Source of the DNA: Acidobacteriota bacterium
GTDB lineage: Bacteria; Acidobacteriota; Terriglobia; UBA7540
Direction of reading: 5' to 3'
Assembly: GCA_003165615.1 (NCBI GenBank)
Contig: PLWR01000176.1
Coordinates: 1 to 44,628, forward strand
DNA length: 44,628 nt
Below are positions 1-44,628 of this stretch, piece after piece. The notes under the pieces are model-generated. The model saw nothing but the letters and a program-made list of their open reading frames with translations. It searched no databases and was not told where the DNA came from. The number at the start of each line of letters is the position of its first letter. The stretch's first letter is position 1. Position numbers and translations under genes: made by a program.

Positions 1-11
1 CCCCCCTCGCC

Positions 12-1235
12 TTACAATCGACGGGTGCTTCCGTTCGAGGCGGCGCGACGTTCCTGAATCACTTGCTCATATAGCTCTTCGTAGGCCTGCGCCCTTGACT
101 CCCAGCTATATTTCTCCTCCACAAGTTGCCGCCCCGCCTGGGCGATCGCCTCGGCCTTGTCTGGATGGCGCAGCAGATCCACAACGTGCGCCGCGAATTG
201 CTGGGGCGTTTCCGCTGCCAGCAGATGCTTCCCATGAACACAATCGATCCCAACGGTCGAGCCCGGATGGTAGCCCACGATGGGCATCCGCATGGCCATG
301 GCCTCGAGCATCTTGCTCTTGAGGCCCGTGCCGTGCCGGATGGCGCAGACATACACGCTGGCGGAGCAGACGGCCGGGCGCAGGTCCGGCAGATTGGCGG
401 AAAGCCTGATGCCGGGCCGCGAGGCCAGGGCCTTAACCTTCGGGTCGGGATTCGCGCCCACCAGGTGGAGGGTCGCGGTAGGTACCTCCCGAAGAATGAG
501 GGGGAGAATGTCATTGGCAAATTCCAGGGCCGCCTCGATGTTGGGCGCGTAGCCCAGGTGGCTGTGAAAAACCAGCTCATTCTGCTGCTTCTCGACGGGC
601 ACGGGGTGGAAATATTCCGTGTCCGTCCCGTAGGGAATTAAATCGACCTTGGCGTTGGGCGCGGTCTTTCGCACCGCGTCAAGGTCAGGGCCGGCCACCA
701 CGGTGGTCCTTTCGAAGCGAGGGTAGATCAGGCGCTCCCAGCGCGGTTCGCAGAACTTGCCCAGCAGATTATTGGCTTTGTCGCGGAAATTCTGGCTGCA
801 CTTCAGCATCTCGTCAAAGCGCAACGTCCAGGAATCGTGCACCGACAGCACTTTCGCGATCGGCAGCTCGGCCGGGACCAAGCCGCCCGCGTAGGCTCCT
901 TCGACGTGCAAGACGTCCCATTTCCTTGACGCCAAACCTTCGCGCAAACGGACGCCGAGCTGCCTTCGGTAGTTAAGCGGCTTGCCCCGCAGGTAGGAGG
1001 AAAGGAAGTTAGTCAACCGCTGAGGAATGCTGACACCGTTCGTAGGGATCCCACTAACCGACGTGCAGTAAGGTTTTGCCCAATCCAGATGTTCGGCATC
1101 ATCATCCAGCAGAAGTGATACAAGATCGATCTCGTGACGCCGCGACAGAGTGCGGATCAGGTTGCCGCCGTAGAGCCTGAACCCTCCCCGCGACGGCAGG
1201 TAGGGCAAACCGTGTGAAATCCATGCGATCTTCAT
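12..1235 (-). CDS. Glycosyltransferase family 4 (GT-B)
   Basis: This 407-residue protein has the GT4 layout: an N-terminal Rossmann half opening with MKIAWISHGLPYLPSRGG and a C-terminal nucleotide-sugar-binding half with the EX7E-like segment GTGLKSKMLEAMAMRMPIVG near residue 310. GT4 enzymes transfer a sugar from a nucleotide donor to a growing lipid-linked glycan on the cytoplasmic face. Its ATG overlaps the TGA of the upstream pyruvyl-transferase-like gene (ATGA), so it is the last gene of that coupled run. It resembles the sugar transferases found in exosortase-linked polysaccharide loci. Donor and acceptor sugars cannot be read from the sequence. Confidence 0.9.
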   Translation of the reverse strand: MKIAWISHGLPYLPSRGGFRLYGGNLIRTLSRRHEIDLVSLLLDDDAEHLDWAKPYCTSVSGIPTNGVSIPQRLTNFLSSYLRGKPLNYRRQLGVRLREGLASRKWDVLHVEGAYAGGLVPAELPIAKVLSVHDSWTLRFDEMLKCSQNFRDKANNLLGKFCEPRWERLIYPRFERTTVVAGPDLDAVRKTAPNAKVDLIPYGTDTEYFHPVPVEKQQNELVFHSHLGYAPNIEAALEFANDILPLILREVPTATLHLVGANPDPKVKALASRPGIRLSANLPDLRPAVCSASVYVCAIRHGTGLKSKMLEAMAMRMPIVGYHPGSTVGIDCVHGKHLLAAETPQQFAAHVVDLLRHPDKAEAIAQAGRQLVEEKYSWESRAQAYEELYEQVIQERRAASNGSTRRL

Positions 1236-2425
1236 GGCCTTCTCCTCACAGGGCGAAGTTTATTTGCCTCACGGTTCCGCCGCGGGGCCTGGTTACCTCT
1301 CGCCCCCAGCCAGTCAGCAAAAAGCTCGAGATTTCGAGCGGCAAGCCCGGAGAGCCGGCGGGCGGATGCCGGTGGACGGAATCTTGCGCCGTCTTCCAAA
1401 AGGCTGTGCAAACGGTCGTAAAGCTGGGGAGAATCTCCCAGCGCCCCCAGGTCCACTACGGCCTCGTCTGACATGGCAAGGATCCGGGCGAGGGCGGAAC
1501 ATTTGGGGTGGTAATTGATCATCAGGCAAGGCACCTCGGCGAGATACGATAGGAGGCATGAGTGGAAACGCATGCCAAAAAGAGCTTCGCATTCCGCCAG
1601 TTCCCGATAGACAGCGAAACCGTCGCCGCGGTAGGGGCGATAGTGGACACGGTCTGGAAACGCTAGTTGTTTCTCCAGGTGCCGCAGGACCACCGCATCA
1701 CCGTACTCGGAGGATCCGGAGAAAAACTCGAACAACTTCACTTCCCAGTCGGGGTGTTGTCTGAGGACCTGATTCAAGGCTTCGGCAACACACGCGGCCA
1801 TCTCGAGATCTTTGCCGGTATCGCCTCCCAGAGACGCGTGATATGCGAGCAGGGATACGCCCAGGGTCTTGTAGGCGCGTGGGCCGTCCGGCGGGTCGGC
1901 GCGGTGTGCCGGCATCTCCGGAAGCAGGGGCACCAGATCTCCCGCCAGCTCTACGCGGCAGCCAGGAGCGATCGCTAAGGCGAGATCGAGTGAGGCCTGG
2001 TCCCGCACGGTAACAAGGTCAGCGGCGTATAAGAAATCTCGCGATGCCTTCCGGCCCTCCGCCGTCACCAAGGGACCAATCCCCAGGCCGAGGGCAACTA
2101 TTTTCCTCCGGAACATCTTGGCCATCCACGCTCTATGGCGTAAGTACCCCAGACTTTGAAGGCTTCGCTCGCTGCGGTCCTGCAAGAGTCCTCCCCCGCC
2201 AAACAGCCAAACGTCGTTGTGAAGCAATTGACGGGTGGTCTCAAATCGCCTGCTGCCGGAAGTCAGGGTAACTTTGGTCCCCGGCGGTATCTCAACCGGA
2301 ACGGACGAAACTACCGTAAACTCGGCGTCGCCATCGACCCGCGCTACTCCCGCGATGGTCACGTAGAGAAGGAGGTCATCTCCCACGTTCTGCCATCCGT
2401 AGTACCCGCCCATCAGGTATTTCAA
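1232..2425 (-). CDS. Polysaccharide pyruvyl transferase family protein (TTG start)
   Basis: About 397 residues. Motifs typical of the CsaB-like polysaccharide pyruvyl transferase family are visible: an N-terminal GGYYGWQNVGDDLLL, a glycine-rich GGGGLLQD near residue 75, and the C-terminal GMRFHSCLLSYLAEVP followed by INYHPK. The family transfers pyruvate from PEP onto sugars as ketals, giving an acidic glycan. The reading frame stays open upstream, but the start is placed at TTG (2425) because GGAGG lies seven bases before it and homology begins there. This TTG overlaps the flippase TGA by four bases (TTGA). The upstream extension lies wholly within the flippase gene and is almost certainly not translated. 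Confidence 0.85.
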   Translation of the reverse strand: MKYLMGGYYGWQNVGDDLLLYVTIAGVARVDGDAEFTVVSSVPVEIPPGTKVTLTSGSRRFETTRQLLHNDVWLFGGGGLLQDRSERSLQSLGYLRHRAWMAKMFRRKIVALGLGIGPLVTAEGRKASRDFLYAADLVTVRDQASLDLALAIAPGCRVELAGDLVPLLPEMPAHRADPPDGPRAYKTLGVSLLAYHASLGGDTGKDLEMAACVAEALNQVLRQHPDWEVKLFEFFSGSSEYGDAVVLRHLEKQLAFPDRVHYRPYRGDGFAVYRELAECEALFGMRFHSCLLSYLAEVPCLMINYHPKCSALARILAMSDEAVVDLGALGDSPQLYDRLHSLLEDGARFRPPASARRLSGLAARNLELFADWLGARGNQAPRRNREANKLRPVRRRP

Positions 2426-3951
2426 ACCGACCTCCAACTGAGCCTGAGCGTCCGGAGCGTGGCAGCAACGGCGCTTGTAGTGAAGTTCCCCAGCCGGCGA
2501 CGCTCGTGCGTCGAAAACACCACCAGGTAGGAGAGCCCGCCGAAGAGCGCTGTCTGGCAAGCTGCAATGGCGATCAAGTGCACAATCCCGGAGCCGGGGA
2601 GGAGATTGATGCCCAGCACTGCCGGAACCAGGAACATCGCGCATGCCGCTACCGGTCGGGCGAGGCAGAGCAGGTAATCCCGGGCCGTAAGACCCACCAC
2701 GTTCAGCGCATACCAGGGCTGGATGGCGATTTTGGTAACGAGCATGGGTACGGCCGTTCCCATCGCGACACCAATCAACCCGTACTGGCGCGCCCAGTAA
2801 ATGCTGAGCACGAGGTTCGCGACGCCCTCGCCCAGCGTTAGCCAGCCCAAGAGCCGGTGCTTTCCACGCGCATAGATCACTGAAACGGAAGGGGCTTGCC
2901 CCATTGTAACGGTATACCCCACAACCAGCGTCAGCAGCAGAGGAAAGTAGGAAACGAATCTCGCCCCCACCCATAGCCGAAGCAATTCCCGTCCGTCCAA
3001 TGAAAGCATCGAGCCCAGGAAAAGACTGAGCAGCGCCGTGGCCCGGGTGGCGCGCAGGAACAACCGCTGCAGGTCCCCGTGCCGCGTCTGGCCATCGAGC
3101 GAACTCATTTCGGGCATCAAGGGCGCCATGACGGCAAACATGACCGATTTGAAGTACTCAATCAGGCGGGTGACGATGTTGAAGGGCGTCACCAGCGCCA
3201 TGGTCAGCCAGCGCGCGATGACGATGGAATCAACCCGAAAGCGAAAATAATCACCCACGGAGGTCAGGAATACATAGACGCTGAACTGAAACATTTCGCC
3301 GCTACGCTTCCACGTTACGTGGGTCCGATTCAGGGATATGGTGGGGTCCGCCAAGCGGACCAGCGCCCAGTTCAGCGGCAGCGTAAGAACGGTGACGCCC
3401 AGGGTCACCACGGCCACACCCATGACCCCGTAGCCGAAGTGGAGCGCGAGGACATAAGACACCGCGCGCACGACAGCCGCGAGAATTCCGGATAGGTTAA
3501 AGAGGTCGAAACGCTGAATGCCGCAAAGGTACGCCCCCAGAACCTGAACCGGAAACGTAACCGCCACACTCAGTCCCAGCAGCACCACCAGGCGGCTGAA
3601 AGCAATGGCATTTGTGCCCGAGAGTCCAAAAAAGGGGGGCAGCACACGGGAAAGAACGAAGCTGAGCACGCCGGCCACAACGCAGACGCCGAAACCGATT
3701 GCCAGGGCGGTGGCGAAGGTTTCACTGAGCGCCCGACGCTCATCCGTTCCCCGGTACCGGGCCACGAACCTCTGGAGCGTGGTGCGAATCCCCATGTCCA
3801 GCAGCCCGTAATGGTCCAGAGCCGATCCCACCAGAACCCACATCCCGAACTGGAAATCGCCCAGCCCACGAAGTAGAATGGGGGTGAGGAAAAACGAGAG
3901 GGCTCCGGTGACGGCTAACGCAACCCAGTTCGAGAGAACACTTCGCACCAT
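2422..3951 (-). CDS. Polysaccharide flippase (MOP superfamily, Wzx-like)
   Basis: This 509-residue protein is highly hydrophobic with about twelve to fourteen predicted membrane segments. It starts MVRSVLSNWVALAVTGALSF, typical of RfbX/Wzx polysaccharide exporters of the MOP superfamily. Such proteins flip undecaprenyl-linked repeat units across the inner membrane for polymerisation outside. It sits next to a Wzy/WaaL-type ligase and glycosyltransferases, as expected for a Wzx/Wzy pathway. Its stop codon overlaps the TTG start of the next gene. A gap of about 120 bases separates it from the O-antigen ligase gene upstream. Confidence 0.92.
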   Translation of the reverse strand: MVRSVLSNWVALAVTGALSFFLTPILLRGLGDFQFGMWVLVGSALDHYGLLDMGIRTTLQRFVARYRGTDERRALSETFATALAIGFGVCVVAGVLSFVLSRVLPPFFGLSGTNAIAFSRLVVLLGLSVAVTFPVQVLGAYLCGIQRFDLFNLSGILAAVVRAVSYVLALHFGYGVMGVAVVTLGVTVLTLPLNWALVRLADPTISLNRTHVTWKRSGEMFQFSVYVFLTSVGDYFRFRVDSIVIARWLTMALVTPFNIVTRLIEYFKSVMFAVMAPLMPEMSSLDGQTRHGDLQRLFLRATRATALLSLFLGSMLSLDGRELLRLWVGARFVSYFPLLLTLVVGYTVTMGQAPSVSVIYARGKHRLLGWLTLGEGVANLVLSIYWARQYGLIGVAMGTAVPMLVTKIAIQPWYALNVVGLTARDYLLCLARPVAACAMFLVPAVLGINLLPGSGIVHLIAIAACQTALFGGLSYLVVFSTHERRRLGNFTTSAVAATLRTLRLSWRSV

Positions 3952-4070
3952 AATAGACGTCCGCTACTCGTGACTGATTGCGACCCATGCTATGCCCCAG
4001 CTTCACGGGGCCGTGGCAGGTTGGAAGTTCAGTGCTTACAGCCTTTCGTAGAAACCTCGCCTTACCTCGG

Positions 4071-5336
4071 TCAAAGAACCGGGGTTGGCCGGTCTGGTTG
4101 CGCGTCCAAGTAGCTGGCCCAGTCAGTATAAGTTGCCTCCTCCTCAATTTGGGGAGCGCGGGCCGCCTCCTCCAGATGATTCAGGCACAAGGAGAGAAAC
4201 AGGAGTAACCACACCATCTTGTACCACGAGGTTGACAGAAAAAACGCGTTGACCATGTAACCCACTATTCCCGCCTGAAGTCCCAAGGCTATGGGGAAAA
4301 GACCGCGCAGCCGGCCCTTTCGCGTTCTGACGCGAACCCGTCCCAGCATTCTGAAGCTCGCCACCCACATGCCCAGAAAGAGGAGCAGCGCCGGAACGCC
4401 CAGCTCGGCTGTAATCTCTACATAGGTGTTGTGGGCGACAGTATCCGTCTTGATATTTGTAGCCTGGTAGTAAGGCATTTCGGCCTTGAAGTTTTCCAGC
4501 CCTACTCCGAACATGGGGTGGGCCGTTATCATGTTCCACCCTGCCTGCCAGGCAACGAACCGCGCCTCTTTCGCTAATTGGTCCGAATGGCTCGGGTGAA
4601 GGTACCGGTCCAAAACCGAGTGCGCGCCTATCAGGCCGATGGGCACAAGGAGTAGCGCCGCCAGGGCGAGGTTGCGGGCGCGTTGCGGGGAATGCCAGAT
4701 CAGGAACAGGAACGACGCAGCCATGCCCAGAATGCACCCCCGCGAGGCGGCGAAAGCGGTCCCCAGCAGGCAGCAGGCAAGGCACCCCATGCAGAAGACC
4801 TTTTCCCACCGGGGCCGCTTGCCGAAGGCCCAGAGGAAGGCCATGGGCATCCACAGCCCGGCGATTAGGGCGTACTCATTGGCGTCTGAGAGCATGCCTC
4901 CGGGGCGGAACTCGGCGTATATCCCATGGTATTTCTGCCACTCCCGTATGGCGTAGAGGGATGTGAAGCCCACGGCGCCAATGGCCACCAGCAAGGCCCG
5001 GCGCAACCGGGGCCGGGAATTCACCAGCGTTAACGTGCTCACATAAAGAAGAAAGAAAGATACAATTTGTGAGTAAGAGCCCCCAGGGTTAGCCAGCTTG
5101 CCTCCCTGCACCAGGTAGGAGGAGCACTGGAGGAGGAAGAAGGCGGCGTACCACCAGGATGTAGCACTTTGAAAGAACGGGGGCCTGGACCCTTGGGCAA
5201 GAATCCGAAACGCCGCCACAAGAAAGCACAGGAGACCCACCAGCTTGACGATGGTAAGCGGGCCCCCCACCTGGCCTCCCCAGAAGCGGTGTGCTTCCAG
5301 GGGCATAATTGCAATAAGCAGGTAAAAGAGAATCAC
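4071..5336 (-). CDS. O-antigen ligase / Wzy-type polymerase family membrane protein
   Basis: A 421-residue polytopic membrane protein with a large periplasmic loop containing HPMFGVGLENFKAEMPYY and, shortly after, TVAHNTYVEITAELGVPAL. This loop pattern is the signature of the Wzy_C/WaaL family. These proteins polymerise or ligate lipid-linked glycan units in the periplasm; exosortase loci often carry one. The start is GTG at 5336, overlapping the acyltransferase stop codon (GTGA). Whether it acts as polymerase or ligase cannot be told from sequence. Confidence 0.88.
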   Translation of the reverse strand: MILFYLLIAIMPLEAHRFWGGQVGGPLTIVKLVGLLCFLVAAFRILAQGSRPPFFQSATSWWYAAFFLLQCSSYLVQGGKLANPGGSYSQIVSFFLLYVSTLTLVNSRPRLRRALLVAIGAVGFTSLYAIREWQKYHGIYAEFRPGGMLSDANEYALIAGLWMPMAFLWAFGKRPRWEKVFCMGCLACCLLGTAFAASRGCILGMAASFLFLIWHSPQRARNLALAALLLVPIGLIGAHSVLDRYLHPSHSDQLAKEARFVAWQAGWNMITAHPMFGVGLENFKAEMPYYQATNIKTDTVAHNTYVEITAELGVPALLLFLGMWVASFRMLGRVRVRTRKGRLRGLFPIALGLQAGIVGYMVNAFFLSTSWYKMVWLLLFLSLCLNHLEEAARAPQIEEEATYTDWASYLDAQPDRPTPVL

Positions 5337-6667
5337 GGCTCAGCCTTGATAGGACGAACGCGCCATACGGCAAGGCGTTGAACATTGGCCCGGAGCACGC
5401 GGATATAGGCGGAAAGTGGGAGTCTCTCTAAGGAGAGGGGCTTTTCCACTAAGGCAAACAGCAAGGTGGAGGTCACCCATGTTATTGCAAAGCAGATGGG
5501 CAGCAATAAGCATAGGAGAAGAGGCAAGCGCCCGTTGGGAGCGATTATCGTGAAGGCCACCACGGATAGCGCCTTGAGCGTGACCCCATGGAACAGGAAG
5601 TAAGAGTAGCTCATGTTTCCCAGGTAGCGAATTGGCCGCCACGAAAACGCTCGCTTTAGAAACCCCTCAAATCCAAAGCAATAAAGTCCAAAACAAAAGC
5701 AGCTAACTCCCAGCGCGATGACTTTATAGGGCCCCTGGTAAGTAGTAATGCCGGGAAGGACGGTGTTGCCGGCATTCGCATCAGGCAAGAAACCAAATAC
5801 TTCCTTTCGAACCTGAAACGCGAACGTGAACACCAGGCTCGCGACAAAGAGCAGGATTGCACCGATTTCGCCCCGCCTGGTCAGCGCTCGTTTCAACCGT
5901 TCGGAGCTCAGAGCCTCATAAAGTAGGATCCCCGAGATGAACATCAGCAATCGAACCCGTGATGTCGAAGCCGTAAAGGAAAAACCCAGGTACGAAAACC
6001 AGACGCCGAGGAAGAAAACCACCCGGGCTGGTTTGGGCCAGCGCCACATCTTGGTTAGCCCGACTACCAGCGGGATGCTAAGGTAGAAAAAGAACTCGTA
6101 GCTGAGGCTCCACGTGACGGTGATGATCGGCTCAATCTTGAAGAATCCAGGCAGGAGCAGCACGTTTTCCAGGATGTAAACTGCTTTGGTGAGGGCACTG
6201 CCGTGAACCCTACTGATTTGGGGCCAAATAAGGTATACCGCCAGATAAAAGGCGAGAACAGCTAGAAAGGCGGGGTAAATCCTGTCGATTCGTCGCGCCA
6301 TGAACTCGCGGTAGGAGGTTTGCTTCCGGAGCAGTATTCCGTAAATCAGATAACCGCTGAGCACGAAAAACAGGTCCACCCCCGCATTGCCGATAACGCC
6401 GAGGAACTCAGAAACCACATAAACGGAGGGCGCCCTGGTCACATACGAACTGAATATGCTGTGATAGTGAACGAAGAATACCAGCAGGACCGCGAGCCCG
6501 CGTACGCCTTCCATGGCCACCAGCCGAGAGGGCTTGTCGGAGACTTCGTAGAGGCTGCCAATCCAGGCAAATGGTTTTGCTCCGGCTTGCTCAGTCACTG
6601 TTGGGCCGGACAAGTTGTCCTTACCAACGGCAACTGCCTGCCCGGTGATCGTAGATTCGCTCGACAT
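5333..6667 (-). CDS. Acyltransferase 3 family protein (OafA/YrhL-like)
   Basis: About 444 residues with some ten membrane segments. Acyltransferase 3 features are clear: an early MEGVRGLAVLLVFFVHYHS (the R-G-x-A-x-x-x-V-x-x-x-H pattern), then FFVLSGYLIYG and the MARRIDRIYPAF segment. The family adds O-acetyl or other acyl groups to surface sugars. I place the start at ATG 6667; an upstream in-frame GTG at 6700 would add eleven residues and has no better ribosome site. It opens a new sub-run of the locus after a 143-base gap, and a TTGACA hexamer lies about 55 bases upstream of the chosen start. Confidence 0.9.
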   Translation of the reverse strand: MSSESTITGQAVAVGKDNLSGPTVTEQAGAKPFAWIGSLYEVSDKPSRLVAMEGVRGLAVLLVFFVHYHSIFSSYVTRAPSVYVVSEFLGVIGNAGVDLFFVLSGYLIYGILLRKQTSYREFMARRIDRIYPAFLAVLAFYLAVYLIWPQISRVHGSALTKAVYILENVLLLPGFFKIEPIITVTWSLSYEFFFYLSIPLVVGLTKMWRWPKPARVVFFLGVWFSYLGFSFTASTSRVRLLMFISGILLYEALSSERLKRALTRRGEIGAILLFVASLVFTFAFQVRKEVFGFLPDANAGNTVLPGITTYQGPYKVIALGVSCFCFGLYCFGFEGFLKRAFSWRPIRYLGNMSYSYFLFHGVTLKALSVVAFTIIAPNGRLPLLLCLLLPICFAITWVTSTLLFALVEKPLSLERLPLSAYIRVLRANVQRLAVWRVRPIKAEP

Positions 6668-6718
6668 AGGACTTTTTGTCCCTATACAAATATTCAACAC
6701 GGTTTCCGATATACCCTT

Positions 6719-6724
6719 GTCAAG
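6719..6724 (-). promoter_or_regulatory. Possible -35 box upstream of the acyltransferase gene
   Basis: A perfect TTGACA reads on the minus strand within the 110-143 base gap between the GT2 and acyltransferase genes. No convincing -10 hexamer stands 16-18 bases downstream, so it may be only a weak internal promoter or chance. Confidence 0.3.
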
Positions 6725-6810
6725 TTTAGTGGGGGTGATGGTCTTTAACGGCCATTAGCGGGCATCAGGGGTTTATCCACAATAGGAGCGTCCGGTGCGT
6801 CCCAACCGCC

Positions 6811-7779
6811 CTAAATCAGAGGACGCTCGTGGTGCTTCCGCAAGCGAGTCAACAAGCCCGGCCGGTAAACCTCAATCTCCTTCAAGCGCTGCCAGCCCTG
6901 CGCTGATACGGGTGTGCGTTCCAGGCTGCGCAGCCCGCGAACTCCATCTCGAACTCCCTTGAGGAATTGCCGCGGGTATCGGCCGCGCAAACTGAACCAT
7001 GACATCATGGCCAAGTTATATGCCAGATACTTCCACCGCCGCCATCCAACATAATCCTTGAATGCCAGCCATATGTAGTTGCGCGTGTAGAAGTAGAAGT
7101 TCCGCCCATTGCCTCGGGTCTCTGCCGACATAGCGTGGCGCACTCGAATGTCGGGACGGTAGACCGTGCGCAGGCCTGCGTCGAGCATCCGGAGTGACAA
7201 GTCCCATCCCTCGTGGCCGATCCAAAGGGGCTCGAAATAACCACCGAGACTCCCAATATGTTCCTTGCGGAAGGCACAAGCTCCCTCGGGAATGAAAGAA
7301 GTGTCAAACTCAATATCGGCGAATTCCCAATAACTTCGAGGGTGGCACCAGTCACGAAGATGCACCCTTCCGGTATCCCCCTCCAGGACCTTGAATACCA
7401 GGCAACTCACCGCGGGGAGCTGCTGAAACGCACTGACAACCTTTTGGAGTTCCAAAGGCGAATCGAAGCAGACATCATTATCAATGGTCACAACCATCTC
7501 GCCGTGCGCCGCCATAAGTCCCCTATTGCGGCCGCCGCAGCCGAGGTTCTCGCACAAAGCGATTACACGAACCTCTGGAAACTCCTGCTTGAGGTGTTCC
7601 GCAGTCCCATCGTTAGAGGCGTTGTCGACTACAATGACTTCCTTCTTCGAATACGTCTGCGCCAGCACTGAGTGCAGGGTCCTCATCAATGACGCACGGC
7701 GCCGGTAGTTCAGGATGACTACACTCACCGCAGGCTCGTCGATCCCACGGACACGGCTGGAGGAATCGTCTGCGCTCAT
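6811..7779 (-). CDS. Glycosyltransferase family 2
   Basis: About 322 residues with a GT-A fold. The N-terminus shows VSVVILNYRRRASLMRTLHS, then VIVVDNASNDGT, ENLGCGGRNRG and a DND metal-binding triad at TIDNDVCFDSP, all standard for GT2. The likely role is addition of a sugar (rhamnosyl-transferase-like by family resemblance only) to the repeat unit in the cytoplasm. The longest open frame would start at 7890, but that overlaps the upstream gene by over 100 bases; ATG 7779 gives the four-base ATGA overlap used throughout this locus and starts just before the domain. Confidence 0.9.
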   Translation of the reverse strand: MSADDSSSRVRGIDEPAVSVVILNYRRRASLMRTLHSVLAQTYSKKEVIVVDNASNDGTAEHLKQEFPEVRVIALCENLGCGGRNRGLMAAHGEMVVTIDNDVCFDSPLELQKVVSAFQQLPAVSCLVFKVLEGDTGRVHLRDWCHPRSYWEFADIEFDTSFIPEGACAFRKEHIGSLGGYFEPLWIGHEGWDLSLRMLDAGLRTVYRPDIRVRHAMSAETRGNGRNFYFYTRNYIWLAFKDYVGWRRWKYLAYNLAMMSWFSLRGRYPRQFLKGVRDGVRGLRSLERTPVSAQGWQRLKEIEVYRPGLLTRLRKHHERPLI

Positions 7780-9062
7780 GACCGCGTCCCAACCAGAAAG
7801 GCGTGATAGTTCCACGCAATGTCGGCAGCCACTTGACGCCAGCTTAAGCCCGCCCCGTTTCCACGCCGGTCGCGAGCAACTGGCAGCCATGACTTAACCT
7901 CTTGCAACACCAGATCCACCTCAGGACTGCGGCCGCTGCCGTTCAGAATACTGGGGAGCCGGAAGAGAAGTTCACACGCCGCGGCGTACACCCAGTAGCG
8001 AGGGGAGGCTCGCCATCCAAGCTTGAGCCAATGCGGCCAGTAACGCCAACTCCGGTGCCACCTGGACCTGCGAAGCGCAGAAGCCCAGCCCCGAAACCTC
8101 GTGTGAACGGGTTGGAGTTGCATCCATCTTCGCATCAGTTCGCGGTCAGAAAGCTCATCCTTCTTGCCGGTTAATCGCTCCAATTCCCATCGCCAAAGGA
8201 GCCTGACGTAGCTACTCAAATCGTCCAAGGAGAACAAGGCAGCAACGCTTTGTTGTCCGGTCCCGGGTTGATCGACGCCAGTCGTCGCGTGCAGCTTAGA
8301 CTCGGTGCAGGAGGCGACTCGATCAGCGAAACTCCGCAGCGAGGCGAAGGGACAGCCTTTACGAGAGGGGGTGCTCTCCACCAACACTCTCAAACGCTCC
8401 GCTCGCTGTCGGTAGGTTGACGTATATTCCCCTTGAAACAGCAGGAACGACGTCGCCATATCCAGGTAGAGTTTGATCACCCGGTAACGTGCATCTCGGG
8501 GAAGATTTGTTGGCCTGTCGATCAGTTGGTTAACAACTTCGAGCAACTCCAGCGTGCGGTTGCATAGCATCCGCCAGCCGTCTTCCAGGGGAATGTCGGA
8601 AATGGAAAAAGCAGGGATTAGCGAAAGAACTTGGTGCTCACCCCACACTACCTGCCCATGGGTCCGCAGTTCATGAGCAAATATCTCCGGCACCATTTTG
8701 CGCAGGTAGCGGCTGGAAACCGGGCTGAGTTCCACGTGACCAGCCAAGCCTCTTTTCAAGAGACATTGTTCGACCTCTCCCCCTAGCAGCTCGATCGTGG
8801 ACGAAGACGGCAAGATGCCTGTTTCCTTGAAAATCAATAGGAATTCTGCATCCCCCAGGAGTTTCCATTTCTCCCCTTCGCGGACAAAAGTGGCCTCGTC
8901 ACGCGCCAGGCTGCCGGTCAGCACGATGGCACGCAGCTCTCCACCGCACCACCGCGGACAAAGCTGCGATGTTACTTCGCAGATTGCACGTCTCAGCTCG
9001 GGAAGAGTCCATTCTGTGGCTACTCCATCTAGCTGGATTTCAGACGGACTGTGTTCGCTCAT
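7776..9062 (-). CDS. Hypothetical protein with nucleotidyltransferase-fold signature
   Basis: About 428 residues (438 if the tandem GTG at 9092/9089 is used). The N-terminal part carries the pol-beta-type nucleotidyltransferase pattern: a GS motif in VLTGSLARDE, then DAEF about twenty residues later and a further acidic residue in HVELSPV. All three carboxylates needed for metal binding therefore seem present. The remaining 300 residues are mainly helical with no family I recognise. It lies between a GT4 and a GT2 gene and overlaps the GT2 by ATGA, so it probably belongs to the polysaccharide operon. A nucleotide-activating or modifying role is an inference; substrate unknown. Confidence 0.72.
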   Translation of the reverse strand: MSEHSPSEIQLDGVATEWTLPELRRAICEVTSQLCPRWCGGELRAIVLTGSLARDEATFVREGEKWKLLGDAEFLLIFKETGILPSSSTIELLGGEVEQCLLKRGLAGHVELSPVSSRYLRKMVPEIFAHELRTHGQVVWGEHQVLSLIPAFSISDIPLEDGWRMLCNRTLELLEVVNQLIDRPTNLPRDARYRVIKLYLDMATSFLLFQGEYTSTYRQRAERLRVLVESTPSRKGCPFASLRSFADRVASCTESKLHATTGVDQPGTGQQSVAALFSLDDLSSYVRLLWRWELERLTGKKDELSDRELMRRWMQLQPVHTRFRGWASALRRSRWHRSWRYWPHWLKLGWRASPRYWVYAAACELLFRLPSILNGSGRSPEVDLVLQEVKSWLPVARDRRGNGAGLSWRQVAADIAWNYHAFLVGTRS

Positions 9063-9095
9063 GATCGTGCTTTGCAGAAAATGCTCCACCACAGA

Positions 9096-10301
9096 TTATT
9101 GCAGCCTGTGGCTCAACTCCCCAGGCTCAGATGACTGCACCTGTGCCAGAGGACCCCGAGCCTTCTCGACTTTTCCCCACGCTCGCAGGTAAAGCTCTTG
9201 TGTCTCGAAGATCTGCCTCTCCGCGCTGAAGTGTTCTTCCACCCACTTCCGTCCGGCCGCCCCCAACCTCCTTCGCAATTCAGGTTCTCGCAGCAATCGG
9301 CAAATGGCATCGGCCAGAAGCGAAGCATTCCCGGGCGGGACAACGAGACCAGTCCTCTCGTCAATGACGACCTCCGGCGTGCCGTCAACCGCGGTCGCGA
9401 CCATCGGCTTTCCCGCGGCCAGGGATTCCACGGCGGTGAGCGGTAATCCCTCATAAAGGGAAGGCAGGAGAGTTATGTCTGCCGCCGCCAGCCAATCCGG
9501 AATATTGGACTGGTACCCGACGAAGCGGACGGACTCCTGCAGCCCCAGCGAATGTACCTTGCTTTCCAGTTCACTGCGCAGCGCCCCGTCGCCGACGCAA
9601 ACCAAACGCGCTCTATGGAACTCTCGACACACGGCAGGCAAGGCATCCAGCAAAACATGATGGCCTTTTTGGGGTTCCAGTCGGCCCACAACAAGAAGTA
9701 GCGGGTCTCTGTCATCGAAGCCGATGCTTCGCTTGATGCCGGATGGGGCGAGGTGACCAGGTTCAAAGCGAGTCAGATCGATGCCGTTCCGAATAACAGC
9801 AACCTTCCTTGCTGCAAGTCCCTTTTCCTTGACCAGATAGTGAGCGTCGGCCTCGGAAACGGAAATGAAATAGTTGATGAAGCGCCCCACAACGCGGTCA
9901 ACGAAGAAACGTCCCTTGAACCACCCTTTGCGCCATGCTTCACGACCGTGATGCGTCTCAATAATGACAGGTACCCGGCAGAGCCAACCAATAGGAGACC
10001 CAAGCAGGCTGGCGTTAAACGTGTGGGAGTGCAAAATCCCGATCTTCCGCTGTCGTAGAATCCGTGCCAATTGAAAGGCGGCCGAGACGTTCCAGGGGCT
10101 CCCCAGGGATAATGGCAGGATCACGATGTCGTCCGGCAGGTCGCTGCCAAACATCCGCAGCAGTTCGGGGCTCGCGACCAAATGAAGCCGGAAAAGGCTT
10201 CGGTCCAAGCCGCGAAGGAGGGATAGGATGTGCTCTTCGACGCCTCCACGCACGTCGGAGTTCGAAAAGAGCAATAGAGGAATGGGTCGCGGAGTCATCA
10301 T
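9096..10301 (-). CDS. Glycosyltransferase family 4 (GT-B)
   Basis: A 401-residue GT4 enzyme. The N-terminal domain has FSNSDVRGGVEEHILSLLRG, a HSHTFNASLLG segment and ETHHGREAW; the C-terminal domain has VGRLEPQKGHHVLLDALP and the donor-site loop PSLYEGLPLTAVESLAAGKP. Exosortase-locus sugar transferases have this composition. Start ATG 10301 overlaps the upstream gene stop (ATGA). Its sugar specificity is not predictable here. Confidence 0.92.
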   Translation of the reverse strand: MMTPRPIPLLLFSNSDVRGGVEEHILSLLRGLDRSLFRLHLVASPELLRMFGSDLPDDIVILPLSLGSPWNVSAAFQLARILRQRKIGILHSHTFNASLLGSPIGWLCRVPVIIETHHGREAWRKGWFKGRFFVDRVVGRFINYFISVSEADAHYLVKEKGLAARKVAVIRNGIDLTRFEPGHLAPSGIKRSIGFDDRDPLLLVVGRLEPQKGHHVLLDALPAVCREFHRARLVCVGDGALRSELESKVHSLGLQESVRFVGYQSNIPDWLAAADITLLPSLYEGLPLTAVESLAAGKPMVATAVDGTPEVVIDERTGLVVPPGNASLLADAICRLLREPELRRRLGAAGRKWVEEHFSAERQIFETQELYLRAWGKVEKARGPLAQVQSSEPGELSHRLQ

Positions 10302-11545
10302 TCTGGAAATACGCTACTTCCGCGCGCTTCTGGTAAGCCCGCTGCCTCTCGCATTACCTGGTGCACATCGGCGATACTCTGCATTTCAGCCCGCGGTTGC
10401 TGGTTGCTCAGAAACGCCGCGTCAGAATAAGGATCGTTCGGGTGATAGCCGTGCATCCCGGAAGGCATCCACCCTCGCCCGTTGAAATCACTCTCGCTGA
10501 TCAGCCATCCCGGGTGCAGCAGGAAAATCACCTCCCCATACCGCCCATCGGGAAACAAGACGCCGAGTTGCCGCAACTCCTCTTCGGGAAGGATGCGGCC
10601 GCAGGGCAGATTCGTCAGCGCCTTAGGGATCGCTTTCCGGGCAGCATCAGATCGGAACCAGAAGCGTGCCATGGTCGAGTCGTAAATTGCCAAGTAGTCA
10701 TCCGGCATCGAAAAGCCGCAAGCCTCAATGTCCCTGACGACGTTGTAGTGGTGCTGAACCGGGGTCATTCCGTGGTCGGAGAAGACACACACCATTGCGC
10801 GAGGATCCTGATTATAGACAGTCCCGAGGAGATCTCGGAGGCCCTGCGCGTACCACGCCAATCGGCGGTCGAGCACCTCGCTTTCCTTGCAGTGATCGTG
10901 CAAGGCAGCGTCCATCTCGCTCAGATAAAGGAACACGAACGACGCTTTATTCTCCTGGATGTCACGTTTCGCTGTCTCCATGAGTTCCTTGTCGGACCCC
11001 TCATGGTAGGTGTACACGTGGTAGGGCGTCCCGGCATCAGCGAGTTCGTCAAAAATCGACTTGGCGCCCGTGATGCCTCCCGATTCATAGATGCTGCGTT
11101 TCTCGGCAAAGTTGAACCATGGAAGCAGTCGAGGGCTCACCTTGCATTCAAAGGTCTTTCCCAGCCCGAGGAATCGCCGCCCCATTTCCTTCAGCAGCTT
11201 GCGGGTGACACGGTTATCGAGCACACGGTCCGGCAAGAAGCCGAAATGACGGAACCAGCCGAAGGGCGAATGCTGAGGGTCATAATAAAAAAGATTCCAG
11301 TGACCATTTTGGGAAGGAGGAACCCCCGTAAGGATACTTGGGATGGCGCCGGAACTGAATCCCAAAACGGTCCGCAAAGACTGGCGGTGGGGAAGTAAAT
11401 CGTCGAGGAAATGTCGGCCCTTGAGAAACTCCCATCCTAGCGCATCAATCAGCACGAATACGGAGAGGCTGCCCGATTTCACCGTCTGTTCATCGGCAGC
11501 GTTAGATTCCTCTTTGGGTTGCAATCCACCCATTGGGTTTATCAT
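10298..11545 (-). CDS. Alkaline-phosphatase-superfamily phosphodiesterase-like protein
   Basis: About 415 residues with the metal-site pattern of the type I phosphodiesterase/nucleotide pyrophosphatase group: VLIDALG (first Asp), FSSGAIPSILTG (probable Ser nucleophile region), YLSEMDAALHDH (Asp and His), VFSDHGM (Asp-His) and GMHGYHPN (last His). No signal peptide is evident, so it may be cytoplasmic. Members hydrolyse phosphate esters or transfer phospho-groups; a role in trimming or decorating the glycan with phospho-substituents is an inference. I choose ATG 11545, two bases after the FemAB stop, because a longer frame would overlap that gene by 67 bases. Confidence 0.83.
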   Translation of the reverse strand: MINPMGGLQPKEESNAADEQTVKSGSLSVFVLIDALGWEFLKGRHFLDDLLPHRQSLRTVLGFSSGAIPSILTGVPPSQNGHWNLFYYDPQHSPFGWFRHFGFLPDRVLDNRVTRKLLKEMGRRFLGLGKTFECKVSPRLLPWFNFAEKRSIYESGGITGAKSIFDELADAGTPYHVYTYHEGSDKELMETAKRDIQENKASFVFLYLSEMDAALHDHCKESEVLDRRLAWYAQGLRDLLGTVYNQDPRAMVCVFSDHGMTPVQHHYNVVRDIEACGFSMPDDYLAIYDSTMARFWFRSDAARKAIPKALTNLPCGRILPEEELRQLGVLFPDGRYGEVIFLLHPGWLISESDFNGRGWMPSGMHGYHPNDPYSDAAFLSNQQPRAEMQSIADVHQVMREAAGLPEARGSSVFPE

Positions 11546-11547
11546 TT

Positions 11548-12579
11548 TTACGGAATTGAGCGAACTATCCTCGGCCCCAGCGAGTTGGCCACAAATAAGG
11601 GAATTCGCTTCCAAATCTCTGTGGCGACCCGGAACCGTGGATTATCTGCTCCCATACGTGGGGCCGAAGCGCCCACCGCCAGCCAGTAGTACCAGTGGAC
11701 CGGCCGTTCTTCGCTAGGCCAATGCCGTTTGAAAATGTGCGTGCCGCTATCTGGCGTACAACGCCCAAGGTCAACCCGGCTGTAACCGTTATTGATTGCC
11801 CACTCGAAGAGCTTCCAGTGCAAGTAGACGGAGGAGTATTTGCGCCTGAACTCCGGCAGCGTTGCACTCCACGGCCACTCCACGCCGTTCCGATCTCGAA
11901 TCACCATGCCGGCGCCAACTGGCTGACGGCCATCCCAAACGGATAGAAAGCACATTTTTTCTCCCAGCCGCCGCGCCAGATTCTCGAACCACGCCTTGGG
12001 ATATACGGGAGTCCCGAGATTTCGCATGTTCGTAGCAAACAAACGATAGAAGACATCTATTGCCTGAATGCCGCCCTCTTCGGATCTGAGGCCTTGCTTT
12101 TCGGCGCCCCGTATCTTATTCCGCATGCCCGTACTAAGACTTGCCCAAAACTCCTTTGCGGTTTTTGGTAACGGAACCTCGACAAGTACCTTGGGCGTCA
12201 GGTCGCTCCACGCGGAATGTTCTACCTCTAAAGAGTTCACCTGACGCAATTCGACGTGTCGCGCCCCATACTCTCTGGCGACGTCCCTCGCTCCGGCAAG
12301 CAATGTTTGGGCTGCCTCTGAATTGTCCGCGAGGAGACCTCCATAAGTAGAAAAGGGAACCGAAACCAGGGTGCGGCCAAACAACCGGCTCTTGATCAAG
12401 AAGAGCGGCAACACGCCTACAATCACTCCATCGGAACTGGCAGCTAGGTAGAAGGCCTCATGGCCAAACGTCTCTTGCACCAATTCTCGCCAAACCCACC
12501 GATGATAGATCAGCGCGCCCGGCGCTCGATCAATATAGGCATCCCAGATTGCCGGCTCTTTACAGATCTCCACATTCAT
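11548..12579 (-). CDS. FemAB-like protein of exosortase (XrtA) systems
   Basis: A 343-residue protein with the FemAB/GNAT-like double fold: an early segment YHRWVWRELVQETFGHEAFY, a central FWASLSTGMRNKIRGAEKQG and a C-terminal YSSVYLHWKLFEWAINNGYSRVDLGR. FemAB-related proteins usually transfer amino acids from aminoacyl-tRNA to peptidoglycan or other acceptors, and a distinct subfamily accompanies XrtA polysaccharide loci, where its role is unproven. Start ATG 12579 overlaps the deacetylase stop (ATGA). The identification rests on fold-type motifs plus context. Confidence 0.85.
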   Translation of the reverse strand: MNVEICKEPAIWDAYIDRAPGALIYHRWVWRELVQETFGHEAFYLAASSDGVIVGVLPLFLIKSRLFGRTLVSVPFSTYGGLLADNSEAAQTLLAGARDVAREYGARHVELRQVNSLEVEHSAWSDLTPKVLVEVPLPKTAKEFWASLSTGMRNKIRGAEKQGLRSEEGGIQAIDVFYRLFATNMRNLGTPVYPKAWFENLARRLGEKMCFLSVWDGRQPVGAGMVIRDRNGVEWPWSATLPEFRRKYSSVYLHWKLFEWAINNGYSRVDLGRCTPDSGTHIFKRHWPSEERPVHWYYWLAVGASAPRMGADNPRFRVATEIWKRIPLFVANSLGPRIVRSIP

Positions 12580-13496
12580 GCTCGTTCTGTTCCTAACTGG
12601 GAGCCCGTGTCCAACGCCATCAAATTTTGCGTCGCTGGTGCCACTCTGCGGCCCGTGCCAAGTTGCTCCGCGTTATCCTCCATAAACCTCTCGAAGGTGG
12701 TGAATTCAAACTCTGAAAGCAGGCTCTTAATCTTGGGCGCCGTGGTTTTCAGATTGACGTAGGTCTTGAATTCTCTCTTCAGGTTCATGGGCAAGCGAGG
12801 GTGATCCGGATCAATTTCCCTGGGGTGAATGTAGAAAACCACTGGCCGTCCTTCTCCCAATACCTTCAACGTCATCTTCTTTGTGAGCGAGAAAGGAAAC
12901 AGCCTAAGGTAGCCTCCTCCGAAGAAGCACATGGGCTGACCCAGAACACGGGTTACCGTCAGCGGAAACTCAACCACTCCCCCGGAATCAGTGGGAACCA
13001 CATACGGCGCGTAGCGGCCGCTTTTCCATCCTCCATGCCCACGCGCAGCGGGAAATACCGACGAATCGTAGCGATATCCGGCCTGCGCAACACTTTCGAA
13101 AAACCACAGCGTCTTCTCGGTAACGGAGAACCCAGACGAGCGATATCCCAAAATGCTGTGGCCCGTGATATCTTCGAGAATCTCCCTGGATTTCACTGCG
13201 TCATGGTAAAACTCGTCCCGCGTGATCTCGTAAACCAGCTTATGCGCATAGCCGTGCGAGGCGATTTCATGGCCCTGTCGGGCCGCCTCTCTTACCAGAT
13301 GAGGAAACCTTTTTGCCACCCATCCCAGGAAGAAACATGTGACATGCACGTCAAACTCGCCAAACAGTTCCAACAGAGTTAGGAAATTTCGCTCGACACG
13401 CGACGGCAGGGCCTCCCACTGCGACAGTGCAGGGGTGGACGGCACGCTCAAAATATGAAACCAATCCTCCACGTCCACGGAAAATATGCACTTCAT
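12576..13496 (-). CDS. Polysaccharide deacetylase, XrtA/PEP-CTERM locus type (DUF3473)
   Basis: About 306 residues. The NodB-type motifs are in order: SVDVEDW (DxED variant) at residues 5-11, ASHGYAH (the H-x3-H metal site) near 85, YRSSGFS near 120 and YIHPREID near 220. The C-terminal part after the NodB domain matches the DUF3473 extension of exosortase-locus deacetylases. It would remove N-acetyl or O-acetyl groups from the glycan. No signal peptide is visible. The start is set at ATG 13496 with GAGGTGG about eight bases upstream; the upstream extension overlaps the neighbouring GT2 gene. Confidence 0.92.
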   Translation of the reverse strand: MKCIFSVDVEDWFHILSVPSTPALSQWEALPSRVERNFLTLLELFGEFDVHVTCFFLGWVAKRFPHLVREAARQGHEIASHGYAHKLVYEITRDEFYHDAVKSREILEDITGHSILGYRSSGFSVTEKTLWFFESVAQAGYRYDSSVFPAARGHGGWKSGRYAPYVVPTDSGGVVEFPLTVTRVLGQPMCFFGGGYLRLFPFSLTKKMTLKVLGEGRPVVFYIHPREIDPDHPRLPMNLKREFKTYVNLKTTAPKIKSLLSEFEFTTFERFMEDNAEQLGTGRRVAPATQNLMALDTGSQLGTERA

Positions 13497-13509
13497 CGCG
13501 TAGTCCACC

Positions 13510-14685
13510 TCACAACCCCGCCTTACCCAATATCTCGCTGTCGCGACCCCTGGAAAGACTAGGAATTTCCCAAATATCGAAGCGCCGGCCGCGGCAAGTG
13601 TCCATGAGCCCCACCAGCGCCCCCAAACTTCCAAACAAGACATAGAAAGGAACAGAGAGAAGACGGCCGGCGCCCCGTCCCCGAAGGGTCAACACATAAA
13701 CATACATGGCGGAGCCATAGAACAGAATTTGTGCTAAAAGGCACGCCGCAAAAAACGGCCGGCGCGACAGACCCACAGTGGCAATTAGCAACAGCAGGAG
13801 AGGAACAACCGTCAAATAGCGAAGAAGCTTATGCGATAAGAACTGCCATCCCCTCAGGCCGAATAGCATGGCCCGAAGCTTCCACATCGCGAGTGCACCC
13901 TGGCCAGAAATCCGCCGCCTACGGGCGAATTCCTCCCCAGGAGACTGCGTATCTCTCTCCAGGACACGGGCCTGGGGTTCATAGAGCGTCCAGTAGCCCG
14001 CGTGGGCAACGTGCAACGGCAGTTCGAGATCGTTGGCAAGTTCCGGAGAAACCGGCTTATACAAGCTGCGGCGTATGCAGAAGATAGCGCCGTCGCAAAC
14101 CAGAACCGCACCAAGCTGACTCTCTAGGCGGCCAACTAACGACTCATATCCCAGGTAGACGGCGGCGCCACTTCCAATGGCGCGGTTGTCTGCCTCGCGC
14201 ACAGTGCTCGTACTCCCCGTCACGCACCCCACTCGTGGGTCGCCAAAGTGACGCACCATTTGGCGCAGGCAATTCGGGGCGATATGCGCGTTAGCGTCTG
14301 TGAAGAAGAGCAGATCAGCCCGGGCGTGCTGGACAAGTTGGTTTAGGGCTCGCCCCTTTCCGCCGCGCTTTTCCATCCGGATCAGCGTGACGCGAGGGTC
14401 TTTGATCATCCGCACGATTTCGTCAGTATGATCATCGGATGCATCTGAGGCCACCAGAATCTCCAACTGCTCAGGGGGGTAGTCCCACTGGAGTGTCTCC
14501 GTAACCTTCCAGCCGATGTCCTTCTCCTCGTTGCGAGCAGCGATAAGGACGGAGACGCCGGGCAAAAAGTCGTTGCGCGCCGCGGGGCGGACCCGCCGCG
14601 CCAGCGCCAGAAGCGCGAGGATGACCGGGTAGCCGACATAGACATAGCCGAGCCACGCCACACCGATCCAGAAGAGAACGATCAT
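13510..14685 (-). CDS. Membrane glycosyltransferase family 2 (processive-synthase-like)
   Basis: About 391 residues. One N-terminal membrane helix is followed by a GT-A domain with VSVLIAARNEEKDIG, VASDASDDHTDE and FTDANAHIAP, and then a RRRRISGQG segment at the position of the acceptor-binding QxxRW motif. Three to four hydrophobic helices close the protein. This is the layout of BcsA/hyaluronan-synthase-like GT2 enzymes. ATG 14685 overlaps the stop of the preceding sugar transferase by ATGA. It may extend the lipid-linked sugar made by that enzyme. Confidence 0.9.
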   Translation of the reverse strand: MIVLFWIGVAWLGYVYVGYPVILALLALARRVRPAARNDFLPGVSVLIAARNEEKDIGWKVTETLQWDYPPEQLEILVASDASDDHTDEIVRMIKDPRVTLIRMEKRGGKGRALNQLVQHARADLLFFTDANAHIAPNCLRQMVRHFGDPRVGCVTGSTSTVREADNRAIGSGAAVYLGYESLVGRLESQLGAVLVCDGAIFCIRRSLYKPVSPELANDLELPLHVAHAGYWTLYEPQARVLERDTQSPGEEFARRRRISGQGALAMWKLRAMLFGLRGWQFLSHKLLRYLTVVPLLLLLIATVGLSRRPFFAACLLAQILFYGSAMYVYVLTLRGRGAGRLLSVPFYVLFGSLGALVGLMDTCRGRRFDIWEIPSLSRGRDSEILGKAGL

Positions 14686-16067
14686 TGTGCCCCCCGTCCC
14701 CAAAGGAGGATCTTGATGGTCTCAAACAGGATCAGGATGTCCATACCGATTGACATATGTTTTATGTAGAAGAGGTCGTACCCGAGTTTCTCTGTGTTAT
14801 CCTCCACCGATTGACAATAACCTCGGCGCACCTGTGCCCAGCCCGTGGCTCCCGGTCTCACGCACCACCGTTGCGAGTAGAGGGGAATTTGCCGCTGGCA
14901 CTCTTCTTCCTGCTCCCGCACAAAAGGCCGGGGCCCGACGAAACACATGTCTCCGCGCAGAATGTTGTAAAGTTGTGGCAGCTCGTCCAAACGGGTGTGA
15001 CGCAGCCACCCACCGACCCTCGTACAGCGGGGGTCGTTGGGTTGGGCCGGTCGGGGCCCTCCGGAATCGGCTCCGTTGCGCATGGATCGAAATTTGTAAA
15101 GTGTAAAAGGTTTCCCATCCTTGCCAATGCGAGTTTGTCGAAAGATGGCAGGCGCCCCCGAGTCAAGCCAGATGATGAGCGCGACAAGCCCCATGATGGG
15201 CAGGCAGATGAGCAGGGCCAGGAGCGACAGAACCAGCGCCAATGAGCGCTTGCAGAGCAGCGTCCATTGGGAAACCTGGGGGCGGGAAGTGAAGAGCAAC
15301 GAACTCGCACGAATAGAACCAATCGAGACCTTACCCGTGACCGATTCGTAGAGCTCAGCTCCATCCTGGATCCGCACCCCCCTCGCCTTGAGCCGCAGGA
15401 GCTCCTCTACGGGCAGACTGCCACGGCAATCCGCCATGGTGACGATGACTCGCTCGATCTGCCGAGCTTCAACAACGTCGGTCAACTGCTCAACTGCTCC
15501 GAGGTTCCGCAATCCGCTTACGTCCTGGCTGGGGCTCGCCAAGCCCCGCACGTAACCGACCAACTCCACCCCCAGTTGCGGGCGTCTCTCAAACTCGACA
15601 GCCAGAGATGTGGCAAGAAGGCCGTCGCCCAGGAGGAGGACTTTCTCCACCAAACCGGCCGCCCGGGTCACGGCGAAAAACAGCCTGCGCCATACCACCA
15701 GGAGTATGGCCACGAGTACCATTCCACCCAGGAAGCTACGGAAGTCGAGTCCGATGTCAGGGTACTGGTAGTACACAACAGCCAGGACCAGGCAGACCGC
15801 ACCCACCACCCTGACGAGGCGGATGCTGATCTCGCGAGGATTCGCGAGGATGGACGAGTCATAGAGATCAAAGTAATGGAGACACAAAAGGCACACGGCG
15901 GAAGCGATTGCTATCCTAAGGAGAACATTGTCCCCCTCCAGCCGCAGCCCGATGTTGTCTCCGAGCACAAAAATGGCTGCGCGCAACGCCACCCCCACGA
16001 GCAATGCTTCCGTCATTACGAGCAGAAGCGTCCGGCTGGGGAAAATTCCATGGAGCACTCTCGTCAT
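14682..16067 (-). CDS. Exopolysaccharide polyprenyl glycosylphosphotransferase (initiating sugar transferase)
   Basis: A 461-residue protein. Four to five N-terminal membrane helices (residues 10-130) lead into a CoA-binding-like Rossmann domain (VEKVLLLGDGLLATSLA) and a C-terminal bacterial sugar-transferase domain with KRSLALVLSLLALLICLP, FRQTRIGKDGKPFTLYKFRS, LDELPQLYNILRGDMCFVGPRP and RPGATGWAQV. Enzymes of this WbaP/WcaJ type place the first sugar-phosphate on undecaprenyl phosphate. The exosortase-locus subfamily (EpsB_2-like) has this size and layout. It is the committed step of the pathway encoded here. Confidence 0.95.
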   Translation of the reverse strand: MTRVLHGIFPSRTLLLVMTEALLVGVALRAAIFVLGDNIGLRLEGDNVLLRIAIASAVCLLCLHYFDLYDSSILANPREISIRLVRVVGAVCLVLAVVYYQYPDIGLDFRSFLGGMVLVAILLVVWRRLFFAVTRAAGLVEKVLLLGDGLLATSLAVEFERRPQLGVELVGYVRGLASPSQDVSGLRNLGAVEQLTDVVEARQIERVIVTMADCRGSLPVEELLRLKARGVRIQDGAELYESVTGKVSIGSIRASSLLFTSRPQVSQWTLLCKRSLALVLSLLALLICLPIMGLVALIIWLDSGAPAIFRQTRIGKDGKPFTLYKFRSMRNGADSGGPRPAQPNDPRCTRVGGWLRHTRLDELPQLYNILRGDMCFVGPRPFVREQEEECQRQIPLYSQRWCVRPGATGWAQVRRGYCQSVEDNTEKLGYDLFYIKHMSIGMDILILFETIKILLWGRGAQ

Positions 16068-16145
16068 CGCTTGGAGCCTTCCGGCATCATTTGGGCCTTA
16101 GAGGCCGCATCATTCGCCACGGCAATGGATGAATCCATGTTTGAG

Positions 16146-16784
16146 TCAGGCAGGAAGGAAGGGTGGAAGGTAGAGCATGCTGGTTCGTGCCAGGTCCAAA
16201 GCTGTGCTCAACTCCCTCCCTCCGTCGCTCCCCGGGCCGACCGGAACAATGATGCGGACAACTGCTCCGTCGCGCCGCCTTTTGCACACTGCGTCCCAAA
16301 TCAAATAGACCTTCAGCCAATACTCGCTGGCAATCATCCGCCCCTGGACTTGGTACCAGTAAAGCATGACAAAGCGCTGGCCGTCTTTGGCAATGATGAA
16401 GCTGTTCACCATTGCCGGGCGGCCTGCGACGCCGGTAACTAAAGAAAGGCTGCCGTTCTGAATCGGTTCCCACCCTGCGCCGGCCATGCAGTTCTTGGGC
16501 GAGTGCATGCTTTCACCGGCCTGTTGCACCAGGTAATATGCGGTGAACAACTCCGCGGTCTCCCCGTGGGGATTGCGGTAGTCACGCAGAATATACTCGT
16601 CGGCGCCAAGCACTGGTTCCAGTCGCTCCGAGATCGATCCTTCATTGGCCAATTCCCATTGCCCGAGATGGCGAGGAAAGTTCGCAAGGGGTTGGCGATC
16701 AGGAATAACGGGTGCGGAATTCAACCAAAGCCGCAGCCCGAAGCTCAACAACAGGCTCACCGTCAAGGGGAGGACACGAGTCAT
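16146..16784 (-). CDS. epsI: EpsI family exosortase-associated protein
   Basis: A 212-residue protein with a short N-terminal hydrophobic segment and the family hallmark HSPKNCMAGAGWEPI at residues 94-108. EpsI (DUF3485) proteins stand next to exosortases, or are fused to their C-terminus, in polysaccharide loci; the molecular role is unknown but they face the periplasm. Here it is a separate gene whose ATG overlaps the exosortase stop (ATGA), so the two are made together. A 78-base gap separates it from the sugar transferase. Confidence 0.92.
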   Translation of the reverse strand: MTRVLPLTVSLLLSFGLRLWLNSAPVIPDRQPLANFPRHLGQWELANEGSISERLEPVLGADEYILRDYRNPHGETAELFTAYYLVQQAGESMHSPKNCMAGAGWEPIQNGSLSLVTGVAGRPAMVNSFIIAKDGQRFVMLYWYQVQGRMIASEYWLKVYLIWDAVCKRRRDGAVVRIIVPVGPGSDGGRELSTALDLARTSMLYLPPFLPA

Positions 16785-17680
16785 GATCCGCTCTTTCTCT
16801 GAACACCACGCGGGCTGAACCAGCGCTGGAGCAGTAGGTACTCACCCAGCAGCAGGCAGGAAGCAAGAACGAACACCACCCACCCCGAGAACAGGTGCAG
16901 GAAGCCGCTGGCCCATTTCTCCCCCCAGGCTTGCGCAAGTATACCGGTACCGGCCACGCGCAAGGCGTTAACGCCCAACGCGATGGGAATGCTGCTCAGG
17001 ACGAACAATGGACGCAGCCACCACCGGGAAGGGAGGAAATAGCCCACGACCACTCCTCCCGTAATCAAGGTGGCAAGTGACCGGATACCGCTGCAGGCCT
17101 CGGTGACGTTCAGTGTCTGATTGTTGAGTTGCAATAGGTTTCCGTCGCGGAAAACCGGGACGCCGAAGAGATCCAGAAGCCGCTCGGCCATGCTCGAGGC
17201 CACCAGTTGAAGCGGTCCCGCCACAGAATTGAAAATGACGCCCGGCAGAGGAATGGCCAGAAGAAACAGGACGAGGACAACACTGACTTCCCGCAGCACG
17301 CGCCAGCCGGCAAGGTAGAGAATTATTCCCGCCGTGAGGATAAGAAACGATACGCGTTCCAAGAACAAGTCGGCGCCCAGGCACCCAAAGATGAAGATTA
17401 CCTGTGACAATAATGCGACTACCAGGCCCGAATTGGCCGGCGCGATGGGCAGGCAGCGGAGAAGCTGGCGCTTTCGCCAAAGATATGCTGCCGCAAGGGG
17501 GGGGATAAACAAGCCATGGGAATAGTCCGGATTATGCAGCCAGTCTTTGCCCAGGCGGAACATTGTCGGACCATAGAGCGCCCCAATCGTGGCCAGCAGA
17601 AGCCCCCAGCCTGTGAGGGAGATCCTCAAAGGTGCACGCACTTGAGCAATATCCATGGAAGGTTGAGTTGCGTCACTCAT
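16781..17680 (-). CDS. Exosortase (membrane transpeptidase-like protease)
   Basis: About 299 residues with seven to eight membrane helices. The catalytic triad of exosortases is visible: Cys196 in EACSGIRSL, Arg241 in NALRVAGTG and His262 in FLHLFSGW. DYSHGLF near residue 52 is another family mark. Exosortases process proteins bearing a C-terminal PEP-CTERM signal as they are exported, coupled to polysaccharide synthesis. ATG 17680 is chosen with AGGA upstream; a TTG at 17719 would add 13 residues. No PEP-CTERM protein is encoded in the window, so substrates must lie elsewhere. Confidence 0.94.
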   Translation of the reverse strand: MSDATQPSMDIAQVRAPLRISLTGWGLLLATIGALYGPTMFRLGKDWLHNPDYSHGLFIPPLAAAYLWRKRQLLRCLPIAPANSGLVVALLSQVIFIFGCLGADLFLERVSFLILTAGIILYLAGWRVLREVSVVLVLFLLAIPLPGVIFNSVAGPLQLVASSMAERLLDLFGVPVFRDGNLLQLNNQTLNVTEACSGIRSLATLITGGVVVGYFLPSRWWLRPLFVLSSIPIALGVNALRVAGTGILAQAWGEKWASGFLHLFSGWVVFVLASCLLLGEYLLLQRWFSPRGVQRKSGS

Positions 17681-17917
17681 CGGGATTGACTTTCCTATCT
17701 GTTTCGGTTTCGAAAACAAGCCATGATGTGAAGGCGCCGGCCGTGATCGAACGAGCTTCCTTGCGCGACGGGCCGCCCTTGTTGCGGCTCGGCGCTGCAG
17801 GGGGCCGAAGAAGAGTGCATTCGTGAGGTGCGTGGCTCGTTAATGTTGATAATAAGCAAAACAATCATGTTGCGGGACACATGCACCTGCCCCTGCCATC
17901 CACCGCCGCAGCCCAGG
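17681..17917. other. Gene-free gap between the exosortase and TPR lipoprotein genes
   Basis: This 237-base stretch probably holds a promoter for the exosortase run, since transcription comes from the right. I see no strong hairpin with a T-tract, no convincing -35/-10 pair and no gene. Confidence 0.5.
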
Positions 17918-20209
17918 TTACGTTTTGGGTAACTGGACGAGCAATTTTTGGACCTCAGGGCGCTTGCGCAAGCCGTCATCCAGTTTCAGCGCGGCGTTGA
18001 GTTCCTCTTGAGCTTGCTGTTTCCTTCCGGCGCCGAGCAGGCTGGCGGCGAGATGGAATCGGTATTCTCCGTTTTTGGGCTCGTCGCGGACCGCTTCCTG
18101 CAACAAAGGCACGGCAGAGTCGTAGAGTTGACGTCGGCAATAAATCCAGCCCAGAGTGTCGGAGACGGTGGAAGAATTAGGCAACGCCAGCCTGGCACGG
18201 CGCGCCAGATCCAGCGCAGCATCCAAGTCGCCGCCATGCTCGCAGTAAAGCCACGCCAGATTATTCGCGGCTACGGGGGAAGTGGGATCAATTTCCAGTG
18301 CCTTTTGATAGGCCTGGGTGGCCTTATCGAAGTCGCCCTGCTCCTTGTGCAGCATCCCCAGCACGGTCCAGGCGCCCGCTTGGCGTGGTCTTACGCGCGT
18401 CGCGGCCTCCAAGTCCGCAATGGCCTTATCCAGAGACTTCTCCCGAGCGTAGAGCGTGCTGAGCAATGCGTAGGTGTTGTAATTCTGTGCGTCGAGCTCC
18501 AACGCACGCTTGAGGGATTTTTCGGCGGCATCGTTCTGTTTTAAATCCAGGTAAGTCTTTCCCAGCAGATTGTCAATGTCCGCAGTCTCAGCAATAGCGA
18601 TCTGCTGGCGGATACGTGCCACCGCCTTGTCATTCTGACCCTTCATAAGGTCGATGGTCACCAGCCCATTGAGTGCGTCGGTCTGTTTGGGATTCAAACT
18701 CAGTGACTTTTCGAATTCCTTGTTTGCCGCGTCGAAGTGGCGCTGCATCAGATGGACCGCGCCGAGCCGCAAGGGCCCCTGGGGAGAATCGGGCTGCAAT
18801 TCCGAATACTTCTGGAAAGCCTTCTCCGCTTCCTGAAAATTCTTGAGATTGTAATAGGCCCTTCCGGCAAGCAGGTGCGCCTCAGCCAAATTTGGGGCTT
18901 GCTGCATTACCTGTTGTGCGGGGCGGAGCGCGAAGTCGGACATTCCCCTTTCAAGCATGACCCGGGCCAATTCCAACTGGGCGTCGATATATCGCGGATC
19001 AAGTTGGATAGCGCGTTCCAGACTGCTTTGTGCCCGGTCCAGGTTGCCCTGCTCTGCGTAGGCGATACCTTTCCAGTAATGGACAGCCGGGATGTTGGGC
19101 TCGTACTTTTCTGCCGTCTCCAACTGTTGAATTGCCTTTTGCGGATCCTTGCGATTCAGCATGACCTGCGCGGCCAGAATCAGCGCCTGGGGTTGCTTCG
19201 GGCTGTCCTTCAGGATTTGGCCCAAAATCTTGTCGGCGTCATCATACTTGTGTTCCGCGAGGGCGAGCGAAGCCAGTTGCAGACGGGCCGGCATGAAGCT
19301 GGGGCTATCTGCGGAGATTTCCGTGTCGACCTTGCGGGCATCATCGATACGGTCCTGGCGCAAGTAGAAGTTGGCCAGGCTGAAGCGAGATTCGGCGGAG
19401 TTTTTCTGAAGTCGGATCACATCCCTGTACAGGGGTTCCGCATCTTTGAATCGCCCCTGGGCATTATAGAACTCGGCCAGCATCTGGCGGGCATAGACGG
19501 AGTCCGGATTTGCGTCCACGGCCGCACGATACTGTTGCTCGGCCTGAGGGATATCCTTCTGCAGGAAGTAGTAGCCGGCCAATGCTTTGCGGGCCTCGAT
19601 CGACTTGGGGTCGATGGCCACCGCTTTCTCAAATTGCTCTTTGCCTGCCTCCGGCTTGCCCTGCGCAATGTAAAACAGGCCCAGATTCAGGTGGCCAGGT
19701 ATATAGTCGGCATACTGTTGAAGGAGCTTTTCGAGAGCCTTGGTCCCCTCTGGCAGGTTCTTCTTTCCGGCATAGGCGTCGGCCAAAAGGATCTGGGCCT
19801 CTTTGTTGCCAGGGTCTTTTTGGAGGATTGCTTGGGCCGTCGCCATAGCCTCGTCGAAGTTTCGGGACAGCAGGCTGAACTGGCCCAGCGCGAGGCGAGC
19901 GGGTACGTAATCGGGGTTAAATTCCGTGGCTTTGCGGTAGGCCAGAAAGGCTTCCCGAGATTGGTGGTTGGAGAAATAGGCTTGGCCCAGCTTGTATTCG
20001 AGTTCAGCCGAGCGTGGGTCGATCCTTAATGCACGCTTATACTCAATAATGGCGTTTTGCGGCTCGCCTGCCGCCAGATACTTTTCGCCGTGTGCCACGA
20101 ACTCGGACTTCCGCTTCTGCGAATTAGCTTGGCACGCTACAGCAAGGAGCATCAGTAAATTGACCCCCCAGAGAACGAACCGGTATTTATTCTCCAGTCG
20201 ACTTCTCAT
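17918..20209 (-). CDS. TPR-repeat lipoprotein of PrsT type
   Basis: A 763-residue protein. The N-terminus is a lipoprotein signal ending in LLMLLAVAC (lipobox Cys near residue 26). The rest is a near-continuous array of about twenty TPR units, recognisable by repeats such as AIIEYKRALRIDPRSAELEY and AYQKALEIDPTSPVAANNLA. PrsT proteins accompany exosortase loci and are thought to scaffold export of the polysaccharide or processed protein at the outer membrane, by analogy with AlgK and PgaA-type TPR parts. The ATG has GAGG about eight bases upstream. Its size agrees with the PrsT family. Confidence 0.9.
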   Translation of the reverse strand: MRSRLENKYRFVLWGVNLLMLLAVACQANSQKRKSEFVAHGEKYLAAGEPQNAIIEYKRALRIDPRSAELEYKLGQAYFSNHQSREAFLAYRKATEFNPDYVPARLALGQFSLLSRNFDEAMATAQAILQKDPGNKEAQILLADAYAGKKNLPEGTKALEKLLQQYADYIPGHLNLGLFYIAQGKPEAGKEQFEKAVAIDPKSIEARKALAGYYFLQKDIPQAEQQYRAAVDANPDSVYARQMLAEFYNAQGRFKDAEPLYRDVIRLQKNSAESRFSLANFYLRQDRIDDARKVDTEISADSPSFMPARLQLASLALAEHKYDDADKILGQILKDSPKQPQALILAAQVMLNRKDPQKAIQQLETAEKYEPNIPAVHYWKGIAYAEQGNLDRAQSSLERAIQLDPRYIDAQLELARVMLERGMSDFALRPAQQVMQQAPNLAEAHLLAGRAYYNLKNFQEAEKAFQKYSELQPDSPQGPLRLGAVHLMQRHFDAANKEFEKSLSLNPKQTDALNGLVTIDLMKGQNDKAVARIRQQIAIAETADIDNLLGKTYLDLKQNDAAEKSLKRALELDAQNYNTYALLSTLYAREKSLDKAIADLEAATRVRPRQAGAWTVLGMLHKEQGDFDKATQAYQKALEIDPTSPVAANNLAWLYCEHGGDLDAALDLARRARLALPNSSTVSDTLGWIYCRRQLYDSAVPLLQEAVRDEPKNGEYRFHLAASLLGAGRKQQAQEELNAALKLDDGLRKRPEVQKLLVQLPKT

Positions 20210-20350
20210 AATCCTTGCCTCCGCTCCCGCGTCCGTGAAAAATTCAGCATGCGCGCGTTCAATCTTCCTCCCGGCGAGAGGGTAATAAGCAGAATCCTCG
20301 GGGGCTTCGCCAGATAGCAGGAACGCTTTGCTTTCGACCTCGATCTCGGG

Positions 20351-22669
20351 TCATTGCGCCTTCCCGTTCGTTCCGCGAGAGCCGTAGTAGTAATAGTGTT
20401 TGCCGGGCAACCGATCCACTCCGTTGACTACGACTCCGACAATGTTGGGCTTCAGCAGGTCAATCGCGCCGCGCACCAGTTCGTGGGGAGAACTGCCGGC
20501 GCGGACCACCAGGATGGAAGCGTCGACCATCGGCGCGAGCACTTGCGCGTCAGCGAGCGACAAAACCGGAGGCGCATCCAAGATCACAAGGTCGTGTTCC
20601 CGCAGTGCTTCGTCGAGAAAATCCCGCATCCGTTTGCCGCTAAGCAACTCAGCGGATCCTTCTTCGATGCGGGTCGTGGGAATCATTGCCAAATTGGCAC
20701 CCAGTTGAACGCGAATGTTGCTCAGGTTCTTGCCGTTAACAAGATAGTCGCTTAGACCTACCCGTGAAGTCATCCGGAAGAGATTTCCCAGTCCCGCTCG
20801 CCTTAGGTCGGCATCCACAAGCAGGACCCGCAAGTTTTGCAGGGTACTCATCGAAAAAGCCAGGTTCGCAGATACCCAGGTCTTACCTTCGCCTTGCATC
20901 GCGCTGGTTACCATGATGCTGCGGATAGGCCGGACACGCATAAGTTCGACCAGTCGGGTCCTTATGATGCGGAATTGCTCCCTGGCATAGGCGTCTTCCT
21001 GATCGTCCCACCCGTTATGCGCCATCACCAAACGTTCGGGGAGGGACGGGTACTTTACCGCTTGGGCCAGCGGTGCGAAGCGTTCCGCGGCTGTCGGCGA
21101 CGATATCAGTACTGTGGGCACCTTGGGTTGCGCCGCCTCCCTGAGGCTGAGGCTGATGGTTCTTCCGTCCTCTCCCATGGCCTGCCCACTTTTTATCTTC
21201 CTGGCCGTGGCGCGATTCAATAAGGGCAGCGCGGCCAGTGCGGGCGTGGCGAGATAGAACGTGGCGTCCCGGGCACTCCGTATCGATCGGTCTTGGAATT
21301 CCACAAACAACCCTAAAGCACAGCCGAACAATATGCCGCCCAAGACACCCAGCAGCGAAAGTTGCGGCACGTTGGGCTGGACAGGTTTCTCGGGATAGCT
21401 GGCAGGGTCAATCACCCGAAACTGCTCACCCTGGGCGCGTCTTTCCATTTCCGCCGCCATCGCCGAGGTGTTCTTTTTTTCGAGCAGCGACGCGTAGTTT
21501 AGCTTCGAGATCTGGTAGTCGCGGTCCAGTTCCAACATTTGCTGCTCGACCGCAGGCAGGGCTTCCACCCTGGTCTGCATCTGCCGCATGCGTTTCTCGA
21601 TTTCCGCCTGTTGTTGGGTGCGGCGTTTGATCTCCTCGTCCAACGCTGCAATCTGGCCGCGAATCTCAACGGGCGCTAAGTCCTTGGAAGGGGGGGCGGA
21701 TGTGGTCGTACCCGCGGCCTGGCCCGACGGGGGGGGCGACTTCTCAAGCGCTGAGACTTCTTCCCGGAGACGCACGACATCGGGATGGAGGGGCGTGTAC
21801 AGGATTTCCGCCTGCTTGAGTTCCTGGCGGCGCAATTCCAACTCCGATTGAGCCAGCGGCTGGAGGGCCTCTGCCTGGCGAGCCGTTACGGCGCTGAGCA
21901 TTGACTCCGCGTACGTCTTCTGCGCTTGGGCGCGGCCCAAGGCGTCTCCGTTGACTTGGAGTGTCGTCTGCAACTGTCCGAGCAGTTGGAGAGTGGCACC
22001 TTCCTGTTCCGGGAGACTCCCCATGTGGAGGGCCTTGAAGTTCTTAAGGCGCTGCTCCTCGTCGGCGAGCGTAGCGCGGGCCTTCTCTAGCTGGTCGTCG
22101 ATGAAGGCAGTTGTCCCCTCGGCCTCCTGCTCGCGGACCTTCAGATTCTCTTCGATGAAAAGCGCCGCGAGTTCTCGCGTCACTTGCTGAACCACGGCCG
22201 GGTCCTGTCCTTGGTAGGAGATCTTGAAGGCTTCAAGCACGCGGTTCCGCGATTGCTGATCGGCGACGATTTCAACTGTAATGTCCTGACGCATATCATC
22301 AATAATCTCTTCCTGCGTGCGCTTCCCTTTCTGAAGCAGGACATTCAGGACTCGGTCAAGCGTCGACTCGGTCCGGTAGAGACCAAACTCGTCGATGATG
22401 CGTTGGAGATGCGTCCGGCTCAGGATTTCCTGGCTGATGATTTGCAAGCGGTCGTTAACGTCGGCGGTGACGATCGGCTTGACGAAGTCGGATGGCAATT
22501 TCTGCGGCTCGACGAGGATCGTGGTTTGCGAAAGGTAGATTTTGGGCAGCTTCGAAACTACCCCCATGGTGCCGCCGGCGATGACCAAGGCGGGAAGGAT
22601 GATCCACCACCGCCGGCGGAGGAAGATATCCCAATAGTCGCTCAGCTCCGCAGTTGGTTTTTTCCTCAT
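20351..22669 (-). CDS. Wzz chain-length determinant fused to BY-kinase (Wzc-like)
   Basis: A 772-residue fusion. The N-terminal Wzz part has its first helix near residues 18-38 (FLRRRWWIILPALVIAGG), a long periplasmic coiled coil and a second helix around 430-450 preceded by the proline-rich PEKPVQPNVPQL. The cytoplasmic BY-kinase part has Walker A SAMQGEGKTW near residue 585, Walker A' LLVDADLRR, Walker B LVILDAPP, and a C-terminal tyrosine cluster HYYYYGSRG. Such proteins set polymer length by cycles of tyrosine autophosphorylation. It is the first gene of the locus in transcription order and is likely the main target of the regulators upstream. Confidence 0.95.
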   Translation of the reverse strand: MRKKPTAELSDYWDIFLRRRWWIILPALVIAGGTMGVVSKLPKIYLSQTTILVEPQKLPSDFVKPIVTADVNDRLQIISQEILSRTHLQRIIDEFGLYRTESTLDRVLNVLLQKGKRTQEEIIDDMRQDITVEIVADQQSRNRVLEAFKISYQGQDPAVVQQVTRELAALFIEENLKVREQEAEGTTAFIDDQLEKARATLADEEQRLKNFKALHMGSLPEQEGATLQLLGQLQTTLQVNGDALGRAQAQKTYAESMLSAVTARQAEALQPLAQSELELRRQELKQAEILYTPLHPDVVRLREEVSALEKSPPPSGQAAGTTTSAPPSKDLAPVEIRGQIAALDEEIKRRTQQQAEIEKRMRQMQTRVEALPAVEQQMLELDRDYQISKLNYASLLEKKNTSAMAAEMERRAQGEQFRVIDPASYPEKPVQPNVPQLSLLGVLGGILFGCALGLFVEFQDRSIRSARDATFYLATPALAALPLLNRATARKIKSGQAMGEDGRTISLSLREAAQPKVPTVLISSPTAAERFAPLAQAVKYPSLPERLVMAHNGWDDQEDAYAREQFRIIRTRLVELMRVRPIRSIMVTSAMQGEGKTWVSANLAFSMSTLQNLRVLLVDADLRRAGLGNLFRMTSRVGLSDYLVNGKNLSNIRVQLGANLAMIPTTRIEEGSAELLSGKRMRDFLDEALREHDLVILDAPPVLSLADAQVLAPMVDASILVVRAGSSPHELVRGAIDLLKPNIVGVVVNGVDRLPGKHYYYYGSRGTNGKAQ

Positions 22670-22800
22670 GGCTTCCAGTGACCTTTCTGGGGATTACTTC
22701 TAATTGCCAGTACGCTCTGCCCGATCCAGCGCCTGGACGTAACGAAGGTGGGAAAGCTCTGGCACTACCGGATTGCCGCGCCTCCCAGACTTGGCGCGGA

Positions 22801-23595
22801 CTAAGTGGCGCCCACCGCACGGGACATGAGGGGCACACCAAATCCTGGGAGGGCGGCGCTCCTTTGCGTTGAAGCCGTCTGCCCCCTTGAACCATCCCCA
22901 TTCCCAGCCAGTTTGTGTGTCATCGCGAAGCTCAGCAATTCGCCTCGATTGCGGACGCCGAGCTTGCGGAAGATACCCGTGAGCTGGTGTCTTACGGTGA
23001 CTTCACTGCGCGAGAGCTTCTGGGCCATTTCCTGGGTACTCTCGCCAGCACCAATCGCTTGGATGATATCGAGTTCGCGCGGGGTCAGGCCGAAGACGTT
23101 ATGACGCTCGTCTTGCCCTTGGCTGTCGACTCGGTCGTTGAGCGTCCGAATGAGAATCGAGAGCCGGTCGCGCTCGACCCAGTACTCACCAGCCTTTACT
23201 GCCCGAATGCTCTTTAAAAGAAGGTCAGTCGCGGTGGTCTTAAAGGCCACGCCGCGTGCGCCCAGACAGAGGGCTTCAACCAACTCCCCCTCGTCGATGG
23301 CGTCAACCAGCAGCAAGGCCCGCGTTGCCGGGGCAAGGCTGCGGATTTCGCGCAGGACTTCAAGACCCGAGAAGCGCGGCAATGCCAGATTGAGCAGCAC
23401 TACATGCGGCTGCGCATCGCGAACGCGGGCAACGGCCTCCATGCCGTCCTCGGCCTCCCCGATCACGACAAAACCCGGTTCGGACCCCAACAGGCTCCGC
23501 AGGGCCGCGCGGAACAGGGTATAGCTATCGGCGATCACAATTCGAATGCTTCCGTTACCGTTGGAGGGCTTGGGAAGACGTGTCATCGTGGCCAT
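22801..23595 (-). CDS. NarL/LuxR-type regulator with Asn in place of the phospho-acceptor Asp
   Basis: A 264-residue protein: receiver-like domain (residues 17-135) plus a LuxR-type HTH (about 170-230, LTPRELDIIQAIGAGESTQE and VTVRHQLTGIFRKLGV). Fold elements are kept (IADSYTLFRAAL, the GARGVAFK lysine at 119), but the phospho-acceptor position reads VVLLNLALP, with Asn69 where Asp is expected. It is therefore probably not controlled by ordinary phosphorylation, unless the Asn deamidates. A 35-residue low-complexity tail follows the HTH. It lies 131 bases upstream of the Wzz-kinase gene in the same direction, so control of the exopolysaccharide locus is likely. Confidence 0.9.
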   Translation of the reverse strand: MATMTRLPKPSNGNGSIRIVIADSYTLFRAALRSLLGSEPGFVVIGEAEDGMEAVARVRDAQPHVVLLNLALPRFSGLEVLREIRSLAPATRALLLVDAIDEGELVEALCLGARGVAFKTTATDLLLKSIRAVKAGEYWVERDRLSILIRTLNDRVDSQGQDERHNVFGLTPRELDIIQAIGAGESTQEMAQKLSRSEVTVRHQLTGIFRKLGVRNRGELLSFAMTHKLAGNGDGSRGQTASTQRSAALPGFGVPLMSRAVGAT

Positions 23596-23736
23596 TCGTC
23601 AACAAACCTCCATGCTCCAGATGTTAGGGCGTGATTCCGGTTCGAAGAGCAGTGCCCGCTGCGGATAGGCCTTGTCATGCTGGTCAATTGCAACCTCAGG
23701 GAAGCCTGCCGGTCAATGCCGAGAGGACTGCCCGCT

Positions 23737-24420
23737 TTAATCCTGGTGTACAAGTCTGTGATTCGCGGCGAAGACAGCAAGTTCCAGCCTCCCCGAAACT
23801 CCCAGCTTGTCGAAGATAGTGGTGAGCTGGTGTTTGACAGTTTGCTCACTGAGGGACAACTTTTCTGCAATGGCCTTGTTGGTGCGGCCGGCAACGACCG
23901 CGGCGATGATTCCCAACTCGCGAGGGGTGATTCCAAAGTTCCTCGCTTTGGGCTGCGGTTTCGGGGAAGGGGTAAGTCTTCGCAACGCCTCCACCGTGGT
24001 GCTGACGCTGTCGCGGCCCACCCAGTACTGACCGGCCATGACACTCCGCATGCAGCGGACGAGAGTGTTCACAGGTGACTGCTTGGAAATTACGCCGCGG
24101 ACGCCGAGCTGAAGAACCTCGATGACCTGCTCATTGTCGTGAACCGTGTTCAGCAGAATGGTCCGAACCGAAGGCGACGACGAGAGATCTTTCATGTTCT
24201 TCCAATCTGCATTTGAAGACATGACCAGGTCAAAGAGGACTATGTCCGGCTTGAGCTTCTTGGCGAGCTGCAAGGTTCTTGCTCCATTCGAGGCCAGCGC
24301 GACGACCTCAAACCCAGCCTCGGCCTCCAGTAATTGGCGGAGCCCGTCCCGGAAAACCGGATGCTCGCTCGTGATCAGAACATGAATGCGACCGTTGTTG
24401 CCTGCCAAGCTGTTGCTCAC
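23737..24420 (-). CDS. NarL/LuxR-type response regulator with altered acidic pocket
   Basis: About 227 residues: receiver domain then LuxR HTH (ITPRELGIIAAVVAGRTNKA, QTVKHQLTTIFDKLGV). The acceptor Asp64 is present in IVLFDLVM, but the acidic pair before the first helix reads TSEH instead of the usual DDH, leaving one Glu. Phosphorylation with weakened metal binding is possible. GTG 24420 is chosen over the TTG one codon upstream because GAGG stands at a better distance. It is tandem with the other minus-strand regulator, sharing the same domain order. Confidence 0.9.
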   Translation of the reverse strand: MSNSLAGNNGRIHVLITSEHPVFRDGLRQLLEAEAGFEVVALASNGARTLQLAKKLKPDIVLFDLVMSSNADWKNMKDLSSSPSVRTILLNTVHDNEQVIEVLQLGVRGVISKQSPVNTLVRCMRSVMAGQYWVGRDSVSTTVEALRRLTPSPKPQPKARNFGITPRELGIIAAVVAGRTNKAIAEKLSLSEQTVKHQLTTIFDKLGVSGRLELAVFAANHRLVHQD

Positions 24421-24770
24421 CAAGCCTCAATTCACTGTTCGAGAGCCTATGCCGTTTGCCCTCCCTCACGGAGAGTTGGTTCTTACCCAGGTTCGGCGCC
24501 AACTTGGCGGTTGCCGAGGCAGCTTACCACCCTATGATATACACCCGGAGGCGGATTCAATCGTAAGAGTGGTTCAATTCTGTATACAGCTCCGCCCTCT
24601 GAGTCACATTTCTGTAACCCACCCCTGGTTGCTGCTGAACTTGTGTTGCCCGAGAGTGCCGGCCAGCACTGATCCGGATAGCCAGTTCTTGCTGGGGAGC
24701 AGCTCGAAAAACCAGAAACGATGTTTATCCAGCACCGAGCTCCGCAACCTGAACGGGGCTTTGCTGGTCA
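24421..24770. other. 350-base gap upstream of the second regulator
   Basis: No gene is supported here. It contains the perfect inverted repeat at 24498-24510 and presumably the promoter of the minus-strand regulator. Open frames crossing it have no ribosome sites or recognisable composition. Confidence 0.5.
24498..24510. promoter_or_regulatory. 13-bp perfect inverted repeat, possible operator
   Basis: CGCCAA-C-TTGGCG is a perfect palindrome about 78 bases upstream of the GTG of the second LuxR-type gene. LuxR/NarL HTH dimers bind such symmetric sites, so autoregulation is possible; this is inference only. Confidence 0.35.
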
Positions 24771-25094
24771 TCAAGCTGCTTCTTCTCTGCGCAACACAAT
24801 CCGCTGCTCTGCCGCTACTGCGAAACCTGCAGGAACATGATCATGACCTTGCTCCAAGCGAACTACTTCCCCACGCCCGCGGAGCAGCACAGGCAAGTTT
24901 GCACCACCGGGCGGAAGAAAAGCCTTGAACCTCAATATGGCGCCGGACGGGGGAAGCGTGACGGCAAATATGAACGCTCCTCCGAGACTGAGATTGCGCG
25001 TTAGGCCTGCGCCCTGTTGCAGGGCGTGCCCATCCTTCCAGGAGAAGACTACGGGAACTTCCAGCCCAAAGCGTTGGTGCTTTCGAGGTATCAT
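24771..25094 (-). CDS. PilZ domain protein (c-di-GMP receptor)
   Basis: A 107-residue single-domain protein. The two c-di-GMP-binding motifs are present: an RxxxR motif at the N-terminus (RKHQR, residues 4-8) and NLSLGG near residue 34 (the D/N-x-S-x-x-G motif). PilZ proteins change activity on binding c-di-GMP and often steer exopolysaccharide synthesis, adhesion or motility. The ATG has GGGGAAGGG upstream. It sits among regulators beside an exopolysaccharide locus, which suggests a local c-di-GMP input, but its partner protein is unknown. Confidence 0.88.
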   Translation of the reverse strand: MIPRKHQRFGLEVPVVFSWKDGHALQQGAGLTRNLSLGGAFIFAVTLPPSGAILRFKAFLPPGGANLPVLLRGRGEVVRLEQGHDHVPAGFAVAAEQRIVLRREEAA

Positions 25095-25195
25095 GATGGC
25101 CCTTCCCCTTCTGCCATTCAGTTACTGAATCCTGAAGTGCTCCACAGCAAGCTGACCGGCGGAGGGGCATCGCCTGTCGACCTGCATGGCCGCCA

Positions 25196-25229
25196 CAGCC
25201 AATGACCGGATTGCGCATCGCATTGGCTG
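25196..25229. repeat. Inverted repeat with 9-bp perfect arms
   Basis: CAGCCAATG at 25196-25204 pairs with CATTGGCTG at 25221-25229 around a 16-base loop. It lies about 100 bases upstream of the PilZ gene start, with no T-tract, so an operator or leader structure fits better than a terminator. Confidence 0.45.
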
Positions 25230-25543
25230 CCGTTTGAATCTGACGAGTAATGGGGATTTTATATATTTGAACAAAGCAGCGCAAGAAGCAGAGTGTACCC
25301 CGGCCTGTGAAAGAATTTGCTCCTGCCGGCGGGTAGGACGGTTGTCTCAAGGTGAGGGCTTTCGTCTCAAGACTGATTTTGTGAATTCATCTCTACCGCA
25401 GTAATTAAGGGGCCACCTCACAGAAACTGTAAGGTGTGAACGGCCGCAAGGTTCTTCGCAACTTAGGTTAATCATTACTCCTGTGTTTGCCAGCAATTAC
25501 ATCGCTCGTCTTAAATCTGTGGGCGCGTAATCATCTGGGTACT

Positions 25544-25609
25544 GGGTCATCGTGTTGCTGGCCCGCAGGCAGCCATTTCGCAAGCCGTAGGCATGATGGC
25601 TGATGACCC
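25544..25609. repeat. Bulged long inverted repeat, possible structured RNA
   Basis: The continuous right arm (ATGGCTG at 25596-25602 then ATGACCC at 25603-25609) pairs with two separated left segments: CAGCCAT at 25570-25576 and GGGTCAT at 25544-25550. The result is a stem of 14 pairs with a 19-base one-sided bulge and a 19-base loop. It lies in a gene-free region about 140 bases before the promoter of the third regulator. Function unknown. Confidence 0.45.
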
Positions 25610-25726
25610 TTTACCTTCCCGACTTTCCACCTCATGTACTAATTGATCCGGACAGATTACATGCTCACGTCACACGGATTTAATAAAGGCCCTGTGAATA
25701 ATGGGGATAAGGTACACAAAAGACAC

Positions 25727-25755
25727 TTGGATTTGACCAAGGCCATGTGTATAAT
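25727..25755 (+). promoter_or_regulatory. Sigma70-type promoter of the third LuxR-type regulator
   Basis: TTGGAT at 25727-25732 and a perfect TATAAT at 25750-25755 are 17 bases apart. Transcription would begin near 25762, giving a leader of about 53 bases before the ATG at 25815. Confidence 0.6.
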
Positions 25756-25763
25756 GAGCTTAC

Positions 25764-25779
25764 CACATACATGTTTGTG
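25764..25779 (+). promoter_or_regulatory. Near-palindrome at the predicted transcription start
   Basis: CACATACA and TGTTTGTG form a 16-bp site with seven of eight positions symmetric. Placed just after the -10 box, it could be a repressor site, perhaps for the LuxR-type protein itself. Confidence 0.35.
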
Positions 25780-25808
25780 CCCCTTCGCTGCGCGGAAGGG
25801 CCGAGCAC
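25777..25808 (+). promoter_or_regulatory. Leader stem-loop just before the third regulator gene
   Basis: GTGC plus CCCTTC pair with GAAGGG and GCAC, with a small bulge (CCGA) on the 3' side. The stem ends six bases before the ATG and replaces any recognisable ribosome site, so it may limit translation. Confidence 0.4.
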
Positions 25809-25814
25809 ATAAAT

Positions 25815-26492
25815 ATGGCCATCAAAGTCATTATTGCAGCAGACTCGACGCTGAATTCTCAGTTGCTCTCCCGTGCCTTGGAGCAGAAGAAGAAGCAGTT
25901 CGTGGTTGTGGGATGCGAACACACCGTTAAGGGTTTTGTTAAGGAGGCTTCCAACGGTCGCGCCGACGTGGCAGTGGTCAGCTTCGGGCTCGGGGGAGAT
26001 CCCGAGGGCGGGCTGAAGGCTCTTCACGATTTACGGGCTGCGGGTTCGACCTTATGCCCCATAGTGCTGCTGGATAGCCATAGTCACAAGGGCGTGCTTG
26101 AGGCCTTTTCCGCAGGCGCTCGAGGCGTGCTATGTCATACCGACCCCTTCGAAGTTGTGTGCAAATGCATTCAGAGCGTCCACGCTGGGCAGATATGGGC
26201 CAACAGCCAGGAACTCCAGTGGATACTTCGTGCGTTGACGGACAGGAAACCCTCGCGCATCGTCAACACCCTGGGGATCCCTCTGCTCACTTCGCGTCAA
26301 GAGCAGATCGTGAGAATGGTAGTTGAAGGTCTGCCCAATAGGGAAATCTCGGCGGCCCTTCAAGTCAGTGCGCACACTGTCCGGAACCACCTCTTTCGCA
26401 TTTACGAAAAGCTCGGTGTCTCAAGTCGTGTCGAGATGGTCCTCTACGCCTTAAGCCGACAGTCCGTCCCCACCACCAAAGAGCAACACTGA
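25815..26492 (+). CDS. LuxR-type regulator with Ser in place of the phospho-acceptor Asp
   Basis: A 225-residue protein with a receiver-like N-terminal domain and a LuxR HTH (residues 158-212: LTSRQEQIVRMVVEGLPNRE, HTVRNHLFRIYEKLGV). The phospho-acceptor site reads VAVVSFGLGG, so Ser56 replaces Asp, and the usual switch lysine is His (GVLCHTDP). Only Asp10 of the acidic pair remains. It is transcribed away from the other regulators and the exopolysaccharide genes. It probably senses something other than phosphorylation or works as a constitutive DNA-binding protein. No clear Shine-Dalgarno site precedes the ATG. Confidence 0.88.
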   Translation: MAIKVIIAADSTLNSQLLSRALEQKKKQFVVVGCEHTVKGFVKEASNGRADVAVVSFGLGGDPEGGLKALHDLRAAGSTLCPIVLLDSHSHKGVLEAFSAGARGVLCHTDPFEVVCKCIQSVHAGQIWANSQELQWILRALTDRKPSRIVNTLGIPLLTSRQEQIVRMVVEGLPNREISAALQVSAHTVRNHLFRIYEKLGVSSRVEMVLYALSRQSVPTTKEQH

Positions 26493-26592
26493 GTTGCCGA
26501 GTGGACATTCCTAGGCCACCTAATTACCCGGGAAGGGGCAGGGTGAGGGGGGATCGAACTTCCAGAAGAGGTTAGTGCCACCCGTCTCCTGG

Positions 26593-27645
26593 TCAAACAT
26601 TGGCCAGAATCTTCGACCGTTGCTCGCGAACCTTCCCCACCAGCGTGTCCCACCCTTTCACAAACATATTGCGGAAGAACTGGAGGGGGGCGAAATCGCC
26701 GAACTCTTCGATGGCAAGCCCGTCGTCGTGATAGGCCTTGCGGAAGTCAGGGAGTTTGTCACATAGCTCGTCAATCACGGCTTGCGGGGTCATGGCGTCA
26801 ATGCGGGAGGTAATGGGTGGATCAGCTTTGATAATTTCTTCCGCGGTGCTCCAGTTGATCGTCACGTGCAGCGCTCCGCCCACCATCTCCGTGAAGTGAT
26901 GGGTGCCACGGGCGCCCCCACCCAGCAAGGTAATGTCATATCCGCGTTTTCGCATCATCGCGTACTGCTTCCTTGCCAGGGTGCAGCCAGCCTGGGCGAG
27001 CGCCTGCGGAGAGACCTGAATGCCTTCGTGTTCCGCCGTCTTCGCCAGGCACTCATCAAAGATTCCTGAGATGTGCGTGACGTAGAAAAGGGGATGCTTG
27101 CCGCATCTTTGCGAAACCCGTTGATAAAGTTCGCAGACCTTGATGGCCTGGGCCATGGCAAAGACTTCCGTGGCGATGATGGGCATGTCCTCGGGGATCA
27201 ACTGCTCGAAAGCCTTCAAGCCCGCCGCCGTGCAGGGAATCTTGGTGATGAAATTCCTGGAGAGCTTACGGAACCGCAACGCCTCATTCACGATGTGGTC
27301 GGGATCTTCATCCAGGTGAGGGTCGCCTTGAATGGAAACGAAGCCTTGCCGGCCAGGTTCGCGGTCATAGAGATCCAGAAACTTCTCCATGATTTCCTTG
27401 ACCATGGTTTGTTGAGCCCGGTCCGCGGCGTGCTGGTCATCGGGGCTTCCTTGAATCGCCTCGCGGATGGCGCGCATCGCCCGGCTGGGTTCTTCCTTAA
27501 TGATGCGGGCGGAATAGGAAGGATTGGTGGTGCAACTAATTGCCCCAGCAGCAATGGCCTTGTCGGCCTCCTCGAGCGTGGGATTGTTGATCCACAGTCG
27601 CGTCGGCGTCTCCCGGTGCAGCCGGTGAAAATATCCATCCGTCAT
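26593..27645 (-). CDS. Transaldolase family protein
   Basis: A 350-residue TIM-barrel protein. It has SCTTNPSYSARII near residue 37 (the transaldolase TxNP motif), and the Schiff-base lysine segment FITKIPCTAAGLKAFEQL near residue 133. Transaldolases and fructose-6-phosphate aldolases move or cleave dihydroxyacetone units. The C-terminal region (DAMTPQAVIDELCDKLPDFR) is longer than in the small F6P aldolases. ATG 27645 has GGGAGGG upstream. Being next to acid-sugar genes, it may act on a catabolic sugar phosphate rather than in the housekeeping pentose pathway. Confidence 0.88.
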   Translation of the reverse strand: MTDGYFHRLHRETPTRLWINNPTLEEADKAIAAGAISCTTNPSYSARIIKEEPSRAMRAIREAIQGSPDDQHAADRAQQTMVKEIMEKFLDLYDREPGRQGFVSIQGDPHLDEDPDHIVNEALRFRKLSRNFITKIPCTAAGLKAFEQLIPEDMPIIATEVFAMAQAIKVCELYQRVSQRCGKHPLFYVTHISGIFDECLAKTAEHEGIQVSPQALAQAGCTLARKQYAMMRKRGYDITLLGGGARGTHHFTEMVGGALHVTINWSTAEEIIKADPPITSRIDAMTPQAVIDELCDKLPDFRKAYHDDGLAIEEFGDFAPLQFFRNMFVKGWDTLVGKVREQRSKILANV

Positions 27646-27723
27646 ATCCTTAACCCTCCCTTTTTGCTGTCAGGCTAATGGCTACACGCAGCGACGAAAG
27701 TTTTGCGCGTTGGCCTGTAGAGG

Positions 27724-27864
27724 TTGCGGAAAAACTCCTTGGTGCTGTCATTCTGAGGAGGTCGCCGCGGCGACCGACGAAGAATCTCGCATTGTCTCGA
27801 AGACACTCAGAGCGAGATCATTCGCCGCTGCTCAAGATGACAGCATGGGGGCGTTTTTCCGCAA
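27724..27864. repeat. Dispersed ~140-bp element, copy 1 (GCGGAAAAA termini)
   Basis: Begins TTGCGGAAAAAC and ends GTTTTTCCGCAA, a 12-bp terminal inverted repeat. Inside, CTGTCATTCTGAG near the left end is matched by a CTCAAGATGACAG near the right end. Two more copies occur at 34288-34412 and 43689-43823. Looks like a small non-coding mobile or REP-like element. Confidence 0.75.
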
Positions 27865-27870
27865 GCTCTG

Positions 27871-27934
27871 TAGCGGCGGTCTCTGACCGCCGTTCTTGAG
27901 AGCCGACCACTTTGGCGATCAGAGATCGCCGCTA
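27871..27934. repeat. GTAGCG-type palindromic element, 64 bp
   Basis: TAGCGGCGGTCTCTGA at 27871-27886 is repeated inverted at 27919-27934 with one mismatch in sixteen. A half copy lies at 35241-35262. Confidence 0.65.
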
Positions 27935-27938
27935 AAAC

Positions 27939-28766
27939 CTATGTCAGTTTGTTTAACCGGGCCTCAATCCGTTGCAAGGATTCGCAGGCTTTCTTGACGA
28001 CCTCCGCGGGATTGGCCTGGTGGAACTCGCGATTCCAAATCTCCAGCGAAATCGCGCCGTCGTAATGCAACCGATTCAGTTGCTCAAATACCGGCGCGAA
28101 ATCAATCGTGCCCTCGCCCGGAAAAGTTCGATTGTCATGAGGCATTCGCAGCTTTTCCATGGGTAAATTCATGGCATCTGAGACATGAACCAGGAAAATG
28201 TCTCCCGGAGCCATGTGCTCAAAATCCGCTATCTTCGACCCGCCCAGGAAAAAATGAAAAGTGTCGATAATCAAACCACCGTTGGGACACGCCGCGGCGG
28301 TAACCAAATCCCGTGCGCTGCGGAGATTGTTCACCTCTGCCGCGATTCCCGGAAACTCTAAGGCGATGCGAATGCCATACTTCGTCGCCACTTGGCACAC
28401 CTGGCGGAATCGCTCCGGGGCGCCATTGAGCCATCCCGGCCCCAGTGCTGGAATCGTCACAACAATTTTACAGCCCAAGGCCCGCGAAATCTCGCAGATG
28501 TAATGAGTTTGGATGAGAACTTCTTTGAGTTTGGTCTCATCCGCATCCATCCAGCCGCCCAGAAAGCACAATTCGGCAACCCGCAAGCCGGAGGAGTCCA
28601 ACTTGGCTTTAATCTCCCCCAGGGACTCGCCCTGAGCCATCGCCGCCTTCACATCATCCAGCCAGAGGCCGATCTGGCGAAAGGCCGCCGCCTGCGCCAG
28701 CTCGATTTGTCGTTCGAGCGGCGTGCTCTTGATAATTGCGGTGTTAAGGCAGAAACGCTCGTGCAT
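27939..28766 (-). CDS. Sugar phosphate isomerase/epimerase-like TIM-barrel protein
   Basis: About 275 residues of the AP-endonuclease-2-like TIM-barrel family. Metal-binding residues are plausible in order: Glu in IALEFPG, Asp and His in IIDTFHFF, His in FLVHVSD and Glu in ISLEIWN. Relatives include hydroxypyruvate isomerase and the OtnI isomerase of four-carbon acid-sugar pathways. Its place directly downstream of the PdxA2-like and DUF1537 kinase genes supports an OtnI-like role, but this is inferred. ATG 28766 is preferred to the GTG at 28802, which would add twelve poorly matching residues. Confidence 0.82.
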   Translation of the reverse strand: MHERFCLNTAIIKSTPLERQIELAQAAAFRQIGLWLDDVKAAMAQGESLGEIKAKLDSSGLRVAELCFLGGWMDADETKLKEVLIQTHYICEISRALGCKIVVTIPALGPGWLNGAPERFRQVCQVATKYGIRIALEFPGIAAEVNNLRSARDLVTAAACPNGGLIIDTFHFFLGGSKIADFEHMAPGDIFLVHVSDAMNLPMEKLRMPHDNRTFPGEGTIDFAPVFEQLNRLHYDGAISLEIWNREFHQANPAEVVKKACESLQRIEARLNKLT

Positions 28767-28809
28767 ATTCACTCGTGTCGTAGAGTTTGGTTTGATTCCC
28801 ACAATTCAC

Positions 28810-29823
28810 TTAAGAACTCAGTTTATCATCAAACGGAATCCCAGCACACGAGCCTTGGGCCATACGCTCGGCGAAATCAAGTGCATAGATGAAGCTTGCG
28901 ATGGAAGCTACTCCCCGGCCTGCGATGTCGAACGCCGTTCCGTGGTCAACCGAGGTGCGAATAATGGGGAGACCGAGGGTGACGTTGATTCCGCCTTCAA
29001 AATCCAGGAGCTTCAGGGGAATGTGCCCCTGGTCATGATACATGCAGACGATGGCGTCATACTTCTTCTTGCGTACGGCCATGTAGAATAGGGTGTCAGG
29101 CGGGAGCGGACCCTCCACCGGCATCCCCTGGCTCTGCGCCCATTCCACCGCGGGTCTGATCTCCCTTTCCTCTTCATCCCCGAAGAGCCCGTTTTCGCCG
29201 GCATGGGGATTCAAGCCCGCAACCGCGATGCGGGGATTCTCTTTCAGCCGGCGCATGGCCTCGCAGGTCAATCGGATGATGGTGGAGATGCGCTCTTTCT
29301 TGGCGCGGGCAATGGCCGTCGCCAGCGAAACATGCGTGCTCACATGGGTTACCACCAGTTGGTCGGAAACCAGCATGATGGTGACGTCCTTAGCGCCGCA
29401 AACTCCACCGATCAATTCTGTGTGCCCGGTGAAATGCGGGTCGGAAAGCTGCGTGGCCTCCTTGTTCATGGGGAGGGTGACCATCGCGGCGATTTCTCCT
29501 GCCAGTGCGGCGCGCGCGGCGGCCACCACGTATTCACGCGCAGCGTGGCCGGACTTGGCGCTGAGCTTGCCCACCGACACCTCCTGAGGCGACATGACGG
29601 CGGCGTCGATCACATTCAAAGGGCCTGCTGCAAACTCCTGCGCCTTGGTGATTTTTCGCAGGGACACGCCACATGCAAGTTTTTGGTTGTAGTATTCGAG
29701 CGCTGCCATATCCCCGAAAGCTATAATCGGGACCTTCACTTTGCCTTCCGCAAATGCCTTGAGAAGGATCTCGGGGCCGACTCCGCTGGAGTCACCCATC
29801 GTGACACCAAAAAGTTGATCCAT
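28810..29823 (-). CDS. 4-hydroxythreonine-4-phosphate dehydrogenase family (PdxA2-like)
   Basis: A 337-residue protein with the PdxA motifs GDSSGVGPEI at the N-terminus, TLPMNKEA near 117, AGLNPHAGENGLFGDEE near 200 and the C-terminal MYHDQGHIPLKLLDF and TSVDHGTAFDIAGRG. PdxA oxidises 4-phosphohydroxythreonine in vitamin B6 synthesis; the PdxA2 branch instead oxidises 4-phospho-threonate or -erythronate to a product that loses CO2 to give DHAP. Directly after a DUF1537 kinase gene (5-base gap), PdxA2 is the more likely assignment. Confidence 0.88.
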   Translation of the reverse strand: MDQLFGVTMGDSSGVGPEILLKAFAEGKVKVPIIAFGDMAALEYYNQKLACGVSLRKITKAQEFAAGPLNVIDAAVMSPQEVSVGKLSAKSGHAAREYVVAAARAALAGEIAAMVTLPMNKEATQLSDPHFTGHTELIGGVCGAKDVTIMLVSDQLVVTHVSTHVSLATAIARAKKERISTIIRLTCEAMRRLKENPRIAVAGLNPHAGENGLFGDEEEREIRPAVEWAQSQGMPVEGPLPPDTLFYMAVRKKKYDAIVCMYHDQGHIPLKLLDFEGGINVTLGLPIIRTSVDHGTAFDIAGRGVASIASFIYALDFAERMAQGSCAGIPFDDKLSS

Positions 29824-29828
29824 GGTTT

Positions 29829-31007
29829 TTACCTTTCCCCTAACGAGTCCCGAAGGGATGCGAGAACGGTCGGGGGGCCAAAGCTGCCCGCCTTTGTTAC
29901 CAGATAAAGGTCGCGATCTCGATGGCCAATGTGCGCGCCGAACTGTTTCGCCTCAATCCTGGAAATGGGGATACCTTCCATCACTTCCCCTAAGGGGTGA
30001 AGGGGCGGATGGCCGATTGCTTCCACAATGGCATACGCCGTATCGCCCCCGAATACCACCAGCGCATCGAGCGGAGAGCGTACCAGGAGCTGGCAGACCG
30101 ACCGCGCCAGGCTTTTGGCGAAATCAAATGTTGCCCCGCTCGTGCCGCTTCCTTCTTCCAGGATAATCCAGCCGCCCTCGGTGGCAGCGTCTGAAATCGA
30201 ACGGCTATCGATGGCCCTGAACCCCTCACGCTTCGCTTGTTCCACCTGCTGAAGAGATACTTTGTGCAAGCTGCCATTTACGATCAGGGCATTCCGGGCG
30301 CTCGGAAGGGCAGGGGGCTCGCGGCGGCGTGGCATATCCATAAGCCGGGCAAGTTGAGTGGCAAAACCGGCTGGCCCCGCAGCGAGCCGGAAATTTGCGG
30401 AACTTATGAACGCTCTCGCGGCGGCTTCCACCTCCGCGTCGGTTTCGCCGTCACAAACCGCAATGCACGATGGCACGCAATTCATGACGTCCCTCACCGG
30501 CCCTGACCGCACCGGTACCCGGCATGATGCCGCCAGCAAGGTCGGGATATGGCTCTCCTTGACGGGATTGAATGGATCGTGGGCAAAACAGGTGGCGCCT
30601 ACCCGGACTCCGTCCACATAGAGAGAGCCGTTTCTTACCGTGCGTCTCATTTGCGGATAGGCGGGAACGTAAAGAAGCGGCGAACCTTCATAGGCGTCAA
30701 TCAAGGCGGCAAGCTCAACGCCGATATTTCCTCGCAACGTGGAATCGGTCTTCTTATAGACGTGGGAAAACCCCTGACCGTGCGCGGCACAAGCGAGGTC
30801 GTAGACTCGCCGGGCTGCCTCGGCGGCCTTGGCGTGCCGTGTTTCTGTATCCACCACCAAGGCGCCCGTGGCATCGTGCAGATCGCGCGGCAAGAGATTT
30901 TGCACGGTTCTTACCTGCGACCTCACGCCCGCCGCGGCGAACTTGGCGCCAACTTCGAGCGCTCCCGTCAAGTCATCTGCCAATACGAGAATTCGGTGGT
31001 CCGCCAT
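29829..31007 (-). CDS. Four-carbon acid sugar kinase (DUF1537 family)
   Basis: A 392-residue kinase. The N-terminal domain has LVLADDLTGALEVGAKFAAAG with the DDLTGA signature, then VVDTETRH and YKKTDSTLRGNIGVEL; the C-terminal nucleotide-binding domain has VFGGDTAYAI near residue 325. DUF1537 kinases phosphorylate D-threonate, D-erythronate or 3-oxo-tetronates. Paired with a PdxA2 homologue, the known pathway yields DHAP. The start ATG 31007 has only a weak ribosome site. Exact acid sugar unknown. Confidence 0.9.
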   Translation of the reverse strand: MADHRILVLADDLTGALEVGAKFAAAGVRSQVRTVQNLLPRDLHDATGALVVDTETRHAKAAEAARRVYDLACAAHGQGFSHVYKKTDSTLRGNIGVELAALIDAYEGSPLLYVPAYPQMRRTVRNGSLYVDGVRVGATCFAHDPFNPVKESHIPTLLAASCRVPVRSGPVRDVMNCVPSCIAVCDGETDAEVEAAARAFISSANFRLAAGPAGFATQLARLMDMPRRREPPALPSARNALIVNGSLHKVSLQQVEQAKREGFRAIDSRSISDAATEGGWIILEEGSGTSGATFDFAKSLARSVCQLLVRSPLDALVVFGGDTAYAIVEAIGHPPLHPLGEVMEGIPISRIEAKQFGAHIGHRDRDLYLVTKAGSFGPPTVLASLRDSLGER

Positions 31008-31230
31008 GTTTCGCCCAGGCTTTCCAAACGCATGTGATTGTAGCGCAAGCCTACCCCCTGAAGGTAAGCCATTCCCAGCCTACGGCAGCTTCCCATTACG
31101 AAAGACTTGACGAGACAGGGCGCTCTCCCTCAGAGTAGCTCGACATGGTGACCACAACTGCGGCGGGCCCAAACAAGGTGCGTCATGAATACCTGAAGAT
31201 CCCAAGAAACCGAGTGAGTGGAGGAAATTT

Positions 31231-32811
31231 ATGGATGGAATCATATTGAAGCGAAGATTCATGGCGGTGCTTGCTTGCATCGCATTGGCACTGGGCATGC
31301 GCGATTTGCGGGCGGACGTGAAGCTGCCCAACCTGATTTCCGACGGCATGGTGCTGCAACAAGGAATGAAAGTGAACATCTGGGGGACCGCCGACCCTGG
31401 TGAACATGTGACCGTAACTTTACAGGATCAGCGTGCCACCTCCGTAGCCGACGGAAAGGGCATGTGGCAGGTGAAATTGGGCCCGCTCAATCCTGGAGGG
31501 CCATTCACGCTCACCGTCGCTGGGAAGAACATTGTGGTGCTGCACGATGTGCTGGTGGGAGAGGTCTGGGTGTGCTCGGGGCAATCCAACATGGAGATGC
31601 CTGTGGGTGTAACCCAGGGCGGATGGAGTTCAGGGGTACTTAATTACCAGGATGAAATCGCCCGCGCCGATTATCCCATGCTCAGGATGTTCACGGTTCG
31701 ACGTGCTGTTGCGGGGAAGCCGCAAACGGATGTGCAAGGGAATTGGGTGGCTGCGCACGGGCAGGCCGTCAGCGATTTTTCCGCCGTGGGTTATTTCTTT
31801 GGCCGCGACCTGCAGAGAATTCTGAATGTGCCTATCGGCATGATCCACTCGTCCTGGGGAGGCACGACCGCGGAGGCGTGGACCAGTCGCGGCACGCTCG
31901 AATCTGAACCGGAGTTCAAGTCCATACTCGACGACGGAACGAAACTCCTCTCCGCATATCCAAAGGTCGTTCAGGATTACGAACAACAATTGGCCCAGTG
32001 GCGGCAAGAATCTGACAAGGCAGAAGGTGATGGCGCGCCAATGCCGACGTTCCCCACCATGCCGAAGGATCCGAGGAGCGATCCCGCGCGCCCCGCTGGC
32101 CTCTACAACGCCATGGTGATGCCGCTCACGCCTTACGCCATTCGCGGCGTCATCTGGTATCAGGGAGAATCCAATTCCGACCGCCCCATCCAGTATCGCA
32201 AGTTGTTTCCGGCCATGATTCGCGACTGGCGGCAATCCTGGGGTGAAGGTGATTTCCCTTTCCTGTATGTTCAATTGGCCAATTGGGGTGTTCACGCGCT
32301 GAAATATCGTTGGCCCGAATTACGCGAAGCACAGTCGATGACGCTTTCACTGCCCAAAACCGGCATGGCGGTGACGATTGACATTGGTGACGCCTCCAAC
32401 ATTCATCCCACCAATAAACAGGAAGTTGGCTATAGGCTGGCGTTGGCTGCGCAAGGGATTGCCTATGGGCACGATGTGATTTATTCCGGACCTACTTACG
32501 AATCCATGACCATAGAGGGAGGGAAAGTTCGTTTGCACTTCCAGCATGCTTACGGTGGGTTGACGGCGAAGAGCTTGTCGATCATCTCCGTCTCGGGCTT
32601 CGAGATTGCCGGCGAGGACCGCAAATTCGTTGGCGCTGATGCCAGGATCGAGGGTGATACCGTGGTGGTCAGCAGCGATCAGGTTCCGCACCCGATCGCC
32701 GTCCGTTATGCGTGGGGCATGAATCCGCGGCCCAGTATTTACAACCGGGCGGATTTGCCGGCTTCGCCTTTTCGCACCGACAAATGGGAGGATTTGGATG
32801 CAGCCTGGTGA
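31231..32811 (+). CDS. Sialate O-acetylesterase-like SGNH hydrolase, secreted
   Basis: A 526-residue protein with an N-terminal signal peptide (hydrophobic FMAVLACIALALGM, cleavage expected near LRADV). The SGNH/SASA signature WVCSGQSNMEMPV gives the catalytic Ser, and DASNIHPTNKQEVGYRLA carries the Asp-x-x-His pair. A beta-rich segment precedes and a sandwich-like domain follows the hydrolase core. Such enzymes remove acetyl groups from sialic acid or plant cell-wall sugars in the periplasm or outside. GGAGG lies six bases before the ATG. Divergent from the acid-sugar kinase, it likely feeds the same catabolic region by deacetylating oligosaccharides. Confidence 0.88.
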   Translation: MDGIILKRRFMAVLACIALALGMRDLRADVKLPNLISDGMVLQQGMKVNIWGTADPGEHVTVTLQDQRATSVADGKGMWQVKLGPLNPGGPFTLTVAGKNIVVLHDVLVGEVWVCSGQSNMEMPVGVTQGGWSSGVLNYQDEIARADYPMLRMFTVRRAVAGKPQTDVQGNWVAAHGQAVSDFSAVGYFFGRDLQRILNVPIGMIHSSWGGTTAEAWTSRGTLESEPEFKSILDDGTKLLSAYPKVVQDYEQQLAQWRQESDKAEGDGAPMPTFPTMPKDPRSDPARPAGLYNAMVMPLTPYAIRGVIWYQGESNSDRPIQYRKLFPAMIRDWRQSWGEGDFPFLYVQLANWGVHALKYRWPELREAQSMTLSLPKTGMAVTIDIGDASNIHPTNKQEVGYRLALAAQGIAYGHDVIYSGPTYESMTIEGGKVRLHFQHAYGGLTAKSLSIISVSGFEIAGEDRKFVGADARIEGDTVVVSSDQVPHPIAVRYAWGMNPRPSIYNRADLPASPFRTDKWEDLDAAW

Positions 32812-33194
32812 GGTCCCGAAAGGTCCTGAAGGCCGACAGTTGAACCCGGAGCGCGTTGTATGTCCAGACAAAAATCCTAGACATCCGCGTGCATGACTGG
32901 CGCCTCCAGCGGCAGGAGCCTTCGGTCCTGGCGGTCCGGTCAGAAGGCTGCGGGGATGGGGAAACTCGTCACGCGGGCATTCTCATCGAGTTCCGCTTCC
33001 GAGCGGCTCGCCGGGATGGTCGAGACCACGGCCTTGGGCATCAGGGTTCACTGAAATCCTGCTTTAACAACTTTGGGAATAGCGTTATGCTGGGGCGCGC
33101 ATGGGGGGGGAGATCCCTCGAACGCTCCGGTCAAGCGCGCTGAGGGGCTGTGCAGCCGGCGGCCGTTTCGCTTGGAGCCCTTTCGGGAGGAACC
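32812..33194. other. Gap with a decayed gene end before rhaT
   Basis: This 383-base stretch has no intact gene. It contains the aldo/keto reductase remnant at 32941-33042 on the minus strand and, close to its right end, the GGGAGG ribosome site of the RhaT gene. Confidence 0.6.
32941..33042 (-). pseudogene. C-terminal remnant of an aldo/keto reductase
   Basis: A 33-codon frame ends in TGA at 32941 and reads VVSTIPASRSEAELDEN then a short helix-like stretch closing with SFPIPAAF. This is the C-terminal signature of aldo/keto reductases, where a conserved S-x-I-P-x-x-R/S segment binds NADP and the enzyme ends in PIPxxFW. A TGA is met just upstream in the same frame, so the rest of the gene is gone. 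Its place among sugar-catabolic genes suggests a lost sugar dehydrogenase. Confidence 0.6.
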
Positions 33195-34232
33195 ATGGGT
33201 AGTGTTGGTACTTTTGCGGCGGGCATCCTGATGGGCCTTCTCGCGGGCTTGTTGAATGGCATTTTCCTGCTTCCCATGCGTTATACGAAGAAGTGGGCAT
33301 GGGAAAATGTCTGGATCTTTTTCACGATTCTTTCCTGCGGCTTGTTCCCGTGGATTGCCGCGCGCATCGCGGTTCCGCATCTCATGGATGTCTTTCGTTC
33401 CGTCCCCCTCTCGGCCTTCGTGCCCGGGTTGCTGGCGGGGTTGGTGTGGGGTGTCGGCCAGGTCTTGTACGGTCTGGGTTGCGGCATGGTAGGAATCGCC
33501 ATCGGCAGCGCGGTGATTGGCTGCACGGCCATCACTGCCGGAACGCTGGGGCCTCTCATCGTTTACACCCCGAGCAAAATCTTCAGCTCTGCCAGCCTGA
33601 TTCTGCTGGTGGCGACAGGCTTAATCGTCGTCGGCATCTACATGTATGGAAAAGCCGGCCAGGCCAGGGAGAGGGAAATGGCCGGCACCGGCGAGAAGCA
33701 GATTGTGGCGGGAACCTTTCGCCTGGGACTTACCATCTGTTTGATTTGCGGAGTGGTGGGTACGATTTTCGTTTACGGAGGGCGATCAAGCACCGGGTTG
33801 TTGATAGCCGCCAAGGGTGCCGGCGCCTCGTCTCTCCTGACGTTCTGCGTCCCCTTTGTCGTCACTTTTAACGCCGGCGCCGTGGCCGGGACCGTCTTTT
33901 CGCTGTACAAGCTGCGGAAGAATCGGACGGGATCCTATTTCTTAACCAGCGGAGCGTTCCTGTGGAATTTAGGCATGGCGGCCGCCATGGGATTGCTGTG
34001 GTATAGCGCTCTGATGCTCTATGGCATGGCTTCGTCAGCCCTGGGAAAATTGGGCTCTTCCGTGGCCTTTGCCTTGTTTTCCAGTGGCACGGTGCTGTTC
34101 GCCAACCTGTTCGGATGGCTGGTGGGAGAGTGGAAGGGAGCCAGCCGCCAAACCATTCAGGGTTTCATCAAAGGCATGGTGTTTATCGTCTGCGCCATCC
34201 TTCTCATCGCTTTTGGATTGAACACGCAGTAG
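33195..34232 (+). CDS. rhaT: L-rhamnose/proton symporter family protein (RhaT-like)
   Basis: A 345-residue polytopic protein with about ten membrane helices in the drug/metabolite-transporter-like fold. The family segment LLPMRYTKKWAWENVWIFF at residues 24-42 and VWGVGQVLYGLGCGMVGIAI match RhaT. RhaT imports L-rhamnose or L-lyxose with a proton. ATG 33195 follows GGGAGG with a five-base spacer; the upstream in-frame ATG at 33150 lacks a ribosome site. It is followed by an HpaI-type aldolase gene, consistent with uptake of a deoxy or acid sugar. Substrate assignment rests on family only. Confidence 0.9.
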   Translation: MGSVGTFAAGILMGLLAGLLNGIFLLPMRYTKKWAWENVWIFFTILSCGLFPWIAARIAVPHLMDVFRSVPLSAFVPGLLAGLVWGVGQVLYGLGCGMVGIAIGSAVIGCTAITAGTLGPLIVYTPSKIFSSASLILLVATGLIVVGIYMYGKAGQAREREMAGTGEKQIVAGTFRLGLTICLICGVVGTIFVYGGRSSTGLLIAAKGAGASSLLTFCVPFVVTFNAGAVAGTVFSLYKLRKNRTGSYFLTSGAFLWNLGMAAAMGLLWYSALMLYGMASSALGKLGSSVAFALFSSGTVLFANLFGWLVGEWKGASRQTIQGFIKGMVFIVCAILLIAFGLNTQ

Positions 34233-34475
34233 GGCGGCACGGGACCAATGAGGGTGGAAGCTGCGGTTTCGGCGGGACTAACGAGGTGGCGGAAAAACCT
34301 ATCAAACTGTCATTCTGAGGAGGTTGCCGCGGCGACCGATGAAGAATCTCGCCTTGTCTTGAAAACACTCAGAGCTAGATCCTTCGCTGCTGCTCAGGAT
34401 GACAGCATTTGGTGGCGGCGCATACAGGAAAGGCAATGTAGTCGCCACCCGCGGTAATCGAAAGGACAAAGGACA
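34233..34475. other. Spacer between rhaT and the aldolase gene
   Basis: 243 bases, half of them taken by the second copy of the GCGGAAAAA element. An AAAGGACA ribosome site stands just before the aldolase ATG. No gene. Confidence 0.6.
34288..34412. repeat. Dispersed ~140-bp element, copy 2 (right end decayed)
   Basis: Same sequence family and orientation as the copy at 27724: starts GGCGGAAAAACC, has CTGTCATTCTGAGGAGG and ends with CTGCTCAGGATGACAG. The right-hand TTTTTCCGC terminus is missing. Confidence 0.7.
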
Positions 34476-35243
34476 ATGAGCGAAAGTGCTTCTTCCAAAT
34501 CGCCCATCATGTTGGGAATATTTCAATACATGCCGTTGCCAATGGTTTCACGCTATTTGGCCCGCCAGGGATGGAAGTGGGTGGTTCTCGACATGCAACA
34601 TGGCCCGATGAACAATGAGACAGCCTACGAATGCATCCACACGCTGCGTGCCCATGGGGCCCAGCCTTACGTGCGCGTGTCCGTGGATCATCCCACCATG
34701 ATTCAAAGGCTGCTTGACCTGGGAGCAGCGGGTATTGTGGTTCCGGTGGTGAATTCCAAGGAAGCCGCCCAGGCAGCGGCTTATGCGGCGAAATTCCCAC
34801 CGCTCGGCGGCCGCTCCAAAGGGGGAGACGTCGATCTCCAGTTTGGCGAGGACTATGCCGAGTGGGCCAATCGCGACACCAAACTTCTGGTACAGATTGA
34901 GCATATCGATGCCGTCAACTCGGTGGAGCAAATCCTGGCCGTCGAGGGAGTCGATGGCTGCTTCATGGGGCAGGTGGACCTTGCCATCTCCATGGGACTC
35001 GGCCATCGCAACTTCAAAGATAATGAGGAGCACCGCAAAGGCATTCAGCGCTCCGTGGATGTTTGCAATGGATTGGGAAAGCTGGCCTGCTACAACGCCT
35101 TTTCCATGGCCGAGGCGGAGGAGCGGGCGCGGCAGGGATTCCGCGGCATTACCTTCCGCTCCGATGTGGATTGGCTGTTGGGAGCGACGGGCGCCTTGCT
35201 GGCCGAAATCCAAAACGAATTCGGAGGCGCGGCGGAATTGTAG
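34476..35243 (+). CDS. HpcH/HpaI family aldolase (2-keto-3-deoxy-sugar-acid aldolase type)
   Basis: A 255-residue TIM-barrel class II aldolase. Its landmarks are VLDMQHGPM (catalytic His region), VRVSVDHPTMIQRLLDLGAA, PFPPLGGRS-like FPPLGGRSKGG, VQIEHIDAV (metal Glu) and GQVDLAISMGL (metal Asp). Family members cleave 2-keto-3-deoxy-glucarate or 2-keto-3-deoxy-L-rhamnonate to pyruvate plus an aldehyde. Next to RhaT, a rhamnonate-type substrate is attractive but unproven. AAAGGACA precedes the ATG. Its TAG stop is the first three bases of a GTAGCG-type repeat. Confidence 0.88.
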   Translation: MSESASSKSPIMLGIFQYMPLPMVSRYLARQGWKWVVLDMQHGPMNNETAYECIHTLRAHGAQPYVRVSVDHPTMIQRLLDLGAAGIVVPVVNSKEAAQAAAYAAKFPPLGGRSKGGDVDLQFGEDYAEWANRDTKLLVQIEHIDAVNSVEQILAVEGVDGCFMGQVDLAISMGLGHRNFKDNEEHRKGIQRSVDVCNGLGKLACYNAFSMAEAEERARQGFRGITFRSDVDWLLGATGALLAEIQNEFGGAAEL

Positions 35244-35392
35244 CGGCGGTCTATGACCGTCGCCGACGCTCTTTGCGCGCCGCCTGAAGTTTCTGCATTT
35301 CTGATGGGAGCGCCCGCCGGACCCTCAGCGATGACGCCGCAAAGACATGTCCGGGTTGGCGATACGGCCAAGTGACCCAGGATGCGAAACTG

Positions 35393-35477
35393 GTAGCGCG
35401 GACCTGTCCTCTAGGTCCGCGGCACTTTGCTGTCATTTCGGGACGGACCGCGGACCTACAAAACAGGTCCGCGCTAC
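35393..35477. repeat. GTAGCG-type palindromic element, 85 bp
   Basis: GTAGCGCGGACCTGT at 35393-35407 and ACAGGTCCGCGCTAC at 35463-35477 form a perfect 15-bp terminal inverted repeat. Two further nested pairs (GGACCT/AGGTCC and GGTCCGCGG/CCGCGGACC) fill the interior. Confidence 0.75.
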
Positions 35478-35513
35478 TCGCTCACAAACCAGAGGCCTGC
35501 GCCAGCCCGCCAT

Positions 35514-35525
35514 CAAGACGTCTTG
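35514..35525. promoter_or_regulatory. Palindromic operator of the toxin-antitoxin operon
   Basis: CAAGACGTCTTG is a perfect 12-bp palindrome overlapping the -35 hexamer at 35523. Ribbon-helix-helix antitoxins bind such sites and repress their own operon. Confidence 0.55.
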
Positions 35526-35551
35526 ACGTTATAGCGGCAAAGCGTCATGAT
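35523..35551 (+). promoter_or_regulatory. Promoter of the toxin-antitoxin operon (leaderless)
   Basis: TTGACG at 35523-35528 and CATGAT at 35546-35551 are exactly 17 bases apart. The expected transcription start falls on the antitoxin ATG at 35558, so the message probably has no leader; no Shine-Dalgarno site is seen. Confidence 0.55.
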
Positions 35552-35557
35552 AGCACT

Positions 35558-35791
35558 ATGAATGCCACACAAAAGCGTGCCACCGTCTATTTCGATGCTT
35601 CTCTTCACCGGGCCTTGCGGGTCAAAGCTGCCGTGACGGAGCGCAGCCTGTCGGAACTGGTTAACGTTGCGGTAAGGCAGAGCATGGCGGAGGATGGGGA
35701 AGATTTGGACGCCTTCAAAAAGCGATCGAAAGAACCTGATTTGGCCTTTGAAGCGGTGCTGAAAGATATGAGGCGGCGTGGAAAGCTATAG
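35558..35791 (+). CDS. Ribbon-helix-helix antitoxin
   Basis: A 77-residue protein. The N-terminus RATVYFDASLHRALRVKAAV gives the RHH beta-strand and first helix, followed by SLSELVNVAVRQSM. The acidic C-terminal half (EDGEDLDAFKKRSKEPDL) would wrap the toxin. CopG/ParD-type antitoxins neutralise a RelE/ParE toxin and repress their promoter. ATG 35558 is chosen because the RHH fold starts there; the upstream open frame crosses a repeat. The toxin frame begins 14 bases before this gene ends, which is the usual coupled layout. Confidence 0.85.
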   Translation: MNATQKRATVYFDASLHRALRVKAAVTERSLSELVNVAVRQSMAEDGEDLDAFKKRSKEPDLAFEAVLKDMRRRGKL

Positions 35792-36020
35792 GGTTTTGAT
35801 CAAGCCCTCGGCGGCCAGAGAGGTGGAGGAGCTTCCCAAAAAAGACCGCGCGCGCATCGCCACGAAGATCGCTGCTCTGGCCGGCAATCCCCGCCCCACG
35901 GGTTCTGAAAAACTCTCCGCCCGGGAACAATACCGGGTTCGGCAGGGACGTTACCTCGTGGTTTACTGCATTGCGGACGCCGAGAAGACCGTCCTGGTGG
36001 TTAAGGTGGCGCACCGCTGA
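35778..36020 (+). CDS. RelE/ParE superfamily toxin
   Basis: An 80-residue protein starting at GTG. It has the compact alpha/beta fold pattern YRVLIKPSAAREVEELPKK, ALAGNPRPTGSEKLSAR, YRVRQGRYLVVYCI and a final VVKVAHR, in which the arginines and terminal His/Arg are typical of RelE-type RNases. The likely action is cutting mRNA on the ribosome, though ParE members inhibit gyrase instead. It overlaps the antitoxin gene by 14 bases. Confidence 0.88.
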   Translation: MESYRVLIKPSAAREVEELPKKDRARIATKIAALAGNPRPTGSEKLSAREQYRVRQGRYLVVYCIADAEKTVLVVKVAHR

Positions 36021-36131
36021 GATTTACCGGCATTCCTACTGCGCCGAAAACGCAGAGCTGCGCTTTGCGCCTGCCCGTCTGTTTGCTTGCGGCTCGGGCG
36101 TGCTGTGCTACCCGCTCTTAGCAACCCGCTC

Positions 36132-37406
36132 TTACCCCCACCACGTTTCTCCCGGCGGCAAGTGGGTGCGAACATAATCCTCGTTCAGTTCCACGCCCAG
36201 CCCCGGTTTATCCATGATCTGCCAATTGCCGTCCTTGATAATCGGACCATCGTAGATCACGGCGCTGGCATACTTCTCCGGGTTGCCGGGGGAATATTCC
36301 AGCGCCTGGAAGTCGCGCATGGCCGCCGCCGCGTGGGCGGAGGCGATGGCCCCCACGGGGCTGGAAGCATTGTGCCCGCAGATGGGAAGGTAGTAGAGCG
36401 CCGCCAGATTCGCGATCCTCTTGGCTTCCAGCAGCCCGCCGGCCTTGGGAATATCGATCTGAACCTTGTGAACGCCCTGGTTGAGGATGAAGGGCGCGAA
36501 GCCTTCGAGCTTATACAGGTTTTCGCCGGTCAGGATGGGCACGGGGGATTCCGCCGTCAGCTTGGTCCAGGACTCCGAATACGCCGGCGGCATGGGATCT
36601 TCCAGCCACATGGGGCTGATGGGGGCCACGGCCCGCGCCAGATTCAGCGCGTCGTTCCAGTCGTATTCCCAGTGGCAGTGTACGGCGATGTCGATGTCCT
36701 CACCCAGCGCTTCCCGCAGATTCTCGTAGCCCCGCGTAATCTGCGAGAGGACCTGGCGGGTAAGGCGGGTAGCCGGCAACCCCTGAAGACGGTCAGGCGT
36801 GGCGTGCCAGGGCTTGGGCAGCGCCTTAAGCGAATAGAAGGAGGGCTTAACCGCGGTGATGCCCAGCGGGCTGTTCTTAATCATTGATGCATACTCCCGG
36901 CAGGAACCCGCATCAAGGATGTCCTTCGCCTCGCTGGTCCAATACGCGGGCACACCCTCGCGGTACCTGCCGCCCAGCAGCGTGTAAACAGGAACGCCCA
37001 GAATCTTCCCCGCCAGGTCCCACAAGGCGATTTCCGCGCCGCTGACGGCCGTCACCGTCACTCCGGCGAGAGATCCGGCGCCACCTGTGGACAGCATCAT
37101 TTTGGTGTAAAGGGGCTCGACGTTGAGCGGGTCCTCCCCGAGAAGCAGCGGGCGCAGATATCCCAGAATCACGTCCTTCACTCCGTGCCCCCAGTACGCC
37201 TCCCCGAGCCCGGTAAAACCACTGTCGGTTTCTATCTTCACCATGTTCCAAGGAGTGTTTCCGTTGACGATCATGGCTTTCACGTCCGTGATCTTTACCT
37301 TTTTCAGCAGCGGGGAAGCCATTGCCGGGTAGCCCGGAAGAGCCATCGAAGCCGGTACCGCTGCCGCCACGCTCTTAAGAAAGTCCCTGCGGGGAGTGGA
37401 TGACAT
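36132..37406 (-). CDS. Enolase-superfamily (mandelate racemase/galactonate dehydratase-like) protein with Tat signal
   Basis: A 424-residue protein. It starts with a twin-arginine signal (TPRRDFLKSVAAAVPASMAL), so it is predicted to be exported folded. The enolase-superfamily capping and barrel domains follow: IKNSPLGITAVKPSFYS (KxP-type end of strand two), VHCHWEYDWNDALNLA, WLEDPMPP, LTGENLYK (metal Glu residues) and CGHNASSPVGAIA (His region). The first metal position reads VHCH, where Asp is usual. Dehydration or epimerisation of a sugar acid in the periplasm is likely. ATG 37406 has AGGAG upstream. Confidence 0.87.
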   Translation of the reverse strand: MSSTPRRDFLKSVAAAVPASMALPGYPAMASPLLKKVKITDVKAMIVNGNTPWNMVKIETDSGFTGLGEAYWGHGVKDVILGYLRPLLLGEDPLNVEPLYTKMMLSTGGAGSLAGVTVTAVSGAEIALWDLAGKILGVPVYTLLGGRYREGVPAYWTSEAKDILDAGSCREYASMIKNSPLGITAVKPSFYSLKALPKPWHATPDRLQGLPATRLTRQVLSQITRGYENLREALGEDIDIAVHCHWEYDWNDALNLARAVAPISPMWLEDPMPPAYSESWTKLTAESPVPILTGENLYKLEGFAPFILNQGVHKVQIDIPKAGGLLEAKRIANLAALYYLPICGHNASSPVGAIASAHAAAAMRDFQALEYSPGNPEKYASAVIYDGPIIKDGNWQIMDKPGLGVELNEDYVRTHLPPGETWWG

Positions 37407-37488
37407 AATTTTTCTCCTGATGAATTTGTGATTTGTCCATTAGCCTTTTATTTTAAGCTTTGCGCTGCCTATCCCGGCACGCCGGGAC

Positions 37489-37986
37489 TCACCGAAGGCG
37501 CTCACTGCCTACTGCTTTCCGCGCTGCCGCGATGATGGCGGTGGTGGAGTAGCCGGGCACGATGGGGATGGAAACCACACGCCCTCCGGCGGATTCCACC
37601 ACCTCGTGACCCACGATTTGTTCCCGGGTGTAGTGCCCGCCTTTGACCAGAATACTGGGCAACATGCGTGCCACCACGGGCAGGACTGAGGGGTCGTCGA
37701 AGATCGTGACGTAATCCACGGCCGCCAGAGCGGCGATGATCTCCGCGCGCTCCGCTTCCGGCTGAATCGCCCGGTGGTTGCCCTTGAGGGCGCAAACGCT
37801 GCGGTCGCTGTTCATGGCCACAATCAAGACGTCCCCCAGCTTGCGGGCCTCCGCAAACAAACGTGTGTGGCCGGGATGGAGCAGGTCAAAACAGCCGTTG
37901 GTAAGGACCACTCGCACGCCTTGCCGCTTAAGCTCGTCAACCTTTTGATAGGCCTGCTCGAGGGGCAGGATTTTTTGCATCCCCAT
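37489..37986 (-). CDS. rfaE2: Heptose 1-phosphate adenylyltransferase-like protein (RfaE2 type)
   Basis: About 165 residues of the cytidylyltransferase fold. VVLTNGCFDLLHPGHTRLF holds the HxGH nucleotide-binding motif; MNSDRSVCALKG and PSILVKGGHYTREQIVGHEV match the stand-alone RfaE2/HldE C-terminal domain. The enzyme makes ADP-heptose from heptose 1-phosphate for lipopolysaccharide core or other glycans. ATG 37986 is preferred with GGGAGGGGGG about nine bases upstream. The partner kinase domain (RfaE1) is not in the window. Confidence 0.9.
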   Translation of the reverse strand: MGMQKILPLEQAYQKVDELKRQGVRVVLTNGCFDLLHPGHTRLFAEARKLGDVLIVAMNSDRSVCALKGNHRAIQPEAERAEIIAALAAVDYVTIFDDPSVLPVVARMLPSILVKGGHYTREQIVGHEVVESAGGRVVSIPIVPGYSTTAIIAAARKAVGSERLR

Positions 37987-38097
37987 GGGGTTGTCCCCCC
38001 TCCCGGAAGGCTCGCCGTAATCGAACTTCCGGTCGGGCAATCTCCTTTTACCAGATGCGCTAATGCCAAAACAAGGGCCACCATTCTAACCGGGATG

Positions 38098-38208
38098 GGG
38101 TAGTGGCGTCATTTCAAATTGGCACTTTTCGAAACACCGGTCATTCCCGCGAAGGCGGGAATGACCGCGCTTGGGACCCCCCATGTCTCACAAATGACAC
38201 CACTACCC
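38098..38208. repeat. 111-bp element with 17-bp terminal inverted repeats
   Basis: GGGTAGTGGCGTCATTT (38098-38114) pairs with AAATGACACCACTACCC (38192-38208) with one mismatch in seventeen. The middle is a second palindrome reading GGTCATTCCCGCG, AA, GGCGGGAATGACC, which contains ATTCCC-N8-GGGAAT as in dRS3-type elements. No gene is inside. It looks like a small non-autonomous mobile element. Confidence 0.7.
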
Positions 38209-38298
38209 GGGATTGGGATTTCTTGGCACCTTCAATCCTGAGGCGAGACCGGGAAACTGGGAATAGAATCGGGGGAATGGGAACCGAAGGCTGATTTA

Positions 38299-38679
38299 CT
38301 AACTATCTTTATTGCCTTCAGTCACAAGGTTTTTCAATAAATTGGGGAGCTGTTGGGTGAAGGCCGAGCGTGCCATCACGGCGTCGCACCCCGCAGCCTT
38401 GGCGTCGGAAATCAACTGCTCCTGGACGTGAGAGACAAACCCCACGATTCGGATCAGGCGGGTGGCGGGGTCAGCTTTCAGCGCTCGAATCCAATCCACG
38501 GCGGGCAGGCTGCGGGAATTGAGGTCCAGAAAGATGACTTGCGGTTGAGCCTCGGCGATGGCCGCCGCGCCGCGCCGCGAGTCACCTGTAACTACTGTAA
38601 CGCCAATAGCTTTCGCCGTTTCCCGGATCTTCGCCAGGAAGAACAGGTCATCCACCAATGCCCCCAGGGTCGGCGCCAT
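38299..38679 (-). CDS. Single-domain response regulator receiver
   Basis: A 126-residue CheY-like protein with nothing beyond the receiver domain. The acidic pair is in LVDDLFFLAKI (residues 10-11), the acceptor Asp52 in VIFLDLNSRS, and a serine in GFVSHV; the switch lysine is replaced by Arg in VMARSAF. ATG 38679 is chosen because GGAGG stands eight bases before it and the fold begins there. A partner kinase is not adjacent. It may report to a protein elsewhere in the genome. Confidence 0.82.
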   Translation of the reverse strand: MAPTLGALVDDLFFLAKIRETAKAIGVTVVTGDSRRGAAAIAEAQPQVIFLDLNSRSLPAVDWIRALKADPATRLIRIVGFVSHVQEQLISDAKAAGCDAVMARSAFTQQLPNLLKNLVTEGNKDS

Positions 38680-38953
38680 GCTACTCACCTCCAGGGTTTC
38701 CGTGGCAGCCGAGATCTTTGAAATGTGAACTCGCTTCTGCTCGTTGTGCTCAAAATGTCCCTGCCACCTTCCTAATATACCCCAGGTGCTTGCCGCAGGC
38801 GAGGACTGCCCTATAGGGTGGGACGGTAACCTTCCCAGAGGACGGCGCACCGATGGGGCGGTGCAGGGGCGGCGGTAATCGTTAAATCTCTTTTACATTG
38901 TCTGCAGCCGCGGATGCGTAACCGAAAAAGCGTGCCTGCCGTCATTACTACGT
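38680..38953. other. Divergent intergenic region
   Basis: A 274-base gap between the receiver gene and the Pnkp-like gene, read in opposite directions. It must contain both promoters; I find no clear -35/-10 pair, hairpin or gene. A GGCGGTGCAGGGGCGGCGG purine-rich stretch lies near 38860. Confidence 0.45.
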
Positions 38954-39757
38954 ATGAGCCCCGAAAATACCTCAAATGCTGCTGGAAAGTTACTCCGCCT
39001 CCACAGGCCGTCGATAGTGGTGCTTTGCGGCCCGGCGGCTTGCGGGAAATCCACCTTTGCCCAACGGCACTTTCGGCCCACCCACATTATTTCTTCGGAC
39101 TGGGCACGCGCCCTGGTGTGCGACGACGAGCGTGACCAGCGCTTCAACACCCAAGCCTTTGCATTGGTGCATTTCCTTGTAGAACAACGGCTTACGGTGA
39201 ACCGGCTGTGCGTGGTGGACTCCACCGCGCTGACCCTTCAGACGCGCAAGGATCTGCTCGATCTGGCTAGGAAATGCCAGGTTTCAACCACCCTGATCCT
39301 TTTCAATGTGCCGCTCGTGACCTGCATCGAACGTGACGAAAAACGTGAGCGCTCCGTCGGCAAGGCAATTGTCGAGCGCCAGTATCAGAGCCTGGAGCTG
39401 AGCAAAGCGACGATTCGGCAGGAGGGGTTCGAGCAAGTGGTGGAGCTTCAGGAAGGCGATTTGGAAAAGATTCAAATCGAAATACTTTTCCGCCCCGTCG
39501 CGCGTACAGCGCCGCGTCCGCAACGGCCTGAGGCTGGCGCCCCTCGACGGTTTGAGCGCCCTGCCCAGTCTGCCGGCCGCCGACCGAGCGGTCCGGGGGA
39601 CAATAGTCACCCTACCCCGGCGAAGTCCATTCCGCCAACCGTCCCATCTACGACGTCGCCTCAGCCGGCCATGAACCCTGTTTCGACGGCCAAAGTGGCG
39701 ATACCGCAACCCGCGGAAGCTCCCGCCCAGGTGCCGCAGGACGCCAATAAGGGATGA
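38954..39757 (+). CDS. P-loop kinase resembling the Pnkp polynucleotide kinase module
   Basis: A 267-residue protein. Walker A GPAACGKST is at residues 26-34, then SSDWARALVCDDERDQ, a DST motif at 89-91 and the lid-like RDEKRERSVGKAIVERQYQSL. This order closely follows the N-terminal 5'-kinase module of bacterial Pnkp, part of the Pnkp/Hen1 RNA repair system. The phosphatase and ligase modules are missing; instead a 90-residue Pro/Ala-rich, probably disordered tail follows residue 175. It may phosphorylate RNA or DNA 5' ends, or a small molecule. No Shine-Dalgarno site is evident. Confidence 0.8.
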   Translation: MSPENTSNAAGKLLRLHRPSIVVLCGPAACGKSTFAQRHFRPTHIISSDWARALVCDDERDQRFNTQAFALVHFLVEQRLTVNRLCVVDSTALTLQTRKDLLDLARKCQVSTTLILFNVPLVTCIERDEKRERSVGKAIVERQYQSLELSKATIRQEGFEQVVELQEGDLEKIQIEILFRPVARTAPRPQRPEAGAPRRFERPAQSAGRRPSGPGDNSHPTPAKSIPPTVPSTTSPQPAMNPVSTAKVAIPQPAEAPAQVPQDANKG

Positions 39758-39771
39758 TTGAAGAGGCGGCT

Positions 39772-40170
39772 TTAACGGTCAGGACGCCCCGTGAGGCGGT
39801 CGTAGACGGTGCGCGCGTTCGTTGATCCCAGGGACTCGTTATAGAGGCTAGTCATTCCCAGGATATAGCGCACTTCCTCATCGAAGCGGTGGAGGATTCC
39901 CAGATCGACCTTGCGGATGGGGAAGTGTTTGTTCTCAGCTTTGGAATACCAGAACTTTTGATAACCGCGGTCTTCCAGTTCGCAATTGATTCCGTGGACA
40001 ACCAGATAGGGTGGGCCGGAGTAAATCAACTTTCCCCCCTGCTTTTCCAGATAGGCCACGCAGCCTGACTTTTTCAGCTCGATCCTGCCGGGCTGAGCGC
40101 CAGTCACCATAAAGCCTGCCTGCTCAAATTGCTTTTGGAAATCTTGCGCTGCTGCGGTTTCAGTTGCCAT
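39772..40170 (-). CDS. Hypothetical protein
   Basis: A 132-residue soluble protein of balanced composition that I do not recognise. Visible features are an N-terminal helix (QDFQKQFEQAGFMV), an alternating beta-strand core (CVAYLEKQGGKLIYSGPPYL) and a final helix. GGGAAG precedes the ATG. It converges on the Pnkp-like gene with only 14 bases between the stops. No membrane or signal sequence. Confidence 0.75.
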   Translation of the reverse strand: MATETAAAQDFQKQFEQAGFMVTGAQPGRIELKKSGCVAYLEKQGGKLIYSGPPYLVVHGINCELEDRGYQKFWYSKAENKHFPIRKVDLGILHRFDEEVRYILGMTSLYNESLGSTNARTVYDRLTGRPDR

Positions 40171-40376
40171 GAATGCTTCCCATCTGCCTTTTGAATTGAA
40201 ATGCCGCTGTCTTATAACTCCCCTCCATAACCAAGGAGGGGTGCCCGAAGGGCGGGGTGGTTACTTCTGGCTCCATTGACATCGTATCGCAAGGCCGCCG
40301 GTTGACACAATTCCGAACCTGCCCCTAAAATGATAAGTCTATTGCACTGCAGGCAGAAAACGCAAGGGCGGCAACC
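40171..40376. other. Divergent gap with a dispersed palindromic sequence
   Basis: About 206 bases without a gene. Around 40215-40262 it holds CCCCTCC, AAGGAGGGG, GCCCGAAGGGC and CGGGGTGGTT in series, a pattern that recurs between genes of many related bacteria. The cysteine synthase promoter must lie near 40320-40350. Confidence 0.5.
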
Positions 40377-41309
40377 ATTCAAATTTCCCATAAAGCACTT
40401 CGCGGACCGGTAAACCTGCTGGACCTTATTGGCAGCACGTCACTGGTGCGCCTGGCGCGAATTCGCCCCGCGTCGCCCGAGGTTGAAATCTACGCCAAGG
40501 CGGAATGGGAGAATCCCGGGGGCTCGGTGAAGGACCGACCGGCTAAGAACATCATTCGCGAGGCGGAAGCCGCCGGGCTGATGTCGCCGGACAAAATCCT
40601 GATCGACTCAACCTCCGGCAACACCGGCATTGCCTACGCCATGATCGGCGCGGCCAAAAATTATCGCATCAAGCTCTGCATGCCCTCCAATGTCAGCATG
40701 GAGCGAAAGCGCATTTTGAAAGCTTACGGCGCGGAGATTGTCTACACCGATCCCATGGAAGGCTCCGACGGCGCCATTCGCTGCGTGCGCGTTCTGGCCC
40801 AGGAGGGTCCCGAGCTTTATTTTTACGCCAATCAATACGATAACCCCGCCAACTGGCGCGCCCATTATTTGACCACCGCTCCCGAGATTTTCGAGGAGAC
40901 AGATGGGCGAGTGACCCACTTCGTGGCGGGGCTTGGCACCAGCGGCACGTTTATCGGCACGGCGCGGCGGCTGAAGGAATTGAACTCCCAAATCCAATGC
41001 CTCTCCTTCCAGCCGGATTCACCTTTCCACGGCCTGGAAGGTATGAAGCACATGCCCACCGCCATTAAGCCGGGGATTTACGATACCAGCGTGGCGGATG
41101 AGAACCTGGAAATCGCGACGGAAGATGCCCACATCATGACCCTGCGACTGGCGCGCGAGGAAGGTTTGCTGGTGGGAGTCTCCGCCGGCGCCGCCATGGT
41201 GGCCGCGCTCAAAGTGGCGAATCGATTGACCCGAGGCGTGGTGGTGACGATCTTCCCCGACAGCGGCGACAAATACTTGAGCGAGCGATTCTGGGACGAA
41301 GGAAGATAA
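40377..41309 (+). CDS. Cysteine synthase family protein (CysM/CysK-like), non-standard start
   Basis: About 310 residues in the fold-type II PLP family. The PLP lysine is in GGSVKDRPAK, the phosphate loop in DSTSGNTGIAYA and the second loop in GLGTSGTFIG; the C-terminus has FPDSGDKYLSERFW. It makes cysteine from O-acetyl- or O-phosphoserine and a sulfur donor. The family N-terminus NLLDLIGSTSLVRL is encoded upstream of the first GTG (40446), but no ATG, GTG or TTG stands in frame there. ATT at 40377 has AAGGG eight bases before it. The JAMM and ThiS-like genes downstream suggest a thiocarboxylate sulfur donor, as for CysM with CysO. Confidence 0.85.
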   Translation: MQISHKALRGPVNLLDLIGSTSLVRLARIRPASPEVEIYAKAEWENPGGSVKDRPAKNIIREAEAAGLMSPDKILIDSTSGNTGIAYAMIGAAKNYRIKLCMPSNVSMERKRILKAYGAEIVYTDPMEGSDGAIRCVRVLAQEGPELYFYANQYDNPANWRAHYLTTAPEIFEETDGRVTHFVAGLGTSGTFIGTARRLKELNSQIQCLSFQPDSPFHGLEGMKHMPTAIKPGIYDTSVADENLEIATEDAHIMTLRLAREEGLLVGVSAGAAMVAALKVANRLTRGVVVTIFPDSGDKYLSERFWDEGR

Positions 41310-41742
41310 GGAATCGGGTCATTGGTTCATCGGGTCATTTTGAATTGGCGATTGGCGATTCTCGACGTCAGCAAATTGATTCAACCTCTCGCCGAATCCT
41401 GCCGATAGACGAAGCGGGGGAGTGTGGGCGGCCCGAGCAATGGGGATGGGAGTGCTCTGGGGAATTTGTTCTCCCTCACGTTGAGGCTCGATTCTACCGC
41501 TAACCGATGCGGGAGAGCGTGTCACTTGGGGGATGGGGAAATCAGGCCATCGGGCCATTGACGAATGGCCGGGACCTGCCAGACGCGGCTGTCAGGCGGA
41601 CCTCAAAGAGGTCCAATGTCATTAGCCCCGGGTGAAACCCGCGGAAACGATGCACGCTGACAATTTTGCCAACCCGAAGGGGTCGAACGCGGCCAATATA
41701 GCTATATAGAAATGGTTTATAGTCAGCATAAAATTAATTGCG
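41310..41742. other. Long gap downstream of the cysteine synthase gene
   Basis: About 430 bases without a gene. The right half contains three short hairpins in series: GGACCTC/GAGGTCC (41598-41614), CGGGT/ACCCG (41629-41641) and ACCC/GGGGT (41671-41683). These match a dispersed, non-coding palindrome type common in Acidobacteriota and Planctomycetes genomes. The left half looks like decayed DNA with no identifiable origin. Confidence 0.5.
41598..41683. repeat. Series of three short palindromes (REP-like)
   Basis: Three hairpins within 86 bases: GGACCTC-AAA-GAGGTCC, CGGGT-GAA-ACCCG and ACCC-GAA-GGGGT. All have tri-nucleotide loops AAA or GAA. Probably a REP-type element. Confidence 0.45.
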
Positions 41743-41771
41743 TTGACATTCCAGGCTTGCCTATTTAGAGT
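41743..41771 (+). promoter_or_regulatory. Sigma70-type promoter of the outer-membrane protein leader
   Basis: TTGACA at 41743-41748 and TAGAGT at 41766-41771 are 17 bases apart. The predicted transcript starts near 41778 and runs about 170 bases before the ATG at 41949. Confidence 0.6.
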
Positions 41772-41777
41772 AGCAAT

Positions 41778-41934
41778 GCGAGATGCAAGGAAAACTCCAA
41801 CCCGAGGCAGTCATGTGTTGTCTCCCGACAACCTTGCCGGCGTGTGGAGTTGTAGTCTAACCATAAGGCTCCTTAACTAAATTCGTACTGAAATCCCCAA
41901 CCGCCGGGCATTACCCCGGCGGTTTATTTTTTTT
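41778..41934 (+). ncRNA. Structured leader RNA with attenuator-like terminator (or a small RNA)
   Basis: Three nested stems are visible: AACTCCA (41793-41799) with TGGAGTT (41845-41851), GGCA (41806-41809) with TGCC (41835-41838), and GTTGTC (41817-41822) with GACAAC (41827-41832) closed by a TCCC loop. A terminator follows at 41901-41934. CCGGCG at 41837-41842 can pair instead with CGCCGG at 41902-41907 in the left arm of the terminator, so terminator and antiterminator exclude each other. I recognise no known riboswitch class. A free small RNA of about 157 bases is the other reading. Confidence 0.5.
41901..41934 (+). terminator. Intrinsic terminator directly before the outer-membrane protein gene
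   Basis: CCGCCGGG, a six-base loop CATTAC, then CCCGGCGG, followed by TTTATTTTTTTT. The 8-bp GC-only stem and T-tract are strong. It stands between the promoter at 41743 and the gene start, only 15 bases before the ATG. Confidence 0.8.
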
Positions 41935-41948
41935 CCAGGAGAAAACCC

Positions 41949-42956
41949 ATGTTGAATACACGATTTACGTTGTACCCATCCCATCGTTTTGCCTCCCCGA
42001 AGCGGCTGTCGTCCGCGACCGTGGCGCCGGATTCCACAAACCCGCACGGGCAGTCCAGCACCCGCGGCATTCGTCAACGCATTGTGCGCCTTTCGGGAGG
42101 CAGAATTCTCGCTGCCCTGGTCGTTCTACTTGCTCTGACTACGGCTCCGGCTTTCGCGCAGCTCAATTGGGAAGGCCAGACCGGTGGTTTCATCACTCCC
42201 TTTGCCTACACCAGTCCCTCGCCTTCAACCGGGTTCGGAAGACCGCAAGTGGCGTTTCATTACTTCAACGCCGGCCCCGTAATTGGAAACCTCTTTCAAA
42301 CTTCGGTTACGGAAGGCGTCTTCAAGCATGTGGAGTTTGGCTACACGCGGGCGCTGTCGAGCGAAGGCAACACCCCCGGATTGAGCCCTCTCTTTACCGG
42401 CGGTTTTAACATTTTCCACGCCAAGGTGAACGTTCTTGAGGAGAACGCCTTCAAAACCAAGTATCTTCCCGCCATCTCCGTGGGCTTCGTGGCCAGGACC
42501 CAGGTCGAGCGCGTGGGTGGAGTCTTGGATTCGAAAAGCACTTGGAATGGAGATTTCTACGTGGTGGGCACCAAAACCATCACGCAGATCAAAGTGCTGC
42601 CCATTGTGCTCAATGCCGGCTTTAAGGAAACCAACGCGTCGGTATTCGGCATTGCCGGAAATTCTCCGGCGTGGGTGGGCCGGTTCTTCGGAACGGGCGC
42701 CATCGTAGTGAAAGGTCCCAAGAAAAGCGCGTTTATTTTCGGGTCGGAGATTGTGCAGCAACCACGCTACATCGAGGGGCTCCAGGGTCCTACCATCCCC
42801 ACCACGGTCACCTATGTTTTCAGGTTCCTCCCGGGGCTTGAGAAGGCTAAGCTGAATTTTGATTTTGGAGTGGCTCAAGCCGTAGGGGTTATCTCGCCGG
42901 GCGTCAACATCCAGGCGCGCCATCAGGTGGCGACTGGTATATCGTATCAATTCTAG
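41949..42956 (+). CDS. Predicted beta-barrel outer-membrane protein of unknown function
   Basis: A 335-residue protein. An unusually long, basic N-terminal stretch (residues 1-50) comes before a signal peptide core RILAALVVLLALTTAPAFA, cut before QLNWEGQTGG. The mature part is rich in short amphipathic strands (VEFGYTRAL, YLPAISVGFVARTQ, TTVTYVFRFLPG) and ends in aromatic GISYQF, the Bam-type C-terminal signal of outer-membrane barrels. No specific family was recognised with confidence. CAGGAG stands before the ATG, directly behind the terminator. Confidence 0.8.
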   Translation: MLNTRFTLYPSHRFASPKRLSSATVAPDSTNPHGQSSTRGIRQRIVRLSGGRILAALVVLLALTTAPAFAQLNWEGQTGGFITPFAYTSPSPSTGFGRPQVAFHYFNAGPVIGNLFQTSVTEGVFKHVEFGYTRALSSEGNTPGLSPLFTGGFNIFHAKVNVLEENAFKTKYLPAISVGFVARTQVERVGGVLDSKSTWNGDFYVVGTKTITQIKVLPIVLNAGFKETNASVFGIAGNSPAWVGRFFGTGAIVVKGPKKSAFIFGSEIVQQPRYIEGLQGPTIPTTVTYVFRFLPGLEKAKLNFDFGVAQAVGVISPGVNIQARHQVATGISYQF

Positions 42957-42982
42957 CTCCGCGGATCGGATCTCAGCGGAGC

Positions 42983-43024
42983 GTGAAGCCCAAGGGTCGG
43001 CTTCACCCGATGTGTTTCGGGTGA
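42983..43024. repeat. Two overlapping hairpins after the outer-membrane protein gene
   Basis: GTGAAGCC (42983-42990) pairs with GGCTTCAC (42999-43006), and TCACCCGA (43003-43010) pairs with TCGGGTGA (43017-43024). They share four bases, so they cannot both be fully formed. No T-tract follows; possibly an mRNA 3'-end structure or REP. Confidence 0.5.
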
Positions 43025-43210
43025 TTCGCCGCCACCACTGGGCGTTGCCGAGGGGGGTACTGGAGGCGCCCCAGGCTCGCCTGCGGGCGGGTATTGCCAG
43101 CTTCTCGCGTATTCGGGATTTGGCAGATCCGGCGAGCTTCGGTATGATGATTCAACACGATTTCACCAGGGCAGAAAATCAAGGAATTTTTGATCCACCA
43201 TAGGTGATGG

Positions 43211-43684
43211 ATGGCTTTGAAACTTCGGAATGAGCAACAGGAAGCAATCCGCCAGCACGCCGCGCGGGACTATCCCAGCGAGTGCTGCGGGGTGTTGTTG
43301 GGGAAGGCCGATGGCGACACGAAGGTGGTGACGGAAGTTGTGCCGCTCACCAACTTGCGCCACGATCCCACGCGCGCGCAGGAGCTATTGCCCCTGGACG
43401 ATCAGAGCAGGGAAACGGAGAAGAACCGCTTTCTGATCGATCCGCTGGACCAGTTGCGGGTGGAAAAGGGAGCGCGGGCGCGGGGGCTTGACGTGCTGGG
43501 CTATTATCACTCCCACCCCGATCATCCAGCGCGGCCTTCAATTTATGACCGCGACCACGCGTGGCCGTGGTACTCTTATGTTATAATCTCAGTTGAGCGG
43601 GGCACGCCCAAAGACTTGACGAGCTGGGTTTTGGCTGAAGACCGGTCAGCCTTTGCGGCAGAGTTAGCGGAAGTGGCGAATTAA
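43211..43684 (+). CDS. JAMM/MPN metalloprotease (Mec/QbsD-like)
   Basis: A 157-residue single-domain protein. The zinc site is complete: Glu24 in SECCGVLLG, then HSHPDHPARPSIYD with His100, His102, Ser110 and Asp113. Bacterial members cut after the Gly-Gly of small ubiquitin-like sulfur carriers: Mec releases cysteine from CysO, and QbsD trims the tail of QbsE. The nearby ThiS/MoaD-like gene encodes a protein with eight residues after its Gly-Gly, a natural substrate. It ends before the repeat at 43689. Confidence 0.92.
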   Translation: MALKLRNEQQEAIRQHAARDYPSECCGVLLGKADGDTKVVTEVVPLTNLRHDPTRAQELLPLDDQSRETEKNRFLIDPLDQLRVEKGARARGLDVLGYYHSHPDHPARPSIYDRDHAWPWYSYVIISVERGTPKDLTSWVLAEDRSAFAAELAEVAN

Positions 43685-43688
43685 GAGC

Positions 43689-43823
43689 TTGCGGAAAAAT
43701 GCCCCAATGCTGTCATCCTGAGCAGCAGCGAAGGATCTTGCTCTGAGCGTTTTCAAGGCAACGCGGGATTCTACGTCGCCTGCTGGCTCCTCAGAATGAC
43801 AGTGTCATTGAGTTTTTCCGCAA
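43689..43823. repeat. Dispersed ~140-bp element, copy 3 (inverted)
   Basis: Begins TTGCGGAAAAAT and ends TTTTTCCGCAA. The inside reads opposite to copies 1 and 2: CTGTCATCCTGAGCAGCAGC near the left end and CTCCTCAGAATGACAG near the right. Confidence 0.75.
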
Positions 43824-43858
43824 CCTGCTAAGCCCTGAAATATTGATGGCGAGAAGAG

Positions 43859-43912
43859 TTGTAGCGCCGACCTTTGGGTCGGCACTTGTTGAACCAAAGT
43901 TCAGCGCTACAA
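43859..43912. repeat. GTAGCG-type palindromic element, 54 bp
   Basis: TTGTAGCGC at 43859-43867 is repeated inverted as GCGCTACAA at 43904-43912, with an inner CGACC-TTTG-GGTCG hairpin. Confidence 0.65.
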
Positions 43913-44022
43913 AATTTGTAAACCTGCATAAGATGGGTTGGAATCGTTCGGCTTTGCATTGCATCGATATAGTTAGGGCGGAAATCCTCGATGCCCCTCG
44001 AACCGTAACCCAAGGAGAGCTA

Positions 44023-44322
44023 ATGCCAGTTAAGGTCATCATCCCGACTCCGCTGCGGCAATATGCGGATAAGAAGGAGTCGTTGGAAGTGCAGGCAAAA
44101 ACGGTGGCGGAAGCGCTCGCAGCCATCACCTCACAGTATAGCGACCTGCGCAAGCACCTCTATAACGATGAAGGCAAGCTCCGAAGTTTCGTCAATATTT
44201 ACGTTGGTGACGAAGACATTCGCTTTCTGCAGAAAGATCAAACTCCCTTGAAGGAAGACGATGTGATCAGCATCGTACCTTCCATTGCCGGCGGCACGGA
44301 CCACTGTTGTATCTGTAGCTAG
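44023..44322 (+). CDS. ThiS/MoaD-like sulfur carrier with a Cys-rich tail after Gly-Gly
   Basis: A 99-residue ubiquitin-fold protein: VKVIIPTPLRQYADKKESLE at the start, SFVNIYVGDEDIRFL in the middle and DVISIVPSIAGG near the end. The Gly-Gly (residues 90-91) is the adenylation and thiocarboxylation site in this family, but here TDHCCICS follows it, so a protease must act first. The JAMM protease gene just upstream and the E1-like gene just downstream fit that. The likely job is sulfur donation for cysteine or a cofactor, as CysO in Mycobacterium. AAGGAG lies five bases before the ATG, and upstream open-frame residues derive from a repeat. Confidence 0.88.
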   Translation: MPVKVIIPTPLRQYADKKESLEVQAKTVAEALAAITSQYSDLRKHLYNDEGKLRSFVNIYVGDEDIRFLQKDQTPLKEDDVISIVPSIAGGTDHCCICS

Positions 44323-44515
44323 CCTGGGTTCCCACCCGGAAATGCCGGGGTGGCGAATCCCGGGCGCATCCCACCCGCGAATCCCAATAGTTCTCTGCCA
44401 TCAGTAATCAGTCATCAGTCCGAAACCCCATGCCCTGGTGACAACTGAGGACTGAAAACTGACCGCCGAACACGGACAACTGACGACTGACAAGTTTTTA
44501 CGAAAGGATTTGCCA
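44323..44515. other. Spacer with ACTGA/TCAGT tandem motifs
   Basis: 193 bases without a gene. TCAGT-spaced motifs at 44400-44421 are mirrored by ACTGA motifs at 44441-44490, so the two groups can pair in a long imperfect hairpin. An AAAGGA ribosome site precedes the next ATG. Confidence 0.5.
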
Positions 44516-44628
44516 ATGAGCACAGCGACCATGACTCCGCCCGTGCAATTGAGTAAAGACGAGATCCTGCGTTACAGCCGCCACCTGATCATGCCGGAAG
44601 TCGGCATGGAGGGCCAACTGAAGTTGAA
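44516..44628 (+). CDS. ThiF/MoeB-type E1-like adenylyltransferase (N-terminal part, runs off the window)
   Basis: Thirty-seven codons are seen before the window ends: after a short lead, LSKDEILRYSRHLIMPEVG and the following GMEGQLKL match the N-terminus of MoeB/ThiF proteins. This enzyme activates the C-terminal glycine of ThiS/MoaD-like carriers with ATP. It is the natural partner of the carrier gene 193 bases upstream. AAAGGA stands seven bases before the ATG. Confidence 0.88.
   Translation, partial: MSTATMTPPVQLSKDEILRYSRHLIMPEVGMEGQLKL

Follow-up and report, generated by a model that had tools for sequence, protein, structure and literature searches.

A putative cysteine leader peptide at the 3′ end of a capped sulfur carrier gene in Acidobacteriota

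We analyzed a window of 44,628 nucleotides (contig PLWR01000176.1) from an Acidobacteriota bacterium, the end of which is occupied, judging from sequence matches, by a cysteine-type sulfur cluster comprising cysM, a JAMM protease gene, a carrier gene, and moeZ, all on the forward strand. The first gene of this conserved cluster (40446..41309, +) encodes a CysM-like cysteine synthase (Pfam PALP, E 9e-61). Its product scored 342 bits against the TIGR01138 cysM model, which is under the cut-off of 394 for that model, and the closest solved sequences were the cysteine synthase B chains 2jc3 and 2bhs, with the Mycobacterium tuberculosis enzyme 3dki scoring lower. The frame runs on upstream of the listed GTG at 40446 (LIGSTSLVRL), and this GTG is probably an internal start. 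The gene order beginning with the CysM-like gene is the same in relatives. A JAMM metalloprotease of the Mec/QbsD type is encoded at 43211..43684 (+; Prok-JAB PF14464, E 1.5e-28), with the zinc-site motif HSHP..SxxD intact in the translation. The sulfur carrier ORF (44023..44322, +) has 99 codons and ends with SIVPSIAGG-TDHCCICS before TAG. Its core of the ThiS/MoaD/CysO type (residues 1–91; 44023..44295, +) ends at Gly-Gly, where the Pfam ThiS match (PF02597, residues 5–91) also stops, and eight more residues follow. The closest solved relatives of the carrier by sequence were 4n6e_B and the M. tuberculosis chain 3dwg_C (CysO). The start of moeZ (adenylyltransferase/sulfurtransferase; 44516..44628, +) is truncated by the window end; the 37 visible residues of this ThiF/MoeB-type sequence gave a partial match to MoeZ models (NCBIfam) and are 90% identical to the MoeZ of locus L001. 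These data confirm the three gene assignments of the first-pass annotation, which had been made from the letters of the DNA: a Gly-Gly carrier with the eight-residue tail TDHCCICS, a JAMM protein with an intact zinc site upstream, and a ThiF/MoeB-type enzyme downstream.

To describe the residues that follow Gly-Gly, 81 carriers were compared (that of the window and those of 80 loci). Gly-Gly was followed by at least one residue in 81/81, and the homologues ending exactly at Gly-Gly that would have spoken against the first-pass annotation amounted to 0/81. The extension was 1–5 residues long in 36 carriers and 6–40 residues long in 35, and the remaining 10 were fused in frame to MoeZ through Gly-Gly (L032, L034, L037, L038, L040, L050, L052, L068, L077, and L079). 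Such a carrier-MoeZ fusion is possibly a two-part precursor for the JAMM protease. A JAMM gene was detected beside 79 of the 81 carriers, and 78 of these genes retain the full HSHP..SxxD motif; for the L068 fusion, where it was not detected, the contig begins at that place. Because a JAMM protein with this motif is nearly universal beside capped carriers, trimming by JAMM is probably general among them. Relatives with short Cys-free caps (GG-K, GG-R, or GG-AE) or with a MoeZ fusion have the same JAMM neighbor; trimming therefore does not depend on a Cys tail. The earlier proposal that the carrier must be trimmed by JAMM before activation is thus plausible and of a known kind (QbsE/QbsD).

The C-terminal tail TDHCCICS (44296..44319, +) is encoded by ACG GAC CAC TGT TGT ATC TGT AGC. 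Among the best 120 of 5232 carrier homologues (P0001–P0120), a C-x-C-x terminus with the Cys pair abutting the stop was found in 112/120, which answers in the affirmative the question, raised with the first annotation, of whether the tail is conserved. At least two Cys were present within the last six residues in 115/120 of the same set, and in these 115 the Cys pair remained terminal across tails of 5–24 residues; P0038, P0045, and P0087 have unrelated tails. As a separate observation, the spacer from Gly-Gly to the first Cys was 4, 12, or 20 residues in 76, 24, and 4 of 113 classified homologues, respectively; each step corresponds to 24 nt, which would fit repeated insertion of a unit of that length. 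From these alignments, the cysteine-rich tail is not due to chance. Its distribution is narrow: at least two Cys in the last six residues were found in 22 of the 25 loci matched to one order (the exceptions being L019, L021, and L025) and in 2 of the remaining 55 loci (L054 and L078). The Cys tail is thus probably a later addition within one order, and the trimming is probably older and general.

Nucleotide conservation at the carrier loci (the best 80 of 495) extends beyond the carrier stop, as TGY ATC TGT AGC TAG CCTGGG followed by a hairpin; the first-pass annotation had noted neither this nor the recurrence of the element upstream of cysK. The conserved leader element, consisting of the Cys codons, the TAG stop (44320..44322, +), and the hairpin, spans 44302..44365 (+) and scored 71.2 bits with covariance model R1, a value that includes self since the window belongs to the training set. 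We examined codon usage in 28 carrier copies, namely 24 from the pattern search of the order, the window, L025, L046, and L134; the stop is TAG in 28/28 by construction, because the copies were chosen with TAGCC at the stop. The Leu and Arg before the Cys codons are the commonest residues at their positions (18/28 each), and their codons vary synonymously (Leu: CTC9, CTG6, and CTT3; Arg: CGC12, CGA3, CGG, CGT, and AGA). The first Cys codon was TGC in 16 copies and TGT in 10, two copies being without the first Cys, and the following residue was I, V, A, T, or F. In regards to the Ile codon, the third base was C in 28/28 while the first two bases varied, and the second Cys codon was TGT in 28/28 and never TGC (TGT usage, second vs first Cys codon: Fisher p 2.5e-7, kinship uncorrected). 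The segment ATC TGT AGN TAG CCTGG is almost invariant as nucleotides, and the Cys codons sit 12 and 6 nt ahead of the stop. Because the third positions of Leu-Arg-Cys vary while the Ile-Cys bases are fixed, the upstream half of the tail (Leu-Arg-Cys) looks selected as codons and the downstream half (Ile-Cys and the hairpin base) as RNA. No Rfam match was obtained up to E 5 for window positions 43600–44628, and the exact 18-base element pattern was not found in viral contigs.

The hairpin (44322..44365, +; GCCTGGG...CCCGGGC with an inner stem) starts from the G of TAG, and folding gave such a hairpin in 37/37 copies. The analyses of the hairpin, start site, ribosome site, tail, and U-run omit L101, L107, and L114, which are 3-mismatch matches outside the order. 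The first paired base was inside TAG in 33 copies and was the next base in 4. Folding energies ranged from -18.9 to -38.4 kcal/mol, and the z value was below -1.5 in 30/37 copies (median, -2.4; worst, +0.46). The inner 5′ arms were distinct in all 37 copies, and every one lay within a folded stem. In the covariance-model alignment, which favors the modeled helix, 92.7% of the cells of the basal helix pair, and the values were 64.5 and 56.8% when the helix was slid by one. Two-sided changes were found at 1/7 basal pairs, since this helix is nearly invariant. RNAalifold gave no consensus (0 pairs) on the raw alignment A2, we think because the 3′ arms are misaligned there; alignment A3 leaves out L023 and the L001 cysK copy, which were misaligned in A2. 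A small 5′ hairpin seen in some folds (GCUGC-AUCU-GUAGC) was discarded, as CGA, CGG, and AGA codons disrupt it in others.

Directly 3′ of the hairpin lies a C-rich, G-poor stretch (44366..44395, +; base counts). C exceeded G in these 30 nt in 33/37 copies and in the following 30 nt in 15/37. From its composition, this stretch is a possible Rho loading site. A U-run was present in just 1/37 copies, and an intrinsic terminator was rejected. The exposure of the ribosome site of the next gene, computed for the 35 of 37 copies in which a start was located, rose in 7 and fell in 15 by more than 0.05; no consistent effect emerged, and we rejected alternative pairing as a means of hiding the ribosome site of moeZ or cysK. 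A riboswitch or aptamer was likewise set aside, the loop and stem sizes being too variable.

We searched 399 genomes drawn from the class for the element with at most 3 mismatches, and 47 of them gave matches. In one Terriglobia order (that of G001), 28/40 genomes carry 33 copies; the other 19 matching genomes gave one 3-mismatch match each, as the reversed control pattern also yields. The 33 copies comprise 24 at carrier ends, 8 before cysK (G001, G002, G005, G006, G010, G133, G148, and G187), and 1 before a possible transporter gene. The gene next to the carrier-end copies is moeZ in 23 of 24, the exception being G075, and a gene of the cysteine pathway lies downstream of 31/33 copies in the order, with G075 and G183 as the exceptions. 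The G183 copy (L128:3031-3646) has 3 mismatches and a frame ending ...CAPCTCR*, and the gene that follows weakly matches PF03601 (E 3e-4, under the curated cut-off, over a 76-residue piece); PF03601 proteins are often annotated as putative sulfate exporters. Divergent carrier copies beyond the 33 were seen in G148 and G109, and a weak G179 match was dropped, as the element sequence is not kept in it. A cysK relative at E <= 1e-80 occurs in 10/40 genomes of the order, and the element precedes it in 8 of the 10. In the other two, G003 and G122, the pattern search gave no copy, and a search of the coding strand of their cysK regions at up to 6 mismatches gave no degenerate copy except the carrier copy of G003. 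Phylum-wide, a model search with stricter filters gave 5/396 genomes at E <= 0.01, of which G001 alone was strong.

The cysK copies contain no full carrier in the reading frame of the element, and in the 7 copies besides G187 a start codon with a ribosome site is not conserved. In classes that overlap by the in-frame choice of start, 3 of the 7 have an ATG immediately at hand (MRCICS/R) that lacks a Shine-Dalgarno sequence, and 2 of these 3 possess one at another, farther ATG; in 2 others, ATG starts occur that have no Shine-Dalgarno sequence or none nearby; and 2 have GTG or TTG starts only, without a Shine-Dalgarno sequence. These copies, whose start site is not conserved, may instead act as untranslated RNA. 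In G010 (L181), a second carrier, 54% identical and ending GG-F, lies between the element and cysK.

Some lineages have lost part of the element. The Cys codons outlast the hairpin in the sister genomes G183, G144, and G175: the carriers end with DLCCN, DLCCC, and PRCCC, folding of the first 65 nt counted from the stop gave -9.5, -4.3, and -5.3 kcal/mol, respectively, and moeZ starts about 30 nt past the carrier stop. In G187 (L129:2401-4153), a 23-codon ORF comes after the JAMM gene, and the hairpin and then cysK-cysE follow it. This ORF has an AGGAG site, the first carrier residues, part of SIAG, and the tail VLRCICT. Neither a carrier (at E 1e-3) nor a close moeZ (best, 33%) was found in the G187 genome, and moeZ is likewise missing from the 6 kb stretch; G187 is a single case, and its genome is a draft in which cysK contains unread bases. 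In G075 (L127), the genes behind the carrier copy run in the opposite direction, moeZ is not next to it, and the moeZ relatives in the genome are distant (40% or less). The first Cys codon of this copy is now Gly, and its hairpin, the one with the positive z, is no better than shuffles. From G075, it is as if the element decays once moeZ has gone.

On this evidence we propose, with a probability of about 0.64, that the carrier, a functional biosynthetic gene, has a cysteine leader peptide (a ribosome-read attenuator) encoded by its final codons. Cys codons are present near the stop of a translated frame, and the element precedes genes for the biosynthesis of the same amino acid in 31/33 copies. 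The classical forms of attenuator, namely a U-run terminator and masking of the ribosome site, were not found, and neither is claimed. A start would be provided in the carrier copies by the carrier itself and in G187 by the 23-codon ORF with AGGAG, the other cysK copies having no conserved one. Ribosomes translating the carrier would pass x-L-R-Cys-I-Cys-S and halt at TAG, at the start of the hairpin. Judging from the positions, a ribosome short of Cys-tRNA would pause on the Cys codons, which lie 12 and 6 nt upstream of the stop, leaving the hairpin able to form; with ample cysteine, a ribosome at TAG would cover the 5′ arm of the hairpin. The position of the ribosome would set transcription into moeZ, the putative regulated gene of the leader element; where the second copy is present, it would do the same for cysK-cysE. 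Because U-runs are all but absent and ribosome-site masking is not consistent, our guess is that Rho, working at the C-rich stretch 3′ of the hairpin, is the probable route, and pausing would raise the expression of the cysteine-making genes. By analogy with known capped carriers, JAMM would then remove the tail after Gly-Gly, and MoeZ would activate the carrier. We lean slightly towards a broader reading, in which a metabolic protein bears the amino-acid sensor of its own pathway as a disposable tail that JAMM removes for activation, the leader having been freed again by gene decay in G187. If true, the decay in G187 would show that leader peptides and protein tails interconvert.

The element could instead act as RNA without translation, as a hairpin for protein binding, processing, or stability, with the Cys codons a by-product of an in-frame TGYATCTGTAG. 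The near-fixed nucleotides of ATC TGT AGN TAG CCTGG and the cysK copies without a clear start codon are consistent with this explanation, but the third positions of Leu-Arg-Cys vary as in coding sequence, poly-Cys tails remain without the hairpin in G183, G144, and G175, and the Cys end stays in frame over many spacer lengths. Moreover, the hairpin size and loop are free to vary, unlike in an aptamer, and Rfam has no match in window positions 43600–44628. We therefore regard an RNA element free of translation as unlikely.

In nascent-chain arrest, which we liken to TnaC, the L-R-C-I-C-S peptide itself would hold the ribosome on the stop codon; the signal would be cysteine or a thiol metabolite and not codon starvation. 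Arg and Leu are the commonest residues before Cys (18/28 each), and the Cys pair abuts the stop in 112/120 of the best 120 of 5232 homologues, both of which would suit such a peptide. The ends CCN, CCC, CTCC, and SACC, however, have cysteine alone in common, and the residue after the first Cys is variable (I, V, A, T, or F), which makes arrest by a specific peptide distinctly unlikely. The E. coli tna leader resembles the present element in that its frame ends beside an unstructured stretch, but it is a stand-alone arrest peptide, and the role of Rho here is putative. That Rho-dependent leader is named as a parallel in the part of PMC1262725 that deals with cys leaders.

A function of the Cys-rich tail in the protein itself, through metal binding or redox gating of the trimming, had been raised in the first-pass annotation. 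It agrees with the conservation of the cysteines, also in the lineages without the hairpin, but we consider it very unlikely: in the second half of the tail it is the nucleotides that are conserved, and this continues past the stop, the element also lies before cysK with no full carrier in frame, other Terriglobia with the same gene set have short Cys-free caps, and a trimmed-off tail would be of no use to the mature carrier. We know of no bacterial machinery for a prenylation-like CaaX reading of CICS. That the tail is an arbitrary extension, tolerated because JAMM trims it, fits the presence of at least one residue past Gly-Gly in 81/81 carriers but is hardly credible, as random caps would not share C-x-C-x, the hairpin, and a copy before cysK.

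Leader peptides are usually seen as separate short ORFs without a useful product, and here a working gene apparently performs this job with its own 3′ end. What would make such an arrangement possible is the protease that cuts after Gly-Gly in this carrier family. For mycobacterial cys operons, leader peptides with Cys codons near the stop have been predicted (Seliverstov 2005, PMC1262725); the relevant section describes no conserved hairpins and suggests Rho. The leader proposed here resembles those in having Cys codons before the stop, cysteine genes downstream, and no intrinsic terminator; it differs in that theirs, as that section presents them, are separate short ORFs without a conserved hairpin, whereas ours is the end of the carrier gene with a hairpin at the stop. 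Canestrari 2020 is cited for cysteine-responsive regulatory short ORFs in passages of PMC9094748 and PMC13236596. According to an extract of PMC2965389, Acidobacteriota have almost no predicted attenuators with an associated function. Among the papers listed in our literature search, which covered few subscription journals, we saw none on a carrier whose C terminus is a leader peptide and none on a cysteine attenuator from Acidobacteriota.

M. tuberculosis has a CysO-CysM-Mec-MoeZ cysteine pathway. The 3dwg carrier chain ends at the residue aligned to Gly-Gly, whereas none of the carriers here do so, all being capped. Operon type 4c of Iyer 2006, in the portion of that study bearing on such operons (PMC1779556), contains a carrier, JAMM, E1-rhodanese, and cysteine synthase and includes an acidobacterium; the present cluster is like this operon and the mycobacterial pathway in bringing together a carrier, JAMM, a cysteine synthase, and an E1 with rhodanese. 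The same portion foresaw JAB cleavage of fused carriers, and cleavage of a MoaD-MoaE fusion at Gly-Gly is described in a passage of PMC4326299. Capped carriers cut by QbsD-type proteases are represented in the relevant text of PMC6006322 by QbsE/QbsD, PtmS2/PtmS1, and capped PtmS2/PtmS3. The carriers here are like QbsE/QbsD and PtmS2/PtmS1 in having residues past Gly-Gly and a JAMM gene nearby, but the caps in that text are of one or two residues, whereas here those with the conserved Cys end are mostly of 8, 16, or 24 and are tied to an RNA element. If the leader reading is true, some C-terminal extensions of Gly-Gly carriers may be regulatory rather than catalytic, operon tails and intergenic regions merit a second look, and the element is a testable candidate cysteine attenuator in Acidobacteriota.

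The window has two further features. A DUF3034-like protein is encoded at 41949-42956, between cysM and the JAMM gene; a search of the 80 loci at E 1e-6 gave no match to it. An inverted pair of a dispersed repeat occupies 34274-34412 and 43703-43835, with one copy between the JAMM and carrier genes; its 76-nt arms are 89% complementary, and a further pair of 49-nt arms is 71% complementary.
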